A stretch of 64,000 nt of DNA from Parasegetibacter sp. NRK P23 (GTDB lineage Bacteria; Bacteroidota; Bacteroidia; Chitinophagales; Chitinophagaceae): positions 2,085,784 through 2,149,783 of the forward strand of contig NZ_JAMDLG010000001.1 in assembly GCF_023721715.1 (NCBI RefSeq), in the 5' to 3' direction. Both the position numbers and the translations under genes were made by a program. Below the pieces are notes generated by a model, which saw only the letters and a program-made list of their open reading frames with translations, did no database searches and was not told the origin of the DNA. Numbering within the stretch: the first letter of the stretch is position 1; the number at the start of each line of letters is the position of its first letter. This document shows positions 1-64,000 of the stretch, piece after piece.

Positions 1-645
1 GGGATGATCGTTCAGGATAAAAGAATACGGATTGTCGTGGCAGATCAGGATGTTTTTCTTCTTCCCAAAAGCGATCAGTTTTTCGAAGAAAGATGCTTCC
101 GGCAATTGTCCGGTGGGCATGTGCGGGTAATTCACCCACATCAGTTTCACCTTCGGTGTAAGCTGTTGTTCGATGGCTTCAAAATCGGGCTGCCAGTTGC
201 TTTCAGCATTCAGCTCGTAAGTCAGCGGAATACCTCCGGCCAGTTTTACAGCGCTGGCGTAAGTAGGATAACCGGGATCCGGGATCAGCGCGATATCTCC
301 TTCGTTGAGGTAGGTCATGCAAATGTGCATGATGCCTTCCTTCGATCCGATCAGCGGCAGTACTTCCGTATCGGGATTCAGTTCCACACCGTAAGCGCGT
401 TGGTACCAGTCGGCCATGGCTTTCCGGAGCTGCGGGATACCTTTATACCCCTGATAAGCGTGGTTTTCCGGCTGCGCCGCTGCTTCCTGGAGTACGCGGA
501 TCACTTCGGGGTGCGGGGGCAGATCGGGGCTGCCGATACCGAGGTTGATCACGGCTTTGCCGGCCTTGTTCAATTCCTCGATCTCCCTGAGTTTGGCGGA
601 GAAATAGTATTCGCCGATGCCGTTAAGTCTGTTCGCTGTTTGCAT
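1..645 (-). CDS. Class I/II aminotransferase, partial (C-terminus outside the window)
   Basis: The first 215 codons are present and the frame runs off the left edge. The protein opens MQTANRLNGIGEYYFSAK and carries the fold type I features of LL-diaminopimelate/alanine-type aminotransferases: INLGIGSPDLPPHP near residue 33, AYQGYKGIPQLRKAM near 63, and a PDPGYPTY segment. The PLP lysine would lie beyond the edge. It follows pheA after only 24 nt on the same strand, so it probably acts in the same aromatic pathway as the transaminase making phenylalanine or tyrosine from the arylpyruvate. In other Bacteroidota pheA, an aminotransferase, a prephenate dehydrogenase and a DAHP synthase/chorismate mutase often sit together; the last two would lie outside the window. 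Exact substrate is inferred from context. Confidence 0.85.
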   Translation of the reverse strand, partial: MQTANRLNGIGEYYFSAKLREIEELNKAGKAVINLGIGSPDLPPHPEVIRVLQEAAAQPENHAYQGYKGIPQLRKAMADWYQRAYGVELNPDTEVLPLIGSKEGIMHICMTYLNEGDIALIPDPGYPTYASAVKLAGGIPLTYELNAESNWQPDFEAIEQQLTPKVKLMWVNYPHMPTGQLPEASFFEKLIAFGKKKNILICHDNPYSFILNDHP

Positions 646-669
646 GTTTTGTTTTGCTTGCCTTGAATA

Positions 670-1509
670 TTATGAAGTGGCAGGGTTCTGTCCTTTTTTG
701 TAAACGCCGTACACTTTAAGATCGTTGGTAATGGGCTTAATGGCTTCAATTGTTTTGTGGAACTGGTCCATGGAATCGAATTCCATATCGGCATGAAAGG
801 AATATTTCCATTCGGAACCAGCGATCGGGAAAGATTGAAGCTTACTGAGGTTGATGCCGTGGTCGGCGATTTTAGTAAGCACTTTCGCCAGGCTTCCCTG
901 CGAATGATCGGTATGGAAATACAACGATGATTTGTTGGAAGCCTCGTCGGTAACCGCTTCGTTCTCTCTTTTCAGGATCAGGAAACGGGTATAATTGTTT
1001 TTGATGGAATGAATATTGGGTGCGATGATCTCCATGTTAAAAAGTTCCGCGGCGAGTTTACTGGCGATGGCAGCCGCGTGTTTCATACGGTGTTGGTGGA
1101 TGTGTTTCGCGCTGAGCGCGGTATCTTCCGTTTCCACAAGTTTCCAGTTTTGTTTATCGAGGTAATCGGTGCACTGGAGGAGTGCCATGGGGTGCGAATG
1201 TACTTCTCGTATGTCCTCCAACGTTACCCCCGGGTTGGCCATCAGGTGTTGGCGGATGTGGAGGTATACTTCTCCTACAATGCGCAGACTACTTTTCTGC
1301 AACAGGTTATAGTTCGGAAGAATACTCCCTGCGATAGAATTTTCAATCGCCATTACCGCGCCTTCGGATTCTTTCTTGGAAGAGGCCACCCGCACCACTT
1401 CCCTGAAAGTGGCGCAGGGAATCACTTCCACTTGTTTTCCGTAGAATTTCTCAGCGGCTTCCTGGTGGAAACTTCCTTCATAACCTTGTATGGATACTCT
1501 GTTCTGCAT
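670..1509 (-). CDS. pheA: Prephenate dehydratase
   Basis: Monofunctional prephenate dehydratase (279 aa), converting prephenate to phenylpyruvate in phenylalanine synthesis. There is no chorismate mutase domain. The PDT domain covers about residues 4-180, with ENSIAG at 56-61 and the diagnostic TRF at 174-176 (NNYTRFLIL). An ACT domain follows at about 195-270. In that domain the two motifs that bind phenylalanine in enteric PheA (GALV and ESRP) read GSLA (205-208) and QSFP (225-228), so feedback control may differ. The ATG lies just after an intrinsic terminator that belongs to an upstream Phe/Tyr-rich leader, so the gene is probably controlled by attenuation. The aminotransferase gene follows directly. 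Confidence 0.96.
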   Translation of the reverse strand: MQNRVSIQGYEGSFHQEAAEKFYGKQVEVIPCATFREVVRVASSKKESEGAVMAIENSIAGSILPNYNLLQKSSLRIVGEVYLHIRQHLMANPGVTLEDIREVHSHPMALLQCTDYLDKQNWKLVETEDTALSAKHIHQHRMKHAAAIASKLAAELFNMEIIAPNIHSIKNNYTRFLILKRENEAVTDEASNKSSLYFHTDHSQGSLAKVLTKIADHGINLSKLQSFPIAGSEWKYSFHADMEFDSMDQFHKTIEAIKPITNDLKVYGVYKKGQNPATS

Positions 1510-1523
1510 AATGGTATTAAAAC

Positions 1524-1554
1524 AAAAAGTCCCGGCGGTTGGCCGGGACTTTTT
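1524..1554 (-). terminator. Intrinsic terminator inside the pheA leader (attenuator)
   Basis: A perfect 13-bp stem (1524-1536 with 1542-1554) and a 5-nt loop. Read on the minus strand it ends in TTTTTGTTTT, the layout of a Rho-independent terminator. It lies between the leader peptide stop (1577) and the pheA start codon (1509), so it can stop transcription before the structural genes. Its upstream arm contains GTCCCGG, which is complementary to CCGGGAC inside the leader peptide gene (1594-1600). The two pairings exclude each other. Confidence 0.88.
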
Positions 1555-1576
1555 ACGTTTGGTATTTTTATTCGAT

Positions 1577-1660
1577 TCACCTTACATAAAGCGGTCCCGG
1601 TCCACTTGTAAAAAAGTAGAAGTAAAAATAAAATCCGGTAAACGCTTTGCTCAGGTTCAT
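1577..1660 (-). CDS. Phe/Tyr-rich leader peptide of the pheA operon
   Basis: A 27-codon ORF beginning ATG AAC CTG at 1660 and ending TGA at 1577-1579. Residues 10-17 are FYFYFYFF; in total six of 27 residues are Phe and four are Tyr. It lies about 20 nt after the predicted transcription start and 22 nt before the terminator stem. This is the architecture of enteric pheA and trp leader peptides: scarcity of the charged tRNA stalls the ribosome in the run, frees the downstream CCGGGAC segment (codons 21-23) to pair with the terminator arm, and lets RNA polymerase read through. Alternation of Phe and Tyr suggests that the operon senses both products. Composition, position and base pairing are visible; function is inferred. 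Confidence 0.85.
   Translation of the reverse strand: MNLSKAFTGFYFYFYFFTSGPGPLYVR
1594..1600 (-). promoter_or_regulatory. Antiterminator segment within the leader
   Basis: On the minus strand this is CCGGGAC, overlapping codons 21-23 of the leader peptide. It is an exact complement of GTCCCGG in the upstream arm of the terminator hairpin, and identical to part of the downstream arm. A ribosome finishing the leader would cover it; one stalled early in the Phe/Tyr run would leave it free. Confidence 0.7.
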
Positions 1661-1685
1661 GCTGATCGTTGCTTTATTATACCAC

Positions 1686-1715
1686 CAAAGTTATGAACTA
1701 ATACGAAGGCGCAAA
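1686..1715 (-). promoter_or_regulatory. Bacteroidota-type promoter of the pheA leader
   Basis: On the minus strand TTTG (1715-1712), an 18-nt spacer and TAACTTTG (1693-1686), a full match to the Bacteroidota -33/-7 pattern TTTG...TAnnTTTG. The transcript would start near 1680, about 20 nt before the leader peptide ATG. Confidence 0.75.
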
Positions 1716-1744
1716 ATATTTTTTGGAAATTTCAGAAAAAAGAC

Positions 1745-1768
1745 AAAAACAAACGGTTGTTTGTTTTT
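1745..1768 (-). terminator. Intrinsic terminator after the hypothetical/kinase pair
   Basis: A perfect 10-bp stem of AAAAACAAAC and its complement with a 4-nt loop, followed on the minus strand by a T-rich stretch. It lies directly after the stop of the gene at 1773 and before the pheA promoter, separating the two units. Confidence 0.7.
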
Positions 1769-1772
1769 CTGT

Positions 1773-2336
1773 TTACATAAGCCTGTTGCCGATTTGCTGA
1801 TCGATGATCGAGAAAAGATAATTGGGCTGAAACGTACGCCAGTTGGGCTGTTCCATCAATTCAACATATCGTGTAAGGCGGGCCCTTTTAAAATCGTATT
1901 GGGTTTGTTCGGGCATGTTCAGTATTACCACCCAGCCTTCTTCTTCTGAAACTTCTTCGTACCATTCTTCATAATATTCACTGTCGCTGCTGTGGAAGTT
2001 GAGCACATTCTCAGCAATCAGAATGAATTTAAAAATGCCTTCGGTTTCCAGTTTGTCCGTCACTTCGCGCTTCAGCGTCATCACATCGTTCTCCACGGCA
2101 TCGTTCCATTCTCCGATCAGTTCGATTACCGCGAAGCCCGATTCGTAATCCACGAACAACAGCTTCATATAAAGATTATACGCACCGAACTCATCCCATT
2201 GCGGATGGATATAATAGTTGTAAACAGTTTGAGAAAATTCAAACTCACTGTATTCCCGGCCATAAAAGGGAGACCGCGGATCATCTTCACTGGTGTACAA
2301 ATGCCTCCAGTTGTAAAAAGGTTCAATATCGTGCAT
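1773..2336 (-). CDS. Conserved hypothetical protein
   Basis: A 187-aa acidic, aromatic-rich protein with no signal peptide or membrane segment. It opens MHDIEPFYNWRHLYTSEDDP and contains many Trp, Tyr, Asp and Glu residues, including a very acidic YYEEWYEEVSEEEG stretch near 125-138. Composition and codon use look like those of neighbouring genes. I do not recognise a domain; proteins of this kind occur in Bacteroidota as uncharacterised families. It lies 8 nt downstream of the sugar kinase gene on the same strand, so the two are probably co-transcribed and end at the terminator at 1745-1768. Confidence 0.75.
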   Translation of the reverse strand: MHDIEPFYNWRHLYTSEDDPRSPFYGREYSEFEFSQTVYNYYIHPQWDEFGAYNLYMKLLFVDYESGFAVIELIGEWNDAVENDVMTLKREVTDKLETEGIFKFILIAENVLNFHSSDSEYYEEWYEEVSEEEGWVVILNMPEQTQYDFKRARLTRYVELMEQPNWRTFQPNYLFSIIDQQIGNRLM

Positions 2337-2344
2337 AGTAAAGG

Positions 2345-3187
2345 TTACTGGTGGAATTTAACCAGGCCATCCATGGGTTTCTGCAGTACCCGGCCCAGTT
2401 CCAACTCGTAACTATCACAAAGTTCCTTCAAAACATCTTTAAAACCATACGCCACGCCGCCAACAAAGTGAATGGGATACAACCAGGATTCCCTGTACTT
2501 GTACAGATGCTGGAATATGAAATCGCCCAGCCCGTCTTCTATAATGTTCTCAATCATGTAATGCCCGCGGTTCTCGGCGAGAAAAGCCGTAAAGGATGCA
2601 AGGTATTTATTGGGCAAAGGCTGCTTGTACACACGATCCAGTATTTCGTGGTGCGATGTATTGAACCGCAGTTCAAACGCTTCGTGCAACTGTGCGTCGA
2701 ACGTTTTATACAGATAATACTGAATCACTTTTTTGCCCAGGTAAGCGCCACTCCCTTCATCTCCTAATATAAAGCCCAGGGCGGGGTTGTTCTTCACGAT
2801 CTTTTTCCCGTTGAAGTAACAGGAATTGGAACCCGTTCCCAATATGCAGGCGATGCCTTTTTCGGTGCCGCACAAAGCGCGGGCGGCGGCCATCATATCT
2901 GTATCAACAATGGTTTTTGCGCCTTTAAAAACATGCTTCAGCGCCTTTTGAACTTTTTTTACATTTTCAGGATTACCGCAACCGGTGCCATAATAATATA
3001 CTTCTTCCACTTCCGCCTGTTTCACCGAAGGCCACAGTTCCTTCATCAAAAGCGCGGAGATTGTTTCCACATCCATCAGGTACGGACTGATGCCGCCGGT
3101 GAGCACGGTCTTTTTCCTGCCATTCTTCAGCAAACACCATTCTGTTTTCGTGGCCCCGCTATCGGCGATCAATTTTACAGGTGGCAT
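2345..3187 (-). CDS. BadF/BadG-type ATPase, likely N-acetylglucosamine kinase
   Basis: A 280-aa member of the ASKHA sugar kinase superfamily. The phosphate-1 motif DSGATKTEW is at residues 9-17, the phosphate-2 region CILGTGSNSCYFNGK lies near 113-127, and a GDEGSGAYLG motif follows near 142-151. These match N-acetylglucosamine kinase-like proteins of Bacteroidota, which phosphorylate amino sugars for cell wall recycling. The length fits the family. The substrate is inferred. The gene diverges from the ctpA-like protease at 3253 and is followed by a hypothetical gene. Confidence 0.85.
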   Translation of the reverse strand: MPPVKLIADSGATKTEWCLLKNGRKKTVLTGGISPYLMDVETISALLMKELWPSVKQAEVEEVYYYGTGCGNPENVKKVQKALKHVFKGAKTIVDTDMMAAARALCGTEKGIACILGTGSNSCYFNGKKIVKNNPALGFILGDEGSGAYLGKKVIQYYLYKTFDAQLHEAFELRFNTSHHEILDRVYKQPLPNKYLASFTAFLAENRGHYMIENIIEDGLGDFIFQHLYKYRESWLYPIHFVGGVAYGFKDVLKELCDSYELELGRVLQKPMDGLVKFHQ

Positions 3188-3252
3188 GATTATATAAAAT
3201 TAAATAGTGAAATTCGCACCAATATTAAGTCAAGTTACCGAAAGCGCAGAAA

Positions 3253-4842
3253 ATGAACAATAGAAAACTACAGGTATGGTTGCCCGCTTTGTTTGCACTG
3301 GTGATGGTGGCGGGCATGTACCTGGGATACAGGTTGCGGGAGAACACCAATACGGCAGGAAGTTTTTTCAGAATGGAAAAGAAATCGCCGCTCCAGGAGG
3401 TACTCGACCTGGTCCGGTTGAAATATGTAGACCCTATCAATACCGATACACTGGGTGATGACGCCATCCGTGAAATGCTGATGCACCTTGACCCCCATTC
3501 CGTTTTTATTCCGGCTTCCGATCTGAAGAACACCAACGCCGACCTGATGGGCAACTTTGATGGTATAGGCGTGGAGTTCCAGGTATTCAGCGATACCGTG
3601 AATGTGATGAATGTACTGAAAGGCGGTCCGTCTGATAAAGCAGGCCTTCAGGCCGGCGATAAACTCATCAGTGCCGACGGTAAACCACTTACCAAACCAA
3701 ATATTCAGTCGGAAGATATCCGCGTATTGCTCCGTGGCCCCCGTGATAGTAAAGTAGTACTGGGCATCATCAGGGGAGGTAAAGAAATTAAAGCAACCGT
3801 AACCCGTGGCCGCATTCCACTGCCCGCGCTGGACGCGGCTTATATGATTGAACCAGGAACCGGGTTCATCCGTATCAGCAAGTTTTCGGAGACTACGTAC
3901 GAAGAGTTCATGCAGTCGCTGGAAAAACTCCAGGCGCTGGGCATGAAGCAACTCATCCTTGATCTCCGCGGTAACGGCGGCGGATTACTGAATGAGGCGA
4001 TTGATATGGCCGATGAATTCCTGGACGACAATAAACTTATTGTTTATACGGAAGGCAACAAAGTACCGCGCCAGGATTACCGGGCCCGGAGGATGGGACT
4101 TTTCGAAAAAGGCGACCTGGTGCTACTGATGGATGAAAGTTCCGCTTCAGCCAGTGAAGTGCTGGCTGGCGCACTGCAGGACTGGGACCGCGCCACCATC
4201 GTGGGCAGAAGAAGTTTTGGGAAAGGATTGGTGCAGGAACAATACCAATTGGGCGATGGTTCAGCATTAAGAATCACTGTTGCCAGGTATTATACGCCCC
4301 TAGGCAGAAGTATTCAGAAACCTTATGATAAAGGCGTAAAAATTTACCAGGAGGAGGTAAGCGAACGTTTTCACAATGGTGAAGTGCTGCGTACCGATAC
4401 CGCTTACGCCGTGAACGGGAAAATATACAATACAAAATCCGGTAAAAAACTATACGGCGGTGGCGGCATTACGCCGGATGTAGTGGTTCCAATAGACACG
4501 TCATTATATGCGCCGGTGTTGAGTGAATTGTATGTAAAAGGCACAATTTCCAACTTTGTGTACAATTACTATCTCACGAATAAAAAAGAACTGGATGCGC
4601 TGAAAGGCCCGTCGGACCTGACGGGTTATCTTAACAACAAGGCCTTATTGCCGCTCCTGGTTGATTTTGCAAAGAAAGATTCCATCCGGGTACCGTCCCT
4701 GAATGCCGTTCAGCAAAACGAACTGGAACTGAGAACACGGAACCTGCTTGCCAGGCAAATCTGGCGGAGCGAAGGCTATTTTGAACTGAGTAACGCCACG
4801 GACCCGGTAGTACAACAGGCTTTGAAAACTTTACACCAATAG
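3253..4842 (+). CDS. S41 family C-terminal processing peptidase
   Basis: A 529-aa periplasmic protease of the Tsp/Prc/CtpA type. A signal anchor covers about residues 7-26. A PDZ domain follows at about 95-175 (GGPSDKAGLQAGDKLIS), then the S41 catalytic domain with the LDLRGNGGGLL core. The catalytic serine lies in DESSASASE (about residue 299) and the general-base lysine in FGKGLVQ (324); the 25-residue spacing is that of Prc. The C-terminal part carries a GGGGITPDVVVP element typical of the family. It would trim or degrade periplasmic proteins from their C-termini. The gene starts 65 nt from the divergent kinase and precedes the cysteine synthase gene by 25 nt. Confidence 0.93.
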   Translation: MNNRKLQVWLPALFALVMVAGMYLGYRLRENTNTAGSFFRMEKKSPLQEVLDLVRLKYVDPINTDTLGDDAIREMLMHLDPHSVFIPASDLKNTNADLMGNFDGIGVEFQVFSDTVNVMNVLKGGPSDKAGLQAGDKLISADGKPLTKPNIQSEDIRVLLRGPRDSKVVLGIIRGGKEIKATVTRGRIPLPALDAAYMIEPGTGFIRISKFSETTYEEFMQSLEKLQALGMKQLILDLRGNGGGLLNEAIDMADEFLDDNKLIVYTEGNKVPRQDYRARRMGLFEKGDLVLLMDESSASASEVLAGALQDWDRATIVGRRSFGKGLVQEQYQLGDGSALRITVARYYTPLGRSIQKPYDKGVKIYQEEVSERFHNGEVLRTDTAYAVNGKIYNTKSGKKLYGGGGITPDVVVPIDTSLYAPVLSELYVKGTISNFVYNYYLTNKKELDALKGPSDLTGYLNNKALLPLLVDFAKKDSIRVPSLNAVQQNELELRTRNLLARQIWRSEGYFELSNATDPVVQQALKTLHQ

Positions 4843-4867
4843 TTCCACGGAACGGAAACACTTGCCA

Positions 4868-5845
4868 ATGGACATCAAAAACAACATCTTAGAAACCATC
4901 GGGAACACCCCGCTGATCAGGCTGAACAGTATTACCAAAGCCCTTCCCTGCCCCGTGCTGGCGAAGGTGGAATACTTTAATCCCGGCAATTCCATTAAGG
5001 ACCGGATGGCCCTGAAAATGGTGGAAGTGGCCGAAAAGGAAGGAAAACTGAAACCCGGTGGCACCATTATAGAATGCACCTCCGGCAATACCGGAATGGG
5101 CCTTGCGCTTGCCGCGGTAGTGAAGGGATACAAATGTATTTTCACCACTACCGACAAACAATCCAAAGAAAAACTGAATATCCTCCGGGCCGTGGGCGCT
5201 GAAGTGATTGTTTGTCCAACCGATGTGGAACCGGACGACCCGCGCTCCTATTATTCCGTGGCCCGCAAACTCGCGGCAGAAACCCCCAATTCTTTCCACT
5301 GTAACCAATACGACAACTTCGCCAACCGCCAGGCACATTTTGAAACCACCGGCCCTGAAATATGGGAACAAACCGACGGAAAGGTTACGCACCTCATTGT
5401 GGCGACAGGAACGGGTGGAACCATTACCGGTACCGCGCAGTACCTGAAAAAGATGAACCCGGAAATCCAGGTTTGGGCCATAGATCCCTATGGATCGCTG
5501 CTTGCGCACTATTTTGAGACCGGGGAAGTTGACATGAGCCAGGTACATCCCTATATATCAGAGGGCATCGGTGAAGACTTTGTGCCGAAGAACTACGATA
5601 TGAGCGTGGTGGACCGCTTTGAAAAAGTAACCGATAAAGAAGGCGCCATAATGGCGAGAAGGATAGCACTTGAAGAAGGTATATTTGCAGGATACAGCGC
5701 AGGTACGGCATTACAGGGGCTGATGCAGTTATCGACCTTGCTGAACAAGGATAGTTTACCGGTTGTGATCTTTCACGACCACGGCAGCCGTTATGTGGGG
5801 AAAATCTACAACGATACGTGGATGAAAGAAAAAGGATTCCTTTAG
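4868..5845 (+). CDS. PLP-dependent cysteine synthase / cystathionine beta-synthase
   Basis: A fold type II PLP enzyme of 325 aa. The PLP lysine is K44 in NPGNSIKDRM, the phosphate-binding segment is CTSGNTGMG (from about 74), and the glycine-rich GTGGTITG loop lies near 178-185. It joins serine or O-acetylserine with a thiol, giving cystathionine or cysteine. NPGNSIKDR and the absence of a regulatory domain fit both CysK/CysM and bacterial CBS, so substrate choice is open. The open frame can begin at TTG 4862, but ATG 4868 gives the usual MDIKNNILETIGNTPL start and is preferred. Confidence 0.92.
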   Translation: MDIKNNILETIGNTPLIRLNSITKALPCPVLAKVEYFNPGNSIKDRMALKMVEVAEKEGKLKPGGTIIECTSGNTGMGLALAAVVKGYKCIFTTTDKQSKEKLNILRAVGAEVIVCPTDVEPDDPRSYYSVARKLAAETPNSFHCNQYDNFANRQAHFETTGPEIWEQTDGKVTHLIVATGTGGTITGTAQYLKKMNPEIQVWAIDPYGSLLAHYFETGEVDMSQVHPYISEGIGEDFVPKNYDMSVVDRFEKVTDKEGAIMARRIALEEGIFAGYSAGTALQGLMQLSTLLNKDSLPVVIFHDHGSRYVGKIYNDTWMKEKGFL

Positions 5846-5890
5846 TAAAAAAATATGCCAGCTGATCCGTTAAAACACGGATGCGGAAAA

Positions 5891-5930
5891 TCCCGCAACA
5901 GATTAATCTCAACTTTAATCCGTTGCGGGA
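5891..5930 (+). terminator. Hairpin after the cysteine synthase gene
   Basis: A 16-bp stem with one mismatch (5891-5906 with 5915-5930, core TCCCGCAAC/GTTGCGGGA) and an 8-nt loop. A T-run (5938-5942) lies a few bases downstream. It fits an intrinsic terminator at the end of the plus-strand genes and marks the start of the long non-coding region. Confidence 0.65.
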
Positions 5931-6088
5931 TCACCTGTTTTTAAGAGGTTCTACTTAGTTTACCACATGATTCATAGTAAAAAATAGTAGTTATACGATG
6001 TTTCAGACCGTAATTCAACAGTTTCAAAATGTTGAATATCCGATATACAGGGGAAATACTGAAGAATATAAATAGGGCAATAATGCGC

Positions 6089-6119
6089 TTGTGCAGGGAA
6101 TGATGTAATTGTACTTTTG
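6089..6119 (+). promoter_or_regulatory. Promoter of non-coding element A
   Basis: TTG (6089-6091, in CTTGTGCA), a 20-nt spacer and TACTTTTG (6112-6119), a full TAnnTTTG match. The second copy of the element at 6704-6734 has the same boxes with the same 20-nt spacer. Predicted start is near 6125. Confidence 0.55.
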
Positions 6120-6124
6120 TATCA

Positions 6125-6490
6125 GAAGTTGATTGATAGAGTTGCTCAAATCCAATATCCGGTTGACAGAAACCGACCAATATCCAAGAAATCCAAGAAG
6201 ACCGTCCAAAAAGTATTTCCAATTCCTACAAAAAAACCGAAGCAAAATCCAATATCAATCAGCTTCTTCCTTTTTTCCAATATCCACCTGAAATAGCCGC
6301 CAATTCCTGAAGAGCCGCATCCAATCCTTAGAACGAAACCTGAACCGTTTTAAACCTTATTGTATCCAATCCATCCTTCGTAAAAGCCGGAATTAAAATC
6401 GTCCTGGAAGAATCTATTATCCATTATCTATTAGATCTTAGCCATTAATCCAATACCCTCCTGCTGACCGCAATTCAGCAGGAGGTAAAG
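6125..6490 (+). ncRNA. Candidate non-coding RNA A (first copy of a duplicated element)
   Basis: No credible coding frame exists here. Starting 5 nt after the -7 box both copies share AGAAGTTGATTGATA, then recurrent TCCAATATCC words (here near 6150, 6176, 6247 and 6276), a shared block ending TCAGCTTCTT, and finally ATCCAATACCCTCC leading into a hairpin (6457-6485, 11 bp, 7-nt loop) followed by GGTAAA. The stretch is poor in G on this strand and crowded with TCC. Copy B has the same order of parts. I do not recognise a known RNA family (no tmRNA, RNase P or SRP signatures). It may be a small RNA or a non-transcribed repeat. Confidence 0.4.
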
Positions 6491-6633
6491 TGAAAGGAGT
6501 CCTTCCCGGTAACTTTAAAACAACTCCCCCATTTCAGGCACGCTTTTTGAAAATAGCATCCGCTTTCCCAGTTTAACAATTCAGTTTTACGGACCTCTGC
6601 ACTTTCAGTTCACAATTCATTAATAATCAAACA

Positions 6634-6697
6634 ATATGCTGGTGTAGTAAATTTACTACCCCTACCGTATTTTCTGAAACGTTAAAATCCAGCATAT
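6634..6697. repeat. Nested inverted repeats upstream of element B
   Basis: ATATGCTGG (6634-6642) and its exact complement CCAGCATAT (6689-6697) enclose a perfect 16-bp palindrome GTAGTAAATTTACTAC (6644-6659). The palindrome has the look of an operator for a dimeric regulator, or the whole could fold as a hairpin. It lies just before the promoter of element B and has no counterpart of the same sequence before element A, where a different 8-bp inverted repeat (ATTCAACA, 6013-6037) occurs. Confidence 0.5.
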
Positions 6698-6703
6698 CTC
6701 CTC

Positions 6704-6734
6704 TTGTGCAAGTTTTACCACATTTATACTTTTG
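6704..6734 (+). promoter_or_regulatory. Promoter of non-coding element B
   Basis: TTG (6704-6706, in CTTGTGCA), a 20-nt spacer and TACTTTTG (6727-6734). Boxes and spacing equal those before element A while the spacer sequence has diverged, which argues that the promoter is under selection. Predicted start is near 6740. Confidence 0.55.
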
Positions 6735-6739
6735 ATCCA

Positions 6740-7080
6740 GAAGTTGATTGATAACAATTGGTATCCAATATCCAAAAAAACCAAGATCACTAAATCCAAT
6801 TATCCGATTAAGAAACCGTCCTGAAAGAGTTCCAGATCCTTGAAAAACCAGCGACAAAATCCAATATCAGTCAGCTTCTTATTTTGTCCAATATCCGGGT
6901 CCTTAAAAAGACCTGCTAAATATGAAAACCGAAAGTCCAAAATGTCCAAGTCCATCTGATCCGATGATCCTGATGAAAACCGTCCAAAATCCATCCGAAA
7001 GGAAAACCAGATCTGTCCTGTAGAGAACTTTATGAAATCCAATACCCTCCAGCTAAATGTATTTTTAGCTGGAGGTAAAA
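6740..7080 (+). ncRNA. Candidate non-coding RNA B (second copy), or leader of the next gene
   Basis: The diverged second copy: same 5' word (6739-6753), TCCAATATCC-like words near 6763, 6793, 6859 and 6886, the same TCAGCTTCTT block, and a terminal hairpin at 7046-7075 (12 bp, 6-nt loop) followed by TAAAA. Its stem differs from that of copy A by paired changes (U-A to A-U and G-C to A-U), so pairing is preserved while sequence is not. It ends about 30 nt before the binding-protein start codon at 7108, so it might be a cis-acting leader rather than a free RNA. The stem pairs CCTCC with GGAGG. No B12-box or other known riboswitch motif is visible. Confidence 0.4.
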
Positions 7081-7107
7081 GGGAAGGAAAATGTACCTTT
7101 AGCCTGT

Positions 7108-7902
7108 ATGGCAATCTCTACCGACCAATTGGGAAGAACTGTTTTGATTCCCGCTCCTCCTCAGAAAATTATTTCCCTCGTTCCTTCGATCACTGAACTA
7201 TTGTATGCACTCGGTTTGGAAGACCGCATTGCAGGCATTACGCGTTACTGTATTTTCCCCGATCATTTACTCCGGGAAAAAACGGTGGTGGGTGGTACGA
7301 AAAAAACGGTACCGGAACGTATCCACGCCATTGCACCCGATCTGATCATCGCTTCCAAAGAAGAAAACATACAGGCGGAAGTTGAAGCGTATGCGCAGCA
7401 ATACCCGGTATGGGTGAGCGATGTTACGTGCCTTGAAGACGCGCTACAACTCATCCAAAGCATCGGGCAGTTTACCGGCACAATGTCCGCTGCCACTCAG
7501 ATGATCGAAACAATCCAGGCCCGTTTTAAAACAATCCCCGCCATTCAGCCCTTAAAAGGCGCCTATCTCATCTGGAAAGATCCGGTGATGACCATCGGCA
7601 ACGACACATTCATCCACGATATGATGCGCATCGCTGGTATCCGGAATGTTTTCGGTGCTGAAAAAAGATATCCCGTTACAACGCCTGAAGCCATAGCCGC
7701 GCTGTCGCCAGATGTAATTCTGCTTTCTTCCGAGCCCTACCCATTCAGGGCGGAACACATCACGTGGCTAAAAGAAACCCTGGGCGATATCCCGGTACAT
7801 CTCGTGGATGGCACCTATTTTAGTTGGTATGGGAGTAGGTTACTGGATGCGCCCGCTTATTTTCGTTCAGATATTCTTCCGATAATAAACCGAAAAGAAT
7901 AA
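7108..7902 (+). CDS. Helical-backbone metal receptor (BtuF-like binding protein)
   Basis: A 264-aa protein of the type III periplasmic binding family, seen in IISLVPSITELLYALGLEDRIAGITRYC near the start, PDLIIASKEENIQAE near 87 and PDVILLSSEPYPF near 210. Relatives bind cobalamin, haem or siderophores for ABC importers. This one starts directly with the mature domain and shows neither a signal peptide nor a lipobox, and no permease or ATPase gene is adjacent, so its place in transport is uncertain. TACCTTTA at 7094-7101 lies six bases before the ATG and resembles a -7 box, which would give a leaderless mRNA. The non-coding element B ends just upstream. Confidence 0.85.
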   Translation: MAISTDQLGRTVLIPAPPQKIISLVPSITELLYALGLEDRIAGITRYCIFPDHLLREKTVVGGTKKTVPERIHAIAPDLIIASKEENIQAEVEAYAQQYPVWVSDVTCLEDALQLIQSIGQFTGTMSAATQMIETIQARFKTIPAIQPLKGAYLIWKDPVMTIGNDTFIHDMMRIAGIRNVFGAEKRYPVTTPEAIAALSPDVILLSSEPYPFRAEHITWLKETLGDIPVHLVDGTYFSWYGSRLLDAPAYFRSDILPIINRKE

Positions 7903-7910
7903 AGTTAGTG

Positions 7911-7918
7911 TATCTTAG
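7911..7918 (+). promoter_or_regulatory. Probable -7 box before fbaA
   Basis: TATCTTAG, one base off TAnnTTTG, about 87 nt before the fbaA ATG. A similar TACCTTAG lies before csaA at 43791-43798. No clear -33 element is seen. Confidence 0.4.
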
Positions 7919-8004
7919 CGGCGCATAATTTTATTGCCTGCTTTCATCGAAAAAGCCTGCTGGCATGGGTCAGCAACGCATTTTTCACAAACCAATTCAG
8001 ATAG

Positions 8005-9072
8005 ATGAAAAAGTACAAACCGGGCGTACTCTTTGGTGAAGAGTTGCTGGCCCTTTACAACGACGCTAAAGACAATCAGTTCGCACTGCCCGCGGTAAAT
8101 ACCATCGGCACCAACTCCATCAACGCCACGCTGGAAACGGCCGCAAAGGTGAACTCTCCCGTGATCATTCAATTTTCCAATGGTGGCGCTCAGTTCATCG
8201 CCGGTAAGGCAATGCCAAACGATAACCTGCAAGCCAATATTTATGGCGCTATTTCCGGTGCGTTGCACATTCATACTGTAGCAAAATATTATGGTGTGCC
8301 CGTAGTATTGCATACCGACCATGCCGCTAAAAAATGGTTGCCCTGGATCAGCGCGTTGATTGATGCGGGTGAAACTTTCCATAAAGAAAAAGGGCAGCCC
8401 CTGTTCAGCTCACACATGCTGGACCTTTCCGAAGAATCCATCGAAGAAAATATTGAAACATCCGTTGAATATTTTAAAAGAATGGCCCCATTGGGTATGG
8501 CCATTGAAATTGAACTGGGTGTTACAGGCGGCGAAGAAGACGGCGTGGACAACAGCGGCGTTGAGAACGACAAACTTTATACGCAGCCGCAACACGTTGC
8601 CTACGCATATGAAGAACTCAGTAAAGTAGGTAAACTGTTCAGTGTGGCGGCCGCTTTCGGTAACGTACACGGTGTTTACAGCCCTGGAAACGTGGAGCTG
8701 CGCCCCATCATCCTGAAAAACAGCCAGGATTATATCCAGGAGCAATTTAAAACAGCGGAGAAGCCTGTTTACTTCGTGTTCCACGGTGGTTCCGGTTCTC
8801 CCCAGCACCAGATCAGGGAAGCTATTGGTTATGGTGCCATCAAAATGAACATCGATACCGATATGCAATGGGCTTTCTGGGAAGGTGTGAAGAACAATTA
8901 TGTGAAGAATGAAGCTTACCTCCAGGCTCAACTTGGTAACCCGGAAGGTGCGGAGAAGCCCAACAAGAAATATTACGATCCACGTGTATGGCTCAGGAAA
9001 GGGGAAGAATCTTTTGTGAAAAGGCTGGAAGTGGCTTTTGAAGATTTGAATTGCATCAATAGGAACGCGTAG
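8005..9072 (+). CDS. fbaA: Class II fructose-bisphosphate aldolase
   Basis: A 355-aa zinc-dependent aldolase that interconverts fructose-1,6-bisphosphate with dihydroxyacetone phosphate and glyceraldehyde 3-phosphate. The metal-site segment VLHTDHAAKKWLPWI lies near residues 97-111, a second segment ELGVTGGEEDGVD near 172-184, and the phosphate/zinc segment FVFHGGSGSP near 258-267. The length fits the FbaA (type A) group. It stands alone: the leader is about 85 nt and a repeat-type hairpin follows the stop codon. Confidence 0.96.
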   Translation: MKKYKPGVLFGEELLALYNDAKDNQFALPAVNTIGTNSINATLETAAKVNSPVIIQFSNGGAQFIAGKAMPNDNLQANIYGAISGALHIHTVAKYYGVPVVLHTDHAAKKWLPWISALIDAGETFHKEKGQPLFSSHMLDLSEESIEENIETSVEYFKRMAPLGMAIEIELGVTGGEEDGVDNSGVENDKLYTQPQHVAYAYEELSKVGKLFSVAAAFGNVHGVYSPGNVELRPIILKNSQDYIQEQFKTAEKPVYFVFHGGSGSPQHQIREAIGYGAIKMNIDTDMQWAFWEGVKNNYVKNEAYLQAQLGNPEGAEKPNKKYYDPRVWLRKGEESFVKRLEVAFEDLNCINRNA

Positions 9073-9107
9073 GCCTCACCCCGCCCCCTCTCCCAGGGGA
9101 GAGGGGC
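9072..9107 (+). repeat. Dispersed CCTCACCC hairpin repeat, copy 1
   Basis: CCTCACCCCGCC followed by a GC-rich hairpin of CCCTCTCCC against GGGAGAGGG type. It begins at the fbaA stop codon. A second copy follows rocD at 40631-40661, and a truncated third copy lies at 54542-54562. Repeats of this form are widespread 3'-flanking elements in Bacteroidota genomes; here they may act as terminators or mRNA ends. Confidence 0.65.
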
Positions 9108-9148
9108 AATGTTCAGTTGAATTGAGGTGTTGCGTTTTTTAAATAATG

Positions 9149-9232
9149 AAGGGTGTATCGTACTTGATACACCCTTTTTTATTCGGGTCCCTCCCTGATG
9201 GAGAAAATTTCCGTTCATGCAATGCTAAGAGG
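9149..9232 (+). repeat. Dispersed GGGTGTATC hairpin repeat, copy 1
   Basis: A 9-bp stem GGGTGTATC/GATACACCC (9151-9174) followed by six T, then a conserved tail with CCCTGATGGAGA and a TTTCCGTTCATGC-like segment. Two more copies lie at 37397-37475 (same strand) and 40891-40967 (opposite strand). The rest of the gap between fbaA and the small lipoprotein gene (9073-9394) holds only this repeat, the CCTCACCC repeat and the hairpin at 9290. Confidence 0.7.
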
Positions 9233-9289
9233 CTTCAATTAATTTTTGAGATAACCTCTTTTTTTGAAGCTGAAAGGTATACAAAACAA

Positions 9290-9317
9290 CAAACCCTCCA
9301 CAATAGCGGAGGGTTTG
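9290..9317 (-). terminator. Terminator hairpin of the small lipoprotein gene
   Basis: A 10-bp stem CAAACCCTCC/GGAGGGTTTG with an 8-nt loop. On the minus strand it is followed by TTGTTTTG. It lies about 80 nt after the stop codon of the lipoprotein gene at 9395. Confidence 0.6.
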
Positions 9318-9394
9318 CCTTTCATGATAACTTTCCACTAAACCAGCCGTAGGCGGTTTTTCGGGGCAATTACCATATAGTAGTGCGGTCTGAC

Positions 9395-9604
9395 TTATTT
9401 TGCAGAATCAGCAGCAGCTTTCAGAGAATCTACAGCAGCGTTAGCAGTAGAATCGATAACAGCGGTAGTGCTGTCAGCTACAGCAGAGATAGAATCAGTT
9501 GCTGCGTTAGCAGTTGAGTCGATAGCGGCTTCAGCAGTTTCAGCGGCGTTGTTACAAGCGGCGAAAGCAGCAGCGATGGCGAGAACGGCAAATACTTTTT
9601 TCAT
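9395..9604 (-). CDS. Small Ala/Asp/Ser-repeat lipoprotein
   Basis: A 69-aa precursor starting MKKVFAVLAIAAAFAACNN, with a lipobox ending at Cys17, so the mature part of about 53 residues should be lipid-anchored. The open frame extends 12 codons upstream, but ATG 9604 gives a proper signal peptide and is preferred. The mature region is almost entirely Ala, Asp, Ser, Thr and Val with Asp-Ser recurring every seven to eight residues (DSTANAA occurs twice), which predicts one long amphipathic helix, recalling the size and periodicity of murein lipoprotein. Function is unknown. It diverges from the sigma factor gene at 9740. Confidence 0.8.
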   Translation of the reverse strand: MKKVFAVLAIAAAFAACNNAAETAEAAIDSTANAATDSISAVADSTTAVIDSTANAAVDSLKAAADSAK

Positions 9605-9739
9605 TTTTAGATTTTTACGTTTAAACGAATAATTTGACATTTATACCCAGAACGGCAAAAGGTAACCCGCTTTTCAAAAAAAAATTTTCACTTATTTTTT
9701 GGGTTACTATTTTACTTTTCAGGTATTAAATACAGACTT

Positions 9740-10306
9740 GTGAAAACGGATCATAACGAACAACATTTATTGGAAGGGTTGGCGCAGAACGACAGAAAGG
9801 CCGTTGAAAGTATTTACCGTTCGCATTACAATGTGATCCAGACATTGATAATCAACAACAACGGAAGTGCCGACGACGCGAGGGACATATTCCAGGAGGC
9901 GCTGGTGGTTTTATTTGAAAAAGTACGTTCAGGCTCTTTTGAATTGCATTGCCAGATAAGAACCTACCTCTATTCTGTCGCTAAAAGATTGTGGCTGAAA
10001 AGATTACAGCAAATCAAACCTTTCACGGGTGATATCGCTTACGCGGAAGAAACCATATCGGTGGAAGAAGACGCAGAAATGCACGATAAAAAGCAGGAAT
10101 CGTTCCGGATCATGGAAAATTCGCTCGATCACCTGGGAGAACCTTGCCGGAGCCTTTTGAAAGCGTATTACATGGAAAAGCAACCAATGGCGGAAATTGC
10201 CGCTCATTTTGGTTATACCAATGCCGATAACGCGAAGAACCAGAAGTACAAATGTTTGACCCGATTGAAGAAAATATTCTTCGCTCAATATAAAAATGAC
10301 GTGTGA
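9740..10306 (+). CDS. RNA polymerase ECF-type sigma factor
   Basis: A 188-aa sigma-70 family protein. Region 2 covers about residues 20-95 (ARDIFQEALVVLFEKV, then IRTYLYSVAKRLWL), and region 4 about 125-180 (LGEPCRSLLKAYYMEKQPMAEIAAHFGY), followed by an NAKNQKYKCLTRLKK recognition helix. The start is GTG at 9740; no ATG occurs in frame before region 2. The stop codon shares one base with the next start, so the gene is translationally coupled to the membrane-bound protease, its probable regulator. Region 4 with YTNADNAKNQKYK resembles sigma factors paired with trypsin-domain anti-sigma proteins in Bacteroidota. Confidence 0.92.
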   Translation: MKTDHNEQHLLEGLAQNDRKAVESIYRSHYNVIQTLIINNNGSADDARDIFQEALVVLFEKVRSGSFELHCQIRTYLYSVAKRLWLKRLQQIKPFTGDIAYAEETISVEEDAEMHDKKQESFRIMENSLDHLGEPCRSLLKAYYMEKQPMAEIAAHFGYTNADNAKNQKYKCLTRLKKIFFAQYKNDV

Positions 10307-11406
10307 TGGATGAACTGATACTCTTGGATGCTGTGGAAAGATACCTCCGGAACGAAATGAACGGTGAAGAGAAAGCCATGTTCGAAAAACTACGTCAGGA
10401 TTCCCCGGATGTGGACCAACTGGTAGTGGAACACCAGCTTTTCCTCCGTGAAATGGAAGAATATGCTGACCACAGCCATTTCAGGTCGAACCTGCACCAG
10501 GTGCACCATGAACTGGAAGAAGCCGGCGCATTCAAAAAAGCCGAGGCTCCCGCTAAAGGTAAGCTCGTGCAATTCTGGCACCGGAACCATAAAACCATCT
10601 CTGTTGCCGCGACCATCGCAGGTATTACGGCCATCGCCATGAGTGGATTGGTAAACCTCTTCTCTCCTTCCGCCAAAATTCCGCAATCTGAGGTAAAGCA
10701 ACTTTCGATAGAGCTCAACCGCACCAAGTTGAAGGTGGATAAGCTGGATAGTGAATTGAAAGAAAAAGAAGCCGGCATCAAAATGGCCCCCTCCAAAAGG
10801 GATGGTACAGGCTTTCTCGTAGACGGATCTGGCTACCTCGTAACCAATGTGCACGTAGTGAAGATGGCAGATTCGGTGTATGTGGAAAATACCAAAGGAG
10901 AATTCTTTAAAGCCGCCGTGGTACATGTGAACGATAAGACCGACGTGGCCATTCTCAAAATAGACGATAAGCGTTTTACGCCCGTGAAATCACTGCCCTA
11001 CGGTCTCCGCAACAAACCCGCGGATATCGGAGAAGAAGTATTCACATTGGGCTTCCCCCGTCCGGAAATCGTGTATGATAAAGGTTATTTAAGTGCGAAA
11101 ACCGGTTACAACGGAGATACGATTTCTTACCAGGTAGCTATCGCTGCCAATCCGGGTAACTCTGGTGCGCCGTTGTTCAATAACCACGGAGAAGTGATCG
11201 GGGTGGTGAGTGGCAAACAAACCACGGCCGAAGGCGTGGTGTTCGCGGTGAAATCCAAGAACATCTTCAATGCGCTGGACGCGTTGAAAGAGAACAGCAA
11301 TTACGGTAAAGTAAAAGTAAATACGGTATCACACGTGAAACACCTTTCAAGAGTAGAACAGATCAGGAAGATGGAAGAATGTGTGTTTATCGTGAAGAGT
11401 TACTAA
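10306..11406 (+). CDS. Membrane-anchored trypsin-like protease with anti-sigma-like N-terminus
   Basis: A 366-aa protein in three parts. Residues 1-95 are helical, charged and cytoplasmic, with the MDELILLDAVERYLRNEM opening usual for Bacteroidota anti-sigma proteins. One membrane segment spans about 97-119, followed by a short coiled coil (128-157). A chymotrypsin-fold protease domain occupies about 165-325 with the complete triad H183 (TNVHVV), D213 (KTDVAIL) and S286 (NPGNSGAPL), as in DegP/HtrA but without a PDZ domain. The ATG at 10306 overlaps the sigma factor stop. Probably it holds the sigma factor and senses the envelope; whether the protease cleaves itself or substrates is unknown. 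Confidence 0.88.
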   Translation: MDELILLDAVERYLRNEMNGEEKAMFEKLRQDSPDVDQLVVEHQLFLREMEEYADHSHFRSNLHQVHHELEEAGAFKKAEAPAKGKLVQFWHRNHKTISVAATIAGITAIAMSGLVNLFSPSAKIPQSEVKQLSIELNRTKLKVDKLDSELKEKEAGIKMAPSKRDGTGFLVDGSGYLVTNVHVVKMADSVYVENTKGEFFKAAVVHVNDKTDVAILKIDDKRFTPVKSLPYGLRNKPADIGEEVFTLGFPRPEIVYDKGYLSAKTGYNGDTISYQVAIAANPGNSGAPLFNNHGEVIGVVSGKQTTAEGVVFAVKSKNIFNALDALKENSNYGKVKVNTVSHVKHLSRVEQIRKMEECVFIVKSY

Positions 11407-11422
11407 TCAGCGCTGCATTAAA

Positions 11423-11463
11423 GAAAAAAGTCCCGGTTCATCAGATGAACCGGGACTTTTTTT
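11423..11463. terminator. Bidirectional intrinsic terminator
   Basis: A 12-bp stem GTCCCGGTTCAT/ATGAACCGGGAC with a 3-nt loop, flanked by six A on the left and seven T on the right. It serves both the protease gene and the convergent nucleotidyltransferase gene. Confidence 0.85.
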
Positions 11464-11480
11464 ATAAAGCACCAGGCTTA

Positions 11481-12380
11481 TCAGGCCCAGAGATTGGATG
11501 GATATTCTCCTGAAGCCACCAGGTCGTTGATGGACTGCTGCACCACCGGCGCGTCTTCCTTATAAGTAACCCCGAACCACTGTGCCGAGGTGGGAATTAC
11601 ATTTACAACACCCATACCCTCTTTTACATACTGATCGGCCACGATGGGAATGAAGAACTCTGATTTTGGGTCCTCAATATTTCCGGCGAGGAACTGCTGG
11701 AACATTTTTTCAGATACACCAAAAACGCCGTCGTCGAAACACCAGAAGTTCATGGAAACCTTAGAATCTTCGGGCACTTCATACTGCACGCCATTGTCTT
11801 CATATTTGATCTTTCCATCGAAGCGGGCGATCTTGGTGCGTTCATTGATGCCGGCCATATCGCCTTTTTCGTCCAGTTTTACCACGCCCCTGCTCACTGT
11901 TCCGTGGTCGGAAAGTGTATTGGCGAGTTCATAGCCAATGATGGCATACCTGGAAGGACTGCAATCTTCCGTAAGGAACTTATAGGCTTTCTCGAATGCG
12001 TCACGGCCATAAAAATCATCCGCGTTGATGACGGCGAAAGGTTCTTTCACCACTTCGCGGGCGCACAATACGGCATGGGCTGTTCCCCATGGTTTGGTGC
12101 GCCCTTCGGGCACCTGGAAGTCGCCCATATGAGCGGACATCTCCTGGAAAACGTAGTCGATCTCGATCTTTCCCTTCAAACGGGGTTCGAATATATCTTT
12201 GAAATCCTGGGCGAAATCCTTGCGGATGATGAACACCACTTTGCCGAAACCGGCGCGGATGGCATCATAAATAGAGTAATCCATAATGGTTTCACCTGAA
12301 GGACCAAAACCTGCTATCTGTTTCAAACTTCCATACCTGGAGGCCATTCCTGCCGCCAGGATCAATAAGGTTGGTTTCAT
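11481..12380 (-). CDS. Sugar-phosphate nucleotidyltransferase family protein
   Basis: A 299-aa Rossmann-type nucleotidyltransferase. The signature loop LILAAGMASRYGSLKQ (5-20) is a variant of the usual GxGTRxxPxT, followed by GETIMDYSIYDA, and the metal-site aspartates occur in FAVINADDFYG (about 116-126). Proteins of this group activate sugars as NDP-sugars for envelope polysaccharides, but the variant loop leaves substrate and nucleotide open. The gene stands alone, with a terminator shared with the convergent protease gene. Confidence 0.88.
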   Translation of the reverse strand: MKPTLLILAAGMASRYGSLKQIAGFGPSGETIMDYSIYDAIRAGFGKVVFIIRKDFAQDFKDIFEPRLKGKIEIDYVFQEMSAHMGDFQVPEGRTKPWGTAHAVLCAREVVKEPFAVINADDFYGRDAFEKAYKFLTEDCSPSRYAIIGYELANTLSDHGTVSRGVVKLDEKGDMAGINERTKIARFDGKIKYEDNGVQYEVPEDSKVSMNFWCFDDGVFGVSEKMFQQFLAGNIEDPKSEFFIPIVADQYVKEGMGVVNVIPTSAQWFGVTYKEDAPVVQQSINDLVASGEYPSNLWA

Positions 12381-12540
12381 CTGCTGTTTTTTCTTTTGGT
12401 TTGCGTTACCCGGCTATTGTGCTGTGTAATAAAATAGCATGGGCAATGCGTTTTATGATTGGTTAAATTAACTAGGGCCTTGCAGTAAGCGGAACGAAAA
12501 TAAAAAAATATCGTACTTAGCGTTTAAAAACTTTCCATAT

Positions 12541-13458
12541 ATGTCGCTCCCATACCTTCATTTCCCCTCAAAGCTCCCGGTTCAAACCATTGCGCAAAAT
12601 TTTTCCGGAGGTGTGGATGTACTGCGATTGGACGAACTTCACCCGGTTATTTCCGGCAACAAATGGTTCAAACTGAAAGAGCACCTGCACCTGGCGGTTA
12701 CGGCAAAAGCCACCGGACTGGTTACCTATGGCGGCGCCTGGTCCAATCACCTCGTTGCCGTGGCCTATGCGGCCCGGCAGTTGAAGTTGCCTTCCGCCGG
12801 CATTGTCCGTGGTGAGCAGCTCCCCTTTTCAGCGCTTTCTCAAACGTTGAAAGATTGTCTAAATTATGGGATGCAGCTGTTTTTTCTCTCCCGGGAGGAA
12901 TATGCGCATAAAGATGAATTAGTGGCCATAGCTTCCCTTCAGCAACAATTCCCCGGTTACCACCGCATTCCGGAAGGCGCCGCCGATGCCGCGGGCGTTC
13001 ATGGCGCCGCTACCATTGTAAATACCGTTCCAGCCTTCCATACCTACACCCATATCTGTTGCTCCATTGGTACCGGAACCATGCTGGCCGGGATCGCTTC
13101 CGCCTGTGCCGCGCACCAGACCGCCATAGGATTTTCCGTATTTAAAAAAGCGGATGGCATCAGAGAAATGGTGGAAGCCCTTGTTCCGGCAAGAGATATA
13201 CCCGTACGTTTTGAACTGGAAACCAGGTATAGCTTTGGCGGCTATGGAAAATTTCCACCTGAACTGATTGATTTCATGAACCAATTCTACCGCGAAACTT
13301 CTATTCCGACAGATATCGTGTACTCGGCGAAACTCATGGCGGGCGTTTCAGATTTATTTAACAAAGGATGTTTTCCACACGGGGCAAAGGTACTGGCCGT
13401 TCATTGCGGCGGCTTACAGGGCAACCGTTCCCTTCCGGCGGGCACACTACTTTTCTGA
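12541..13458 (+). CDS. PLP-dependent ACC deaminase / D-cysteine desulfhydrase family
   Basis: A 305-aa fold type II PLP enzyme. The PLP lysine lies in HPVISGNKWFKLKEHL (about residues 34-49), followed by TYGGAWSNHLVAVAYAA and a CCSIGTGTMLAGI phosphate loop near 178-190. The family includes 1-aminocyclopropane-1-carboxylate deaminase and D-cysteine desulfhydrase; most bacterial members act on D-amino acids. Which reaction this one carries out cannot be told from the sequence. It is followed closely by the secreted protein gene, which has its own promoter box. Confidence 0.85.
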   Translation: MSLPYLHFPSKLPVQTIAQNFSGGVDVLRLDELHPVISGNKWFKLKEHLHLAVTAKATGLVTYGGAWSNHLVAVAYAARQLKLPSAGIVRGEQLPFSALSQTLKDCLNYGMQLFFLSREEYAHKDELVAIASLQQQFPGYHRIPEGAADAAGVHGAATIVNTVPAFHTYTHICCSIGTGTMLAGIASACAAHQTAIGFSVFKKADGIREMVEALVPARDIPVRFELETRYSFGGYGKFPPELIDFMNQFYRETSIPTDIVYSAKLMAGVSDLFNKGCFPHGAKVLAVHCGGLQGNRSLPAGTLLF

Positions 13459-13472
13459 GCGAAGCAAAACCT

Positions 13473-13480
13473 TATCTTTG
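13473..13480 (+). promoter_or_regulatory. -7 promoter box, leaderless start
   Basis: TATCTTTG, an exact TAnnTTTG match, ending five bases before the ATG at 13486. The transcript would then begin at or next to the start codon. A -33 element is not clear. Confidence 0.6.
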
Positions 13481-13485
13481 TGCCC

Positions 13486-14337
13486 ATGCAAAGGCTTTGG
13501 GCAATTCTCGTTTTAGTTTTCAGTGTAACCCTTTCTTACGGGCAGGATACCTTACCAGACTTCTCCGTTAAAAAAAGAGAAAAGGGCAAACCCGTGATCA
13601 GTTGGCGCAACCAGTACCCCAACGTGCGGCAGTTGACCATCCAACGATCGCCTACGGGAAAAAATCCTTATAAATCTATTCTTACATTACCCGATCCGAA
13701 CCTTCCGGAAAACGGGTTCATGGATGTTTCCGCCCCGCACGACAGCATGTATTATCGTTTGTATATCCTCCTGGACAGTGGGAAATATGTTTTCTCTACT
13801 CCCCAAAAGGCCGTACTGGATACAAGTTCAACCCAGGAACCATCCAATATTACCACGGGTAATGTTTCCACAGGACGGATTCCGGGTCAGGGGGCTACCA
13901 ATCTCCCTCCTTCCACCGGTCAGCCGGTGTACATTAAAGTGAAGGATTCCCTGGCGGGGATGATCTACGATTCCCAATTGAAAAGGTTCCGTGATTCCGT
14001 ATTGTACAGAACAAAAGATACGTTACTGTTCCTCACAAAAGACACCTTGCAGATCAGGCCGTTCGTGCCCAAAGAAGTGTACAGGCCATCCCTGTACGTA
14101 TTCACCGGAAAAGACGGAAATGTTCAGCTTTCCCTACCGCCGCTGCAACAACCCTATAAAGTGCGGTTCTTCGAGTTTGACACCAACGATTTCCTTTTTG
14201 AACTGGAAAAGATCAAAGCCGGAACGCTCACATTGGATAAGGCGAACTTTATAAAATCGGGCTGGTACTGGTTTGAATTGTTTGAGGGCGATAAGTTGAA
14301 GGAACGGCACAAGTTGTATATCCCGAAAGATTTCTAG
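13486..14337 (+). CDS. Secreted hypothetical protein
   Basis: A 283-aa protein with a signal peptide (MQRLWAILVLVFSVTLSYG, cleavage about residue 19). The open frame can start at GTG 13480, but that GTG overlaps the -7 box, so ATG 13486 is preferred. Residues 20-110 resemble a fibronectin-like strand pattern (VISWRNQYPNVRQLTIQRSP), followed by a Thr/Ser/Pro-rich linker (about 112-145) and a C-terminal domain with a repeated RDSVLYRTKDTLLFLTKDTL segment. No enzymatic motif is visible; I do not recognise the family. Its stop codon overlaps that of the convergent lipB gene. Confidence 0.78.
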   Translation: MQRLWAILVLVFSVTLSYGQDTLPDFSVKKREKGKPVISWRNQYPNVRQLTIQRSPTGKNPYKSILTLPDPNLPENGFMDVSAPHDSMYYRLYILLDSGKYVFSTPQKAVLDTSSTQEPSNITTGNVSTGRIPGQGATNLPPSTGQPVYIKVKDSLAGMIYDSQLKRFRDSVLYRTKDTLLFLTKDTLQIRPFVPKEVYRPSLYVFTGKDGNVQLSLPPLQQPYKVRFFEFDTNDFLFELEKIKAGTLTLDKANFIKSGWYWFELFEGDKLKERHKLYIPKDF

Positions 14338-15065
14338 GCCATCACCTGCTCCGCGTAAGCAACTTCGAACACTTCGCTGAAGTAGTGTTTCCATTTGGAT
14401 TTCACTTCTTCCATATCCAGTTCGCGCCCCAGTTCTTTTTGAAGAGAGGTCACCGCTTTATCCTGGATACCGCAGGGCACGATATAATTAAAGTAAGAAA
14501 GGTCGGTATTCACATTAAAGGCGAAACCGTGCATGGTGATCCATCGGCTGCAACGCACGCCCATCGCGCAAATTTTACGTTCTTTCCCCTTAATGGAGGC
14601 ATCCAGCCAAACGCCGGTTTCACCAGGCGAGCGTTCACCTTTCAAGCCGTAATCCGCCATTACACGAATCACCACTTCTTCCAGGTTGCGGAGGTACTTT
14701 CCGATATCGGTATAAAATTTTTCAAGATCGAGTATGGGGTAGCCCACCAATTGTCCGGGTCCGTGAAAAGTGATGTCCCCGCCCCTGTTTATTTTGAAGA
14801 AAGAAATCCCTTTCTCCCGCTGCTCTTCCTCAGATATCAGCACATGTTCCATGTGGCCGCTTTTTCCCAACGTATATACCGGGGGGTGTTCCACCAGTAA
14901 AACCTGGTGTTTTGTTGGCACGAGATTGGGGTCCGTAATACCTTCCTCGCGGGCGCTCGCTTTAACGTCCAGGTTTTCCTTCAAAATCGCCTCCTGAAGA
15001 TCCCATGTTTCCTTGTATTCCTTTCTGCCCAGGTCGGTAAGGTGAATAAGTCGGCTTTCCTTCAT
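14334..15065 (-). CDS. lipB: Octanoyl-[acyl-carrier-protein] transferase
   Basis: LipB (243 aa) transfers octanoyl groups from acyl carrier protein to the lipoyl domains of 2-oxoacid dehydrogenases. Visible motifs are LLVEHPPVYTLGKSGH (55-70), the signature RGGDITFHGPGQLVGYPI (about 92-109), the catalytic lysine in ERKICAMGVRCS and the acyl-accepting cysteine in YIVPCGIQDKAVTSL. An insertion of about 20 residues (DVKASAREEGITDPNLVPTK) near the N-terminus is found in Bacteroidota members. A -7 box TAACTTTG at 15073-15080 lies seven bases before the start codon. The stop codon overlaps that of the convergent secreted protein gene. Confidence 0.95.
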   Translation of the reverse strand: MKESRLIHLTDLGRKEYKETWDLQEAILKENLDVKASAREEGITDPNLVPTKHQVLLVEHPPVYTLGKSGHMEHVLISEEEQREKGISFFKINRGGDITFHGPGQLVGYPILDLEKFYTDIGKYLRNLEEVVIRVMADYGLKGERSPGETGVWLDASIKGKERKICAMGVRCSRWITMHGFAFNVNTDLSYFNYIVPCGIQDKAVTSLQKELGRELDMEEVKSKWKHYFSEVFEVAYAEQVMA

Positions 15066-15072
15066 AATATTG

Positions 15073-15080
15073 CAAAGTTA
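15073..15080 (-). promoter_or_regulatory. -7 promoter box of lipB, leaderless start
   Basis: On the minus strand TAACTTTG, ending seven bases before the lipB ATG. The box lies in the 19-bp gap between lipB and the divergent rluD start codon, so the two genes share a very compact promoter region. Confidence 0.6.
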
Positions 15081-15084
15081 AAGG

Positions 15085-16161
15085 ATGCCCACTAAATTCA
15101 CGCTGATGATGGATGATGATAAGGATTTGCAGGAAAGTTCAGAAGAACTGTATGAACGCCAGACTATTGTAACCAATAAGGGACAGGAGCCTTACCGCAT
15201 AGATAAGTTCCTGATGAACCGGATCGAAGGCGCCACGCGCAACAAAGTGCAACAGGCCATTGAAGCCGGCAGGGTACTGGTAGATGGTAAGCAGGTGAAA
15301 TCGAATTTTAAAGTGAAGGCGAACATGGAGATCGTGGTCTATTCCGACCGCGAACACATTGGCGAAGAAATTATCCCGGAAGAGATGCCCCTCAACATCT
15401 TCCATGAAGATGAGGATATCATTATCATCAATAAACCCGCCGGACTGGTGGTGCATCCCGGCTCCGGCAACAGATCTGGCACGCTCATCAACGGCGTAGC
15501 CTGGTACCTGCAGCAGCAGAACAAAGCCATCAGCGAAGAAACACTGCCCCGCTTCGGCCTGGTACACCGCATCGACAAGAACACCAGCGGACTGATGGTA
15601 TTGGCGAAAACTTCCAAAGCAGTGAGCTCACTGGCCAAACAATTCTTCGATCATACCGTACACCGCCGGTACATTGCCCTTGTTTGGGGAGATGTGCAGG
15701 AAGATGAAGGCACCATCATCGCGCATGTGGGCCGTCACCAGCGCTTCCGGAAATTATTTGAAGCCTATCCTGAAGGTGAATATGGTAAAGATGCCATCAC
15801 GCATTACAAAGTGCTGGAACGCTTCGGTTACGTAACACTGGTAGAATGCAGACTGGAAACAGGAAGAACCCACCAGATCCGCGTGCACATGAAACACCTG
15901 GGGCACCCGCTTTTCAACGATGATTTTTACGGCGGCGATAAGATCGTGAAAGGTACAGTGTTCAGTAAATACAAACAGTTCGTGGACAACTGCTTCGAAA
16001 TATGCCCACGGCACGCGTTGCACGCGAAGGAACTCGGTTTTGTGCATCCGGGCACGAAGGAGTTTATCCTGTTCAACAGCGAGATTCCGCAGGATATGGA
16101 AAGGGTGATTGAGAAGTGGCGTGGGTATGCGAAGGTGAAGCCGGGGAATCTGCCGGAGTAG
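15085..16161 (+). CDS. rluD: RluD-type 23S rRNA pseudouridine synthase
   Basis: A 358-aa RluA/RluD-family enzyme that isomerises uridines, most likely in helix 69 of 23S rRNA. An S4 RNA-binding domain covers about residues 34-95 (YRIDKFLMNRIEGATRNKVQQAIEAG), followed by the catalytic domain with INKPAGLVVHPGSGN near 113-127 and the catalytic aspartate in VHRIDKNTSGLMVLAKT (about 159-175). A later ETGRTHQIRVHMKHLGHPLF motif completes the family. The N-terminal 30 residues are acidic. An inner ATG (residue 8 or 9) is an alternative start. It diverges from lipB. Confidence 0.94.
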   Translation: MPTKFTLMMDDDKDLQESSEELYERQTIVTNKGQEPYRIDKFLMNRIEGATRNKVQQAIEAGRVLVDGKQVKSNFKVKANMEIVVYSDREHIGEEIIPEEMPLNIFHEDEDIIIINKPAGLVVHPGSGNRSGTLINGVAWYLQQQNKAISEETLPRFGLVHRIDKNTSGLMVLAKTSKAVSSLAKQFFDHTVHRRYIALVWGDVQEDEGTIIAHVGRHQRFRKLFEAYPEGEYGKDAITHYKVLERFGYVTLVECRLETGRTHQIRVHMKHLGHPLFNDDFYGGDKIVKGTVFSKYKQFVDNCFEICPRHALHAKELGFVHPGTKEFILFNSEIPQDMERVIEKWRGYAKVKPGNLPE

Positions 16162-16165
16162 TTTT

Positions 16166-16683
16166 TCTGCTTCGTTCCTCGCAGTTACATGATTGATTCG
16201 TTTCTCGCAAAGACGCAAGGGAGCGGAGACGCAAAGCCTTGTTTGTATTTGAGCTGGTTTAGTTTCGGTAGCAGTTTATCACGCGATTGCTTTGTGCTGC
16301 GCACTGCAAGGGAGCAAGGGCGCAAAGAGCGGTTGAGGTGTTGCTTGTTGAATTTTTTGTTTCACGCAACGACGCCACGGCGCGACGAACTGTTCAGTTG
16401 GGAATGGTTGATTTTTTAGAATCAATTTATTTTATAAGAACCTTTACTTTTTTCTGTGGCTCTTCCAATATATTTAATTAATTACCTGCTGTTATTAAAC
16501 AACCTCAACAAGAAATTAAATAGCGCTCTAACGTTGCGCCGTGGCGTCGTAGCGAGAAAAAATATATCCGAAATAATCTGTCCAAACACAAACAAGACTT
16601 TGCGTCTCCGCTCCTTTGCGTTGCGCAGTGCGCAGCACAAAGCAATCGCGTGGCTCCGAGGAACGAAGAAGTCGTGTGAACCC
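16166..16683. repeat. Large imperfect inverted-repeat island
   Basis: This 520-bp gap between rluD and def has no gene. Its two halves are inverted copies of the same words: a perfect 28-mer (16280-16307 and 16625-16652), a 17-mer GGAGCGGAGACGCAAAG (16220-16236 and 16598-16614), a 14-mer CGACGCCACGGCGC (16370-16383 and 16536-16549), and CTTCGTTCCTCG at the outer ends. Words recur within the left half too (GACGCAAGG, GGCGCAAAG), so smaller units seem to have been duplicated and shuffled. Words of the type TCTCGCAAAGACGCAA are common in intergenic repeats of diverse bacteria. The central 120 bp is AT-rich. Confidence 0.75.
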
Positions 16684-17261
16684 TATTTAGGGAACACCAT
16701 CCTGTAATCCACCCGTATCTTCCCTTTAGAAATATCGTCCAGCTTACCTTTCAGCAATTTTCTTTTTAAGGGCTTCAGATAGTCGATAAACAGTTTCCCT
16801 TCGATGTGGTCGTATTCGTGCTGGATGATACGTGCGGTAAGGCCATTGAACGTTTTTACCTGGGGTTGAAAATTCACGTCGAGGTATTCCATGGTGATCG
16901 TTGCGGGGCGGTACACATCTTCCCTTACTTTGGGGATGCTGAGGCAGCCTTCACTGTAGGCCCATTCTTCTCCTTCATAAGTAGTGATTTTCGCGTTGAT
17001 GAAGGTTTCCCTGATACCTGGTTCGTCCGGGTATTCTCCTTTTTCATCTTCTTCCTGGCTTTCAAATATCTGGGCGCTGTCCACCACGAAAAGGCGGATG
17101 GGCTTATTGATCTGGGGCGCGGCGAGACCTACGCCGTTGCTGGCGTACATGGTTTCCCACATATCGGCGATCAGTTTTTCAAGTCCGGGATAATCTTTTG
17201 TGATGTCATCAGCAATTTTTCTCAACACCGGCAATCCGTAAGCAACGATCGGTAAAATCAT
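16683..17261 (-). CDS. def: Peptide deformylase
   Basis: Def (192 aa) removes the formyl group from nascent N-terminal methionine. All three motifs are intact: NGVGLAAPQI (about 42-51), EGCLSIP (about 109-115) with the metal cysteine, and IIQHEYDHIEGKLF (about 145-158) with both metal histidines and the catalytic glutamate. An acidic insertion (ESQEEDEKGEYPDEPG) between motifs 1 and 2 is usual in Bacteroidota. Its own promoter box lies at 17279-17286, while ruvX ends 48 nt upstream. Confidence 0.96.
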   Translation of the reverse strand: MILPIVAYGLPVLRKIADDITKDYPGLEKLIADMWETMYASNGVGLAAPQINKPIRLFVVDSAQIFESQEEDEKGEYPDEPGIRETFINAKITTYEGEEWAYSEGCLSIPKVREDVYRPATITMEYLDVNFQPQVKTFNGLTARIIQHEYDHIEGKLFIDYLKPLKRKLLKGKLDDISKGKIRVDYRMVFPK

Positions 17262-17278
17262 AGATTAATCTTAATGGG

Positions 17279-17286
17279 CAAAGGTA
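17279..17286 (-). promoter_or_regulatory. -7 promoter box of def
   Basis: On the minus strand TACCTTTG, ending 17 bases before the def ATG and lying in the gap after ruvX. This suggests that def can be transcribed on its own. No clear -33 box. Confidence 0.5.
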
Positions 17287-17309
17287 CTATTTTTTGGAGA
17301 GTGGAGCGG

Positions 17310-17720
17310 TTACATCCTGTTCATATACTCCTGTAACAGAATGGTGGCGGCTATTTCGTCCACCAGGGCTTTGTTCCTTCTGGCTTTTTTTTTCAGGCCA
17401 CTGTCGATCATGGTTTGGACGGCCATCTTTGACGTGTAGCGCTCATCCACCCTTTCGAGGGGAATATGGGGGAATTCCTTCTGCAACTTTTTAATCGCGG
17501 CTTCCACTAGTGGCGTGGCATGTGTATCGGAATCGTCCCAGTTTTTCGGTTCCCCGATAATGATCTGCCCCACCTGCTCCTGCTGGAAATATTTTTTCAG
17601 GAAAGGGATCAGTTCCTGGGAAGGAATGGTGGTGAGCCCGGTCGCGATGATGCGCAGGGGGTCGGTAACCGCGATGCCAGTTCTTTTTCCGCCATAATCT
17701 ATTGAGAGTATCCTCGACAT
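17310..17720 (-). CDS. ruvX: YqgF/RuvX Holliday junction resolvase-like nuclease
   Basis: A 136-aa RNase H-fold protein. Motif one is SRILSIDYGGKRTGIAV (2-18), motif two LERVDERYTSKMA (about 92-104), and the last acidic site is NKALVDEIAATILLQEYM (118-135). YqgF proteins process pre-16S rRNA and were first named as Holliday junction resolvases; rRNA maturation is the better supported role in E. coli. It lies between ubiA-like and def genes, 9 nt after the former. Confidence 0.92.
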   Translation of the reverse strand: MSRILSIDYGGKRTGIAVTDPLRIIATGLTTIPSQELIPFLKKYFQQEQVGQIIIGEPKNWDDSDTHATPLVEAAIKKLQKEFPHIPLERVDERYTSKMAVQTMIDSGLKKKARRNKALVDEIAATILLQEYMNRM

Positions 17721-17729
17721 AATTTCAGT

Positions 17730-18656
17730 TTAAAAAACAAGCATATCGCTCACTACAAAAACGGCGAAAGCCACGCTGGCAATGCCGTTCGCGGTCATAA
17801 AAGCGATGTTCACCCTGGAAAGATCATCCGGTTTAACAATGGAGTGCTGGTAAACCAGCATACCAGTAAACAACGCTGTCCCCAACCAGTACAGGAGATG
17901 AAAATGGCCAACGAACCCAATGCTTACAACAAGAATTCCAGCCACCACATGCAATAGTTCAGAGAACCGGAGCGCGTTCTTCCTGCCCAGCCAAACCGGG
18001 ATCGAATGCAGTTCCTGGGAACGGTCGAACTCCTCATCCTGCAACGCATAGATAATATCGAATCCACTTACCCAGCACAACACTACCAATGAAAACAACA
18101 CAGGTACAATATGAAAGACGCCGGTTACCGCAAGATAGGCCCCGATAGGCGCCAGGGAAAGCCCCAACCCCAGCACCAGGTGGCACAAAGGTGTGAAGCG
18201 TTTGGTATAACTGTAAAACAGAATCACGAACAAAGCCACAAAAGACAGGTAAAAACAAAGCGGGTTGATGAACCAGGTGGTAACCACGAACCCAATGCAA
18301 TTCAGGATCACGAACAACAAAGCGCTGTTGGCCGAAATGATACCCGCCGGAATCTCACGGATGGCCGTTCTGGGATTCTTCGCGTCGAAATGTTTATCGA
18401 GCCAGCGGTTGAATGCCATGGCGGCGCTGCGGGCGAACACCATACAGAGCAATACGAGCAGGAAGGTTACCCACAAAGGTTTGGGGCCTTCAAAATGCCA
18501 GGACGAATGCGTTGCATCCGCATGGAAGACATTGGCGAGCCACAATTTTACCGGCTCCGCCGTTGCCAGAAAAAAACCTATGATCGCAAACGGCAACGCG
18601 AAAATGGTATGCGAAAATTTGATGAGGGATAAATAACTGTTGACCTTACTACGCAT
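17730..18656 (-). CDS. UbiA-family polyprenyltransferase (menaquinone type)
   Basis: An integral membrane prenyltransferase of 308 aa with about eight hydrophobic segments. The two aspartate motifs are NRWLDKHFDAKNPRTAIREIPAG near 75-97 and DIIYALQDEEFDRSQELHSIP near 200-220. These match UbiA-like enzymes that attach the isoprenoid tail to an aromatic ring; in Bacteroidota this group is annotated as 4-hydroxybenzoate or futalosine-pathway (MqnP) prenyltransferase in menaquinone synthesis. The open frame extends 19 codons upstream, but ATG 18656 gives the usual MRSKVNSYLSLIKFSHTIFA start and overlaps the trmH stop by 8 nt. Substrate inferred. Confidence 0.88.
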   Translation of the reverse strand: MRSKVNSYLSLIKFSHTIFALPFAIIGFFLATAEPVKLWLANVFHADATHSSWHFEGPKPLWVTFLLVLLCMVFARSAAMAFNRWLDKHFDAKNPRTAIREIPAGIISANSALLFVILNCIGFVVTTWFINPLCFYLSFVALFVILFYSYTKRFTPLCHLVLGLGLSLAPIGAYLAVTGVFHIVPVLFSLVVLCWVSGFDIIYALQDEEFDRSQELHSIPVWLGRKNALRFSELLHVVAGILVVSIGFVGHFHLLYWLGTALFTGMLVYQHSIVKPDDLSRVNIAFMTANGIASVAFAVFVVSDMLVF

Positions 18657-19185
18657 TGCTCCTGATTTTTGAAAAAAGATCCCATGCCACGATGCCCGCT
18701 GTAACCGAAACATTGAGGGAATGTTTCATACCCAGCTGCGGCACTTCAATACAGCCTTCGCACAAAGGTAATACGGAAGCCTGAACGCCCTCCACTTCAT
18801 TGCCCAGTATCAGGGCCAGCTTCTCTCCTGCTTCCGGTTCAAATTCATTCAGCATCCTACTGCCTTCCGCCTGTTCTATCGCCCAAACTTTATAGCCGTT
18901 ATTAATCAGTTCTTCCACTGCCTCTTTTAATGAAGCGGCATAACGCCATTGCACGGTTTCCGTGGCGCCCAAGGCGGTTTTATGGATATCGCGGTGCGGT
19001 GGCTGCGGCGTGTAGCCGCACAGTACGATACTTTCCAGCAGGAAGGCATCGGCCGTTCTGAATATGCTGCCCACGTTGTGCATACTCCGCACATTGTCGA
19101 GCACCAATACCAACGGTGTTTTTTCGGAAAGACGGAATTCCTGGACGGTTTTACGCCCCAGTTCATCCATACTCAATTTTCGCAT
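18649..19185 (-). CDS. TrmH/SpoU-family RNA methyltransferase
   Basis: A 178-aa SPOUT methyltransferase. Motif 1 is DNVRSMHNVGSIFRTADAF (30-48), motif 2 LALILGNEVEGV (about 124-135) and motif 3 QLGMKHSLNVSVTAGIVAWDLF (about 151-172), which together form the SAM-binding knot. It lacks the N-terminal substrate domain of RlmB. The usual role is 2'-O-methylation of a tRNA or rRNA ribose; the target is unknown. A promoter box ends five bases before the ATG. First gene of a group with ubiA-like, ruvX and def. Confidence 0.9.
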   Translation of the reverse strand: MRKLSMDELGRKTVQEFRLSEKTPLVLVLDNVRSMHNVGSIFRTADAFLLESIVLCGYTPQPPHRDIHKTALGATETVQWRYAASLKEAVEELINNGYKVWAIEQAEGSRMLNEFEPEAGEKLALILGNEVEGVQASVLPLCEGCIEVPQLGMKHSLNVSVTAGIVAWDLFSKIRSNA

Positions 19186-19190
19186 GGGCG

Positions 19191-19198
19191 CAAAGTTA
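19191..19198 (-). promoter_or_regulatory. -7 promoter box of the trmH-like gene, leaderless start
   Basis: On the minus strand TAACTTTG, ending five bases before the ATG at 19185, so the transcript should begin at or beside the start codon. Confidence 0.6.
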
Positions 19199-19203
19199 AG
19201 CCT

Positions 19204-20376
19204 TTAACCCGCTAAAATCTGAATGATCATCCAGGTGAGAAAGGCGACCAGGGTCCAGCCCGCGTACAGGAGCCAGTTGGGATACTTATAATTTGCCGGG
19301 AGCACTTTACCTTGGTGCACGCCAATTAAGAGCAGGGCCACCGCTACCGGAAGAATGAATCCGTTCATGGTGCCCGCCCAAACCAATACCTGAACCGGGT
19401 TTCCGATAAAAATAAAGGCAAGCGCAGACAACCAAATGAATACCAATGTTATAGTACGATAACTCTTGTCGATTACCGGGTGAACAGAGCGGAGAAAACT
19501 GATGGAGGTATAAGCGCATCCCACAACAGAAGTAATGGCCGCGGCCCAAAGGATAAAACCGAAAATCATCCTGCCGGCATCCCCCATCGCAAACTGGAAT
19601 ACCATGGCAGCGGGATTGGCCCCGCCCTCCAGGTTCGCACCGGCCAGCACCACACCCAAAGCCACCAGGTACAACAAACAGCGCATTACTGTGGCGAGCA
19701 GGATGCCCCTTACACTGCTCCGGGTTACTTCCGGAACAGCGGATACACCCTTCACACCCGCTTCCAATAAGCGGTGCGCTCCGGCGAAACTGATGTAACC
19801 GCCTACGGTTCCGCCCACCAATGTAACAATGGCCCTGGCGCTCGTTTGTTCAGGCAATACAAATCCTTTCAAAACCGCGGTTCCGGGAATGGAAACGCCG
19901 CTTAGTACAAAAATCATCATACCGATCATGGTAACGCCAAGTATTTTGGTGAACCAGTCCAGCGCTTTACTGGCATCTTTCAAAGAAAATATTATGGTGG
20001 CGATAACAGCGCTGATGAGTACACCAGTTTTTACAGGGATACCGGCCAACGCCTCTAATCCCATCCCCGTTCCCGCGAAGTTCCCGATGTTGAAAACCAG
20101 TCCACCGGCCACGATCAGTATCGATAAAACAGTGCCCATACCGGGCAAAACCCTGTTCACGATATCTGGCGCCTTTTGTTCGGCCACAGTAACGATGCGC
20201 CAGATGTTCAGTTGCGCCACAATGTCCAGCAGCACCGAAACAAGTATCACGAACCCAAATGAGGTGAGCAGTTCTTTGGTAAAAAGGGTGGTTTGGGTAA
20301 TGAAACCCGGACCAATGGCCGAAGTGGCCATAAGAAATGCCGCACCCCAGAACGGCGTTGTTTTTTTTATTGTCAT
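19204..20376 (-). CDS. NRAMP-like carrier linked to 5-oxoprolinase genes
   Basis: A 390-aa membrane protein with about eleven hydrophobic segments and an NRAMP-family layout. The metal motif of true NRAMP proteins in the first helix, DPGN, here reads GPGFITQ (near residue 22), so the metal-binding Asp and Asn are missing. The gene ends the pxpB-pxpC-pxpA operon, 7 nt after pxpA. B. subtilis has the NRAMP-like ycsG next to the pxp/kip genes as well. That arrangement and the lost motif suggest transport of another substrate, possibly 5-oxoproline or a related amino acid; this is inference. Confidence 0.85.
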   Translation of the reverse strand: MTIKKTTPFWGAAFLMATSAIGPGFITQTTLFTKELLTSFGFVILVSVLLDIVAQLNIWRIVTVAEQKAPDIVNRVLPGMGTVLSILIVAGGLVFNIGNFAGTGMGLEALAGIPVKTGVLISAVIATIIFSLKDASKALDWFTKILGVTMIGMMIFVLSGVSIPGTAVLKGFVLPEQTSARAIVTLVGGTVGGYISFAGAHRLLEAGVKGVSAVPEVTRSSVRGILLATVMRCLLYLVALGVVLAGANLEGGANPAAMVFQFAMGDAGRMIFGFILWAAAITSVVGCAYTSISFLRSVHPVIDKSYRTITLVFIWLSALAFIFIGNPVQVLVWAGTMNGFILPVAVALLLIGVHQGKVLPANYKYPNWLLYAGWTLVAFLTWMIIQILAG

Positions 20377-20383
20377 AACCTTT

Positions 20384-21103
20384 TCAGGAAGGATTTATTA
20401 GAGATGAATGTAAAGCGCGAGCAATGTCCAGCGCAGCGGGATGGTCACCATGGAGACAAAGCGTATCGGCTTCCACCGAAATTATTGTTCCTTCGGATGT
20501 ATGAATTTCTTTGCTGAAAATCATACTACGCGCATGTATAAGCGCCGCCTCCGGCTCATTGATGACCGCATTGGGGTGTGACCTCGGCAGCAATTTCCCG
20601 TTTGATGAATAATTCCTGTCTGCGAATACTTCATTGGCGGTTCTTAATCCCACAGCTTCCGCTGCAGCTATCATACAACTGCCGCTAAGTCCATAGAAAA
20701 CAAGATCGGGATCAACCTGCATGGTTGCTTCAGCAAGCGTTGCGGCCATTTCCCTGTTCTCCGCGGCCATATTGTACAGCGCGCCGTGCGGTTTTACGTG
20801 GTGCAGTTTCAAACCAAGTTTCACGGCCATTTCAAAAGCTTCTTTAACCTGGCGGTAAAACAATTCGTACAGTTCGTTTCTTTCAAGTCTCATTTCTTTT
20901 CTGCCAAAATGCTCCTTGTCATCGAAACCAGGATGCGCCCCGATGTTTACCTGGAAAGCGTGGCAAAGCCGCATGGTATGTTCCATCAGCTCCAGGCTCC
21001 CGGCATGGCGGCCACAGGCGATATTGGCGGAATGAATATAGGGCATGAGCGCGGCATCGTTGGGCATTCCTTCGCCCATATCGCAATTGATGTCTACCTG
21101 CAT
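20384..21103 (-). CDS. pxpA: 5-oxoprolinase subunit A (LamB/YcsF family)
   Basis: A 239-aa YcsF-family protein, one of three subunits that hydrolyse 5-oxo-L-proline (pyroglutamate) to glutamate with ATP. It starts MQVDINCDMGEG, followed by IHSANIACGRHAGS (about 24-37), the family's ACGxHAGD motif with Arg in place of the usual Phe, then HVKPHGALYNMAA (about 102-114) and SVEADTLCLHGDHP near the C-terminus. The start overlaps pxpC by 10 nt. Confidence 0.94.
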   Translation of the reverse strand: MQVDINCDMGEGMPNDAALMPYIHSANIACGRHAGSLELMEHTMRLCHAFQVNIGAHPGFDDKEHFGRKEMRLERNELYELFYRQVKEAFEMAVKLGLKLHHVKPHGALYNMAAENREMAATLAEATMQVDPDLVFYGLSGSCMIAAAEAVGLRTANEVFADRNYSSNGKLLPRSHPNAVINEPEAALIHARSMIFSKEIHTSEGTIISVEADTLCLHGDHPAALDIARALHSSLINPS

Positions 21104-22089
21104 TTGTATTGTTTAAGATGCGCGTCTGTCGCGGCCTGAAGGATGTGCAGTTCCTGCTCCATGGCATAACAGAGTTTTTCTGCCACAGACAGTTCAGCGG
21201 TATGGAAACGAACAAACTGTCCGGGTTTAAGCTGTGCAAGTTTGGGAAGATGCGCGCTGATGATATGTCCAACCCTTGGGTATCCTCCGGTGGTCTGATG
21301 ATCGGCGGCGAGAATAATGAGTTGTCCCGAAGGCAGCAGTTGGATGGTGCCCGAAGTAACGGCGGAAGAAATCAACTCTTCCTCGTATACTCTTTTCAGT
21401 GCGGGTCCCTGTAACTGGTACCCCATTCTATCGGATGCTGGTTTTACCATAAAACCCTGTGAGGATACGGCATAGCGCGATGTTTCGGTTAACGTATCCC
21501 ATTCTTTTCCCCGCGTGAAGAAAAGTGTATTCGGGTTGTGGTACACGGGTGCCACATTGGCCTTCCAGGGGAGGGTTTGGAGCAGATGATCATCGTGTAC
21601 CCAGGTTTGCCAGTCGATTTCACATTCTTTGAAAATGATCGCATCTCCGTTTTGCAACTTGCGGCCCCTGAAACCTCCTTTGCCAATGCTCAAACCCGTT
21701 CCGGTACTGCCGAGCCAGCTTTCGGCTTCAATGCCGCCGGCGATCGCAAGATAACCACGCATGCCGGAGCCGCCGCCCCTGAACTGAAGAATGGTATTTC
21801 GCCGCACGATAACGGGTTGCCACACTGGCAGTGGGCGGTCGTTGAGGAAGGGTTGCCATTCCGCGCCACCAATGGCGATGAGCGCATCTTTCTCAAAAAG
21901 GAACTGGCCGGAAGGAAAGTGCATTTCGATCACCGTTTCATTCATGGGATTCCCTACCAGCAGGTTCACTACCCGTGCCGCGTAGCGGTCCACGGCGCCC
22001 CCGGGATTGATGCCCCAATGCTGAAAGCCGTACCTCCCGGTATCCTGCAGCGTATCCAGCACGCCTTGTCTGATCACTTTAATGCTCAT
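21094..22089 (-). CDS. pxpC: 5-oxoprolinase subunit C (KipA family)
   Basis: A 331-aa biotin-dependent carboxyltransferase-like protein (allophanate hydrolase subunit 2 type). It opens MSIKVIRQGVLDTLQDTGRYGFQHWGINPGGAVDRYAAR and has the GMRGYLAIAGGI and SDRMGYQLQGP segments of the family. With PxpA and PxpB it forms 5-oxoprolinase. It overlaps pxpB by 11 nt and pxpA by 10 nt, so the three are tightly coupled. Confidence 0.94.
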   Translation of the reverse strand: MSIKVIRQGVLDTLQDTGRYGFQHWGINPGGAVDRYAARVVNLLVGNPMNETVIEMHFPSGQFLFEKDALIAIGGAEWQPFLNDRPLPVWQPVIVRRNTILQFRGGGSGMRGYLAIAGGIEAESWLGSTGTGLSIGKGGFRGRKLQNGDAIIFKECEIDWQTWVHDDHLLQTLPWKANVAPVYHNPNTLFFTRGKEWDTLTETSRYAVSSQGFMVKPASDRMGYQLQGPALKRVYEEELISSAVTSGTIQLLPSGQLIILAADHQTTGGYPRVGHIISAHLPKLAQLKPGQFVRFHTAELSVAEKLCYAMEQELHILQAATDAHLKQYKCR

Positions 22090-22804
22090 CGGGCCTGTGT
22101 TTTTCTTTTATCGTCCTGAATTCCTCTGCTGAAATAGGGTAAAACTGCACCTGGTCGCCTGCGGCGAAATAAGTGGGGTGGTCCAGGGAAGGATCGAACA
22201 TGGGAACGGGCGTACAACCCAGTATGCACCATCCACCCGGAGAACTGACGGGATAAATACCCGTTTGTCCCGCGGCTATCCCCACGCTGCCCGCCGGCAC
22301 CTGCTGGCGCGGCGTTTCTTTCCTGGCCACTTTCAGTACGTCGGGCAGCACACCCATATAGGGAAAGCCGGGCAGGAAGCCGAGCAGGAATACCTGGTAC
22401 ACTCTTTCCGAATGCAGTTGTACGATTTCCTCCCAATGCAGCGCTGTGGCCTGCATTACTTCCTGTTTATCCAGGCAATATGGTTCTTCGTAACAAACAG
22501 GGAGCCGGTTTACAGGCAATGCTGTTCTCTGGGCAGGAATGGCTTTTTCCCAGGCATCTTCCAACCGCTCCCGCATAAACGCCGCCGCATCTTGCGCCCC
22601 TGACTTACGAATCGGGTACACATCATATATAATAGTAACTGAATTGTAAGATGGAACAGCATCCTGCAGTCCGGTAATGTGCTGCTGGCGCAACCACTCT
22701 GCCATGGTCACCATTTTCGCGTTCACCGGCAGGCTGATCTTATCCCCTGTTTGGAGCGTAAGGCTGTGATCTCCAAGGGAAAATATTTCGTACTCTTTAC
22801 TCAT
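22079..22804 (-). CDS. pxpB: 5-oxoprolinase subunit B (KipI family)
   Basis: A 241-aa allophanate hydrolase subunit 1 type protein with a cyclophilin-like C-terminal domain. Visible are VFLLGFLPGFPYMGVLP (about 137-153), TPRQQVPAGSVGIAAGQTGIYP (about 164-185) and SPGGWCILGCTPVPMFDP (about 188-205). First gene of the pxpB-pxpC-pxpA-carrier operon, which salvages 5-oxoproline as glutamate. It diverges from topA across 118 bp. Confidence 0.94.
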   Translation of the reverse strand: MSKEYEIFSLGDHSLTLQTGDKISLPVNAKMVTMAEWLRQQHITGLQDAVPSYNSVTIIYDVYPIRKSGAQDAAAFMRERLEDAWEKAIPAQRTALPVNRLPVCYEEPYCLDKQEVMQATALHWEEIVQLHSERVYQVFLLGFLPGFPYMGVLPDVLKVARKETPRQQVPAGSVGIAAGQTGIYPVSSPGGWCILGCTPVPMFDPSLDHPTYFAAGDQVQFYPISAEEFRTIKEKHRPDEH

Positions 22805-22922
22805 ATTGGGTTGGTGCCATGAATTTAAGACAATCTCCCGGCAGCAGATGCAATTTTTTATTTTCGGCGTTATACACTAAACTTGCATCGAAGCGAGGCA
22901 TAATTCATCATTATAATTGAAT

Positions 22923-25514
22923 ATGGCAAAGAATTTACTGATCGTGGAGTCGCCGGCCAAAGCCAAAACCATCGAGAAGATCCTGGGAAAAGATTTCGAG
23001 GTGAAGAGTTGTTACGGGCATATCCGCGACTTGGAGAAAGATGATATGGGAATTGATATAGCCAATAATTATCAACCCCGTTACACCGTTCCTGATGAAA
23101 AGGAAAAGGTGGTGCGCGACCTGCGTCAGCTTGCCAAAAAAGCCGATGAGGTTTGGCTCGCATCGGATGAGGACCGGGAAGGAGAAAGTATATCCTGGCA
23201 CCTTGCGGAAGTGCTGGGACTCGACCCGGCCACTACCAAACGCATCGTTTTCCACGAAATTACCGCACCCGCCATTAAAAAAGCGGTGAGCAACCCAAGA
23301 CACATCAACCTTAACCTGGTGAATGCACAACAGGCCCGCCGTGTACTCGACAGGCTCGTGGGCTTCGAACTCAGTCCCGTACTCTGGCGCAAAGTAGGCA
23401 TGCAACGCAGTCTCAGCGCCGGAAGGGTGCAAAGTGTTGCCGTAAGGCTCATCGTGGAAAGGGAACGTGAGATCAATAACTTCCTGCCCGAAAGCAGTTA
23501 TAAAATAGAAGCTTTCTTCTCCGCCCTCAACATCAGCAGTAAAAAAGTAACCTTCAAAGCCGAAGGTCCTTCCAAACTGAATAATCCTGAAACCGCGGAA
23601 AAATTCCTCGAAAGCTGTAAAGGTGCGAATTACCGTGTATCAGACATCCAGGTGAAGCCCGCCAAACGTACGCCGGCTGCACCTTTCACCACTTCCACCC
23701 TTCAGCAGGAAGCCTCCAGGAAACTGGGATATGGGGTAAGCAGAACGATGTTGCTCGCGCAGAAACTGTACGAAAGCGGTAACATCACTTATATGCGTAC
23801 GGACAGTATCAACCTGAGCGATACGGCCATGGAAGATATCAAGAACGAGATCAACCGTTCCTATGGCGGCAATTATTACCAGCCGAGGAAATACAAGAAT
23901 AAAAATGAAAGCGCGCAGGAAGCGCACGAAGCCATCCGCCCCACCTACATGAGCAATCATACCGTAGATGATCCGGACGCCAAAAGATTATACGACCTGA
24001 TCTGGAAAAGAACCATCGCCTCACAAATGAGTGACGCGGAATTCGAAAAAACCATCGCGAAAATTGACATCTCCACCAACCGGGAGCAACTTACCGCCAC
24101 CGGTGAAGTGCTGAAGTTCGATGGTTTCCTCAAAGCTTATACCGAAGGAAAAGATGAGGAAGAAGAGGATACTGACGCTGAAGGCATGTTGCCACCGCTG
24201 GCCGTGAACCAGCAGCTCGACCTAGAGGAAATGACGGCCACTGAAAAATTCACCCGCCCTGCTCCGCGTTATACGGAAGCATCACTCGTAAAAAAACTGG
24301 AAGAACTCGGCATTGGACGCCCCTCCACTTATGCGCCCACGATCACCACGATCATGAAACGCAATTACGTGGAGAAACGCGATAAGGACGGGATCAAACG
24401 CGAAGTGCACATCATCCGCCTCGATAAGGGCAACCAACTTAAAAAGGAAGTTTCCATTGAAAATACCGGTGCTGAAAAAGGAAAATTGTTCCCCACCGAC
24501 CTCGGTATGGTGGTCACCGATTTCCTGAAGCAACATTTCAAAAACGTGATGGACTACAACTTCACGGCCAAAATCGAGGAAGAATTTGATGAGATCGCTG
24601 ATGGCAAACTGAAGTGGAATAAAATGATCGACAGCTTCTACCGGCCCTTCCACAGCGATATCGAGGTAACCCTTGAAACCGCTGAACGTGCCAAAGGAGA
24701 ACGCGAACTCGGTATTGAACCCGAAACAGGCAAACGTGTGATCGCCAGGATGGGACGTTATGGGCCCATGGTACAGATCGGGGAAGCCACTGATGAAGAA
24801 AAACCACGCTTCGCCAAACTGAAAACGGACCAGAGCATTGAAACCATCTCCATGGAAGAAGCCATGGACCTGTTCAAACTCCCGCTCACCTTAGGGGAAT
24901 ACAAGGAAAAAGAAGTCTCAGTGAATGTAGGCAGGTTCGGCCCGTATGTGAAATGGGGCGAGGAATACATCTCCCTTCCAAAAGGAGAAGACCCGCTGAC
25001 GGTAGACATTGACCGCGCCATTCATCTGATCGGCGAAAAAGAACTTGCGGACGCCCCGATAGCCATGTACGAGGGCAAACCCGTTACCAAAGGCAAGGGA
25101 AGGTTCGGGCCATTCATCAAGTGGAACGATCTTTTCATCAACATACCCAGGGCATACAATTTCGACCAGCTTACACAGGCGGATTGCCGGGAACTGATCG
25201 AAAAGAAACTGGATAAAGAGGCGAACAGGTACATACAACAGTGGCCATCGGAGAAGATATCGATTGAGAACGGAAGATGGGGCCCCTTTGTACGCTTCGG
25301 TAAAAAGATGCTTAAATTGGGTAGAAAAGCGGATAATACGAAATACACCGCTGAAGAAGCCGCGGAGATCAGCCTGGAAGAAGTTAAAAAGATGATTGAA
25401 GCTGAATTGCCGGATGCTTTTACCAAAAAGGCCCCTGCCAAAAAAGCGGCCCCGAAGAAAGCAGCCGCGAAAAAAACAGCTCCTAAAAAGGCCGCACCCA
25501 AAAAGAAGGCCTAA
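22923..25514 (+). CDS. topA: DNA topoisomerase I
   Basis: A 863-aa type IA topoisomerase that relaxes negative supercoils. The TOPRIM domain has LLIVESPAKAKTIEKIL (5-21) and the ASDEDREGESISWHL acidic site (about 80-94). The active tyrosine lies in ESGNITYMRTDSINLS (near residue 290). The C-terminal third has four topoisomerase C-terminal repeats seen as GRYGPMVQIGE, GRFGPYVKWGE, GRFGPFIKWND and GRWGPFVRFGK instead of zinc fingers. The last 30 residues are a histone H1-like tail of Lys, Ala and Pro. A TTG start at 22917 is possible, but ATG 22923 is preferred. Confidence 0.97.
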   Translation: MAKNLLIVESPAKAKTIEKILGKDFEVKSCYGHIRDLEKDDMGIDIANNYQPRYTVPDEKEKVVRDLRQLAKKADEVWLASDEDREGESISWHLAEVLGLDPATTKRIVFHEITAPAIKKAVSNPRHINLNLVNAQQARRVLDRLVGFELSPVLWRKVGMQRSLSAGRVQSVAVRLIVEREREINNFLPESSYKIEAFFSALNISSKKVTFKAEGPSKLNNPETAEKFLESCKGANYRVSDIQVKPAKRTPAAPFTTSTLQQEASRKLGYGVSRTMLLAQKLYESGNITYMRTDSINLSDTAMEDIKNEINRSYGGNYYQPRKYKNKNESAQEAHEAIRPTYMSNHTVDDPDAKRLYDLIWKRTIASQMSDAEFEKTIAKIDISTNREQLTATGEVLKFDGFLKAYTEGKDEEEEDTDAEGMLPPLAVNQQLDLEEMTATEKFTRPAPRYTEASLVKKLEELGIGRPSTYAPTITTIMKRNYVEKRDKDGIKREVHIIRLDKGNQLKKEVSIENTGAEKGKLFPTDLGMVVTDFLKQHFKNVMDYNFTAKIEEEFDEIADGKLKWNKMIDSFYRPFHSDIEVTLETAERAKGERELGIEPETGKRVIARMGRYGPMVQIGEATDEEKPRFAKLKTDQSIETISMEEAMDLFKLPLTLGEYKEKEVSVNVGRFGPYVKWGEEYISLPKGEDPLTVDIDRAIHLIGEKELADAPIAMYEGKPVTKGKGRFGPFIKWNDLFINIPRAYNFDQLTQADCRELIEKKLDKEANRYIQQWPSEKISIENGRWGPFVRFGKKMLKLGRKADNTKYTAEEAAEISLEEVKKMIEAELPDAFTKKAPAKKAAPKKAAAKKTAPKKAAPKKKA

Positions 25515-25529
25515 ACGTTTACAGCGCGC

Positions 25530-26402
25530 ATGAATGAAACGAAAGAAATATCGGCCCTTTTTCATTTGATAGACGACCCCGATGAAGAAGTTTTCAGTAC
25601 GGTGGCGAACAGGATCGTGGGCTATGGAAAACCTATCATTCCGAACCTGGAGCACCTTTGGGAAAATACCCCCCAGGAAGCGGTACAATTACGTATTGAA
25701 CTGCTGATCCACCGGCTGCATTATAAGGACCTCCTGGCCGATTTCACACAATGGGCATCCATGAAGGAACCCGACCTGCTTTCCGGTGCCATACTGGTCG
25801 CGCGTTTTCAGTACCCGGATCTTGTTGTGAGCCAGGTATTGCAGGAAGTGGAAAAACTACGCCGAAACGTATGGCTCGAACTCAATACCTACCTCACTTC
25901 ACTGGAACAGGCCAATGTACTGGGCACTATCCTGTACAATTATTTTAACCTGAAAGGACTGGAAACGTCCTATCAGCAACCCAACGATTTCCTCATCAAC
26001 AAGGTACTGGATGCCAAAAAAGGCAACCCGGTGGGCAACGGAATACTGTATCTCATCCTTTGCGAAATGCTGGAGGTGTCCATTAAAGTGATCAATATCC
26101 CCCGCCAGTTTATTCTCGCCTATTTCGATTCAGAATTTGATTTTGAAGAAATGCGGCAGGAGCCTGAAGATAAAATTCAGTTCTACATCGACCCCATGAA
26201 CGGGCATGTATATACGCAACAGGATATAGAAACCTATTTTAAACGGATATCCGTTCCGCCCACTGTTTCTTACTTCAAGCCCTTCAGCAACAAAAGGGTG
26301 ATCCAGCACCTGCTGGAAGAACTCGCCAAATGCTTCGAGGACGAGAAGAATCTGTATAAGAAAGAAGAGTTGCTGCAACTCGCCAATATCGTTCACCCGT
26401 AA
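25530..26402 (+). CDS. SirB1-like transglutaminase-core protein
   Basis: A 290-aa soluble protein. Residues 1-110 are helical, possibly HEAT-like, and residues 120-220 match the SirB1/transglutaminase-like core: YNYFNLKGLETSYQQPNDFLINKVLDAKKGNPVGNGILY and VINIPRQFILAYF. In this family the NxVLExRRGxPISL region is the hallmark; the KVLDAKKGNPVGNG form lacks an obvious catalytic Cys, so it may be non-catalytic. The function is unknown. It is 15 nt after topA, and its stop codon shares a base with the next start. Confidence 0.8.
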   Translation: MNETKEISALFHLIDDPDEEVFSTVANRIVGYGKPIIPNLEHLWENTPQEAVQLRIELLIHRLHYKDLLADFTQWASMKEPDLLSGAILVARFQYPDLVVSQVLQEVEKLRRNVWLELNTYLTSLEQANVLGTILYNYFNLKGLETSYQQPNDFLINKVLDAKKGNPVGNGILYLILCEMLEVSIKVINIPRQFILAYFDSEFDFEEMRQEPEDKIQFYIDPMNGHVYTQQDIETYFKRISVPPTVSYFKPFSNKRVIQHLLEELAKCFEDEKNLYKKEELLQLANIVHP

Positions 26403-27013
26403 TGACCATTCAAAGTTCCGGCTGGCAAACCGATGCACTGGTAACGATTCCCGAATCGTTGCTGCTCTCTTATGCCTGGTATTGCTTTGCCAGTGCCCAT
26501 ACAGACTTTACTCCTCATTTTTTAACCGGCGGGATCATACTTTCATGCTTCGTGGCGCTGCTGATGAGCGCGGGCGCATGGCTGGCCTGGAAAAAAGAAA
26601 TCCGGGAAAGTGAGGCTGCACGTGAGACACAACTCATGCGCGCACTGGATATGGAGGAAAACATCCTCCACGAAGCCGTGAAGGACCATGAGCTGGATCA
26701 GCTAAAGTGGAACGAGATGATCCGTGAAAACATCGGGGCCACACCGTTAAAACACCGTTCCATCGTACCTATACTCCTTCGTACATTTGTATTCGCGTTA
26801 CTCGCCTGTTGTTCCCTTCCATTGCTGCATGCTTCCGGATGGATTCAGCATGCCTGGCAATTGCACGCCGTGGCAGCCGCACTGCTGCCTGTTGTGGGCG
26901 CATGGAAGTTCGGTATTACAGGAAGGAAACCCTGGCCCGGTGCATTGCGGATGCTGGCCAATGGTGCGGTTATATATATAGTCGTGAAAATATTGTTTGC
27001 GATTACGGGATGA
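26402..27013 (+). CDS. Membrane protein, possibly VIT/CCC1-like
   Basis: A 203-aa protein with four or five hydrophobic segments (about 42-62, 118-137, 148-165 and 178-200, perhaps 14-31) and a long charged loop (65-112) rich in Glu, including REIRESEAARETQL and MEENILHEAVKDHEL. The layout recalls VIT1/CCC1 iron/manganese carriers, but the similarity is weak. ATG 26402 overlaps the stop codon of the upstream gene, so the two are coupled. Confidence 0.6.
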   Translation: MTIQSSGWQTDALVTIPESLLLSYAWYCFASAHTDFTPHFLTGGIILSCFVALLMSAGAWLAWKKEIRESEAARETQLMRALDMEENILHEAVKDHELDQLKWNEMIRENIGATPLKHRSIVPILLRTFVFALLACCSLPLLHASGWIQHAWQLHAVAAALLPVVGAWKFGITGRKPWPGALRMLANGAVIYIVVKILFAITG

Positions 27014-27090
27014 GATCAAATGGAACAGTTTAAATCGTTAGCCTTTCATACAAACTATTTGTTTAAATGAAAGGCTGCGAAAATATACTC

Positions 27091-27489
27091 CTACCCTTTT
27101 TTCTCTACTGGTAATTTCATAGCCGGGAACAAGGATGCGATCAGCATACCCGCTGATGCCACCTGCGCAAGGATGATGCCCAGTTTCAGTTCGGGACATT
27201 CGCCCGCGTAACAAACATTCATGATCAGCAGGTTGCGGATGCTCCAGGCCAGGTTGGCGCCACAGAAAAAGAAGTTGTACCGTTTTGCCCAAACTTTCGG
27301 GATCAGGAAGAATGCGATCGCCGCCACGGTAAAAACGAGGTTCATGTAAGCCGGTCTGCCGAAATTGGTGCCTTCCGCATGCAAACCTGTTACCGTGATG
27401 TCCTTGGATTCGATATAAATCCATGGAAGAAAAACGGAAACGATCATCAGCAACGATGCCACAAGGCCTGTTTGGGTGGAATACTTCAT
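27091..27489 (-). CDS. Small four-helix membrane protein
   Basis: A 132-aa protein with four hydrophobic segments (about 8-25, 48-64, 72-90 and 103-121). Cys residues occur in a short loop CYAGECPEL (near 92-100). No family recognised. It stands alone on the minus strand, downstream of and facing the gene at 26402. Confidence 0.7.
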   Translation of the reverse strand: MKYSTQTGLVASLLMIVSVFLPWIYIESKDITVTGLHAEGTNFGRPAYMNLVFTVAAIAFFLIPKVWAKRYNFFFCGANLAWSIRNLLIMNVCYAGECPELKLGIILAQVASAGMLIASLFPAMKLPVEKKG

Positions 27490-27551
27490 CCGGGAAATTT
27501 TCGCAAAAATAAGGTATTCGCCCGCTTCGGAAACTATTCTTTACCCGGCAT

Positions 27552-28934
27552 TTATTCCAGGATCAGTTCAATCACCGGAACCTCTACGCCTGGTTTAACA
27601 ACAGGCAGTTGGAGCACCACATCCCCCGCATTACCTGTTTCCGTGGTATGGCTCCCTGAAGCAGCGGGTGAGCTGAACCTGATCTCTGAACCATCGTGCA
27701 GAAACTGGGCATAACGGAATTTACCCTTATACCCGGGCAGGTGCAGCGATTTAAAGGGCCATTGCAACACATGGATATAGAGTCTTTTGGTGGTGGCGTT
27801 GTAGGTAAGCAGGCAGTTTGGGGGTTTGCTGAAAGTGGCGGGCGCTTCCGTGCAACCATAGATCGAACGGTTGTTGTAACGCATCCATTTTCCAATACCT
27901 TCCAGTCTTTCAGTGGCACGTTCATCAAAATTGCCCCTTGCTGTTGGTCCGACGTTCAGCAACAGGTTGCCCCCCTTGCTCACCGTTTCGATCAACATCA
28001 AGATGAGTTGGTTCACGGACTTCCAGGTGTTTTCATCTCGGTGATACCCCCAGGATCCGGAAAAAGTCTGGCAGGTTTCCCAGGGTACTTTCTTTCCATT
28101 CACCTTTACCCATTCAGAAGGTATGAATTGTTCCGGGGTTTTATAATCCCAGCCCCAATCGGTATCGTTCAGGTCCAGCCTGTCGTTTACGATGATCTGC
28201 GGCTGGAGCTGGCGCACCAGTTTCAGGAGGTTTTCCGAATCCCATTCGTTCCGCCCTTTTCCGTTGTAGGAGAAGTCCAGGAACAGTTCATCTATTTTTC
28301 CGTACTGCGTCAGCAACTCACGGAGCTGGTCCTTCATGTATTGCTGGTATACCTTCATATCGCGCTTCGTATTTTCTTCCGCCCTTTTCGCAGGATCTGC
28401 AGGCGTGGGAGGGTGACTTCCATCCAGACTGAAATGGGGATGATTCCAATCGATGAGAGAATAATAAAAGCCGATGCGGATCCCTTCCGCACGAAAAGCT
28501 TCCACCATAGGTTTGATCAGGTCTTTGCCATAAGGCGTATTGGTGATTTTGTATTCCGTGAACTTTGTATCCCAGAGGCAAAAACCTTCGTGGTGCTTGG
28601 TAGTGATCACCATATATTTCATACCGGCTAATTTTGCCTGCCGCGCCCATTCTTTCGGATCGAACATATCTGGATTGAACAGGGAGAAATATTTGCGGTA
28701 ATTTTCTGGCGATATTTTTTCATAGTGTTGTACCCATTCGTGGCGCGCCGGCATGGCATAAAGTCCCCAGTGAATAAAGAGTCCGAATCTATCGTTCGTC
28801 CACCAGGCCATTCTTTTTTCTTTCTGTTCCGGTGTTTCTTTTGCCCAGGCAGGCCGTTGCTGCGCGAAAGTTCCTTTGAGCAGACAAATCACTACAAGGG
28901 AAGCGAACATTCTTTTAACGATGGAAGGCATCAT
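27552..28934 (-). CDS. Alpha-L-fucosidase, GH29
   Basis: A 460-aa secreted glycosidase. A signal peptide (MMPSIVKRMFASLVVICLLKGTFAQ) is followed by RFGLFIHWGLYAMPARHEWV, KYMVITTKHHEGFCLWDTK and a KIDELFLDFSYNGKGRNEW segment, whose Asp (in FLDFS) fits the GH29 nucleophile. It would release L-fucose from glycans. The open frame extends 41 codons further upstream, but ATG 28934 (or 28931) lies after a promoter box and gives the signal peptide. No other polysaccharide-utilisation genes are beside it except perhaps the outer-membrane barrel at 29202, which diverges. Confidence 0.9.
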   Translation of the reverse strand: MMPSIVKRMFASLVVICLLKGTFAQQRPAWAKETPEQKEKRMAWWTNDRFGLFIHWGLYAMPARHEWVQHYEKISPENYRKYFSLFNPDMFDPKEWARQAKLAGMKYMVITTKHHEGFCLWDTKFTEYKITNTPYGKDLIKPMVEAFRAEGIRIGFYYSLIDWNHPHFSLDGSHPPTPADPAKRAEENTKRDMKVYQQYMKDQLRELLTQYGKIDELFLDFSYNGKGRNEWDSENLLKLVRQLQPQIIVNDRLDLNDTDWGWDYKTPEQFIPSEWVKVNGKKVPWETCQTFSGSWGYHRDENTWKSVNQLILMLIETVSKGGNLLLNVGPTARGNFDERATERLEGIGKWMRYNNRSIYGCTEAPATFSKPPNCLLTYNATTKRLYIHVLQWPFKSLHLPGYKGKFRYAQFLHDGSEIRFSSPAASGSHTTETGNAGDVVLQLPVVKPGVEVPVIELILE

Positions 28935-28954
28935 GGCAAATCGTTTTATCCCTA

Positions 28955-28962
28955 CAAATGTA
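28955..28962 (-). promoter_or_regulatory. -7 promoter box of the fucosidase gene
   Basis: On the minus strand TACATTTG, an exact TAnnTTTG match ending 20 bases before ATG 28934. It supports the shorter start chosen for the fucosidase. No clear -33 box. Confidence 0.5.
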
Positions 28963-29201
28963 CTGGTTGCGTCAGGCAGCCGTTGGCCGGAATTGGCTGA
29001 ATTATAAAGTATTTTGGCCGGACATGCCACGCAAACCTTTGCGTAAATTTCCGCCACTGTTAAGATTTATTTAACACTATTTGAACGCAAGCCGCACTAA
29101 AAACACGGGAAACGAACGCAAGTTTCATCATGTATTGCCGTCTTAACCTCTGTTCCTGACGGAACAACCAGGCTCATTAACCACCACATACCCAATCGCT
29201 C

Positions 29202-31952
29202 ATGAATAAACGCATCAGCACCTTACTGATCGTTGTGTTAGTAACCTTTGCCAAATCTTCACTTTTCGCGCAAACCAAGGGGGATATCCGCGGCGTTGTG
29301 ATCAGCGCTGAAACGGGTAAACCCCTTGAGAACGCGACCATTAACGTGCTTCTTCAGAAAGACTCTTCCACGGTTGGCTATAAGATCACTGATAAAAAAG
29401 GGGAATTTTCTATTGCCAACCTCAATTATGGCGCTTATGTTCTGAGCCTCACCTTTATAGGCCATGAATACAAAGAGGTACCCTTCGTGCTGGACAAAAA
29501 ATCCCTTTTGCTTGATACCGTTACCCTTATGAACTCCGCGGCCACCCTGGATGAAGTAGTGGTGAGCTTCAAAAAGCCGCCGATGGTGGTGAAAGAAGAT
29601 ACCATTGAATTCAACGCCGATTCCTATAAGGTAAAACCAGAGGCCCTTGCGGAAGATTTGCTCAAAAAACTTCCAGGGATTGAAGTGGACCGCGATGGCA
29701 ACATCACGGCGAACGGTCAGCAGATTACCCAGGTTTATGTGGATGGGAAACCTTTCTTCGGCGGAGATTTCAAGATGGCCACGCAAAACCTGCCCGCGAA
29801 CATCCTCGATAAAATACAGGTGGTAGATAAAAAAACAGACAAGGCACGTTTCACCAAAGTGGACGATGGCCAAAGGGAAAAGATCATCAACATCACCATT
29901 AAAAAAGACAAACGCTTCGGCTATTTCGGGAGAGGAAACGCCGGATACGGTACTGATGACCGTTACAATGGCCGCGTTACGTTTAACCGCTTCAAAGGCG
30001 ACAGGCAGATTTCCGTTTTCGGCTCCGCGGGCAACATCAACGCAGGTGGCCGTGGGGACGACCAGCGTGCCAGCAACGGACTAAATACCAACCAGAGAAT
30101 GGGTATTAACTACAGGAACAATTATGATAAGAAACTGGACATCGCTTCGTCGGTTTCTTACGGCAACAATGAGTCCATTACCGCCAACGACATCAAAAGA
30201 CAAAACGTTCAAACCAACCCCGTACTCATTAACGATGAACGGCAAAGAGGGGAAAGAAACAATAAAAGCTTCAACTGGAACGCCGATATGGAATACAAAC
30301 CGGATTCCATGACGGAAGTAAGAGGAAAAATCAATGCCACTTACGGTGATAACAACAATATACAGCGCAACGCCATTTACCTTCTCCGCGGTTTTACCGA
30401 TACTTCCAGCGCGGGTTACCGGAATAACTTCAGCAATGGCAATACCCTGAACTTCTCCGGAGAACTGAACATCATGCACCGCTTCAAAAAAGAAAGAAGA
30501 AGCATGACCTTCGGCCTGACCTCCAATAACGGTTTCAGCAACAATGAATCTATTGTTAATTATTTCAACGAAGGCACTGATGTGAACGGAAATCCGTTTA
30601 CAGAACGGCGGGACCAACTTACCAACAACGATTCCAGGAACAACCGCATCAATTTGTCGTTCTCTTATACAGAGCCGATCTTCAAATCCAATCTTATTGA
30701 GTTTACCTATGGCTACAACTGGAGCGTAAACAACAGTGACCGTGAAACATTTGACGCGGACAATGGCAAATACGATCAGCTGAACGACTCGCTCACCAAC
30801 AGGTTCGTAAACAGAAGCAATAATCAACGTGCGGGATTGAAGTTCGTGGGCATAGGAAAATTCTACAATTACAATTTTGGCGTAGATATGCAGGATATCC
30901 TTCAGCGAAACAACAACATCACGAAGGACTCCCTCGTAAAACAGGATTTCACCAATTTCCTGCCGTCGGCCGGCATCACCTTCTTCAATAAGAAAGGTCG
31001 TAATATAAACCTGTTTTATAACGGAGAGGTGCGCCAGCCCACCCTTCAGCAACTGCAACCTGTTCCCGATGCCAGTGATCCATTGTACCAGTTCAGTGGG
31101 AATCCCGATCTGAAAAATGAATTCACGAACAACTTCAATTACAAGTATGATGAAGTGATCAGAAATTCAGAAATCAACATCAATTTCGCAGGAAGTTATA
31201 GTACCACCCGCGATAAGATTATCAACAATACTGTTGTTGACCGAAGTACCGGTAAACGTTTCGTAACGCCAGTAAACGTAAACGGTGTTTGGCAAACAGG
31301 GGCTAATCTGGGCTACGGCATGCCCATCGTCAAAAAAGTACTCCGTTATTCACTCAGCTTCGGCACAAACTATAATAACGGCGTATCCTTCGTGGAAAAC
31401 AAGCAGAATAAACTGACCAACTTCAATTACAATATCGGCGGAAGACTGAACGCGGATGTAGGTGAATGGCTTGAATTCTCTTACAGCACACGTTTCAACC
31501 GAAACAGCGTAAAATATTCACTGCAATCAAACCTTAATACGGTTTTCTATACCAATACCCACAGCTTCGATATTTCCGTTGAAGCGCCTGGTGGCATCGA
31601 ACTGAAATCCGGTTTCGATATTCGCGAAAACAGGGGGAATACCGCGCAGTTCAACCAAACCGTTTCCCTTCTGAACGCAGAACTGGTGAAGCACCTTATG
31701 AAAAGAAGAATGCAGATTTCCATCCAGGGATTTGACCTGCTGAACCAGAACCAGAACATCAACCGGACAGTTACCCCTGAATTCATCCTCGACGAGGTTA
31801 GGAACACACTCACCCGCTATTTCATGCTGAACATCGCTTACCGTTTTGGTAAGTTCGGCGGCGGTGGTGGTGGCAGAGGTCCGGGCGGACCAGGTGGCGG
31901 GCCACGTGGCGGTGGTGGTGGTTTCGGTGGCGGACGAGGGATGAGAATGTAA
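29202..31952 (+). CDS. TonB-receptor-like outer membrane beta-barrel protein
   Basis: A 916-aa protein. Signal peptide about 1-23, a carboxypeptidase regulatory-like domain at about 28-110 (GDIRGVVISAETGKPLENA), a plug-like domain at about 125-225 (LLKKLPGIEVDRDGNI, QVYVDGKPFFGGDF), and a long barrel rich in Asn, Tyr and Phe to about 880. The last 35 residues are almost all Gly, Arg and Pro. It resembles the outer membrane beta-barrel family of Bacteroidota, related to but shorter than SusC. No SusD partner follows, so import of a specific nutrient cannot be claimed. It has about 270 bp of upstream sequence before the divergent fucosidase. Confidence 0.9.
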   Translation: MNKRISTLLIVVLVTFAKSSLFAQTKGDIRGVVISAETGKPLENATINVLLQKDSSTVGYKITDKKGEFSIANLNYGAYVLSLTFIGHEYKEVPFVLDKKSLLLDTVTLMNSAATLDEVVVSFKKPPMVVKEDTIEFNADSYKVKPEALAEDLLKKLPGIEVDRDGNITANGQQITQVYVDGKPFFGGDFKMATQNLPANILDKIQVVDKKTDKARFTKVDDGQREKIINITIKKDKRFGYFGRGNAGYGTDDRYNGRVTFNRFKGDRQISVFGSAGNINAGGRGDDQRASNGLNTNQRMGINYRNNYDKKLDIASSVSYGNNESITANDIKRQNVQTNPVLINDERQRGERNNKSFNWNADMEYKPDSMTEVRGKINATYGDNNNIQRNAIYLLRGFTDTSSAGYRNNFSNGNTLNFSGELNIMHRFKKERRSMTFGLTSNNGFSNNESIVNYFNEGTDVNGNPFTERRDQLTNNDSRNNRINLSFSYTEPIFKSNLIEFTYGYNWSVNNSDRETFDADNGKYDQLNDSLTNRFVNRSNNQRAGLKFVGIGKFYNYNFGVDMQDILQRNNNITKDSLVKQDFTNFLPSAGITFFNKKGRNINLFYNGEVRQPTLQQLQPVPDASDPLYQFSGNPDLKNEFTNNFNYKYDEVIRNSEININFAGSYSTTRDKIINNTVVDRSTGKRFVTPVNVNGVWQTGANLGYGMPIVKKVLRYSLSFGTNYNNGVSFVENKQNKLTNFNYNIGGRLNADVGEWLEFSYSTRFNRNSVKYSLQSNLNTVFYTNTHSFDISVEAPGGIELKSGFDIRENRGNTAQFNQTVSLLNAELVKHLMKRRMQISIQGFDLLNQNQNINRTVTPEFILDEVRNTLTRYFMLNIAYRFGKFGGGGGGRGPGGPGGGPRGGGGGFGGGRGMRM

Positions 31953-31961
31953 TGTACCCGG

Positions 31962-33293
31962 TTATGGCTGCGGGAAAAACTTCAGTTCCAGCAACGAAAC
32001 GGTGCTTTCTTTGATCTTAAAACGCTCATCAATCCGGTAACCGATTACCCAGGCAATACGGCCCGCGGTTTCCACTACATATACCCGCTCCTTTTGATGC
32101 ACCGGCATTTTAAGATCAATAAGGAACCGGCTGATCTTCTTTTTTTTCTTCATCCCCAAGGGGTAAAAATAATCTCCGGTTTTCCAGGGACGAACAATGA
32201 GGGGATACCTGATTTCATTCTCATTCAACTGCGCAACAGTTGCTTCCAGCTGCGGTTGCCAGTTATCAGCTTTGCTCCTGGTTTCTATAGATAGTGTTCC
32301 CACGGCAAAATCTACCTGCCGCACCCCTTCTTCCACCACAACCATACCTTCGGGGCGCAATTTAACTTCAGTAATCACCAACCAGTTCCGGTGCCGGATG
32401 ATCCTGTGACTGGCAGACTGCACCTGCCTGCCCGATTGCGCAGCCAGTAAACGCAGTACCTCAGGCACCTGTGCCGCCGAAAAACCATAAGGTTTCAGTA
32501 ATTCATACGTAATGGTGTGCAACCCCGGCTGCTTTGCCAGGAGCAACACCGGGATACCTTTGGGTTGAATAAGTTTCTTCCGGAGTTTTTCAATGTAAGC
32601 TGAATACAGTTCATGCGTATCCCTGAAGCGATGGATATTCTCCAGTAAGTTCTGTTCCACCTGCGGATATACTTCTCTCAATAAAGGAAGTACCGCATGA
32701 CGAAAATAGTTCCTCGTATATTTATCAGACAGGTTGGAAGAATCTTCTACATAACTGATATTGTTTGCCTTTGCGTATTCGAGGAGTTCGGATTTCCGGG
32801 CAAAAAGTAACGGACGAACAAGTTTGTTTTGCCGTGGCTCCATGCCACAAAGTCCGTTCAACCCGGTTCCCCGGAAGAACTGCATCAGCAGCGTTTCAAT
32901 GTTATCATCCGCATGGTGCGCGGTGAGTATGATATCTGCCACCTGTTCTGTTCCCTGCGCGATAAGCGTGTTGAACCAGCCATAACGCAGGTCACGTGCC
33001 AGTTCCTGGATACCTTTTCCAGCTGTTTCGGCAAGTTGAACGGTGTCAAAATGCCGCACCAGCAATGGAACCCCGAGTTCATCAGCCAAAGTGCGCACAA
33101 ATGCTTCATCGCGTTTGCTTTCTTCGCCACGCAATTGAAAATTACAATGCGCAAGCGTAACCAGGTAACCGGCTTCCACACAAAAACGGGCAAGCAATAC
33201 CGAATCCACTCCTCCACTAACGGCAACGAGCAGCCGTTCGTTGGGGTGAATGATTTTTTTCTCCTTGATGTATTGTCTGAATGCTGAAAGCAT
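31962..33293 (-). CDS. tilS: tRNA(Ile)-lysidine synthetase
   Basis: A 443-aa ATP-dependent enzyme that converts the wobble C of tRNA-Ile(CAU) to lysidine. The PP-loop motif LLVAVSGGVDSVLLARF (22-38) is intact, followed by LTAHHADDNIETLLMQFFRGTGLNGLCGM (about 120-148), then a helical linker and the TilS C-terminal domain with KTGDYFYPLGMKKKKKISRFL (about 365-385). The length fits the family. The stop lies 10 bp from the convergent outer membrane gene. Confidence 0.95.
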   Translation of the reverse strand: MLSAFRQYIKEKKIIHPNERLLVAVSGGVDSVLLARFCVEAGYLVTLAHCNFQLRGEESKRDEAFVRTLADELGVPLLVRHFDTVQLAETAGKGIQELARDLRYGWFNTLIAQGTEQVADIILTAHHADDNIETLLMQFFRGTGLNGLCGMEPRQNKLVRPLLFARKSELLEYAKANNISYVEDSSNLSDKYTRNYFRHAVLPLLREVYPQVEQNLLENIHRFRDTHELYSAYIEKLRKKLIQPKGIPVLLLAKQPGLHTITYELLKPYGFSAAQVPEVLRLLAAQSGRQVQSASHRIIRHRNWLVITEVKLRPEGMVVVEEGVRQVDFAVGTLSIETRSKADNWQPQLEATVAQLNENEIRYPLIVRPWKTGDYFYPLGMKKKKKISRFLIDLKMPVHQKERVYVVETAGRIAWVIGYRIDERFKIKESTVSLLELKFFPQP

Positions 33294-33302
33294 GAAATAA
33301 TT

Positions 33303-33432
33303 TTGAATGATGAATGTTGGATGTTGAATTATGAATGGAGGGGCAACGTAAAAGCCATTGCGTTTGCGGTCCCATAAACCACAAAACAGCCATCACTCCT
33401 CATCCATCATTCAAAATTCATCATCCAAAATC
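33303..33432. repeat. Pair of TTGAATGATGAAT-type intergenic repeats
   Basis: The gap between glnS and tilS holds two inverted arms of the same AT-rich word family: TTGAATGATGAATG at 33303 and its complement type CATCATTCAAAATTCATC at 33402-33419. The family recurs at 41045-41083, 49473-49500 and 63434-63505. Confidence 0.6.
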
Positions 33433-33433
33433 C

Positions 33434-35110
33434 CTATTGTGCTTTCTTCACTTCTTTTGCCCACGCATCTTTCAGCGTAACGGTACGGTTAAACACAAGT
33501 TTTTCGGGCGTACTGTCCGTATCCAGGCAGAAATAGCCTTTCCGGATAAACTGGTAGGCTTGACCGTTATCAGCGTCCAGCAAAGCGGGTTCAATGTAAG
33601 CGTCCGTTACCACTTGCAGACTATCCGGATTGATGTACTCCTTGAAATCACCCTCTTCTGAAGCGGGATTTTCCACTTTGAACAGGCGGTCGTACAAACG
33701 CACTTCCGCTTTGGCCGCGTGTTGCACGCTTACCCAATGGATCGTGCCCTTTACGTTGATGCCGCTGGTATCGGCACCGCTTTTACTTTCGGGAATATAA
33801 GTACAGTGAATTTCAGTAATGTTACCTGCCTCATCCTTTTTGAAATCCTCACATTTTACGATGTAAGCGTGCTTCAAACGGGCCATCAGTCCTGGTCCGA
33901 GGCGGAAGAACTTCTTGGGAGGGTGCTCCATAAAATCTTCTCTTTCGATCCAGAGCTCACGGGTGAAAGGAATGGTACGGGAGCCGCCGCCGTTTTCCGC
34001 TTCCGGGTTATTCTCTCCTTCCAGTTCCTCTACCTGCCCTTCGGGATAATTGGTGATCACCATTTTAATGGGATCCAGTACGGCCATCCTGCGGAGCGCG
34101 GTTTTGTTGAGTTCTTCCCGGATGCAGAATTCGAGCAGACTCATATCAATCACGTTCTCTCTTTTCTGAATACCGATTTTATCGCAGAAAGTACGGATGC
34201 TGGAAGGGGTATAGCCTCTCCTTCTGAAACCGGATATCGTGGGCATCCGGGGATCGTTCCAGCCCGAAACGTGCTTTTCGTTCACCAGTTGCAGCAGTTT
34301 GCGCTTACTCATTACCGTGTAGGTGAGGTTAAGCCGTGCGAATTCAAACTGCCGGGAAGGAAATATTTCCAGTTGTTCAATGAACCAGTCGTAGAGCGGA
34401 CGGTGCGGAATAAATTCCAGCGTACAGATAGAGTGCGTAATATTTTCGATACTGTCGCTTTGTCCGTGTGCGAAATCGTACATTGGGTAAACGCACCATT
34501 TATCGCCGGTACGGTGGTGGTGCGCGTGTTTGATGCGGTAGATAATCGGATCCCTGAAGTGCATGTTGGGAGAAGCGAGGTCGATCTTCGCGCGGAGCAC
34601 TTTGGCGCCGTCGGCGAATTCCCCGTTCTTCATGCGGGTGAACAGGTCGAGGTTCTCTTCTATTGTTCTGCTGCGGTAAGGCGTGGGTATACCGGGTTCA
34701 GTGGGTGTTCCTTTACCTGCGGCGATTTGTTCGGGCGTGCTGTCGTCCACATAAGCGAGTCCTTTCTGAATAAGGGCCACGGCGAACGCATAAAGCTGAT
34801 CGAAATAATCGGAGGCGTACAATTCATTTTCCCATTCAAAACCGAGCCATCTCACATCTTCCTTGATACTGTCCACATATTCGGTGTCTTCGGTAACCGG
34901 GTTGGTATCATCGAAACGGAGGTTGGTTTTTCCTCCGTATTTGGCCGCGATGCCGAAATTGAGGCAGATGCTTTTGGCGTGGCCTATATGCAGGTATCCG
35001 TTGGGCTCCGGCGGAAAGCGGGTTTGAACGCGGCCGCCATGCTTACCGGAACGGATGTCTTCTTCAATAATTTCTTCCAGGAAATTCAATGTTTTTTTCT
35101 CTTCGCTCAT
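33434..35110 (-). CDS. glnS: Glutaminyl-tRNA synthetase
   Basis: A 558-aa class I synthetase. HIGHAKS is at about residues 42-48, and the KMSKS-type motif appears as [11 protein letters not shown] near 266-276. The active-site segments [25 protein letters not shown] and the C-terminal anticodon domain ([23 protein letters not shown]) are all present. A promoter box lies at 35135-35142. GlnRS is a late arrival in bacteria; its presence here fits Bacteroidota, which charge Gln directly. The opposite strand has a 536-codon open frame, which is a shadow. Confidence 0.97.
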
Positions 35111-35134
35111 CTAAGGAAACTTTATAAGTTGTGG

Positions 35135-35142
35135 CAAATGTA
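35135..35142 (-). promoter_or_regulatory. -7 promoter box of glnS
   Basis: On the minus strand TACATTTG, 24 bases before the glnS ATG and just before the stop of the TPR gene. Suggests a separate glnS transcript. Confidence 0.5.
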
Positions 35143-35150
35143 CGGGAATG

Positions 35151-35462
35151 TTAATATACGAGGTCTTCCCAGGCCGCCTGCAGCTCGTTGTACGCGTGCT
35201 GATCGCCTGCGGCTTTGGCCTGTTCCATTCCTTTTTCGTACCACTGCACGGCGGCTTCCGTGGCGCCGGTCCTTTCCAGCAATTTTCCGAGGTGGTAATA
35301 AGAGCCGATGTACCCGGGTTCGCGCGTGAGAATTGCTTCAAACAATTCTTTCGCAGCGGACTCATCGCCCAGTTTAATGTATTCCAGCGCAAGCGCGTGT
35401 TGCAGGAACGAATCGGTGGGATTCTGTTCTAAAAATGCTTTCAATTTCACAATCCTGTCCAT
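35151..35462 (-). CDS. Small TPR protein
   Basis: A 103-aa helical protein made of about two and a half tetratricopeptide repeats: FLQHALALEYIKLGDESAAKELFEAIL (about 20-46), then GYIGSYYHLGKLLERTGATEAAVQWYEKGM (50-80). No signal peptide or membrane segment. TPRs mediate protein contacts; the partner is unknown. It lies 40 nt upstream of glnS on the same strand and diverges from etfB. Confidence 0.85.
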   Translation of the reverse strand: MDRIVKLKAFLEQNPTDSFLQHALALEYIKLGDESAAKELFEAILTREPGYIGSYYHLGKLLERTGATEAAVQWYEKGMEQAKAAGDQHAYNELQAAWEDLVY

Positions 35463-35507
35463 AAAATGACATCCATTTTTTTATTACCAGGTAATTGAAT
35501 CTATCTT

Positions 35508-35515
35508 TACATTTG
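35508..35515 (+). promoter_or_regulatory. -7 promoter box of etfBA
   Basis: TACATTTG, an exact TAnnTTTG match. Start near 35521, leaving a leader of about 44 nt before etfB. No clear -33 element. Confidence 0.5.
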
Positions 35516-35524
35516 TAACAAGGT

Positions 35525-35545
35525 AGTTGCATAAGCAACTTTTTT
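35525..35545 (+). terminator. Small hairpin with T-run in the etfB leader
   Basis: AGTTGC-ATAA-GCAACT followed directly by TTTTT. It lies between the predicted transcription start and the etfB start codon, so it could be an attenuator, but the six-pair stem is weak and no leader peptide is seen. Confidence 0.35.
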
Positions 35546-35564
35546 CACACACAAAATACCTGGA

Positions 35565-36308
35565 ATGAAGATTTTAGTTTGTATCAGTAAAACGCCGGAC
35601 ACAACGGCAAAAATAGCTTTCACCGACAACAATACGAAATTCGCATCCGACGGTGTTCAGTACATCATCAACCCTTATGACGAGTGGTACGCGCTGGTGC
35701 GCGCCATTGAACTGAAAGAAAAGGACGCGTCCATTGCGTTGCACCTCGTAACAGTGGGGGGCGCCGATGCGGAACCCATCATCCGCAAAGCGCTCGCGCT
35801 GGGCGGCGATGAAGCCATCCGCGTTAATTCCGACAACACAGACTCCTTTAACATCGCCAGTCAGATCGCGGCCATCGCGAAGGAAGGTGGTTACGACCTC
35901 GTATTTACGGGCAAGGAAACCATCGACTACAATGGCTCTTCCATTGGCGGCATGGTAGCCGAACTGCTTGAGCTGCCTTATATTTCCCTGGCCACCAAAC
36001 TGGAACTGAATGGCGCCGTCGCTACGGTGAACCGCGAAATTGAAGGCGGGGAAGAAACCAACGAAGTAGCACTTCCCGCCGTGATCAGCTGCCAGAAAGG
36101 TATGGCTGAAGCACGTATTCCCAATATGAGAGGTATTATGGCGGCACGTTCCAAACCCCTGAAAGTGGTGGAGCCCGTAGCAACCGAATCACTCACTTCC
36201 ATTGCCGGATTTGAACTTCCACCCGCGAAAGCAGGCGTAAAACTGATCGCTCCCGATAACGTGGGCGAACTGGTGAAACTGCTGCACGAGGAAGCACGCG
36301 TTATATAA
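35565..36308 (+). CDS. etfB: Electron transfer flavoprotein, beta subunit
   Basis: A 247-aa EtfB/FixA protein. It starts MKILVCISKTPDTTAKIAF, has DLVFTGKETIDYNGSSIGGMVAELLELPYIS near residues 108-138, and RIPNMRGIMAARSKPLKV near 184-201, which fits the AMP-site and recognition region. With EtfA it carries electrons from acyl-CoA and other dehydrogenases to the quinone pool. EtfA follows after 52 nt. Confidence 0.95.
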   Translation: MKILVCISKTPDTTAKIAFTDNNTKFASDGVQYIINPYDEWYALVRAIELKEKDASIALHLVTVGGADAEPIIRKALALGGDEAIRVNSDNTDSFNIASQIAAIAKEGGYDLVFTGKETIDYNGSSIGGMVAELLELPYISLATKLELNGAVATVNREIEGGEETNEVALPAVISCQKGMAEARIPNMRGIMAARSKPLKVVEPVATESLTSIAGFELPPAKAGVKLIAPDNVGELVKLLHEEARVI

Positions 36309-36360
36309 GCGCTTTCTTACCCGGTCCATATTACTTCATATTTAACTACAGCTTACTATT

Positions 36361-37320
36361 ATGTCGGTATTAATATTCATCGATCAGGCCGATGGCCATG
36401 TAAAAAAATCTGCTCTTGAAGCATTGTCTTACGGCGCAGCCGTAGCCGCGCAGGCAGGTACCACCGCTGAAGCCGTGGTGTTGGGCACAGTAAAGGATGA
36501 TCTTTCCGCGCTCGGCAAATACGGGGTTACAAAGATCCACCACATCAGCGATGCCGCACTGGATAACGTTGATGCACAGGTGTATGCCCAGGTGGTGGCC
36601 GAAGCCGCGCAAAAAACCAATGCGACCATTGTTATTCTATCGCACAATACAACGGGTAAAGCCGTTGCGCCAAGATTGTCTGCACGGCTGAAAGCCGGAC
36701 TGGTAGCAGGTGCAGTTGCTGTTCCCGAATCAGTTGCTCCTTTTATCGTTAAAAAGAATGTATTCTCCGGGAAAGCGTTCGCGCGCATCCAGGTGGATAC
36801 GCCTGTGAAGATCGTTTCACTGAACCCGAACGCTTTCGCCATCAAAGAAACCGGCGGTTCCGCAACGGTAGAAGCCCTTCAGGTGAATGTTCCCGCTCCT
36901 AAAGTGAAAGTAACCGCCACCAATAAGGTTTCCGGCGAAATCCCCCTGAGTGAGGCAGAAAGAGTGGTGAGTGGTGGACGTGGTTTGAAAGGCCCTGAAA
37001 ACTGGGGACTGGTAGAAGACCTCGCCAAAGCACTGGACGCCGCCACCGCCTGCAGCCGCCCAGTTTCTGATACGCACTGGCGTCCGCACCACGAACACGT
37101 TGGTCAGACAGGCCTTGCCATCGCGCCTAACCTGTACATTGCCATCGGTATTTCAGGGGCCATTCAGCACCTCGCCGGCGTGAACAGAAGTAAGGTGATC
37201 GTCGTGATCAATAAAGACCCTGAAGCGCCATTCTTCAAAGCCGCCGATTACGGTATTGTAGGCGATGCTTTTGAAGTGGTACCGAAATTGATTGAAGAAG
37301 TGAAGAAACTGAAGTCCTGA
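36361..37320 (+). CDS. etfA: Electron transfer flavoprotein, alpha subunit
   Basis: A 319-aa EtfA/FixB protein. The N-terminal half begins MSVLIFIDQADGHVKKSALEAL; the FAD-binding C-terminal domain has VSGGRGLKGPENWGLVEDLAKAL (about 200-222), then GQTGLAIAPNLYIAIGISGAIQHLAG (about 247-272) and VINKDPEAPFFKAADYGIVGDAFEVVPKL (about 281-309). These are the family signature segments. Partner of EtfB encoded just upstream. Confidence 0.96.
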   Translation: MSVLIFIDQADGHVKKSALEALSYGAAVAAQAGTTAEAVVLGTVKDDLSALGKYGVTKIHHISDAALDNVDAQVYAQVVAEAAQKTNATIVILSHNTTGKAVAPRLSARLKAGLVAGAVAVPESVAPFIVKKNVFSGKAFARIQVDTPVKIVSLNPNAFAIKETGGSATVEALQVNVPAPKVKVTATNKVSGEIPLSEAERVVSGGRGLKGPENWGLVEDLAKALDAATACSRPVSDTHWRPHHEHVGQTGLAIAPNLYIAIGISGAIQHLAGVNRSKVIVVINKDPEAPFFKAADYGIVGDAFEVVPKLIEEVKKLKS

Positions 37321-37396
37321 TTTTAAGCCTGAGCACGGCACGGAAATAAAACTTTTCCAACTGACGCTATATTTATAAAGGTTTTTTGGCAGCAAG

Positions 37397-37475
37397 GGGG
37401 TGTATCAGAAATACGATACACCCTCTCTTTATAAGGCTCCCTGATGGAGACTATTTTCGCTTATGCGATGCTCAA
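37397..37475 (+). repeat. Dispersed GGGTGTATC hairpin repeat, copy 2
   Basis: Stem GGGTGTATC/GATACACCC (37398-37423) followed by a short pyrimidine run, then CTCCCTGATGGAGA and TATTTTCGCTTATGCGATGC, parallel to copy 1. It lies after etfA and may serve as its terminator. The rest of the 37321-37667 gap shows only TATCTTTC near 37593, a possible weak -7 box for the next gene. Confidence 0.7.
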
Positions 37476-37667
37476 AGCCATCATTTTACTTTTGAGTCCC
37501 CACTTTGCTTTTCCTCGAAATCGTTCCCGCCCCGTTCCAAGCCAATACGGATTTCATTCCATTTAATGCGCTGGCGCGACCTTTAAAACTTATCTTTCAA
37601 AACAAACTATTCCTTCTCAAAAAATACTATTTTCGGGCTTCAAATTGAACAAATTCCGAGCGTTGGT

Positions 37668-38267
37668 ATGAAGAAAATAGAACTGGAAATAGTTGCCTTG
37701 TCCCACAGTATTACGCAAACCCATTCGTATGCGGTGGTATTGGGCGAAGTGAACGGTTTGCGCAGGCTGCCTATTGTAATCGGTGGTTTTGAGGCCCAGG
37801 CCATTGCGGTGGCGTTGGAGAAAATGCAACCCAGCCGCCCCCTCACCCACGACCTGATGAAGAATTTCATGAACGCCTTCGGCGTTGAACTCCAGGAAAT
37901 CGTCATCAGTGACCTTCAGGAAGGCATTTTCTATTCCAGGCTGGTTTGCCATAACGACCGCGATACTGTTGAGATTGATTCCCGCACATCCGATGCGCTC
38001 GCCCTGGCCGTTCGCTTCGGATGCCCCATATTTACTTACGACCATATTCTCGAAAGCGCGGGGATCCTGATGGAAGATAACGGTGGTAAAAAGAAGAAGT
38101 CTTCTCCCCAGCAGGCTCCGGCCAGCACTACTTCAGAAGTAACCCATGATGACCTCAAAGCGCTTTCGCTCGAAGAACTGAATACCCTTCTGAACGAAGT
38201 GGTGGAGCAGGAAGATTATATCCGCGCCATCGCTATCCGTAACGAGATCAACAGCCGGAAAGCTTAA
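37668..38267 (+). CDS. Bifunctional nuclease domain protein
   Basis: A 199-aa protein. Residues 1-130 are the BFN/DUF151 domain (HSYAVVLGEVNGLRRLPIVIGGFEAQAIAVAL, RPLTHDLMKNFMNAFGVELQEIVI, and SRTSDALALAVRFGCPIFTYDHIL). After a Ser/Pro-rich linker, residues 160-197 look like a UvrB/UvrC-type UVR helix pair (LEELNTLLNEVVEQEDYIRAIAIRNEINSR). The biochemical role of BFN proteins in bacteria is not settled. It lies 5 nt before ispE, so the two are co-transcribed. Confidence 0.9.
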   Translation: MKKIELEIVALSHSITQTHSYAVVLGEVNGLRRLPIVIGGFEAQAIAVALEKMQPSRPLTHDLMKNFMNAFGVELQEIVISDLQEGIFYSRLVCHNDRDTVEIDSRTSDALALAVRFGCPIFTYDHILESAGILMEDNGGKKKKSSPQQAPASTTSEVTHDDLKALSLEELNTLLNEVVEQEDYIRAIAIRNEINSRKA

Positions 38268-38272
38268 TTCAG

Positions 38273-39091
38273 ATGGTGGTTTTCCCCAATGGAAAGATAA
38301 ACCTCGGCCTGTACATCACTGGTAAAAGGCCCGATGGCTACCACAACCTGGAAACGGTGTTTCTCCCCGTCCCCATCAGAGATGCACTGGAAATCCTGCC
38401 GCTTAAAGACGGAACTGAAGATGTTTTTACACTTACAGGGCTCCCCGTAGAAGGCGATACCACAGGTAACCTGTGTCTCAAAGCCGTGCGTTTAATAAGG
38501 GAGCACCACCCTTCCATTCCATTTCTTCGTATACACCTGCACAAAGTGATTCCAATGGGCGCCGGACTCGGGGGCGGTTCAGCCGATGGCGCATTCACCC
38601 TTTCATTGCTGAATAAACTTTTCCGGATCGGACTTACTGCTGATCAGCTCAAAGCCTATGCACTTCAACTGGGCAGTGATTGTCCGTTTTTTATAGATAA
38701 CGTTCCTTCTTATGCCGAAGGGCGTGGTGAGTTGTTGGCACCCGTCCAGATTGATCTTTCCTCCTTTACATTGGTATTGGTGAATCCACGGATCCATGTT
38801 TCAACGGCTCTTGCTTTTGCCGGCATCACCCCATCCCCTGCTCCGGTTCGTTTACAGGAAATTATCGCGCAACCCGTTCGTACCTGGAAAGATCAACTCC
38901 ACAATGATTTTGAGGATCACGTTTTTGAAAAGTTCCCTGAAATAGCGGCCGTGAAAGCGCAGCTCTACCAGGCAGGTGCCACTTATGCGGCCATGAGCGG
39001 AACCGGCTCCACCGTGTTTGGACTGTTTGAATCCGCCCCCGAACTGAAGATGCCAGAAAACTACCTGGTACTGCAAATGAAGTTGAGCTGA
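38273..39091 (+). CDS. ispE: 4-diphosphocytidyl-2-C-methyl-D-erythritol kinase
   Basis: IspE (272 aa), a GHMP kinase of the non-mevalonate isoprenoid pathway. Visible are PNGKINLGLYITGKRPDGYHNLETVF (5-30), the ATP loop VIPMGAGLGGGSADGAF (about 92-108), LGSDCPFFI (about 133-141) and the C-terminal ATYAAMSGTGSTVFGLF (about 235-251). Complete and of usual length. Confidence 0.96.
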   Translation: MVVFPNGKINLGLYITGKRPDGYHNLETVFLPVPIRDALEILPLKDGTEDVFTLTGLPVEGDTTGNLCLKAVRLIREHHPSIPFLRIHLHKVIPMGAGLGGGSADGAFTLSLLNKLFRIGLTADQLKAYALQLGSDCPFFIDNVPSYAEGRGELLAPVQIDLSSFTLVLVNPRIHVSTALAFAGITPSPAPVRLQEIIAQPVRTWKDQLHNDFEDHVFEKFPEIAAVKAQLYQAGATYAAMSGTGSTVFGLFESAPELKMPENYLVLQMKLS

Positions 39092-39110
39092 TTTTTGTAC
39101 CTTTAAGGCC

Positions 39111-39179
39111 ATGTTCCAATCCTTCACAACAGATTTTTTGGGTCAGAACCTTGACTTCCTCGATCATCCCGTTGGGTAA
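39111..39179 (+). CDS. Possible 22-codon small ORF
   Basis: ATG at 39111 to TAA at 39177-39179. A TACCTTTA box ends five bases before the ATG, as in the leaderless genes of this window (and as before the binding protein at 7108). The peptide (MFQSFTTDFLGQNLDFLDHPVG) has no recognisable motif and no biosynthetic-residue bias. It could be a real leaderless small gene, the remnant of a longer one, or chance. The rest of the gap to rocD (39180-39406) holds only a 9-bp hairpin at 39291-39314. Confidence 0.25.
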   Translation: MFQSFTTDFLGQNLDFLDHPVG

Positions 39180-39290
39180 CCTCCATCATATATAAGGTTA
39201 TCTTTTGAAAGCGATGCGGCTTTCAGCTTTCACGTAAGCAATAGTTGTTTTTTATTTAGCATTAAAACTGACGCACCGTTGTTGAAGCGT

Positions 39291-39314
39291 GTGAAGTAAG
39301 GTTATTTACTTCAC
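39291..39314. repeat. Perfect hairpin upstream of rocD
   Basis: GTGAAGTAA and its exact complement TTACTTCAC with a 6-nt loop, about 90 nt before the rocD start codon. No T-run follows, so it is more likely an operator or leader structure than a terminator. Confidence 0.45.
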
Positions 39315-39406
39315 TTCTAAACGAGTTTGAGTTTTCAGTTCAACCAAACCAGCAATCCCGTCGTGGATATCTACACATTCATCCGGAAGCACTTAAAATT
39401 AAATAC

Positions 39407-40630
39407 ATGAAAACAAGTTCAATAAATTCATTATCAACGTCTTACTATCTGGAACTTGAAGAAAAATACGGGGCACACAATTACCATCCCTTACCAGTTG
39501 TGCTGGAAAGAGGTGAAGGTGTTTTCATGTGGGATATAACGGGAAAAAGATATTATGACTTTCTCAGTGGTTATTCCGCGGTAAACCAGGGACATTGTCA
39601 CCCACGGATCATCCGTGCTTTAACGGAACAGGCGGGGAAACTCACACTTACTTCGCGGGCCTTCCACAACAACTTACTGGGTGAATACGCCCGTTACATT
39701 ACGGCGTATTTCGGGTACGATAAAGTGCTTCCCATGAACACCGGCGTGGAAGGCGGGGAAACCGCCATAAAACTGGCCAGGCGATGGGCGTATACGAAAA
39801 AGGGTGTGCCTGAAAACCAGGCGAAGATCATTTTCGCTGAAGATAATTTCTGGGGCAGAACCATGGCTGCCATCTCTTCCTCCACCGATCCATCCAGTTA
39901 CAAAGGATTCGGCCCCTATATGCCCGGCTTTGAACTGGTTCCTTACAACGACCTTAACGCGCTGGAAAATGCACTCCGGGATAACAATGTCGCCGCCTTC
40001 ATGGTGGAACCCATCCAGGGCGAGGCCGGCGTGGTGGTACCGGATGAAGGTTACCTGAAAGGTGTCCGGGCATTGTGCGATCAATACAATGTGTTGTTTA
40101 TTGCCGATGAAATCCAGACCGGTCTTTGCCGCACCGGAAAAATGCTCGCCTGCGACCATGAAAATGTTCGTCCCGATATACTCATTCTCGGCAAGGCGCT
40201 CAGTGGTGGCGTATTGCCTGTAAGCGCTGTTCTTGCCGACGATGAAGTGATGCTGAACATCCATCCGGGAGAACACGGTTCCACTTACGGTGGAAATCCC
40301 CTCGCCTGTGCCGTGGCCATGGAAGCGCTCGCCGTTTTGAAAGACGAGCAGATGGCGGAAAATGCAGCGGCTCTTGGCGTTCTCTTCAGAAAACAAATCG
40401 CGGCGCTGAATCATCCTCATATCAAAACGATCCGCGGAAAAGGACTGTTGAATGCTGTTGTGGTGGAACATCCGGATCCGAACGCGGCCTGGGAAATGTG
40501 CCTGAAAATGATGGAGAATGGTTTGCTGGCGAAACCCACTCATGGCGATAAAATCAGGTTCGCCCCCCCGCTTTGTATTACGGAAGAACAATTGATGGAA
40601 TGCGTGGGGATTATAGCGAAGAGTTTGTAG
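39407..40630 (+). CDS. rocD: Ornithine aminotransferase
   Basis: A 407-aa class III aminotransferase that converts ornithine and 2-oxoglutarate to glutamate semialdehyde and glutamate. Visible are [19 protein letters not shown] (about 49-67), [18 protein letters not shown] (about 111-128), [22 protein letters not shown] (about 233-254) and the PLP lysine in [16 protein letters not shown] (about 261-276). [12 protein letters not shown] is typical of RocD/OAT over acetylornithine enzymes. No other arginine genes are adjacent. Confidence 0.94.
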
Positions 40631-40661
40631 CCTCACCCAAACCCCTCTCCTGCAGAGAGGG
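40631..40661 (+). repeat. Dispersed CCTCACCC hairpin repeat, copy 2
   Basis: CCTCACCCAAA followed by a perfect 7-bp stem CCCTCTC/GAGAGGG (40643-40661) and then TTTTG. It begins right after the rocD stop and may be its terminator. The rest of the 40631-41079 gap holds a GAGACTGTCTC palindrome (40855-40865), GGGTGTATC repeat copy 3 and a TTCAAAATTC-type repeat. Confidence 0.65.
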
Positions 40662-40890
40662 ACTTTTGTTCACGGTCGTTATTAAGTTTAGGTAAAACGA
40701 GGTATTGTTACTTATAATGAGAAAAATATATGGTGGCTTACTGATGCTTTTTTTGAAGTGCGTTCAGTAATACAAATATTTGGTTTGTTAATTAGCAGGC
40801 GCCTGTAGAAGTGTATAAACGGAAATCGTTCCACTAATCACCAAATAGAAAGAGAGACTGTCTCAGAAATTAAATGAAACCTCTGAAAAT

Positions 40891-40967
40891 AATATAAACG
40901 AAAATTGTCTCCATCGGGCACCCGAATTAAAAGAGGGTGTATCGCATTCTCGATACACCCTCTTATT
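40891..40967 (-). repeat. Dispersed GGGTGTATC hairpin repeat, copy 3
   Basis: The inverted copy: a 12-bp stem GAGGGTGTATCG/CGATACACCCTC (40933-40962) and, on the minus strand, the tail TTAATTCGGG, CCCGATGGAGA and ATTTTCGTTTAT. All three copies keep the hairpin and the GATGGAGA-(N)-TTTTCG tail although other bases differ. Confidence 0.7.
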
Positions 40968-41044
40968 TATTTAGTGAATGAACAATGGGTTCAGGGAAGT
41001 TTTTCAGCTCCTTAACATTATTCCCTAATACAACCGCACACTCC

Positions 41045-41083
41045 GCCCTCATCCATCATTCAAAATTCATCATTCAAAATTAC
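41045..41083. repeat. TTCAAAATTCATCATTC-type repeat upstream of the MocA gene
   Basis: A tandem CATCATTCAAAATTCATCATTCAAAAT-type word, given here only by position; the same family as at 33303-33432, 49473-49500 and 63434-63505. It lies at the 3' end of the MocA oxidoreductase gene. Confidence 0.6.
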
Positions 41084-42504
41084 AACCATCCATCCCTGTA
41101 CTTCTTCGTAACGAATTCATTCGCGGGGTCAAAGTTGGTGATCTTCATGTTTTTCGCGTCCCAAAGCAGCTTCTTCCTGCCGGTGAATTTGTTGTTGGCA
41201 TCTTTATAGGTCCAGCTGCGGAGCGCGAGGTTACCCATCAGGATCGTTTCCGTAAGCGGTCCGGCATAATCGAAGGGAGAACTTAGTTTGTTCTTACCGT
41301 ATCCGGCGATGCAGGCGTTTACCCATTGCTGGTAGTGCCCTTCGGGTACACGAGCCAGTTTCTGGGGGAAACTGAGTCCTTCACTTTTCGAGGTAGGCAG
41401 TAACTTAGCGTTTGCGCCATAAGTGCTGCACATCATTTTACCTTTGGTTCCTTCAATGATCGCGCCACCGCCGTCGTCACCCATTTGCTCGTCGGCACCA
41501 AGTTCTTCGGGACGTTCCGGACGAATACCGCCATCCATCCAGGTCAGGTTGACGTGCTTGCCGTTTTTAGTAGGGAACTTCATTTTTACGGAGGAAGAGA
41601 TCGGACAGCTTTCAGGATACCAGGAAGGCGACCACATTTTTTCGTACACATCACCCACACTGCATTCCACTTCACTTGGATAACCTAATCCCAACACTTT
41701 GAACACGGGGTCGATAATATGGCAACCCATATCGCCCAGCGCACCGGTACCGAAGCTCCAGAAACCGCGCCAGTTAAAGGGCACGAACTCTTTGTGGTAT
41801 TCCTCATATTGAATAGGGCCGAGCCAGAGGTCCCAATCGAGTTCTTTGGGAATTTCATCCGCGCCGGACTTCGGCTTACCAAAACCTTGTGGCCATACGG
41901 GCCTGTTGGTCCAGCAGCGCACGGTATGCGCTTCCCCGATAATGCCACTGTCGTACCATTCCTGTAATTGGCGTACGCCTTCTCCTGAGGCACCCTGGTT
42001 GCCCATTTGCGTTACTACTTTGTACCTTTTCGCCGCCTCGGTGAGTTGGCGCGCTTCCCAGATGGTATGGGTAAGCGGCTTCTGTACATACACGTGTTTA
42101 CCGAGCTGCATGGCAGCCATAGTGGGCGCAAAATGCGTATGGTCAGGGGTGGAAACGGAAACGGCGTCGATGTTCTTCTTTTCCTTTTCCAGCATTTCGC
42201 GGTAATCTTTGTAATACTTCGCCTGCGGGAAATTGGTGCGGGAAGTAACGGCCTGCCTGTCGTCCACATCGCAGAGCGCCACGATATTGGCGCGACCGCC
42301 TTTTGCGAATTCAGCGATATCGCTGGTTCCTTTACCGCCCACCCCTATGGAGGCGATGTTCAGCTTGTCGCTGGGCGCGATGTAACCGCGGCCCAATACG
42401 TGCCGGGGAACGATGAAAAATCCTGCCGCGGCGAGAGAACCATTTCTAATGAAGTCTCTCCGCGAAGCGGCGCCAGTGGCTTTAAGATTGTCTTTTTTGC
42501 TCAT
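41080..42504 (-). CDS. Gfo/Idh/MocA oxidoreductase with twin-arginine signal
   Basis: A 474-aa NAD(P)-dependent sugar oxidoreductase type protein. A Tat signal (ASRRDFIRNGSLAAAGFFIVPRHVLG, about 15-40) precedes the Rossmann domain (LNIASIGVGGKGTSDIAEFAKGGRANIVALCDVDD) and the conserved lysine in YVQKPLTHTIWEARQL (about 134-149). This Tat-exported group is common in Bacteroidota and acts on carbohydrates or inositol-like compounds in the periplasm; the substrate is unknown. It stands alone. Confidence 0.9.
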   Translation of the reverse strand: MSKKDNLKATGAASRRDFIRNGSLAAAGFFIVPRHVLGRGYIAPSDKLNIASIGVGGKGTSDIAEFAKGGRANIVALCDVDDRQAVTSRTNFPQAKYYKDYREMLEKEKKNIDAVSVSTPDHTHFAPTMAAMQLGKHVYVQKPLTHTIWEARQLTEAAKRYKVVTQMGNQGASGEGVRQLQEWYDSGIIGEAHTVRCWTNRPVWPQGFGKPKSGADEIPKELDWDLWLGPIQYEEYHKEFVPFNWRGFWSFGTGALGDMGCHIIDPVFKVLGLGYPSEVECSVGDVYEKMWSPSWYPESCPISSSVKMKFPTKNGKHVNLTWMDGGIRPERPEELGADEQMGDDGGGAIIEGTKGKMMCSTYGANAKLLPTSKSEGLSFPQKLARVPEGHYQQWVNACIAGYGKNKLSSPFDYAGPLTETILMGNLALRSWTYKDANNKFTGRKKLLWDAKNMKITNFDPANEFVTKKYRDGWL

Positions 42505-42668
42505 CGGGTTAAATTTGTGAGAATTGATTGCTCAAATTAAGGCTTGTTTGGCAAATTTGTCGTTTCGTATTGTTAACAGAAATAAAAGAAGGAAAACTGA
42601 AATAGAGACAGGTGGGAATACGTTAAACCTCTGGAGCAATATTCCGTCTAACCACCCAAATCATACTT

Positions 42669-43739
42669 ATGAGGTACCTTTTCGCTTGTTTGATAAGCGC
42701 TATAATTTTCATCAGTTGCAAAAAAGACAGTACAACACCCGATACTTCAGCCCCGCAAACCATGTATTTCCCGCCTAATAACGGCAGTACCTGGGAAACC
42801 ACTTCAATGACCGCGCTGAACTGGAACCAGAATGCCATACAACCGCTCAAAGATTACCTGCAACTTAAAAACACGAAATCGTTCATGATCCTTGTTAACG
42901 GCAGGATCGTGCTGGAAGAATACTTCAATGGCCACAACGCCACCGCCACATCGGCCTGGAACAGCGCGGGCAAAACACTGGTTACCGCCGCCGTGGGTAT
43001 TGCCCAACAGGAAGGACTTGTAAACATCAACAACAAAGTGTCGGATTACCTGGGTACCGGATGGACCAGTGAGCCCCTTGCCAAGGAAAACCTGATCACG
43101 TTGAAGCACCTGCTTACCATGACTTCCGGCATCAACGATGAGAGCAACCTCGTGATCAAACCCAACCTCACTTATCTTGCCGATGCCGGCACAAGATGGT
43201 CTTACCATAATGTTTTTCAAAAATTGATGGATGTGGTGGGCGAAGCGGGCAACCAGGCGTATGAAACCTATTTCAACAATAAACTGAGGAATAAAATCGG
43301 CATGGATGGCTCCTGGAACGAAGGATTAATCTTTACCATCTACCATAGCAATACGCGCAGTATGGCCCGGTTCGGGTTGCTGGCGCTGAACAAAGGAAAA
43401 TGGGGCAACGAACAGGTGCTGAACGAAACCTTTTTTACCGCTAGCGTGACCTCTTCCCAAAACATCAACCCTTCTTATGGCTACTTGTGGTGGCTGAACG
43501 GCAAAACGAATTTTATGGTTCCGGGCGGACAAACCGTTTACCCGGGCGCCCTCGTGCCCAATGCTCCAATGGATATGTATGCCGCTATGGGTGCGGGCGA
43601 CCAGCGCATCTATGTGGTCCCTTCCAAAAAAATGGTGGTGGTCCGTATGGGAGATGCTTCGGATCCCGCAAATCCAAGTTTCGCCTTGTCAGGTTTCGAC
43701 AATGAACTTTGGCAAAAGATCAACGCGGTGATTCAATAA
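42669..43739 (+). CDS. Serine hydrolase lipoprotein (beta-lactamase/class C family)
   Basis: A 356-aa lipoprotein. Signal with lipobox MRYLFACLISAIIFISCKK (Cys17), then a beta-lactamase-like hydrolase domain. The SxxK motif is SAGK in TSAWNSAGKTLVTAAV (about 96-111), the YxN element appears as WSYHNVF (about 178-184), and a late AMGAGDQRIYVVP segment fits the third motif (GxG). Relatives include esterases, D-aminopeptidases and penicillin-binding proteins; I cannot tell the substrate. Confidence 0.87.
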   Translation: MRYLFACLISAIIFISCKKDSTTPDTSAPQTMYFPPNNGSTWETTSMTALNWNQNAIQPLKDYLQLKNTKSFMILVNGRIVLEEYFNGHNATATSAWNSAGKTLVTAAVGIAQQEGLVNINNKVSDYLGTGWTSEPLAKENLITLKHLLTMTSGINDESNLVIKPNLTYLADAGTRWSYHNVFQKLMDVVGEAGNQAYETYFNNKLRNKIGMDGSWNEGLIFTIYHSNTRSMARFGLLALNKGKWGNEQVLNETFFTASVTSSQNINPSYGYLWWLNGKTNFMVPGGQTVYPGALVPNAPMDMYAAMGAGDQRIYVVPSKKMVVVRMGDASDPANPSFALSGFDNELWQKINAVIQ

Positions 43740-43819
43740 AATGGGCTTACTGGAAGTAAGCGCAGTTGCTGGCATGTATCATTTTCCGTTAAACACTACC
43801 TTAGCGGCAAAACAACAGC

Positions 43820-44179
43820 ATGGAATCCAACGCAGATCAACTGAAAGCCCCCATCGAATGGAACGATTTTGAAAAGATAGAGATGCGCATCGGCACCATC
43901 ATTGAAGCCGTTCCGTTTCCCAAAGCAAAGAAGCCAGCCTACCAGCTCAAAGTGGATTTCGGGCCTTTGGGCATCAAACAATCTTCCGCACAGATTACGG
44001 CACATTATGCACCCGAAGCGTTAGTTGGAAAACAGGTGATGGCCGTGGTGAATTTCCCGCGTAAACAAATCGCCAATTTCTTTAGCGAATGCCTGGTGAT
44101 GGGTATTTACGATGCGGCCAACGAAGTGGTTTTACTTCAGCCGGAACAGCGGGTTCCCAACGGCAGCCGTGTGGGTTAG
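43820..44179 (+). CDS. csaA: CsaA-type tRNA-binding protein
   Basis: A 119-aa OB-fold protein of the EMAP/tRNA-binding family. IEMRIGTIIEAVPFPKAKKPAYQLKVDFGPLGIKQSSAQIT (about 20-60) and QVMAVVNFPRKQIANFFSECLVMG (about 72-95) match CsaA, a dimer that binds tRNA and has been linked to protein export. TACCTTAG at 43791-43798 may be the -7 box. The stop codon lies 1 bp from that of the convergent dacB. Confidence 0.92.
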   Translation: MESNADQLKAPIEWNDFEKIEMRIGTIIEAVPFPKAKKPAYQLKVDFGPLGIKQSSAQITAHYAPEALVGKQVMAVVNFPRKQIANFFSECLVMGIYDAANEVVLLQPEQRVPNGSRVG

Positions 44180-44180
44180 C

Positions 44181-45566
44181 TTATTTACAGGCTTCCAGGA
44201 ATGCGAATATCTTTTTGTTCAGCGCCGCCGTACTTCCGTTGTAGCGGTTCACCATAATGGAAAAGCAATATTCCTTTCCATCTTTACCTTCCAGGAAACC
44301 GGTATAACATTTCACGCCACCGATGGTGCCGCTTTTAAGGTGCAACCCGTTACTCACGGTAAGTCCCTTGTAAAAGGCGCCAAACCAGCTTTGCTTCGCC
44401 GCGTACACCAGTACTTTGTTGAGCGCCGCGGCAGTTACGCCGTTCTGTGGTGAAAGGCCGCTTCCATCCTGCATTTGCAGCATCAGTGGCGAAATTCCTT
44501 TCGCAGCCCAGAATGCTTTCAATTGTGCAGCACCGGTTTCAGTGTCCCTTCTACCCTTCTGAACGAAAGCGATTTCCTTCAGCAACGCTTCTCCGTAAAG
44601 GTTCACACTTTTGTTCAGGAACCAATATACAATGACCTCAAGCGGCGGAGAGGGCTTCTCCAACAACAACAAACTGTTACGGGCCTCTTCTTCATCCGCG
44701 CTCCACCTGTTTTTCCCCGTTACTTCAATGCCATTGGCCATCATTGTTCCGGCGAGTTCCGAGAGAAATTGCGCGGAAGGATCAGGCAATGCCCCGGAGA
44801 TGGAGAATGCTGTTTTGCCTGGTGGTATGGTGCCGCGCACGGTCAGTTTTTCTTTGCCGGGTTCGAAGTAGATATAAGCGTTATCTCCGCTCCCAACCGC
44901 ACCGGCTTTAGCCGCCAGTTCAATGGTTTCAAGGTAAAGTTCAGGCTCCGTACGAACGAGTTTTACGGCGGAACCTGGGTTTGCCCCGGAGGACAGTATC
45001 ATATCATACTGGTTCTCGCGCCAGTTAAACCCGGAAGCACCAGCGCCGTAATAATTGCCCAGGTCCTGCCATATCCAGCCATCGGGAACGATGCGCTCAT
45101 TGTCGGAAAGCAATACCAGATCGCCTTCGATGGTATGGATACCTTTCTGCCGCAAGGCGGTTGTAATGGAAGAAAGGAATTTCCCGGCATCCTCCTTTTC
45201 GTAGCGGGAACTTCCCAATGTAGGGTCGCCACCGCCTTTTACAATAAGATCGCCTTTCAGCCTGCCCGCTGTAACCATACCTTTCAGCAGCACCCGTGTA
45301 TTAAAGTGGAAAGAAGGTTGCAGCAACTCCAGCGCCGCAGCGGCCGTAAATACTTTTTGCGTACTGGCCGGCGACAACAGCAGGTCTTCATTCACGCCGA
45401 ATAGCTGTTTCCCATCGGTGCGCTGCACCAGTTCAAAAGCCGCGGAAGCATGTTTTAACTGGGAATCGTCCCTGAACGCGCGCCAGGCTTTTTCCACGGC
45501 ATTATTGTTGAACTGAGCGATTAACAGGGACGGAAACAGGCACAATAAAATGAAAAAGTATTTCAT
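44181..45566 (-). CDS. dacB: D-alanyl-D-alanine carboxypeptidase/endopeptidase (S13)
   Basis: A 461-aa PBP4-type enzyme that trims or cleaves peptidoglycan peptides. The open frame starts at 45611, but ATG 45566 gives a standard signal peptide (MKYFFILLCLFPSLLIAQ). SxxK is SPASTQKVF (about 65-73); SxN appears in the Tyr-Trp-Phe-Leu-Asn-Lys-Ser-Val-Asn segment (VIYWFLNKSVNLYGE), and KTG-like HLKSGTIGGVKCYTGFLEG lies near 418-436. Complete. It faces csaA and diverges from ppk. Confidence 0.93.
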   Translation of the reverse strand: MKYFFILLCLFPSLLIAQFNNNAVEKAWRAFRDDSQLKHASAAFELVQRTDGKQLFGVNEDLLLSPASTQKVFTAAAALELLQPSFHFNTRVLLKGMVTAGRLKGDLIVKGGGDPTLGSSRYEKEDAGKFLSSITTALRQKGIHTIEGDLVLLSDNERIVPDGWIWQDLGNYYGAGASGFNWRENQYDMILSSGANPGSAVKLVRTEPELYLETIELAAKAGAVGSGDNAYIYFEPGKEKLTVRGTIPPGKTAFSISGALPDPSAQFLSELAGTMMANGIEVTGKNRWSADEEEARNSLLLLEKPSPPLEVIVYWFLNKSVNLYGEALLKEIAFVQKGRRDTETGAAQLKAFWAAKGISPLMLQMQDGSGLSPQNGVTAAALNKVLVYAAKQSWFGAFYKGLTVSNGLHLKSGTIGGVKCYTGFLEGKDGKEYCFSIMVNRYNGSTAALNKKIFAFLEACK

Positions 45567-45653
45567 GGTACGAATGTAAGAAATGATGCTGTTGTAAAAC
45601 TTAACATACATATTTCACTTCATTTCCAGTAATTTGTAATAAACCGGTTTTTC

Positions 45654-47747
45654 ATGGTGAGTAATAAAAGAAAGACGATCCCAAGAGACATCAGCTGGCT
45701 GTCCTTCAACGCACGTGTATTACAGGAGGCCGCCGACCCCAGTGTGCCCCTGCGCGAACGTATCCGGTTCCTGGGCATCTTTTCCAATAACCTCGATGAA
45801 TTCTTCCGTGTAAGGGTGGCCACGCTCCGCAGAATGGGCGAGGTGGGCGCCAAAAATAACATGCACCTGGAAGTTAACCCCGAACAAATCCTGGAAGACA
45901 TCCAGTTAACGGTGCTGCACCAGCAGAATGAATTCAACCGCATCTGGGAAGGCATCATCAAAGAACTCAAGAAAGAAAAGATATTCCTGGTTACGGAGAA
46001 GCAGTTGAACAAGGAACAGAAGAAATTCGTGGAAGATATCTTCGAGAACGACATCAGCAACAACATCATCCCGCTGATGATCGAGTCGTTGCCGGAATTG
46101 CCTTATCTCCGCGATAAATCCATCTACCTCGGTGTGGTGATGTCTTCATCCTCATCGGCATACCAACAAAAGTATGCGCTGATTGAAGTGCCCAGCAAAG
46201 TGATGGGTCGTTTCTTCCTGCTTCCGGCCAAACAGGGCGAGCACCATATTATTTTACTGGAAGACATCATCCGCCATAATCTGCCCAAAATATTTTCCTA
46301 CTTCGGCTACGATCAGTATGAAGCGCATGTGTTCAAAGTAACCAAAGACGCCGAGATTGATATAGACAATGACATCGCCACCAATTTCATCCAGAAGATT
46401 GAAAAAGGCCTGAAGAACCGCAGGAAAGGAAAGCCTGTGCGTTTCGTGTACGACCGTGAAATGAACCCCGGATTGCTCGAATACCTGGTACGCAAACTGA
46501 ACCTCGCCCGTCGCGACAACATCATTCCCGGTGGAAGGATTCACAATTTCAGGCATTTCATGGACTTCCCCGACTCGGTTTTCAGCGTAAAAAGCGCCCG
46601 GCGGCCCAGCTTTGAACATCCTTTGCTTCAGAAAGAACTCCGGGTAACCGATGTGGTCCTGAAAAAAGATGTGATGCTCGTGTTCCCATACCATGATTAT
46701 AGTTCGGTGATCGATCTCCTCCGTGAAGCGGCCATGGACCAGCATGTGACGGAGATCAAAATCACGGCCTACCGGCTGGCCAGCAATTCAAAGGTGGTGA
46801 ACGCGCTGATCAACGCGGTGCGCAACGGTAAAAAAGTGGTGGTGATGCTGGAACTGCGCGCCCGCTTTGATGAAGAGGCCAACCTGGAATGGAAGGAGAA
46901 ACTGGAAGAAGAAGGGGTGCGCGTACTCATCGGCCTGCCGAACATGAAAGTGCATGCCAAACTCTGTATCATCAAAAAGCGGGTACAGAACCGGACCATA
47001 CAATATGGTTTTGTAAGCACGGGCAACCTCAACGAAAAAACGGCCCGTGTATATGGTGACTACTGCCTGCTTACGTCCAACCGGAACATCATGGCCGATA
47101 TCAACAGGATCTTTACGTTCATCGAAAAGCCCAAGACCGGCCTGCCATTCCTGAAAGCCTGCAAAACCCTGATCCCCTGCCCTACGGGCCTGCGGGCGCA
47201 ACTGGATAAAATGATCGTAAAAGAGATCAAAGCGGCGGAAGCGAAAAAGCCGGCGGCCATCACATTAAAAATGAACTCGCTTTCAGACGAGAAACTTGTG
47301 GCCAGGCTGGAAGAAGCCGCCAAAGCGGGCGTGAAGATACAGATGGTGGTGCGCGGTATATTCTGTATGTTCTCGGAAAACAAGAAGTTCAAAGAGCCCG
47401 TAAGGGCGGTCAGCATCGTGGATGAATACCTGGAGCACGCGCGGCTGTTTGTGTTCCACAACGGCGGTAAAGAAAAAGTTTACATATCTTCGGCGGACTG
47501 GATGGTCCGGAACCTGGATCACCGCGTGGAAGCTACATGTCCGGTTTTGGATGAAGACATTAAGAAGGTGCTGAAGAAAATCGTGGAGATACAGCTGAAC
47601 GACAATGTTAAGGCCCGCTGGCTGGATAACGAGCTCAGCAACGATTATGTACGCTCCGGTGGTAGAAAAAAGGTGAGGTCACAGGTAGAGATTTATCATT
47701 ATCTGCACCAAAAAACACAGAAAAAAATTGAGACTGGCGGCCATTGA
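45654..47747 (+). CDS. ppk1: Polyphosphate kinase 1
   Basis: A 697-aa PPK1 that makes and consumes polyphosphate. The N-terminal domain begins RDISWLSFNARVLQEAADPSVPLRERIRFLGIFSNNLDEFFRVR. The first phosphohistidine lies in IGLPNMKVHAKLCIIKKR (about 424-441), followed by GFVSTGNLNEKTARVYGDYCLLT, and the second active-site histidine lies in NLDHRVEATCPV (about 620-631). Complete. Ppx follows and overlaps by 20 nt. Confidence 0.96.
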   Translation: MVSNKRKTIPRDISWLSFNARVLQEAADPSVPLRERIRFLGIFSNNLDEFFRVRVATLRRMGEVGAKNNMHLEVNPEQILEDIQLTVLHQQNEFNRIWEGIIKELKKEKIFLVTEKQLNKEQKKFVEDIFENDISNNIIPLMIESLPELPYLRDKSIYLGVVMSSSSSAYQQKYALIEVPSKVMGRFFLLPAKQGEHHIILLEDIIRHNLPKIFSYFGYDQYEAHVFKVTKDAEIDIDNDIATNFIQKIEKGLKNRRKGKPVRFVYDREMNPGLLEYLVRKLNLARRDNIIPGGRIHNFRHFMDFPDSVFSVKSARRPSFEHPLLQKELRVTDVVLKKDVMLVFPYHDYSSVIDLLREAAMDQHVTEIKITAYRLASNSKVVNALINAVRNGKKVVVMLELRARFDEEANLEWKEKLEEEGVRVLIGLPNMKVHAKLCIIKKRVQNRTIQYGFVSTGNLNEKTARVYGDYCLLTSNRNIMADINRIFTFIEKPKTGLPFLKACKTLIPCPTGLRAQLDKMIVKEIKAAEAKKPAAITLKMNSLSDEKLVARLEEAAKAGVKIQMVVRGIFCMFSENKKFKEPVRAVSIVDEYLEHARLFVFHNGGKEKVYISSADWMVRNLDHRVEATCPVLDEDIKKVLKKIVEIQLNDNVKARWLDNELSNDYVRSGGRKKVRSQVEIYHYLHQKTQKKIETGGH

Positions 47748-48618
47748 TATAGGGAGTAACGCGGCCCGATTGCTGATTTCGGAGGTTACGGAAAATAATA
47801 CCGGAGAGGTTTCCTTTAATAAGCTGAACCTGGTGCGTGTGCCTTTGCGGCTGGGATTTGATGTGTTCGAAAAAGGATACATCGGTCCCATGAAAACCGA
47901 CATGATCATCCGCACCATCAAAGCCTACAAATACCTGCTGGATGTGTATGATGTGCGCCACCACATCGCCTGCGCCACTTCCGCCATGCGGGACGCGGAC
48001 AATGGTCCGGACATCATACGACGGGTAAAACTGGAAACCGGGATCGAAATAAAGATTATCTCCGGGCAGGACGAAGCCGCGTTCATTTACGAGAACCATA
48101 TCGCGGAGAACCTATCTAAAGATGATGGTTATCTATACATAGATGTAGGCGGCGGAAGTACAGAACTCACATACTTCGCCGACAATAAACTCGTCTTTAA
48201 GGAATCTTTCAACATCGGCACCATACGGCTACTTAAAAACCAGGTAACAGATGATATCTGGGACAAGATGAAAGATTACATCAAAACAAAAACCAAAGGC
48301 ACCCGTAAGCTGGTGGCCATTGGAACCGGGGGCAATATCAACAAAGTATTCTCTCTTTCTAAAAAGAAAGATGGCAAGTCCCTTCCCCTGGAACTACTCA
48401 AAGATTATTACAAGGAATTCAGCAGCGTTTCCCTGGAACAAAGGATACGTTTATACAAACTGCGCGAGGACCGCGCCGATGTGATCGTACCCGCCATCCA
48501 GATTTACCTGAACGTGATGCGTTGGGCCGGGGCGGATGAAATCTTCGTTCCTAAAATCGGCCTTGCCGATGGATTGATCCAGCATTTGTACAGGCAGGTG
48601 TACAGTTACAGATTTTAA
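47728..48618 (+). CDS. ppx: Exopolyphosphatase (Ppx/GppA family)
   Basis: A 296-aa ASKHA phosphatase that removes terminal phosphates from polyphosphate or hydrolyses pppGpp. The phosphate-1 motif is RLAAIDIGSNAARLLISE (2-19), the phosphate-2 region YLYIDVGGGSTELTYF (about 134-149), and AIGTGGNINKVF follows near 199-210. Only the core domains are present, so it is the short form. The start must be TTG 47728: a stop lies in frame at 47686 and no ATG precedes the motif. The TTG is inside the ppk1 gene, 20 nt before its end, which couples the pair. Confidence 0.92.
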   Translation: MRLAAIDIGSNAARLLISEVTENNTGEVSFNKLNLVRVPLRLGFDVFEKGYIGPMKTDMIIRTIKAYKYLLDVYDVRHHIACATSAMRDADNGPDIIRRVKLETGIEIKIISGQDEAAFIYENHIAENLSKDDGYLYIDVGGGSTELTYFADNKLVFKESFNIGTIRLLKNQVTDDIWDKMKDYIKTKTKGTRKLVAIGTGGNINKVFSLSKKKDGKSLPLELLKDYYKEFSSVSLEQRIRLYKLREDRADVIVPAIQIYLNVMRWAGADEIFVPKIGLADGLIQHLYRQVYSYRF

Positions 48619-48648
48619 CCGGGCCGGAAGGTCCTTAAACAAGCTATT

Positions 48649-49464
48649 ATGTCGGTAAACAAAGAAGTGAAACGTGTTACCACCCATACCCTTCAGAAAA
48701 TGAAGGAGCAGGGCGAAAACATCTCCATGCTCACGGCTTATGATTATTCCTTCGCCACCGTAATAGATGCGGCGGGTATTGACGTGATCCTGGTGGGCGA
48801 TTCCGCTTCCAATGTAATGGCGGGACATGAAACCACGCTTCCCATTACACTCGACCAGATGATTTACCACGCGGCCTCCGTTGTAAGGGGCGCACAACGT
48901 TGCCTGGTGGTGGTGGACCTGCCCTTTGGTGCTTACCAGGGCAACACAAAAGAGGCACTTAATTCCACCATACGCATCATGAAAGAAACGGGCGCGCACG
49001 CCATTAAACTGGAAGGTGGTGTGGAAATTGTGGATTCCGTTAAAAGAATCGTTTCAGCGGGTGTTCCTGTAATGGGGCATCTTGGCCTTACGCCGCAATC
49101 TATCTATAAATTCGGCACCTATACCGTCCGTGCCAAAGAAGAAGCGGAAGCCGCGAAACTGAAAGAAGACGCCTTACTTTTGCAGGAAGCAGGATGCTTC
49201 GCGCTGGTGCTTGAAAAAATTCCTGCCGCATTGGCTAAAGAAGTAACAGAGAGTCTGCATATTCCCACGATAGGCATCGGCGCGGGACCACATTGCAACG
49301 GACAGGTGCTGGTAATGCACGATATGCTGGGCCTTAACCAGGGTTTTAAGCCCCGTTTCCTGCGCCAGTACCTGGATATGTACAGCCAGGTGAAAACAGC
49401 CGTAGGACAGTATATCGCTGATGTGAAATCAGGTGATTTTCCAAACGAAAAAGAACAATATTGA
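48649..49464 (+). CDS. panB: 3-methyl-2-oxobutanoate hydroxymethyltransferase
   Basis: PanB (271 aa), first enzyme of pantothenate synthesis, making ketopantoate from 2-oxoisovalerate and methylenetetrahydrofolate. Visible are [41 protein letters not shown] (about 24-64, with the metal Asp), [14 protein letters not shown] (about 119-132) and [23 protein letters not shown] (about 205-227). It follows ppx by 30 nt; co-transcription is possible. Confidence 0.96.
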
Positions 49465-49472
49465 GGTGGTGC

Positions 49473-49500
49473 ATCCATCATTCAACATTCAAAATTTCAT
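49473..49500. repeat. CATTCAAAATT-type repeat between panB and the aldehyde dehydrogenase gene
   Basis: CATCATTCAACATTCAAAAT between the panB stop and the next ATG, same family as above. Confidence 0.55.
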
Positions 49501-49503
49501 CCC

Positions 49504-51027
49504 ATGGACTTTCTTTCCCAACTACGCATAGACGAACAGAATCCCGGCGTTTCCACCGGATCTGAATGGCTTACTTCCCTGGGCGATATTATCGCCTCCT
49601 ACTCTCCCGTTGACGGCGAATGGATCGGCTCTGTTGCTTCCTGCGACCGTGAGTCTTATGATAAGGTAGTCGCCAAAGCATCGGAAGCATTCCTGGAGTG
49701 GCGTTTATGGCCGGCTCCGAAAAGAGGCGAGATTGTGCGCCAGGTGGGTGATGCCCTGCGGGAGAAGAAGGAAGCCCTGGGTAAACTCGTGTCTTATGAA
49801 ATGGGAAAAAGTTTACAGGAAGGATTGGGCGAAGTGCAGGAGATGATTGATATCTGCGATTTTGCCGTAGGACTTTCCCGCCAGTTGTACGGACTCACCA
49901 TGCACTCTGAGCGTCCCGGGCACCGTATGTATGAGCAATGGCACCCTTTGGGTGTGGTAGGCATTATTTCCGCCTTCAATTTCCCTGTAGCGGTTTGGAG
50001 TTGGAATAGCATGCTGGCCTGGGTTTGCGGTAATACATGCGTATGGAAGCCATCTGAAAAAACGCCGCTCTGCGCGGTGGCATGTCAGCATATTGTGCAG
50101 GAAGTATTCGCCCGGAACGGCGTGCCCGAAGGCGTGAGCTGCCTGGTAACCGGCGCCCGTGATACCGGAGAATGGCTGAGTGCCGACCACCGGATCGCAC
50201 TGGTTTCCGCAACCGGCTCCACGAGGATGGGCAAGGCCGTTGCATCCACCGTGGGTGCAAGGTTAGGCAAAACATTATTGGAACTGGGGGGCAACAACGC
50301 CATCATCATCTCGAAAGACGCGGACCTGGACATTGCGCTGGTAGGCTGTGTTTTTGGCGCCGTGGGTACGGCCGGCCAACGTTGCACCACCACCCGCAGA
50401 CTGATTATTCATTCCAGTGTGTATGACGCTTTCAAAGAAAAACTCGTTAAGGCCTATGCACAGCTGGTCATAGGTGATCCCTTAAAAGAAGGAGTACACG
50501 TCGGGCCATTGATCGATAAAGATGCGGTGCACAATTACATGCAGGCAATAGAAAAATGTAAGGCTGAAGGTGGTCATTTTGTAGTGGAAGGCGGATTGCT
50601 GGAAGGAGAAGGTTATGAAAGCGGCTGTTATGTACGGCCATGCATAGCCGAAGCAGAAACGCATTATGAAGTAGTGCAACAGGAAACCTTTGCGCCTATT
50701 TTATATTTACTGAAATATAATACGCCAGAAGAAGCGATCGCTTTGCAAAATGGCGTTCCGCAAGGACTGTCATCGGCCATCATGACCCTGAACCTGCGGG
50801 AAGCCGAATTGTTCCTTTCAGCGGCGGGATCCGACTGCGGTATCGCGAATGTGAACATCGGCACCTCCGGTGCGGAAATTGGCGGCGCCTTCGGCGGTGA
50901 AAAAGAAACCGGCGGCGGCAGGGAAAGCGGAAGCGATGCCTGGAAAAACTACATGCGCCGGCAAACGAATACCATCAATTATTCCACGAAGTTACCTTTG
51001 GCGCAGGGCATCAGGTTCGACCTGTAA
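49504..51027 (+). CDS. Aldehyde dehydrogenase, ALDH7 (aminoadipate semialdehyde) type
   Basis: A 507-aa NAD-dependent aldehyde dehydrogenase. The cofactor region has HPLGVVGIISAFNFPVAVWSWN (about 142-163) and ATGSTRMGKAV; the general base is in TLLELGGNNAIII (about 258-270) and the nucleophile in GTAGQRCTTTRRLI (about 287-300). The LELGGNNAII and EMGKSLQEGLGEVQEMIDICDFAVGLSRQL segments are typical of antiquitin-like enzymes (ALDH7A1), which oxidise 2-aminoadipate 6-semialdehyde in lysine breakdown. No other lysine catabolic gene is adjacent, so the pathway is inferred. Confidence 0.9.
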   Translation: MDFLSQLRIDEQNPGVSTGSEWLTSLGDIIASYSPVDGEWIGSVASCDRESYDKVVAKASEAFLEWRLWPAPKRGEIVRQVGDALREKKEALGKLVSYEMGKSLQEGLGEVQEMIDICDFAVGLSRQLYGLTMHSERPGHRMYEQWHPLGVVGIISAFNFPVAVWSWNSMLAWVCGNTCVWKPSEKTPLCAVACQHIVQEVFARNGVPEGVSCLVTGARDTGEWLSADHRIALVSATGSTRMGKAVASTVGARLGKTLLELGGNNAIIISKDADLDIALVGCVFGAVGTAGQRCTTTRRLIIHSSVYDAFKEKLVKAYAQLVIGDPLKEGVHVGPLIDKDAVHNYMQAIEKCKAEGGHFVVEGGLLEGEGYESGCYVRPCIAEAETHYEVVQQETFAPILYLLKYNTPEEAIALQNGVPQGLSSAIMTLNLREAELFLSAAGSDCGIANVNIGTSGAEIGGAFGGEKETGGGRESGSDAWKNYMRRQTNTINYSTKLPLAQGIRFDL

Positions 51028-51028
51028 C

Positions 51029-51054
51029 GGTGGCACCGCTATAGCGGTGGCACC
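51029..51054. repeat. 26-bp near-perfect palindrome after the aldehyde dehydrogenase gene
   Basis: Two GGTGGCACC words flank a perfect 14-bp palindrome ACCGCTATAGCGGT (51035-51048). The whole is palindromic except for one base in each arm. It starts two bases after the stop codon. No T-run follows. Confidence 0.55.
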
Positions 51055-51123
51055 GGGTATGGTGAAAACACGGTTTAGCCCTTGAAACACCATACGATAT
51101 TCACCCTTAAAATACTAAAAGGC

Positions 51124-51154
51124 CCGCCCTCACGTTTTTAAGGGTGGATTTTTA
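51124..51154 (+). terminator. Probable terminator
   Basis: CCGCCCT pairs with AGGGTGG (one G-U) across a 10-nt loop, followed by ATTTTTA. It is about 100 bp downstream of the aldehyde dehydrogenase gene. Confidence 0.45.
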
Positions 51155-51210
51155 CTTAATCAACTGAAATACAACATCGTTCCATATCCTTCAAACTCAA
51201 AATATCCGTG

Positions 51211-52707
51211 ATGAAGAACCAGGCTTTGAAAAAAACTTCTTTCTTGTGCATGGCTGTATTGCTGCTTTGCCAGTATGCCGCACAAAGCCAGGTCAGGCTC
51301 TTCCTGACAGGTGGCCCGCAAGTTGGGAGCGTTGAATCATCCGGAACAACCGCCGGTTATGGCACCGATGTTCAGCCTTTCCTGAAAGGCAGAACCAGCG
51401 CCAGGATTGGCATTCAGGCGGATATTCCTTTCAAACCCGCATCCCGTTGGGCACTTCAACCCGGCATATTTTTCAGTGGAAAGGGCAGTCTTTTTCAGAA
51501 GGAATACGATACCACCGGTGCAAATGCCTCTCCCTTCTATTACCGCCAAACCACGAATAAGAGCGATTATATCGATATCCCCGTTCAACTGGCTTATAAA
51601 TTGCCCCTCTCCAAAAAAGTAAATTTCTTTCTGAGTGGTGGCCCGATGATTTCCGTATTCTATGCATCGAAAACAGTGGATGAATTATCCTATTACACAC
51701 CGCCCGTAAGTCAGGGTGATTTTGGACGTACCGAAATCAGAACGGAAGAAACCAAAGGTGAAACCGGTACTGATCCCGGGAAATTCAAATCTGCTTATTT
51801 TGGCGTTTCAGGCTCTGCCGGCTTCGATTTTGGGCCAGTAATGCTGAGCGGCTTCTTCACAAGAGGCTTATCCGAATTTGACCAACCTACCGTTCCCGGT
51901 AGTTTCTACCACCAAACCGTAGGCGGATCACTTTCGATAAGGATCGCCCGACAAAAAGAAGCGATTTCGCAAAAGCCTCCCGTGGTTACCCCTGAAAAAC
52001 CCGGCGACAAGGACAACGACGGCGTACCCGATGCAGAGGATGCCTGTCCGGATGAACCCGGAAGTAAAGCAACCAATGGCTGCCCCGACCGCGACGGAGA
52101 TGGTATTCCGGACAAAGATGACCTTTGCCCTGATGTGAAAGGTTTGATCAAATACAAAGGATGCCCTGTTCCTGATACCGATAAAGATGGCATTAACGAC
52201 GAGGACGATGCCTGCCCCACTGTACCTGGTGTGGCACGCTTCAAAGGTTGTCCCATCCCGGACCGTGACCATGACGGCGTGAATGATGAAGAGGACCTCT
52301 GCCCGGATCAGCCCGGCACAAAAGAAAACAGGGGTTGCCCCGTGGTAAAAGAAGAAACATTGAAGAAAGCCGCTGAAATAGCCGCATCCATTCAATTCGC
52401 TTTCGGAAAAACAACCATTGATCCGAAATACCACAAAACCCTGAATGAAATCGCGGCAATGCTCGCAAACGACGCGCAACTCAAGCTGTCCGTTGAAGGA
52501 CATACTGACAATAAAGGCAGCGCCGAAAGGAACAGACTGGTTTCGCAACAACGTGCGGACGCCATACGCAACTACCTGATTTCCAAAGGAGCCCCGGCGG
52601 AAAACGTGACCGCTACCGGTTTTGGCCCCGACCAACCCGTGGCCGGCAATGAAACCGAAGCCGGAAGGGCGAAGAACAGGCGCGTGGTCTTTAAACTCAG
52701 CTATTGA
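51211..52707 (+). CDS. OmpA-family outer membrane protein with thrombospondin type-3 repeats
   Basis: A 498-aa protein. Signal peptide about 1-26, an outer-membrane beta-barrel at about 30-250, then four Asp-rich calcium-binding TSP3-type repeats (DKDNDGVPDAEDACPDEPG, DRDGDGIPDKDDLCPD, DTDKDGINDEDDACP, DRDHDGVNDEEDLCPDQPG) at about 266-375, and an OmpA peptidoglycan-binding domain (SVEGHTDNKGSAERNRLVSQQRADAIRNYL) at about 385-498. It would link the outer membrane to the wall. The frame can start at GTG 51208; ATG 51211 is preferred. Confidence 0.94.
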   Translation: MKNQALKKTSFLCMAVLLLCQYAAQSQVRLFLTGGPQVGSVESSGTTAGYGTDVQPFLKGRTSARIGIQADIPFKPASRWALQPGIFFSGKGSLFQKEYDTTGANASPFYYRQTTNKSDYIDIPVQLAYKLPLSKKVNFFLSGGPMISVFYASKTVDELSYYTPPVSQGDFGRTEIRTEETKGETGTDPGKFKSAYFGVSGSAGFDFGPVMLSGFFTRGLSEFDQPTVPGSFYHQTVGGSLSIRIARQKEAISQKPPVVTPEKPGDKDNDGVPDAEDACPDEPGSKATNGCPDRDGDGIPDKDDLCPDVKGLIKYKGCPVPDTDKDGINDEDDACPTVPGVARFKGCPIPDRDHDGVNDEEDLCPDQPGTKENRGCPVVKEETLKKAAEIAASIQFAFGKTTIDPKYHKTLNEIAAMLANDAQLKLSVEGHTDNKGSAERNRLVSQQRADAIRNYLISKGAPAENVTATGFGPDQPVAGNETEAGRAKNRRVVFKLSY

Positions 52708-52789
52708 ACATTTAACAAAATACTTGACCAGCGGCAAGGCAAATTAGCGCCAAACCAATAAATTGCGGGTCTATTTAATACATGTGAAT

Positions 52790-54475
52790 ATGAATAAACT
52801 ATTGAGAAACGCCGGGTTCACCGGAATGATGTTGCTTGCCTCATTTGGAACCTACGCACAAACCGCCGCCGCTAAGGAAACCGTTCCCCAGGGCTGGCAC
52901 CTGCTGGATAAACAAAACGACGGCTACTATGGTATCGGCGTCGAAAAAGCTTACAAAGAACTCCTCAAAGGAAGAAAGAGCAATACAGTGATCGTAGCCG
53001 TGATCGATTCCGGTATCGATACCTTGCACGAAGACCTGAAACCCATTCTCTGGAAGAACGCCAAAGAAATTCCGGGTAACGGAATAGATGACGACGGAAA
53101 CGGGTACATCGACGATGTGCATGGCTGGAACTTCATCGGCGGAAAAGATGGCCGCAACGTAAAAGAAGATTCCTACGAAGCCGCACGTGTTTACCATAAC
53201 CTCAAACTGAAATTCGGCAGCACGGAAGGAAAAGATACCAGCGCCTGGGCATCTGATCCTGAATACGCCATGTGGCAGAAAGTACGCGGAAATATTGAAG
53301 GAAGCGGAAAAGAAAGCCAGATGCAGGTAGCCTTCCTGAAGAACGCTTACAGCAACTTCAAGAAAAGCGACGAAGTGATGAAAACGGCCATGGGCAAACA
53401 ACAATACACTGGCGCTGATCTCGAGAAATACGAAGCCACCACCGACGAAGCGAAGAAAGCACGTCAGACCTTGCTCGGCATCATGAAAGGAAACGATATG
53501 ATGGACATGACCGTCGATAAGTTCCTGGAAGAGTTCGGCAATTACCTGAGTGGTGAAGAAAAGAAAGCTGAAGCCAGCAACAAAGCGCCACGCGATTACC
53601 GCGGCGAGATCGTAAAAGACAATTACGCTGATTTCAACGACCGTTATTACGGCAACAACGATATCATGGCCAATACGCCCTTCCACGGCACGCACGTTTC
53701 AGGCATCATCGGTGCAAAAAGAGGCAACAACCTAGGTATTGATGGTGTGGCCGATAACGTACGCATCATGACCATCCGCGCCGTTCCCGATGGTGATGAA
53801 CATGATAAAGACATCGCACTAGCCATCCGTTACGCGGTTGACAATGGCGCACGCGTGATCAACATGAGCTTCGGCAAAAGTTTCTCGCCCGAGAAATTCT
53901 GGGTAGACGATGCCGTTCGCTACGCTGAATCAAAAGGTGTTCTCCTGGTGCACGCCGCTGGTAACGATGCGAAGAACGTGGATGTGGAAGACAACTTCCC
54001 TAACCCCAACATCAATGTAACCAAGTCCCGCGCTTCCAACTTCATTACGGTAGGCGCCAGTGGCGATCCCAAATCCGGTGGCATCACCGCCAGTTTCTCC
54101 AACTATGGTAAAGACCAGGTAGATGTGTTTGCTCCCGGCGTGAAAATTTATTCCACTATTCCCGGCGGCAATACTTACGGTAACGCACAGGGTACAAGTA
54201 TGGCATCGCCTGTTGTAGCTGGCGTGGCCGCACTTATTCTGCAATACTATCCCCAACTGACGGGTCAGCAGGTAAAAGAGATCATCGAAAAATCTGCTGT
54301 TCAACCGGATATCAAGGTGAAAACACCTGGTAAAGGTGGTGAAGTGGAACTTTCTGAGCTGAGCCGCACTGGTGGACTGGTAAATGCTTACGAAGCCATT
54401 AAACTGGCGGATAGCATGTACGGTAAATCCAAGTCGCTGCCGAAGTCTACGATGAAGTCGGGCAAGAAACAATAG
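52790..54475 (+). CDS. Subtilisin-like S8 peptidase, secreted
   Basis: A 561-aa peptidase with signal peptide (MNKLLRNAGFTGMMLLASFGTYAQ). The triad is split as in other Bacteroidota subtilases: Asp in VIVAVIDSGIDTLHEDLKP (about 65-83), His in TPFHGTHVSGIIGAKRG (about 297-313) and Ser in GTSMASPVVAGVAALIL (about 469-485). A roughly 170-residue helical insertion lies between Asp and His. The frame begins at TTG 52763, but ATG 52790 gives the signal peptide. Ends at a strong terminator. Confidence 0.93.
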   Translation: MNKLLRNAGFTGMMLLASFGTYAQTAAAKETVPQGWHLLDKQNDGYYGIGVEKAYKELLKGRKSNTVIVAVIDSGIDTLHEDLKPILWKNAKEIPGNGIDDDGNGYIDDVHGWNFIGGKDGRNVKEDSYEAARVYHNLKLKFGSTEGKDTSAWASDPEYAMWQKVRGNIEGSGKESQMQVAFLKNAYSNFKKSDEVMKTAMGKQQYTGADLEKYEATTDEAKKARQTLLGIMKGNDMMDMTVDKFLEEFGNYLSGEEKKAEASNKAPRDYRGEIVKDNYADFNDRYYGNNDIMANTPFHGTHVSGIIGAKRGNNLGIDGVADNVRIMTIRAVPDGDEHDKDIALAIRYAVDNGARVINMSFGKSFSPEKFWVDDAVRYAESKGVLLVHAAGNDAKNVDVEDNFPNPNINVTKSRASNFITVGASGDPKSGGITASFSNYGKDQVDVFAPGVKIYSTIPGGNTYGNAQGTSMASPVVAGVAALILQYYPQLTGQQVKEIIEKSAVQPDIKVKTPGKGGEVELSELSRTGGLVNAYEAIKLADSMYGKSKSLPKSTMKSGKKQ

Positions 54476-54500
54476 TTTTAAGTAGTATATAGCTATAATG

Positions 54501-54538
54501 AATAAGCCGTCTCGTGTTGAGACGGCTTATTTTATTTT
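54501..54538 (+). terminator. Intrinsic terminator of the S8 peptidase gene
   Basis: A perfect 13-bp stem AATAAGCCGTCTC/GAGACGGCTTATT with a 5-nt loop, followed by TTATTTT. Confidence 0.85.
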
Positions 54539-54541
54539 GGG

Positions 54542-54562
54542 CCTCACGCCAACCCCTCTCTC
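54542..54562 (+). repeat. CCTCACCC repeat, truncated copy 3
   Basis: CCTCACGCCAACCCCTCTC at the 3' end of the S9 peptidase gene. It matches the left half of the copies at 9072 and 40631 but lacks the right arm of the hairpin. Confidence 0.4.
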
Positions 54563-57488
54563 ATTCTATTTCCAAACCCCAGGTTTTCCCTTTATCTACG
54601 GCGGGCACACCTTTGGTCATCCATACGGGAGCGGGTTTCCCTTTAAGGTAATGGTCGAAGAACTGGCCGAGACGAACGGAAAGGTCTTTTCTGTTACGGC
54701 GCTCCACGAGGTTGTGGTCTTCGCCGTTGTATTGCAGCATCCACACTTTTTTACCGAGGCGGCGCAGGGCGGTAAAGTATTCGATGCCCTGGTACCAGGG
54801 AACGGCGCCATCTTCATCGTTGTGCATGATTAGTAAAGGCGTGTTCACTTTGTTAGCGGTGAACAGGGGGGAATTTTTAATGTATAGATCGGGGCGTTCC
54901 CACAAGGTGGCGCCGATACGGCTTTGGGTACGTTCATACTGGAACTGCCTGTTGAGGCCGGTTCCCCAACGGATACCACCATACGCGCTGGTCATATTGG
55001 CAACCGGGGCACCTGCGCCTGCGGCCGCGAACATATTGGTACGGGTTACCAGGTAAGCCACCTGGTAGCCGCCCCAGCTTTGTCCCTGAATGGCCATTTT
55101 CTTCGCGTCCACCCACGGCATGGTAGCAAGATATTGCGCGGCGGACACCACGGAATTGTAAGCATCTTCGCCCGGCTGGCCCGTTTTGTAATAAATATTC
55201 GGGTCAAAAACAATGTATCCGTTGCTTACAAAATAAGCGATGTTTACGGTAGAGGCACTTGGCGCGGGCGTTTTATACGTGTACAATCCGTCGGCGTTCT
55301 TCTCATAAAAATAGAAGATCACCGGGTACTTTTTCTTCGGATCAAAATCTTCGGGTTTGTACAAGAGTCCTTCAGCGGTCTTTCCATCAAACATCTTCCA
55401 TTTTACCAGTTCCACGGTGAGCCAGTTGTAATCCTGCTGCTGCGGATTCAGGTCGCTTAGTTTGGTGAAAGAAGCGAGATTGGTACTGCTGAATACGTCG
55501 GGAGATTCCTTAATATTCATCCTGCTCACGATGTATTGCTCCGCGCTGTCTGCTTTAAGCGGTGTTGAAAACGAATAGGGCCCCATCACCAGTTCTTCGG
55601 GCGCTTTGCTGTTCGGCGACAGTTTATAAAAGCCGCCATATTTGGTGGTGCGGTTGAATGCTTCCAGTATAAGCGATGCGTTGTTTTTAATGAACCGTTC
55701 TTCCCTGTTGAAGTTCACCACGCGAAGAATGGTTTTGTTTTTTCTACCTACTCCTCCGGTAATGGCGACCGGCGCGGTTTTGCCGGTGGGGTCCACTTTC
55801 CATACATCATACATGTCGTTGATGAGCACGGCCGCATCTTCTTCGAACCAGCCATCCAACCCGAAAGATGGCGGATCATCGGGATGATCGTCTTCGGTAT
55901 CATAGAGGGGGAAACTGATTTTTGATGAAATGTTCCTGGTGGTGCCGGTTGCGGTTTCATAAGCATAATACTGCCTGTCGGGCAGGTTGTACCATACCAC
56001 GAATTTTCCTTTGGGCGAAACCTGGAAGAAGCCTTTGTGCTTGTCTTTCACCAGTTGCTTACTGCCATCCTTAAGCGAAACGAGGTATGCCTTACTGATG
56101 GAACGGCCGGTCCATTGCGCGGCGATGCGCCCTTCTTTGTTGGTGGAAGCGAGTACGAAAGGGGCGTTTCCTTCATCTACCAGCATAACATTCTCGAGTT
56201 CCGGTGAGCCGAGTTGCAGCACAGTGGAAGCATCTTTGGAGAGCACGGCCATGTAGCTGCGGTTCAGTTCCGTGTTCATTTGTTTGAGTTGCTGCGGTTG
56301 AAGGTAATCATCGGCATAGTGCCACACATCGAGGCGGGCGGTTTCAAAATCCACCAGTGTGGTGTCTTTTGGCGCACGGATGGGTGTGGTACCGAAAAAC
56401 ATGCTGCGGCCGTTCTCACTGAAATTGATGTTGGCGTTCTCACTGATGGTGAAGCCTGAAGGAATGCCGGTGGTGAACCTGTTGGCTCTCAATACAGCGG
56501 AGTCGGTACCTTTCGTGTAATGGTACAAGTGGTAGAACTTCTGGAGCGCTTTGGCGCTGCTGTCTTTTTCTACAATGAAACCCAGTTGATTACCGGCTTT
56601 ATCGAAAGCGTAGGATTTGATGTCGTTCGCTTTGGAGAAGATCGTTTTTGCCTGACCGGAAGCCAGATCGAGCCAGTTGATATGCAGTTGACTCGTGCTG
56701 TCTTTTTTGTTGGGTGTTACTTCCATTACCAGGACGGTTCCTTTTTCATCGAAGAGAAACTCGTTGATAAACGGGAACTTTTTTTCTTCTCCCGTGAACA
56801 GGTTGCGGAGCAGCAGCTCCGTTCCTTCTTCAATTCTTTTATTGGGAAGTGTGGAATCCGTCGCGAAGGAGAACAACGCGTCTTCATCTCTGTTCCTTTT
56901 CTTCTTTTTACCGGATTCCGCCTGCGTGTTGATGATCAGGGTAAGCGAATCGATCACTTTTTTAAGGCTATCGACCGCGGGGTTAGCGGCAGTGCCGTTG
57001 CGCTTTCTTCCCGCAGTATCGGCTGGCGCTTTATCCAGGTGCACGGCCAGCCAGGCGCTGTTCTTTTCGGGTGTGCGGAAAGTTTTGAATTTCGTGTAAC
57101 GAATAATGGAATCGGTTCCCAGCAGTAATACGCCCAATGTATCCTTCGGCATATCGGCAGGACTTTTCTTCTTGATTCTTGCTTCCCGGGTATCTTTGAA
57201 GAAGGGCTTCACGCGGAACACCAGGAATTTATTATCCGCGACAATGGTAGCGTTGTACCCGCGGTCAATCGTTTTGGCATAAACGCCGTTAGCGGATTGG
57301 ACCACCAGTTTCCCATCTCCTTCCTGCGGGTTCACGGTATAGACCACCCATTTGCCATCGGGTGATATTTTCCGTTCCCCAATGCTTTGCCATCCATCAT
57401 AAACAGAATGATCCAGGGGCTTTTTCTGAGCGGAAACGCAGTTCGCAAGGGCGAATAGCCCAGCAAACAGCAGCATAGTTTTTCGCAT
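54561..57488 (-). CDS. S9 prolyl oligopeptidase-family peptidase
   Basis: A 975-aa secreted peptidase. Signal peptide MRKTMLLFAGLFALANCVSAQ; the open frame extends nine codons further, but ATG 57488 follows a promoter box. Residues 30-690 form a beta-propeller-like region, and the C-terminal alpha/beta hydrolase has the nucleophile in MAIQGQSWGGYQVAYLV (about 800-816), Asp in MHNDEDGAVPWYQG (about 894-907) and His in YNGEDHNLVERRNR (about 924-937). It probably degrades peptides in the periplasm. A Lys/Arg-rich linker (SGKKKKRNRDEDALF) at about 190-205 is notable. Confidence 0.92.
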   Translation of the reverse strand: MRKTMLLFAGLFALANCVSAQKKPLDHSVYDGWQSIGERKISPDGKWVVYTVNPQEGDGKLVVQSANGVYAKTIDRGYNATIVADNKFLVFRVKPFFKDTREARIKKKSPADMPKDTLGVLLLGTDSIIRYTKFKTFRTPEKNSAWLAVHLDKAPADTAGRKRNGTAANPAVDSLKKVIDSLTLIINTQAESGKKKKRNRDEDALFSFATDSTLPNKRIEEGTELLLRNLFTGEEKKFPFINEFLFDEKGTVLVMEVTPNKKDSTSQLHINWLDLASGQAKTIFSKANDIKSYAFDKAGNQLGFIVEKDSSAKALQKFYHLYHYTKGTDSAVLRANRFTTGIPSGFTISENANINFSENGRSMFFGTTPIRAPKDTTLVDFETARLDVWHYADDYLQPQQLKQMNTELNRSYMAVLSKDASTVLQLGSPELENVMLVDEGNAPFVLASTNKEGRIAAQWTGRSISKAYLVSLKDGSKQLVKDKHKGFFQVSPKGKFVVWYNLPDRQYYAYETATGTTRNISSKISFPLYDTEDDHPDDPPSFGLDGWFEEDAAVLINDMYDVWKVDPTGKTAPVAITGGVGRKNKTILRVVNFNREERFIKNNASLILEAFNRTTKYGGFYKLSPNSKAPEELVMGPYSFSTPLKADSAEQYIVSRMNIKESPDVFSSTNLASFTKLSDLNPQQQDYNWLTVELVKWKMFDGKTAEGLLYKPEDFDPKKKYPVIFYFYEKNADGLYTYKTPAPSASTVNIAYFVSNGYIVFDPNIYYKTGQPGEDAYNSVVSAAQYLATMPWVDAKKMAIQGQSWGGYQVAYLVTRTNMFAAAGAGAPVANMTSAYGGIRWGTGLNRQFQYERTQSRIGATLWERPDLYIKNSPLFTANKVNTPLLIMHNDEDGAVPWYQGIEYFTALRRLGKKVWMLQYNGEDHNLVERRNRKDLSVRLGQFFDHYLKGKPAPVWMTKGVPAVDKGKTWGLEIE

Positions 57489-57512
57489 GTGTTGTACGTA
57501 ATGGTTGAAGAA

Positions 57513-57544
57513 CAAATATAAAACATGCGTGAGATTGAACTCAA
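57513..57544 (-). promoter_or_regulatory. Promoter of the S9 peptidase gene
   Basis: On the minus strand TTG (57544-57542), a 21-nt spacer and TATATTTG (57520-57513), an exact -7 match. The -33 part lies at the 3' end of the EamA gene. Confidence 0.5.
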
Positions 57545-58413
57545 CGCTTTTTTTCAGCGAACACCTTCACCATCTGCAATACAATAGCCAGGAGAATGAG
57601 GGAGGAACCGAGGTAAAAACTTCCCTGTACTTCCCTGTTTTCCTGGAAAAGGGCAAAGGCGAGCAGTATCCCGTAAAGTGGTTCCAGGTTATAACTGAGG
57701 TTTACGGTAAAAGGAGAAATCTTTTCAAGTGCGCGAAGGGAAAGCTTGAACGCCCACACGGTGCAGCACCAGGCGAGCAGGATCAGCCAGCCGATATCGG
57801 AGAAAGAGGGCCATTCCAGTCCCAATCCGAATAGTGGCAGGTAGAATGGCAGGATGAGCGTAACCGTGAGCAGGCCACCCGTCATTTCCCATCGGGTAAC
57901 GGTTTCGGCATCGTGGCGTTCCATTACTTTTTTGTTGAGCACGGTGAAGAGTGCGCCGAGAAAGGCGGAAACGCCCCCGAACAAAATGCCTTTTTCGTAA
58001 CGGGTATCGAAATGAAAGATGAGCGCCACGCCCAGTACGGCCAGCAATCCGAGCGCAAGTTCGATCCAGGAGAGTGGTTTGCGTAGAAGGAAGGGTTCCA
58101 GAATTGCACTGAAGAAGCCCAGGGAAGAAAAGGCGACAAGCGCTACCGATACGTTCGCGTATTTGATGCTGCCATAGAAGCTCACCCAATGCAGGCCCAC
58201 CACGGCGCCAATGCCCAACATTGTACGTATCGCCCTCCCATTTAAAGGAGTCTTCGTTTTCGAAAAAGCATACAAACCCCATAAGATCGCCACAGTAAAC
58301 AATAGGCGGTAAAAAACCAGCCAGGCTTCGTTCAGGTGAATCAATCGCCCCAATACACCCGTTACTCCGGCGAGTAAAATGGCAGTGTGTAACTGGAGGA
58401 ATGCTTTTTTCAT
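57541..58413 (-). CDS. EamA/DMT-family transporter
   Basis: A 290-aa membrane protein with ten hydrophobic segments in two halves, each an EamA domain (for example GVTGVLGRLIHLNEAWLVFYRLLFTVAIL and ILLAWCCTVWAFKLSLRALEKISPFTVNLSYNLEPLYGILLA). The family exports metabolites or amino acids; substrate unknown. Its start codon overlaps the stop codon of the glycosyltransferase gene by one base. Confidence 0.9.
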   Translation of the reverse strand: MKKAFLQLHTAILLAGVTGVLGRLIHLNEAWLVFYRLLFTVAILWGLYAFSKTKTPLNGRAIRTMLGIGAVVGLHWVSFYGSIKYANVSVALVAFSSLGFFSAILEPFLLRKPLSWIELALGLLAVLGVALIFHFDTRYEKGILFGGVSAFLGALFTVLNKKVMERHDAETVTRWEMTGGLLTVTLILPFYLPLFGLGLEWPSFSDIGWLILLAWCCTVWAFKLSLRALEKISPFTVNLSYNLEPLYGILLAFALFQENREVQGSFYLGSSLILLAIVLQMVKVFAEKKR

Positions 58414-59213
58414 CAGGCTTTATCGAGGGCCTCTTCCTGGAAAAAGCTACGGGTAGACTTAGCAGGATCCGTTTTTACCCTTTTGCGGTAATTTTTGAAG
58501 ATGGAATGCCAGCGGAGTTTCAACACCCCAAGGATACCTTCTTTCACAATACCCTTATTCATTTTGGACACCCCGAATTTCCTGTCCTCGAACTGGATCG
58601 GCACTTCCACGATACGGAAGCCCAGTTTCCAGGAGGCGAACTTCATTTCTATCTGGAACGCGTATCCTACAAAACGGATCGCATCGAGGTTGATGGTTTC
58701 CAATACCTCTCTTTTATAACACATGAACCCGGCGGTAGGGTCCTTGATGGGCATCCAGGTAATCAATTGCGTATATACGGAGCCGCCTCTGGAAAGGAAA
58801 ACCCTGTCCCAGGGCCAGTTCACCACACCTCCACCCTTCACGTAGCGGGAGCCGATGGCTACCTGTCCACCACCTTCTTTACAGGCGAGGTACAAACGTT
58901 GGAGGTCCTTTGGATTGTGGGAGAAATCGGCATCCATCTCGAAGATGTATTCGTAGCCTTTGTTCACGGCCCATTTGAAACCGTGGATGTATGCGGTACC
59001 CAGGCCGAGTTTGCCTTTTCTTTCTTCCAGGAAAAGTTTACCGGGAAACTCCTGTTGAAGCCTGCGCACAATATCAGCTGTTCCATCCGGGGAACTGTCG
59101 TCTATCACCAGCACATTAAAATCCTGGTTCAATCCGAAAACGGCCCGGAGAATATTTTCGATGTTATCCTTCTCGTTGAAGGTAGGTATGACAACTAGCT
59201 TTTCCAATGGCAA
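58413..59213 (-). CDS. Polyprenol-phosphate mannosyltransferase-like GT2
   Basis: A 266-aa family 2 glycosyltransferase. VVIPTFNEKDNIENILRAVF (7-26), the DDSSPDGTADIV nucleotide site (about 38-49), YIFEMDADFSHNPKDLQRL (about 89-107) with the DxD, and NWPWDRVFLSRGGSVYTQLI match dolichyl/polyprenyl-phosphate mannose synthases. No C-terminal membrane domain, so it is the soluble type. It likely supplies a lipid-linked sugar for envelope glycosylation. It lies 3 nt after the exonuclease gene. Confidence 0.92.
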   Translation of the reverse strand: MPLEKLVVIPTFNEKDNIENILRAVFGLNQDFNVLVIDDSSPDGTADIVRRLQQEFPGKLFLEERKGKLGLGTAYIHGFKWAVNKGYEYIFEMDADFSHNPKDLQRLYLACKEGGGQVAIGSRYVKGGGVVNWPWDRVFLSRGGSVYTQLITWMPIKDPTAGFMCYKREVLETINLDAIRFVGYAFQIEMKFASWKLGFRIVEVPIQFEDRKFGVSKMNKGIVKEGILGVLKLRWHSIFKNYRKRVKTDPAKSTRSFFQEEALDKA

Positions 59214-59216
59214 TGT

Positions 59217-59987
59217 TTATCCTTTCTTTAACAGGGTTCTTTTAAGGATCTCGGTTAGTTTCTGCTTGGTGTGAAGGGGGAAATCACCTTTCATCATCCA
59301 ATCGTAGTATTGGGGTTCGGATTTGAGGACATCAGCAACGGGTTTACCTTTGTACTTTCCGAAGTTAAATGTTTCCACGCCATTTTCCATCACAAATCTG
59401 CGGGCGAAATCCACGATCTGGTCGTCGCCGATGCACTTGATAATGGATTCAACAGTATCTCCCAATTGCGGGTACCTTTGCACCTGCGCTTCCAGTACTT
59501 CCCAGGTTGCGGTGGCATCCACTTCAGCACCGTGCGCCCCTTCAAGGTTTTTATTGCAATAGAACTTGTATGCCGCGCTGAGTGTGCGTTGTTCCATCAG
59601 GTGGAAAATCTTTTGGACATCCACCAATCTTCTGCCTTTCATGTCAAATTCCAGGCCAATGCGCAGCATTTCTTCCATCAGCAATGGAATGTCGAACCGG
59701 TTGGAATTGTATCCTCCGAGGTCGCAATGCTCCAGGAACTGCTTGATTTCGTTGCCCACCTGTTTAAAGGTAGGGGCATCTTTTACCATTTCATCGGTAA
59801 TGCCATGGATATCACTGGAAGTTTTCGGGATGGGCATCTCCGGATTCAGGAGCTTCCGTTTTACCTGCTTTTCGCCTTCAACGGTGATCTTTACGATAGC
59901 GATCTCCACGATCCGGTCCGTACTAAGATTGATACCCGTAGTTTCAAGATCGATGAAAGCCAGGGGCCTGGTAAGCTTCAGTGACAT
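59217..59987 (-). CDS. DnaQ-like 3'-5' exonuclease
   Basis: A 256-aa DEDDh exonuclease. ExoI AFIDLETTGINLSTDRIVEIAIV (10-32), ExoII LGGYNSNRFDIPLLMEEML (about 91-109), ExoIII LEGAHGAEVDATATWEV (about 148-164, H and D). Beyond residue 200 the NFGKYKGKPVADVLKSEPQYYDWMMKGDFP segment resembles the small DUF3820-type domain fused to some exonucleases. It may proofread, repair or process RNA; the target is unknown. It lies between mpl and the glycosyltransferase gene, 12 nt after mpl. Confidence 0.9.
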   Translation of the reverse strand: MSLKLTRPLAFIDLETTGINLSTDRIVEIAIVKITVEGEKQVKRKLLNPEMPIPKTSSDIHGITDEMVKDAPTFKQVGNEIKQFLEHCDLGGYNSNRFDIPLLMEEMLRIGLEFDMKGRRLVDVQKIFHLMEQRTLSAAYKFYCNKNLEGAHGAEVDATATWEVLEAQVQRYPQLGDTVESIIKCIGDDQIVDFARRFVMENGVETFNFGKYKGKPVADVLKSEPQYYDWMMKGDFPLHTKQKLTEILKRTLLKKG

Positions 59988-59999
59988 GTTATTGGTATG

Positions 60000-61367
60000 C
60001 TATTGGGATTGCGCTGTTATTTGCTGCGCAAAGGTAAGGATATTAAATCCACCATAATTACCCGAACTCATGAATAAAAGTACCGTATCGGCAAAATTTT
60101 GCGCTTTCAGCCAGGATTCGAGGACCTGCGGGTCGTTAATCACCTCCAGTCCGGGCAGGGAGAAGCCTTCTTTCACCACATTGGGATCCAGTGGCGGCAT
60201 TTTTTTGATCTCCAGCGCATGGGCGGAAAAGAACACGACGGCTTTATCCGCGCCATCCAGCGCACCGGCATACTCCTTCATAAAGTCAGCATTCAAAGAG
60301 CTGTACGTATGCAGTTCGAACAATGCCAGCAACTGCCGTTCCGGGAATTGCGCTCTTACAGCCTGCACCGTGGCCTTTACTTTGGAAGGTGCGTGCGCGA
60401 AATCCCTGTATACCACCAGCCCTTCCTTCTCCCCTATTTTTTCCAGCCTTCTGGCCGCGCCCGTAAAACCGGTTATCCCCACCAGGAATTGTTCCAGGGA
60501 TAGCCCCAGTTCTTCCACCACCAGCCAGGCCGCGTTGAGGTTCATCAGGTTATGGGCACCGAAAACCTCGAGAGAAGTATCTCTACCGCCCAGTTTCAGG
60601 ATGGTGCCCCCTTTCTCAATGCTGTGTGCGGGCACCCCATAAGGCTTCAGTGTAATATCCGTTCTTCCGGCGCTTTCCACCAGTTCTTTCAGCACCGGAT
60701 CGGTTTCGTTGTAGATCAGTGTTCCACCTTCTTCGATCATCCCGATGAATATCCTGAACTGTTCCAGGTAAAAATCGAAGGTGGGAAATACGTTAATATG
60801 GTCCCAGGCAATCCCGGTAAGTACGGCGATCTCGGGGAAAAGGAAATGGAATTTGGGCCTTTTTTCCACGGCGCTGGCGGGATATTCGTCTCCTTCACAA
60901 ACGATCAGCGGGGCTTCGGTCACTTTTACGGACTGGTCGAATCCTTCCAGTCTTGCGCCCACGAGGTAATCGAAGTCCTTCCCGGCTGTTTTTAACACGT
61001 GCATGATCATGGAAGTGGTGGTGGTTTTACCATGACTTCCACCTACCACAACACGTTTTTTGAACCGGCTTTCCTGGAAAATATATTCGGGGAATGAATA
61101 CACGGGCAAGCCAAGTTCCTGCGCACGAACCAGTTCGGGGTTATCCAAACGGGCATGCATACCCAGTATGACCGCATCCAGGTCGGGGGTCACCCTTTCC
61201 GGATCCCAGCCTATTGCAGCCGGAAGTATGCTTTCTTTTTCAAGATTAGTACGGGAAGGCTCAAAAATTTCGTCGTCGGAACCGGTTACCCGGTATCCTT
61301 TACGCTTCAGGGCGATGGCCAGTTGGTGCATGACGCTGCCCCCGATGGAAATAAAGTGGATATTCAT
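60000..61367 (-). CDS. mpl: UDP-N-acetylmuramate-peptide ligase (Mpl type)
   Basis: A 455-aa Mur ligase. It opens MNIHFISIGGSVMHQLAIALKRKGYRVTGSDDEIFEPS, lacks the standard MurC GGIGMSG form, and has VVVGGSHGKTTTTSMIMHVL (about 110-129), IVCEGDEYPASAVEKRPKFHFLFPEIAVLTGIAWDHINVFP (about 156-196) and YRDFAHAPSKVKATVQAVRAQFPER (about 318-342). These fit Mpl, which reattaches the recycled tripeptide to UDP-MurNAc. First gene of an operon with the exonuclease, glycosyltransferase and transporter. Confidence 0.93.
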   Translation of the reverse strand: MNIHFISIGGSVMHQLAIALKRKGYRVTGSDDEIFEPSRTNLEKESILPAAIGWDPERVTPDLDAVILGMHARLDNPELVRAQELGLPVYSFPEYIFQESRFKKRVVVGGSHGKTTTTSMIMHVLKTAGKDFDYLVGARLEGFDQSVKVTEAPLIVCEGDEYPASAVEKRPKFHFLFPEIAVLTGIAWDHINVFPTFDFYLEQFRIFIGMIEEGGTLIYNETDPVLKELVESAGRTDITLKPYGVPAHSIEKGGTILKLGGRDTSLEVFGAHNLMNLNAAWLVVEELGLSLEQFLVGITGFTGAARRLEKIGEKEGLVVYRDFAHAPSKVKATVQAVRAQFPERQLLALFELHTYSSLNADFMKEYAGALDGADKAVVFFSAHALEIKKMPPLDPNVVKEGFSLPGLEVINDPQVLESWLKAQNFADTVLLFMSSGNYGGFNILTFAQQITAQSQ

Positions 61368-61370
61368 GTG

Positions 61371-61378
61371 TACCTTTG
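61371..61378 (+). promoter_or_regulatory. -7 promoter box of the small lipoprotein gene
   Basis: TACCTTTG, an exact TAnnTTTG match, 46 bases before the ATG at 61425, and close to the divergent mpl start codon. No clear -33 box. Confidence 0.55.
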
Positions 61379-61424
61379 CAAACGAAACAGCAAGGTAATA
61401 CGTTTATAGATAAAGCCTTCAGAT

Positions 61425-61541
61425 ATGAACAAACAAATTTTGGCCATTTTCCTGCTTTTTGCCCTGGCGGCAGGCGTGGTTTCCTGTACTTCCTCCCGGA
61501 AAGCCGGTTGCAAGGTGAATTCAGGCTACAGTGGTTACTAA
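61425..61541 (+). CDS. 38-aa lipoprotein
   Basis: ATG 61425 to TAA 61541. A hydrophobic signal (MNKQILAIFLLFALAAGVVS) leads into a lipobox Cys at residue 21, followed by only 17 mature residues, including a second Cys and a short Gly/Tyr/Ser tail (GCKVNSGYSGY). The signal, the lipobox and the promoter box upstream support a real gene although it is very short. The role is unknown. The ytxJ gene follows 26 nt downstream. Confidence 0.75.
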   Translation: MNKQILAIFLLFALAAGVVSCTSSRKAGCKVNSGYSGY

Positions 61542-61567
61542 GGAGTTGAACATTAAAATAAGATACA

Positions 61568-61897
61568 GTGAGTTGGATTGAATTGAAAGACGCGGCGCAG
61601 TTGGAAGAGATTATTGCGCAATCTAAACATACGCCCCAGGTTATTTTTAAGCACAGCACCCGTTGCAGCATCAGCACCATGGTGAAAGCAAGACTGGAAA
61701 AAGGGGAAAAGCCGGCCAATACCACCTTCTATTACCTTGACCTGATCAGGTACCGCGATATTTCCAACGCCATAGCGGAGCAGTTCCATGTTTTCCATGA
61801 ATCGCCGCAGGTACTGCTGATCAAAGACGGTGAATGTATTTACGACGAGAGCCACAACGGCATCCGGATGGAATTCATCGCCGAGCAGGTCAATTAG
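61568..61897 (+). CDS. ytxJ: Bacillithiol system redox protein YtxJ
   Basis: A 109-aa thioredoxin-fold protein (start GTG 61568). FKHSTRCSISTMVKARLE (about 27-44) holds the single conserved Cys, and HESPQVLLIKDGECIYDESHNGI (about 76-98) the cis-Pro and C-terminal strand. YtxJ-type monothiol proteins are proposed to remove bacillithiol from proteins, so the organism probably makes bacillithiol. Its stop codon overlaps that of the convergent maf. Confidence 0.92.
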   Translation: MSWIELKDAAQLEEIIAQSKHTPQVIFKHSTRCSISTMVKARLEKGEKPANTTFYYLDLIRYRDISNAIAEQFHVFHESPQVLLIKDGECIYDESHNGIRMEFIAEQVN

Positions 61898-62475
61898 TAA
61901 CGCAGGTATTGCACTACCCTGCTCACAGGCAGGCCCATCACATTATAGAAATCACCCTCCACACGGGCAATGCCCACCACGCCTATCCATTCCTGGATCG
62001 CGTAAGCACCGGCTTTGTCGTAAGGTTTGTATTTTTCTACATAAAACTCAATCTGATCGGGCGTGAGCGGATGAAAATGAACGGTGGTGATGTCGTAGAA
62101 AGCGGTTTCCTTTTCTTCCTGCAAGATCGTAACGCCGGTGATCACACGATGTGTGTTACCTGCCAGTTTCCCAAGAATAAAAATAGCATCGGCTTTATCC
62201 ACGGGCTTTCCGATAATTTCCTCGCCGAGTACCACTACGGTATCCGCGGCCAGGATCACTTTTTCTTTCCCTACTTTTTCACGTACCGCCAATGCTTTCT
62301 GTCTCGCGATGTGTACGGGCGCTTCTTCAACGGAAATTTCCGGAGGAAAACTTTCATCGGTGGGCACCACCACGATGTCGAAGGGCACTTCGGCCCATTC
62401 CAGCAACTGCTTTCGGCGCGGCGACTGAGAGGCCAGCACCAGTCTATCGGTTGAAGAAATATTGAACTCAGCCAT
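61894..62475 (-). CDS. maf: Maf nucleotide pyrophosphatase
   Basis: A 193-aa Maf/YhdE protein, a house-cleaning pyrophosphatase for dTTP/UTP or modified nucleotides. RLVLASQSPRRKQLLEWAEVPFDIVV (about 11-36), ILAADTVVVLGEEIIGKPVDKADA (about 73-96) and YAIQEWIGVVGIARVEGDFYNVMGLPVSRV (about 157-186) are the family motifs. The start overlaps the UbiA gene by 8 nt. Confidence 0.95.
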   Translation of the reverse strand: MAEFNISSTDRLVLASQSPRRKQLLEWAEVPFDIVVVPTDESFPPEISVEEAPVHIARQKALAVREKVGKEKVILAADTVVVLGEEIIGKPVDKADAIFILGKLAGNTHRVITGVTILQEEKETAFYDITTVHFHPLTPDQIEFYVEKYKPYDKAGAYAIQEWIGVVGIARVEGDFYNVMGLPVSRVVQYLRY

Positions 62476-63412
62476 AAATACTAAAAAAGATCATTGATAA
62501 AATACCCGTCATCATCACCAGTTTGATCCTGCTGCTGATTTTATGGAAATGCTCGGGTTGGGAAGCGGCCATCAGCGGACGGAACAGCAGGATCAACGGC
62601 ACCAGTATAAAAAGAATGGAATAGATGGAAGACCACCACCATTTTAGCTGGAACGCATACACCTGTATGATGAGCACGGCAGCCGTAAGTACCACCATCC
62701 AGGTAACTATAAAAAGCTTAGACGCATTAATTCCCCAAACGATGGGCATGGTTCTGCAACCGTATTTCTCATCGCCATACATATCTTCCATATCTTTCAC
62801 CACTTCACGGATCAATGAAATGATGAACGCAAAAGAAGCGTACAGTACACCGAATTTGTATATCCTGGTTTGAACGGCGGTGAAACCGGGATAAGTTTTC
62901 CCGATCCTGATTTCGCAGAACCAGATTACAAGCACCACCCATGCGGTAAGCAATGAAATGAGGATGTTGCCGATCAGCATTTTCTTTTTCAGACTGGTGG
63001 AATACACCCAAAGCAGCGCAACACACATGAGGTTGGCGGGGCCTATCAGGTGATTGCCGGTTTTCAGTCCCACCCAAACACCCAGCAATACACCGGCGGC
63101 GGAAAGGCCCAGGTGCCAGAGAATGGCCCATCTTCTACGAATGAGTTTGTCTACGATCAGCTTATCGGGTTTATTGAGCCGGTCGATATTCAGGTCGAAA
63201 TAATCATTGATTACATAGCCCGCGGCGGCGATCAGTATGGAAGACAGACTGATACAGGCGAAGAGCGGCCAGGAAAGTTTGTGCGGATACACCACACCGT
63301 TAACGTTAAATGAAGGCAGTTGCAGGCAATAATAAAACAGGAGTTGCGTGAGTGCAATGAACACCAGGTTAGGCCAGCGGACCAATCGGAGGAATGCACC
63401 TATCAGCTTCAT
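62468..63412 (-). CDS. UbiA-family prenyltransferase (GGGP transferase-like)
   Basis: A 314-aa membrane enzyme with eight to nine hydrophobic segments. The aspartate motifs are NDYFDLNIDRLNKPDKLIV (about 68-86) and REVVKDMEDMYGDEKYGCRTMPI (about 202-224). These resemble geranylgeranylglycerol-phosphate geranylgeranyltransferase-like UbiA proteins, which Bacteroidota encode beside maf and kdsC. Its product in this lineage is not known. Distinct from the UbiA at 17730. Confidence 0.88.
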   Translation of the reverse strand: MKLIGAFLRLVRWPNLVFIALTQLLFYYCLQLPSFNVNGVVYPHKLSWPLFACISLSSILIAAAGYVINDYFDLNIDRLNKPDKLIVDKLIRRRWAILWHLGLSAAGVLLGVWVGLKTGNHLIGPANLMCVALLWVYSTSLKKKMLIGNILISLLTAWVVLVIWFCEIRIGKTYPGFTAVQTRIYKFGVLYASFAFIISLIREVVKDMEDMYGDEKYGCRTMPIVWGINASKLFIVTWMVVLTAAVLIIQVYAFQLKWWWSSIYSILFILVPLILLFRPLMAASQPEHFHKISSRIKLVMMTGILSMIFFSIYG

Positions 63413-63433
63413 TTAGACTGTTGAGGATGACTT

Positions 63434-63505
63434 TTGAATGATGAATAAAGTACCCGCATGAAGTTATATCATTGGAAACAATTCAAAATCCAACATTCAA
63501 AATTT
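63434..63505. repeat. TTGAATGATGAAT-type intergenic repeat
   Basis: TTTTGAATGATGAAT and, 50 bp on, ATTCAAAATCCAACATTC between ubiA and kdsC: the same inverted word family as at 33303, 41045 and 49473. Confidence 0.55.
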
Positions 63506-63511
63506 ATAATT

Positions 63512-64000
63512 TCATTTCGCCGCGATATCCGATCCTATCTCCCAGTCGCCATTCAGCTTCAGCACTTTTTCAATCACTTCCCTGGCGCAACCGCTTCCAC
63601 CAATGGTATTGGCCACATACCGGGAGATGGATTTGATTTCTGGCGCGGCATCCGCGGGACAACAGGGCAACCCAACCATGGTCATGGGGAGGTAGTCAGG
63701 AATATCATCGCCCATAAAAAGCACGTTTTCCCAGGACAATTCCTTTCTCAGAACAAGGTCGGCCAGGCATGTTTTCTTGTCCTTGACGTTCATGAAAACT
63801 TCGGTTATCCCGAGTTTCCCCAGCCGTTCCCGCACGGGTTCCGATATTCCACCGGAAATAATCACCACATCGTAGCCTTTCTTAACGGCCAGTTGCAGGG
63901 CGTATCCGTCCCTGATGTTCATGCGCCGCGCCATCTGGCCACCTTCCAGTACAAGAAGGGAGCCATCGGTGAGCACACCATCCACGTCAAATACGAAGCA
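63512..64000 (-). CDS. kdsC: KdsC-like HAD phosphatase, partial
   Basis: The last 163 codons or so of a HAD-III phosphatase; the start lies beyond the right edge. FDVDGVLTDGSLLVLEGGQM (nucleophile Asp and acid/base Asp, DxD) and MNIRDGYALQLAVKKGYDVVIISGG, then VLFMGDDIPDYLPMTMVGLPCCPADA match 3-deoxy-D-manno-octulosonate 8-phosphate phosphatase, needed for lipopolysaccharide core synthesis. Confidence 0.92.
   Translation of the reverse strand, partial: CFVFDVDGVLTDGSLLVLEGGQMARRMNIRDGYALQLAVKKGYDVVIISGGISEPVRERLGKLGITEVFMNVKDKKTCLADLVLRKELSWENVLFMGDDIPDYLPMTMVGLPCCPADAAPEIKSISRYVANTIGGSGCAREVIEKVLKLNGDWEIGSDIAAK

Follow-up and report, generated by a model that had tools for sequence, protein, structure and literature searches.

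A probable Phe/Tyr leader-peptide attenuator upstream of the aromatic amino acid operon in Bacteroidota, with tandem forms in two families

The leader and the genes behind it

The element lies on the minus strand of the window (the whole stretch of 64,000 nucleotides that was analysed). A -33 promoter element TTTG (1712..1715) and a -7 element TAACTTTG (1686..1693) predict a transcription start near 1681. They are followed by a leader ORF of 27 codons, MNLSKAFTGFYFYFYFFTSGPGPLYVR (1577..1660), whose residues 10-17 are the putative regulatory codons FYFYFYFF (1610..1633), and by an intrinsic terminator (1524..1554) with a 13-bp stem, arms at 1554-1542 and 1536-1524, and a T run. The terminator ends 14 nt before the start codon of pheA (1509). 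Direct reading of the minus strand thus confirmed each part named in a preliminary description of this DNA: the promoter, the 27-codon ORF with FYFYFYFF, a CCGGGAC segment and the 13-bp terminator before pheA.

Three RNA segments upstream of the last terminator arm, segment 4, can pair in alternative ways. Segment 1, the putative protector (1635..1648), consists of AAAGCG and CCGG; segment 2 (1584..1600) of CCGGGAC (1600-1594) and UUUAUGU (1590-1584); and segment 3 (1543..1558) of ACGUAAA and GUCCCGG, serving both as the 3' side of the antiterminator and as the 5' arm of the terminator. The pairing of CCGGGAC with GTCCCGG noted in the preliminary description is real but makes up only half of the antiterminator, the other half being formed by UUUAUGU (1590-1584), which is able to pair with ACGUAAA (1558-1552). 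The region 1512-1678 has a predicted fold of -46.8 kcal/mol (z -3.96 relative to 200 shuffles), in which segment 1 pairs with segment 2 through AAAGCG (1648-1643) with CGCUUU (1593-1588) and through CCGG (1638-1635) with CCGG (1600-1597). The locus combines a short ORF rich in end-product codons, an intrinsic terminator between this ORF and the first gene, and an antiterminator competing with the terminator whose 5' side lies 3' of the regulatory codons. The protector hairpin 1:2 is also found in the window's set of loci, and is unsupported in the single leaders of two other families (f9 and f2, see below).

The first gene, pheA (670..1509, minus strand), encodes a prephenate dehydratase (PF00800, E 8.5e-58), with matches to the NCBIfam prephenate dehydratase models below the model cut-offs and an ACT domain match below the Pfam cut-off. 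It is followed on the same strand by a class I/II aminotransferase (1..645, PF00155) that is cut by the window edge and is whole, with 386 aa, in locus L002. There, past the window edge, the gene order on one strand is pheA, aminotransferase, tyrA (prephenate dehydrogenase; PF02153, PF20463), a DEAD-box RNA helicase with a DbpA RNA-binding domain (L002:10693-12357, PF00270), DAHP synthase/chorismate mutase (PF00793, PF01817), aroB (PF01761), aroA (PF00275) and aroC (PF01264). We infer that the genes from pheA to aroC form one transcript. The guess, made from the window sequence, that the leader would control both branches was right in that tyrA, DAHP synthase/chorismate mutase, aroB, aroA and aroC lie downstream on the same strand. 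Across 20 long loci of the window's family, pheA, aminotransferase, tyrA and DAHP synthase genes succeed one another on one strand in all 20 (intervening genes outside this count), with aroB also following in 19. In six of the 20, a helicase gene separates tyrA from the DAHP synthase gene within the operon.

Conservation of the leader ORF in relatives

Our first set comprised 97 pheA loci: 91 from 89 genomes of the window's family, drawn from the better-scoring matches listed for 275 pheA-positive genomes, and six named records that include a Chitinophagales MAG, two Alistipes MAGs and a Flavobacteriaceae genome. Scanning for ATG-started ORFs found a Phe/Tyr run within 500 nt upstream of pheA in 95 of the 97 loci. 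The scan missed two: L082, which carries the leader behind a GTG start, and L007, from a Saprospiraceae MAG, in which no Phe/Tyr leader was found upstream of pheA. Expressed as residue density, at least 6 F/Y in 9 residues occur in 95/97 upstream regions and at least 7 in 9 in 93/97; among 454 tiles of 560 nt, cut with overlap from both strands of the window, each threshold was reached by an ATG-started ORF in only two, both containing this leader. The recurrence of the run is far above chance. The preliminary description had proposed looking for such a leader in relatives and had held that its absence there would count against the idea; no such absence occurred.

A scripted terminator was found in 92 of the 95 loci with a leader ORF. 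Excluding the two loci missed by the ATG scan, three lacking a scripted terminator and four duplicate extracts (two from one genome twice) left 88 loci, seven of which have poorly scoring terminators and were omitted from the swap tests described below (81 loci). In the 88 loci the runs measure 7-13 codons and are in frame with the ATG, and their 868 codons include 342 TTT, 170 TAC, 147 TAT and 137 TTC. Because leader ORFs were selected for F/Y content, some of the purity of the runs follows from the selection itself; this does not hold for the mixed third positions or for the loose frame downstream. A CCGGG core lies within 30 nt of the run in 69 of the 88 loci, starting 8-12 nt past it, in frame 0 relative to the run in 49, frame 1 in six and frame 2 in 14. 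Its presence in all three frames indicates that the frame is maintained only as far as the run.

These observations bear on a different reading, in which the pyrimidine-rich stretch serves as the binding site of a regulatory protein that controls the terminator, rather than as a series of codons. The T-richness of the run would suit such a site, translation of the leader is a prediction, and the selection of ORFs by F/Y content flatters the codon view. A protein site, on the other hand, would hardly explain ATG-framed runs of 7-13 codons with mixed third positions in 88 loci, a reading frame kept only as far as the run, or the retention of the F/Y run amid different flanks in distant families. 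We consider protein binding very improbable.

The leader peptides also share their ends, with TKAY ahead of the run and, in many of them, PGMLLL past it. Since the RNA helices co-vary (see below), these conserved ends are likely by-products of RNA pairing.

Pairing of the leader RNA

To each helix we applied a swap test, comparing the pairing energy of a locus's own segments with that of swapped ones. For the antiterminator 2:3, own pairing averaged -21.48 against -17.93 kcal/mol for swapped pairing and was better than the mean swapped value in 77 of 81 loci and in all 36 divergent representatives (<0.80 similarity); permuted sets gave -17.98 (sd 0.26), and the lowest of 2000 permutations, -18.87, did not reach the own value. 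The protector 1:2 showed a smaller difference (own -12.20 vs swapped -10.76 kcal/mol; own better in 61/81 loci and 29/36 representatives), again below all of 5000 permutations (-10.78, sd 0.26, lowest -11.74). The terminator 3:4 had the better own pairing in 74/81 loci. The control pairs 1:3 (32/81) and 2:4 (44/81) showed no own advantage, which argues against base composition as the source of the 2:3 difference.

Covariation was scored on alignment A1, which holds 77 of the 88 loci. The scores for 2:3, 3:4 and 1:2 were 0.140, 0.216 and 0.250, with best slid controls of 0.073, 0.116 and 0.185 respectively, and for all three helices both the covariation score and the number of cells paired exceeded all 500 shuffles and every slid control. 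The terminator is the clearest case: 86.5% of its cells are paired in relatives, 52 cells are changed on both sides, and every covariation measure beats shuffles and slid controls. Two other measures were less decisive for the remaining two helices. Pairs changed on both sides were matched in 7/500 shuffles and by one slid version (equal at 12) for 2:3, and in 159/500 shuffles for 1:2, where slid versions reached 6 vs 5. Further pair types were as frequent in 151/500 shuffles for 2:3, with one slid version higher (29 vs 27), and in 40/500 for 1:2, with slid versions up to 18 vs 15. Taken globally, comparison of the sequences indicates that antiterminator, terminator and protector all co-vary; the paired changes that had been predicted for both hairpins are seen, and own energies fall outside all permutations.

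A constitutive terminator, a ligand-binding riboswitch or a T-box, with the ORF incidental, would account for the strong terminator. A plain terminator, however, has no need of a 2:3 helix, which here co-varies. As for riboswitches and T-boxes, no such family of Rfam 15 was found at the gathering threshold in 20 loci, where the only match was a tRNA, nor among the three weak Rfam matches (up to E 1) that positions 1-3600 of the window yielded. This group of explanations appears to us exceedingly improbable.

Proposed mechanism

The conserved leader, the paired changes in its hairpins and the advantage of own over swapped pairing all support the attenuator interpretation given in the preliminary description: the element is very probably a ribosome-mediated transcription attenuator of the aromatic operon. 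Mechanistically, RNA polymerase would start about 20 nt upstream of the leader ORF, as predicted from the promoter, and a ribosome would translate the leader. A shortage of Phe-tRNA or Tyr-tRNA would stall the ribosome in the alternating run, where it would hide segment 1 and leave segment 2 free to form the long 2:3 antiterminator. The terminator would then not form, and transcription would read through into pheA, the aminotransferase gene, tyrA and the aro genes. With both tRNAs plentiful, the ribosome would reach the stop codon and cover or sweep segment 2, so that 3:4 would form and transcription end near 1524. Without translation, 1:2 would form, and the terminator would again be favoured.

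By alternating Phe and Tyr codons the leader would respond to a lack of either amino acid and thus act as an OR sensor, a logic that fits an operon making both Phe and Tyr. One could argue for a real attenuator responsive in practice to a single amino acid, given that Phe outnumbers Tyr in the runs of the 88 loci (479 vs 317 of 868 residues). The leaders listed nevertheless mix both kinds of codon, and the operon also includes tyrA and DAHP synthase; a response to only one amino acid is accordingly unlikely, if less so than the explanations dismissed above.

Promoter and transcript start

The motif TAnnTTTG is found within 60 nt of the leader ATG in 73/88 loci, compared with 0/88, 1/88 and 1/84 in three control stretches further upstream. 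Relaxed to TAnnTTYG, the box is present in 79 loci, of which 61 have a TTG starting 21-23 nt upstream of it and 69 have only 4-10 nt between the end of the box and the leader ATG. In Flavobacterium psychrophilum the -7 box is placed at -12 to -5 in the text sections of PMC9723704, and this spacing would put the transcript start 0-6 nt before the ATG. Judged by box position, leader transcripts in the window's family are thus probably for the most part nearly leaderless; the same text puts leaderless mRNAs at only 5.5% in F. psychrophilum. The window itself is an exception, with 25 nt between the -7 box and the leader ATG. The GTG-started leaders of L082 and L117 lie 4 nt behind a -7 box, a spacing at which transcription would seem to start on the GTG itself.

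Distribution in the class and phylum

A model of the leader, R1 (150 positions, 21 pairs), recovered the leader site in the window's own genome with E 6.2e-17, the next best hit having E 0.005. Among 395 genomes of the phylum, 340 have a pheA match and 105 an R1 hit at E <=0.01. Considering the best hits of 97 of these 105 genomes, with pheA positions from the best matches listed, 67 lie upstream of pheA on its strand (50 of 55 at E <=1e-4). The distance to pheA is within 130 nt for 63 of the 67 and about 3.5 kb for three, which stand at the head of a DAHPS-aroB-aroA-pheA operon; the remaining one, at 4.7 kb in G401, is probably a chance hit. Weak R1 hits, often distant from pheA, were not counted as leaders. 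We also discarded the R1-hit loci of G031, G708, G022 (second site), G665 and G655, in which an F/Y ORF was absent, and, by eye, the ORFs at G535 and at the second G447 site.

The ORF scan extended this picture. Rescanning 42 R1-hit loci gave a leader ORF in 41, L117 having a GTG-started one. Twenty further pheA loci, made up of 19 of the 22 listed without an R1 hit plus that of G768 (hit elsewhere), contained a Phe/Tyr-run leader in 15 cases (L135-L145, L147, L149, L152 and L153); the scan showed a doubtful ORF upstream of pheA in L148 and no Phe/Tyr leader there in L146, L150, L151 and L154. At the pheA locus of G609 no Phe/Tyr leader was found.

For the window's class this amounts to a leader before pheA or its operon in 79 of the 92 sampled genomes that bear pheA, recognised through the position of the R1 hit in 63 and through the ORF scan in 16. 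The 13 class genomes in which none was found are concentrated in three families (labelled by handles f1 to f54): all eight of f4, all three of f10 and two of f8. In f4 (L175-L182) and f10 (L183-L185) no Phe/Tyr leader was found up to 700 nt upstream of pheA. In one f4 locus, L175, pheA apparently starts a few dozen bases past the end of another gene. Outside the class, the leader was found upstream of pheA in L137, L116, L247 and L248.

Tandem leaders

For families f9 and f2 we surveyed the 60 best-scoring loci, 30 of 46 pheA-positive genomes of f9 and 30 of 38 of f2. Two Phe/Tyr ORFs in series are found in 26 of the 60 loci (11 in f9, 15 in f2), a single one in 29 and none in five. In the first set of 97 loci no convincing tandem leader was found, the window itself being single; L029 and L030, flagged as double by the scan, have an extra ORF lacking a clean run and were set aside by eye.

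Both leaders have a scripted terminator in 20 of the 26 tandem loci, only the first in one and only the second in five. The second ATG lies 14-43 nt past the first terminator in 20 of 21 loci (in the other, L195, the first terminator was mis-picked), so that a promoter would hardly fit between the leaders. In f2 the promoter box precedes 13/15 first leaders and 0/15 second leaders. In f9 the strict box is found in 0/11 first, 0/11 second and 1/17 single leaders, and is uninformative, as first and single leaders lack it too. The two leaders would therefore share one transcript.

Each leader appears to form its own antiterminator. For 2:3, own pairing gave -21.13 vs -13.97 swapped in second leaders (own better in 25/25 loci) and -17.52 vs -12.37 in first leaders (19/21, mis-picked L195 included), contrasts that pooling the two families enlarges. 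Within families, the own value lay below the lowest permutation for first leaders of f9 (-14.01, lowest -13.89) and f2 (-21.39, lowest -21.06) and for second leaders of f2 (-19.86, lowest -16.28); for second leaders of f9 (-22.74) one permutation reached -23.14. The protector 1:2 is supported in first leaders (own -16.43, lowest permutation -14.93), is not clear in second leaders, where the own value of -13.72 was reached by one permutation (-13.92), and is unsupported in single leaders of the two families, where own pairing was the better one in 12/26. In the 20 loci with both leaders usable, own pairing reached -19.77 vs -14.11 and -12.93 for the two cross pairings.

A division of labour, with one leader sensing Phe and the other Tyr, is not supported by the codon counts: first leaders carry 108 F and 95 Y codons, second leaders 129 F and 101 Y (the leaders of L239 being mislabelled in this count). 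Because both leaders are alike in carrying Phe and Tyr codons, the tandem arrangement is likely, as read from the codons, to gate one signal in series.

Discussion

The textbook picture of leader-peptide attenuation comes from enteric bacteria, in which translation initiation at Shine-Dalgarno sequences sets the timing of the ribosome relative to the polymerase. In the present case, leader attenuation is apparently the standing control of the entire aromatic operon in a large part of a class that starts translation differently. Joining the lines of comparison above leads to a composite reading whose chances we judge to be evenly balanced: that the Phe-or-Tyr attenuator is old within the class; that in f9 and f2 it would be present as twin self-pairing copies on one transcript, whose read-through would multiply to give a steeper and less leaky response; and that in the window's family its ORF would lie mostly within about 6 nt of the 5' end, almost without a 5' untranslated region. 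The probably nearly leaderless transcripts of one family and the duplicated series switches of two others would be natural tests of attenuation gain, which can be tested against the type of translation start and the number of terminators. The leader can also serve as a sequence marker when regulated aromatic operons are annotated in Bacteroidota.

Leaders in the same style were seen before other genes. In the window's own genome, an ORF with a run of His codons, MNTFTHKHHHHNLPQG, lies upstream of hisG (L267), followed by a hairpin-like stretch and a T-rich run, and an ORF with three consecutive Trp codons, MIGKTQNIQWWWHTNLNRGR, lies upstream of the gene for anthranilate synthase component I (L268), with a GC-rich hairpin and a T run downstream. 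In two loci a leader that combines Phe, Tyr and Trp codons, SFYFYWFYFTGRGWLL (SFYFYWFYF; L158:313-394, L159:270-351), stands before a gene for DAHP synthase/chorismate mutase, an enzyme whose DAHP synthase step is common to the three aromatic amino acids. Of the remaining seven operon genes, none was found downstream in these two loci; the end of a tyrA lies just upstream in L159. Phe/Tyr leaders also stand upstream of DAHPS-aroB-aroA (L162) and of two genes that, by eye, resemble DAHP synthases (L161).

Enteric pheL carries Phe codons only and is responsive to phenylalanine. Shared with the enterobacterial pheL-pheA system (RF01859) are Phe codons in a leader peptide, hairpins that compete, and an intrinsic terminator upstream of pheA, and the leader gives a weak full-length match to that model (Phe_leader); at 24.6 bits against a gathering score of 55, membership of this existing Rfam family was rejected. 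Unlike pheL-pheA, it has a mixed Phe/Tyr run and heads a joint Phe-Tyr-shikimate operon, and it also differs in sequence and in the type of promoter.

A comparative study of attenuators from 2004 is said to have named Bacteroidetes, and a phe attenuator may have been predicted there earlier. Closer to the present case, in the same phylum and at the same gene, the text sections of PMC9723704 describe for F. psychrophilum a structured 5' element upstream of pheA that also occurs in other Flavobacteriaceae genera and has no Rfam hits, together with clues for leader-peptide attenuation upstream of amino acid operons. The novelty claimed in the preliminary description was in part overstated, this element and these clues having already been published; those same sections do not give the leader sequence, the Phe/Tyr logic, the alternative pairing or a distribution beyond Flavobacteriaceae. 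Elsewhere, passages of PMC7366714 on Bacteroides thetaiotaomicron note short ORFs in long 5' UTRs reminiscent of leader peptides, with pheA unmentioned in them; no word beginning with Bacteroid or pheA occurs in the text portion of PMC2965389; and part of the text of PMC1262725 states that in Actinobacteria such structures were not found upstream of Phe operons. The literature searched, with subscription journals mostly outside it, yielded no recognised mixed Phe/Tyr leader and no tandem leaders for the same signal. The kind of mechanism is thus old, while the two-amino-acid run, its class-wide reach, the nearly leaderless start and the tandem form appear to be new, at least to us.

The nearest parallel to the tandem leaders is Salmonella mgtCBR, where, according to sections of PMC3641672, two short ORFs in one leader mRNA form tandem attenuators that each act on transcription, answer to ATP and proline, and are called a singular example. 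In 26 of the 60 f9 and f2 loci, one operon is likewise preceded by two successive leader ORFs; unlike those of mgtCBR as described in these sections, both ORFs carry Phe/Tyr codons.
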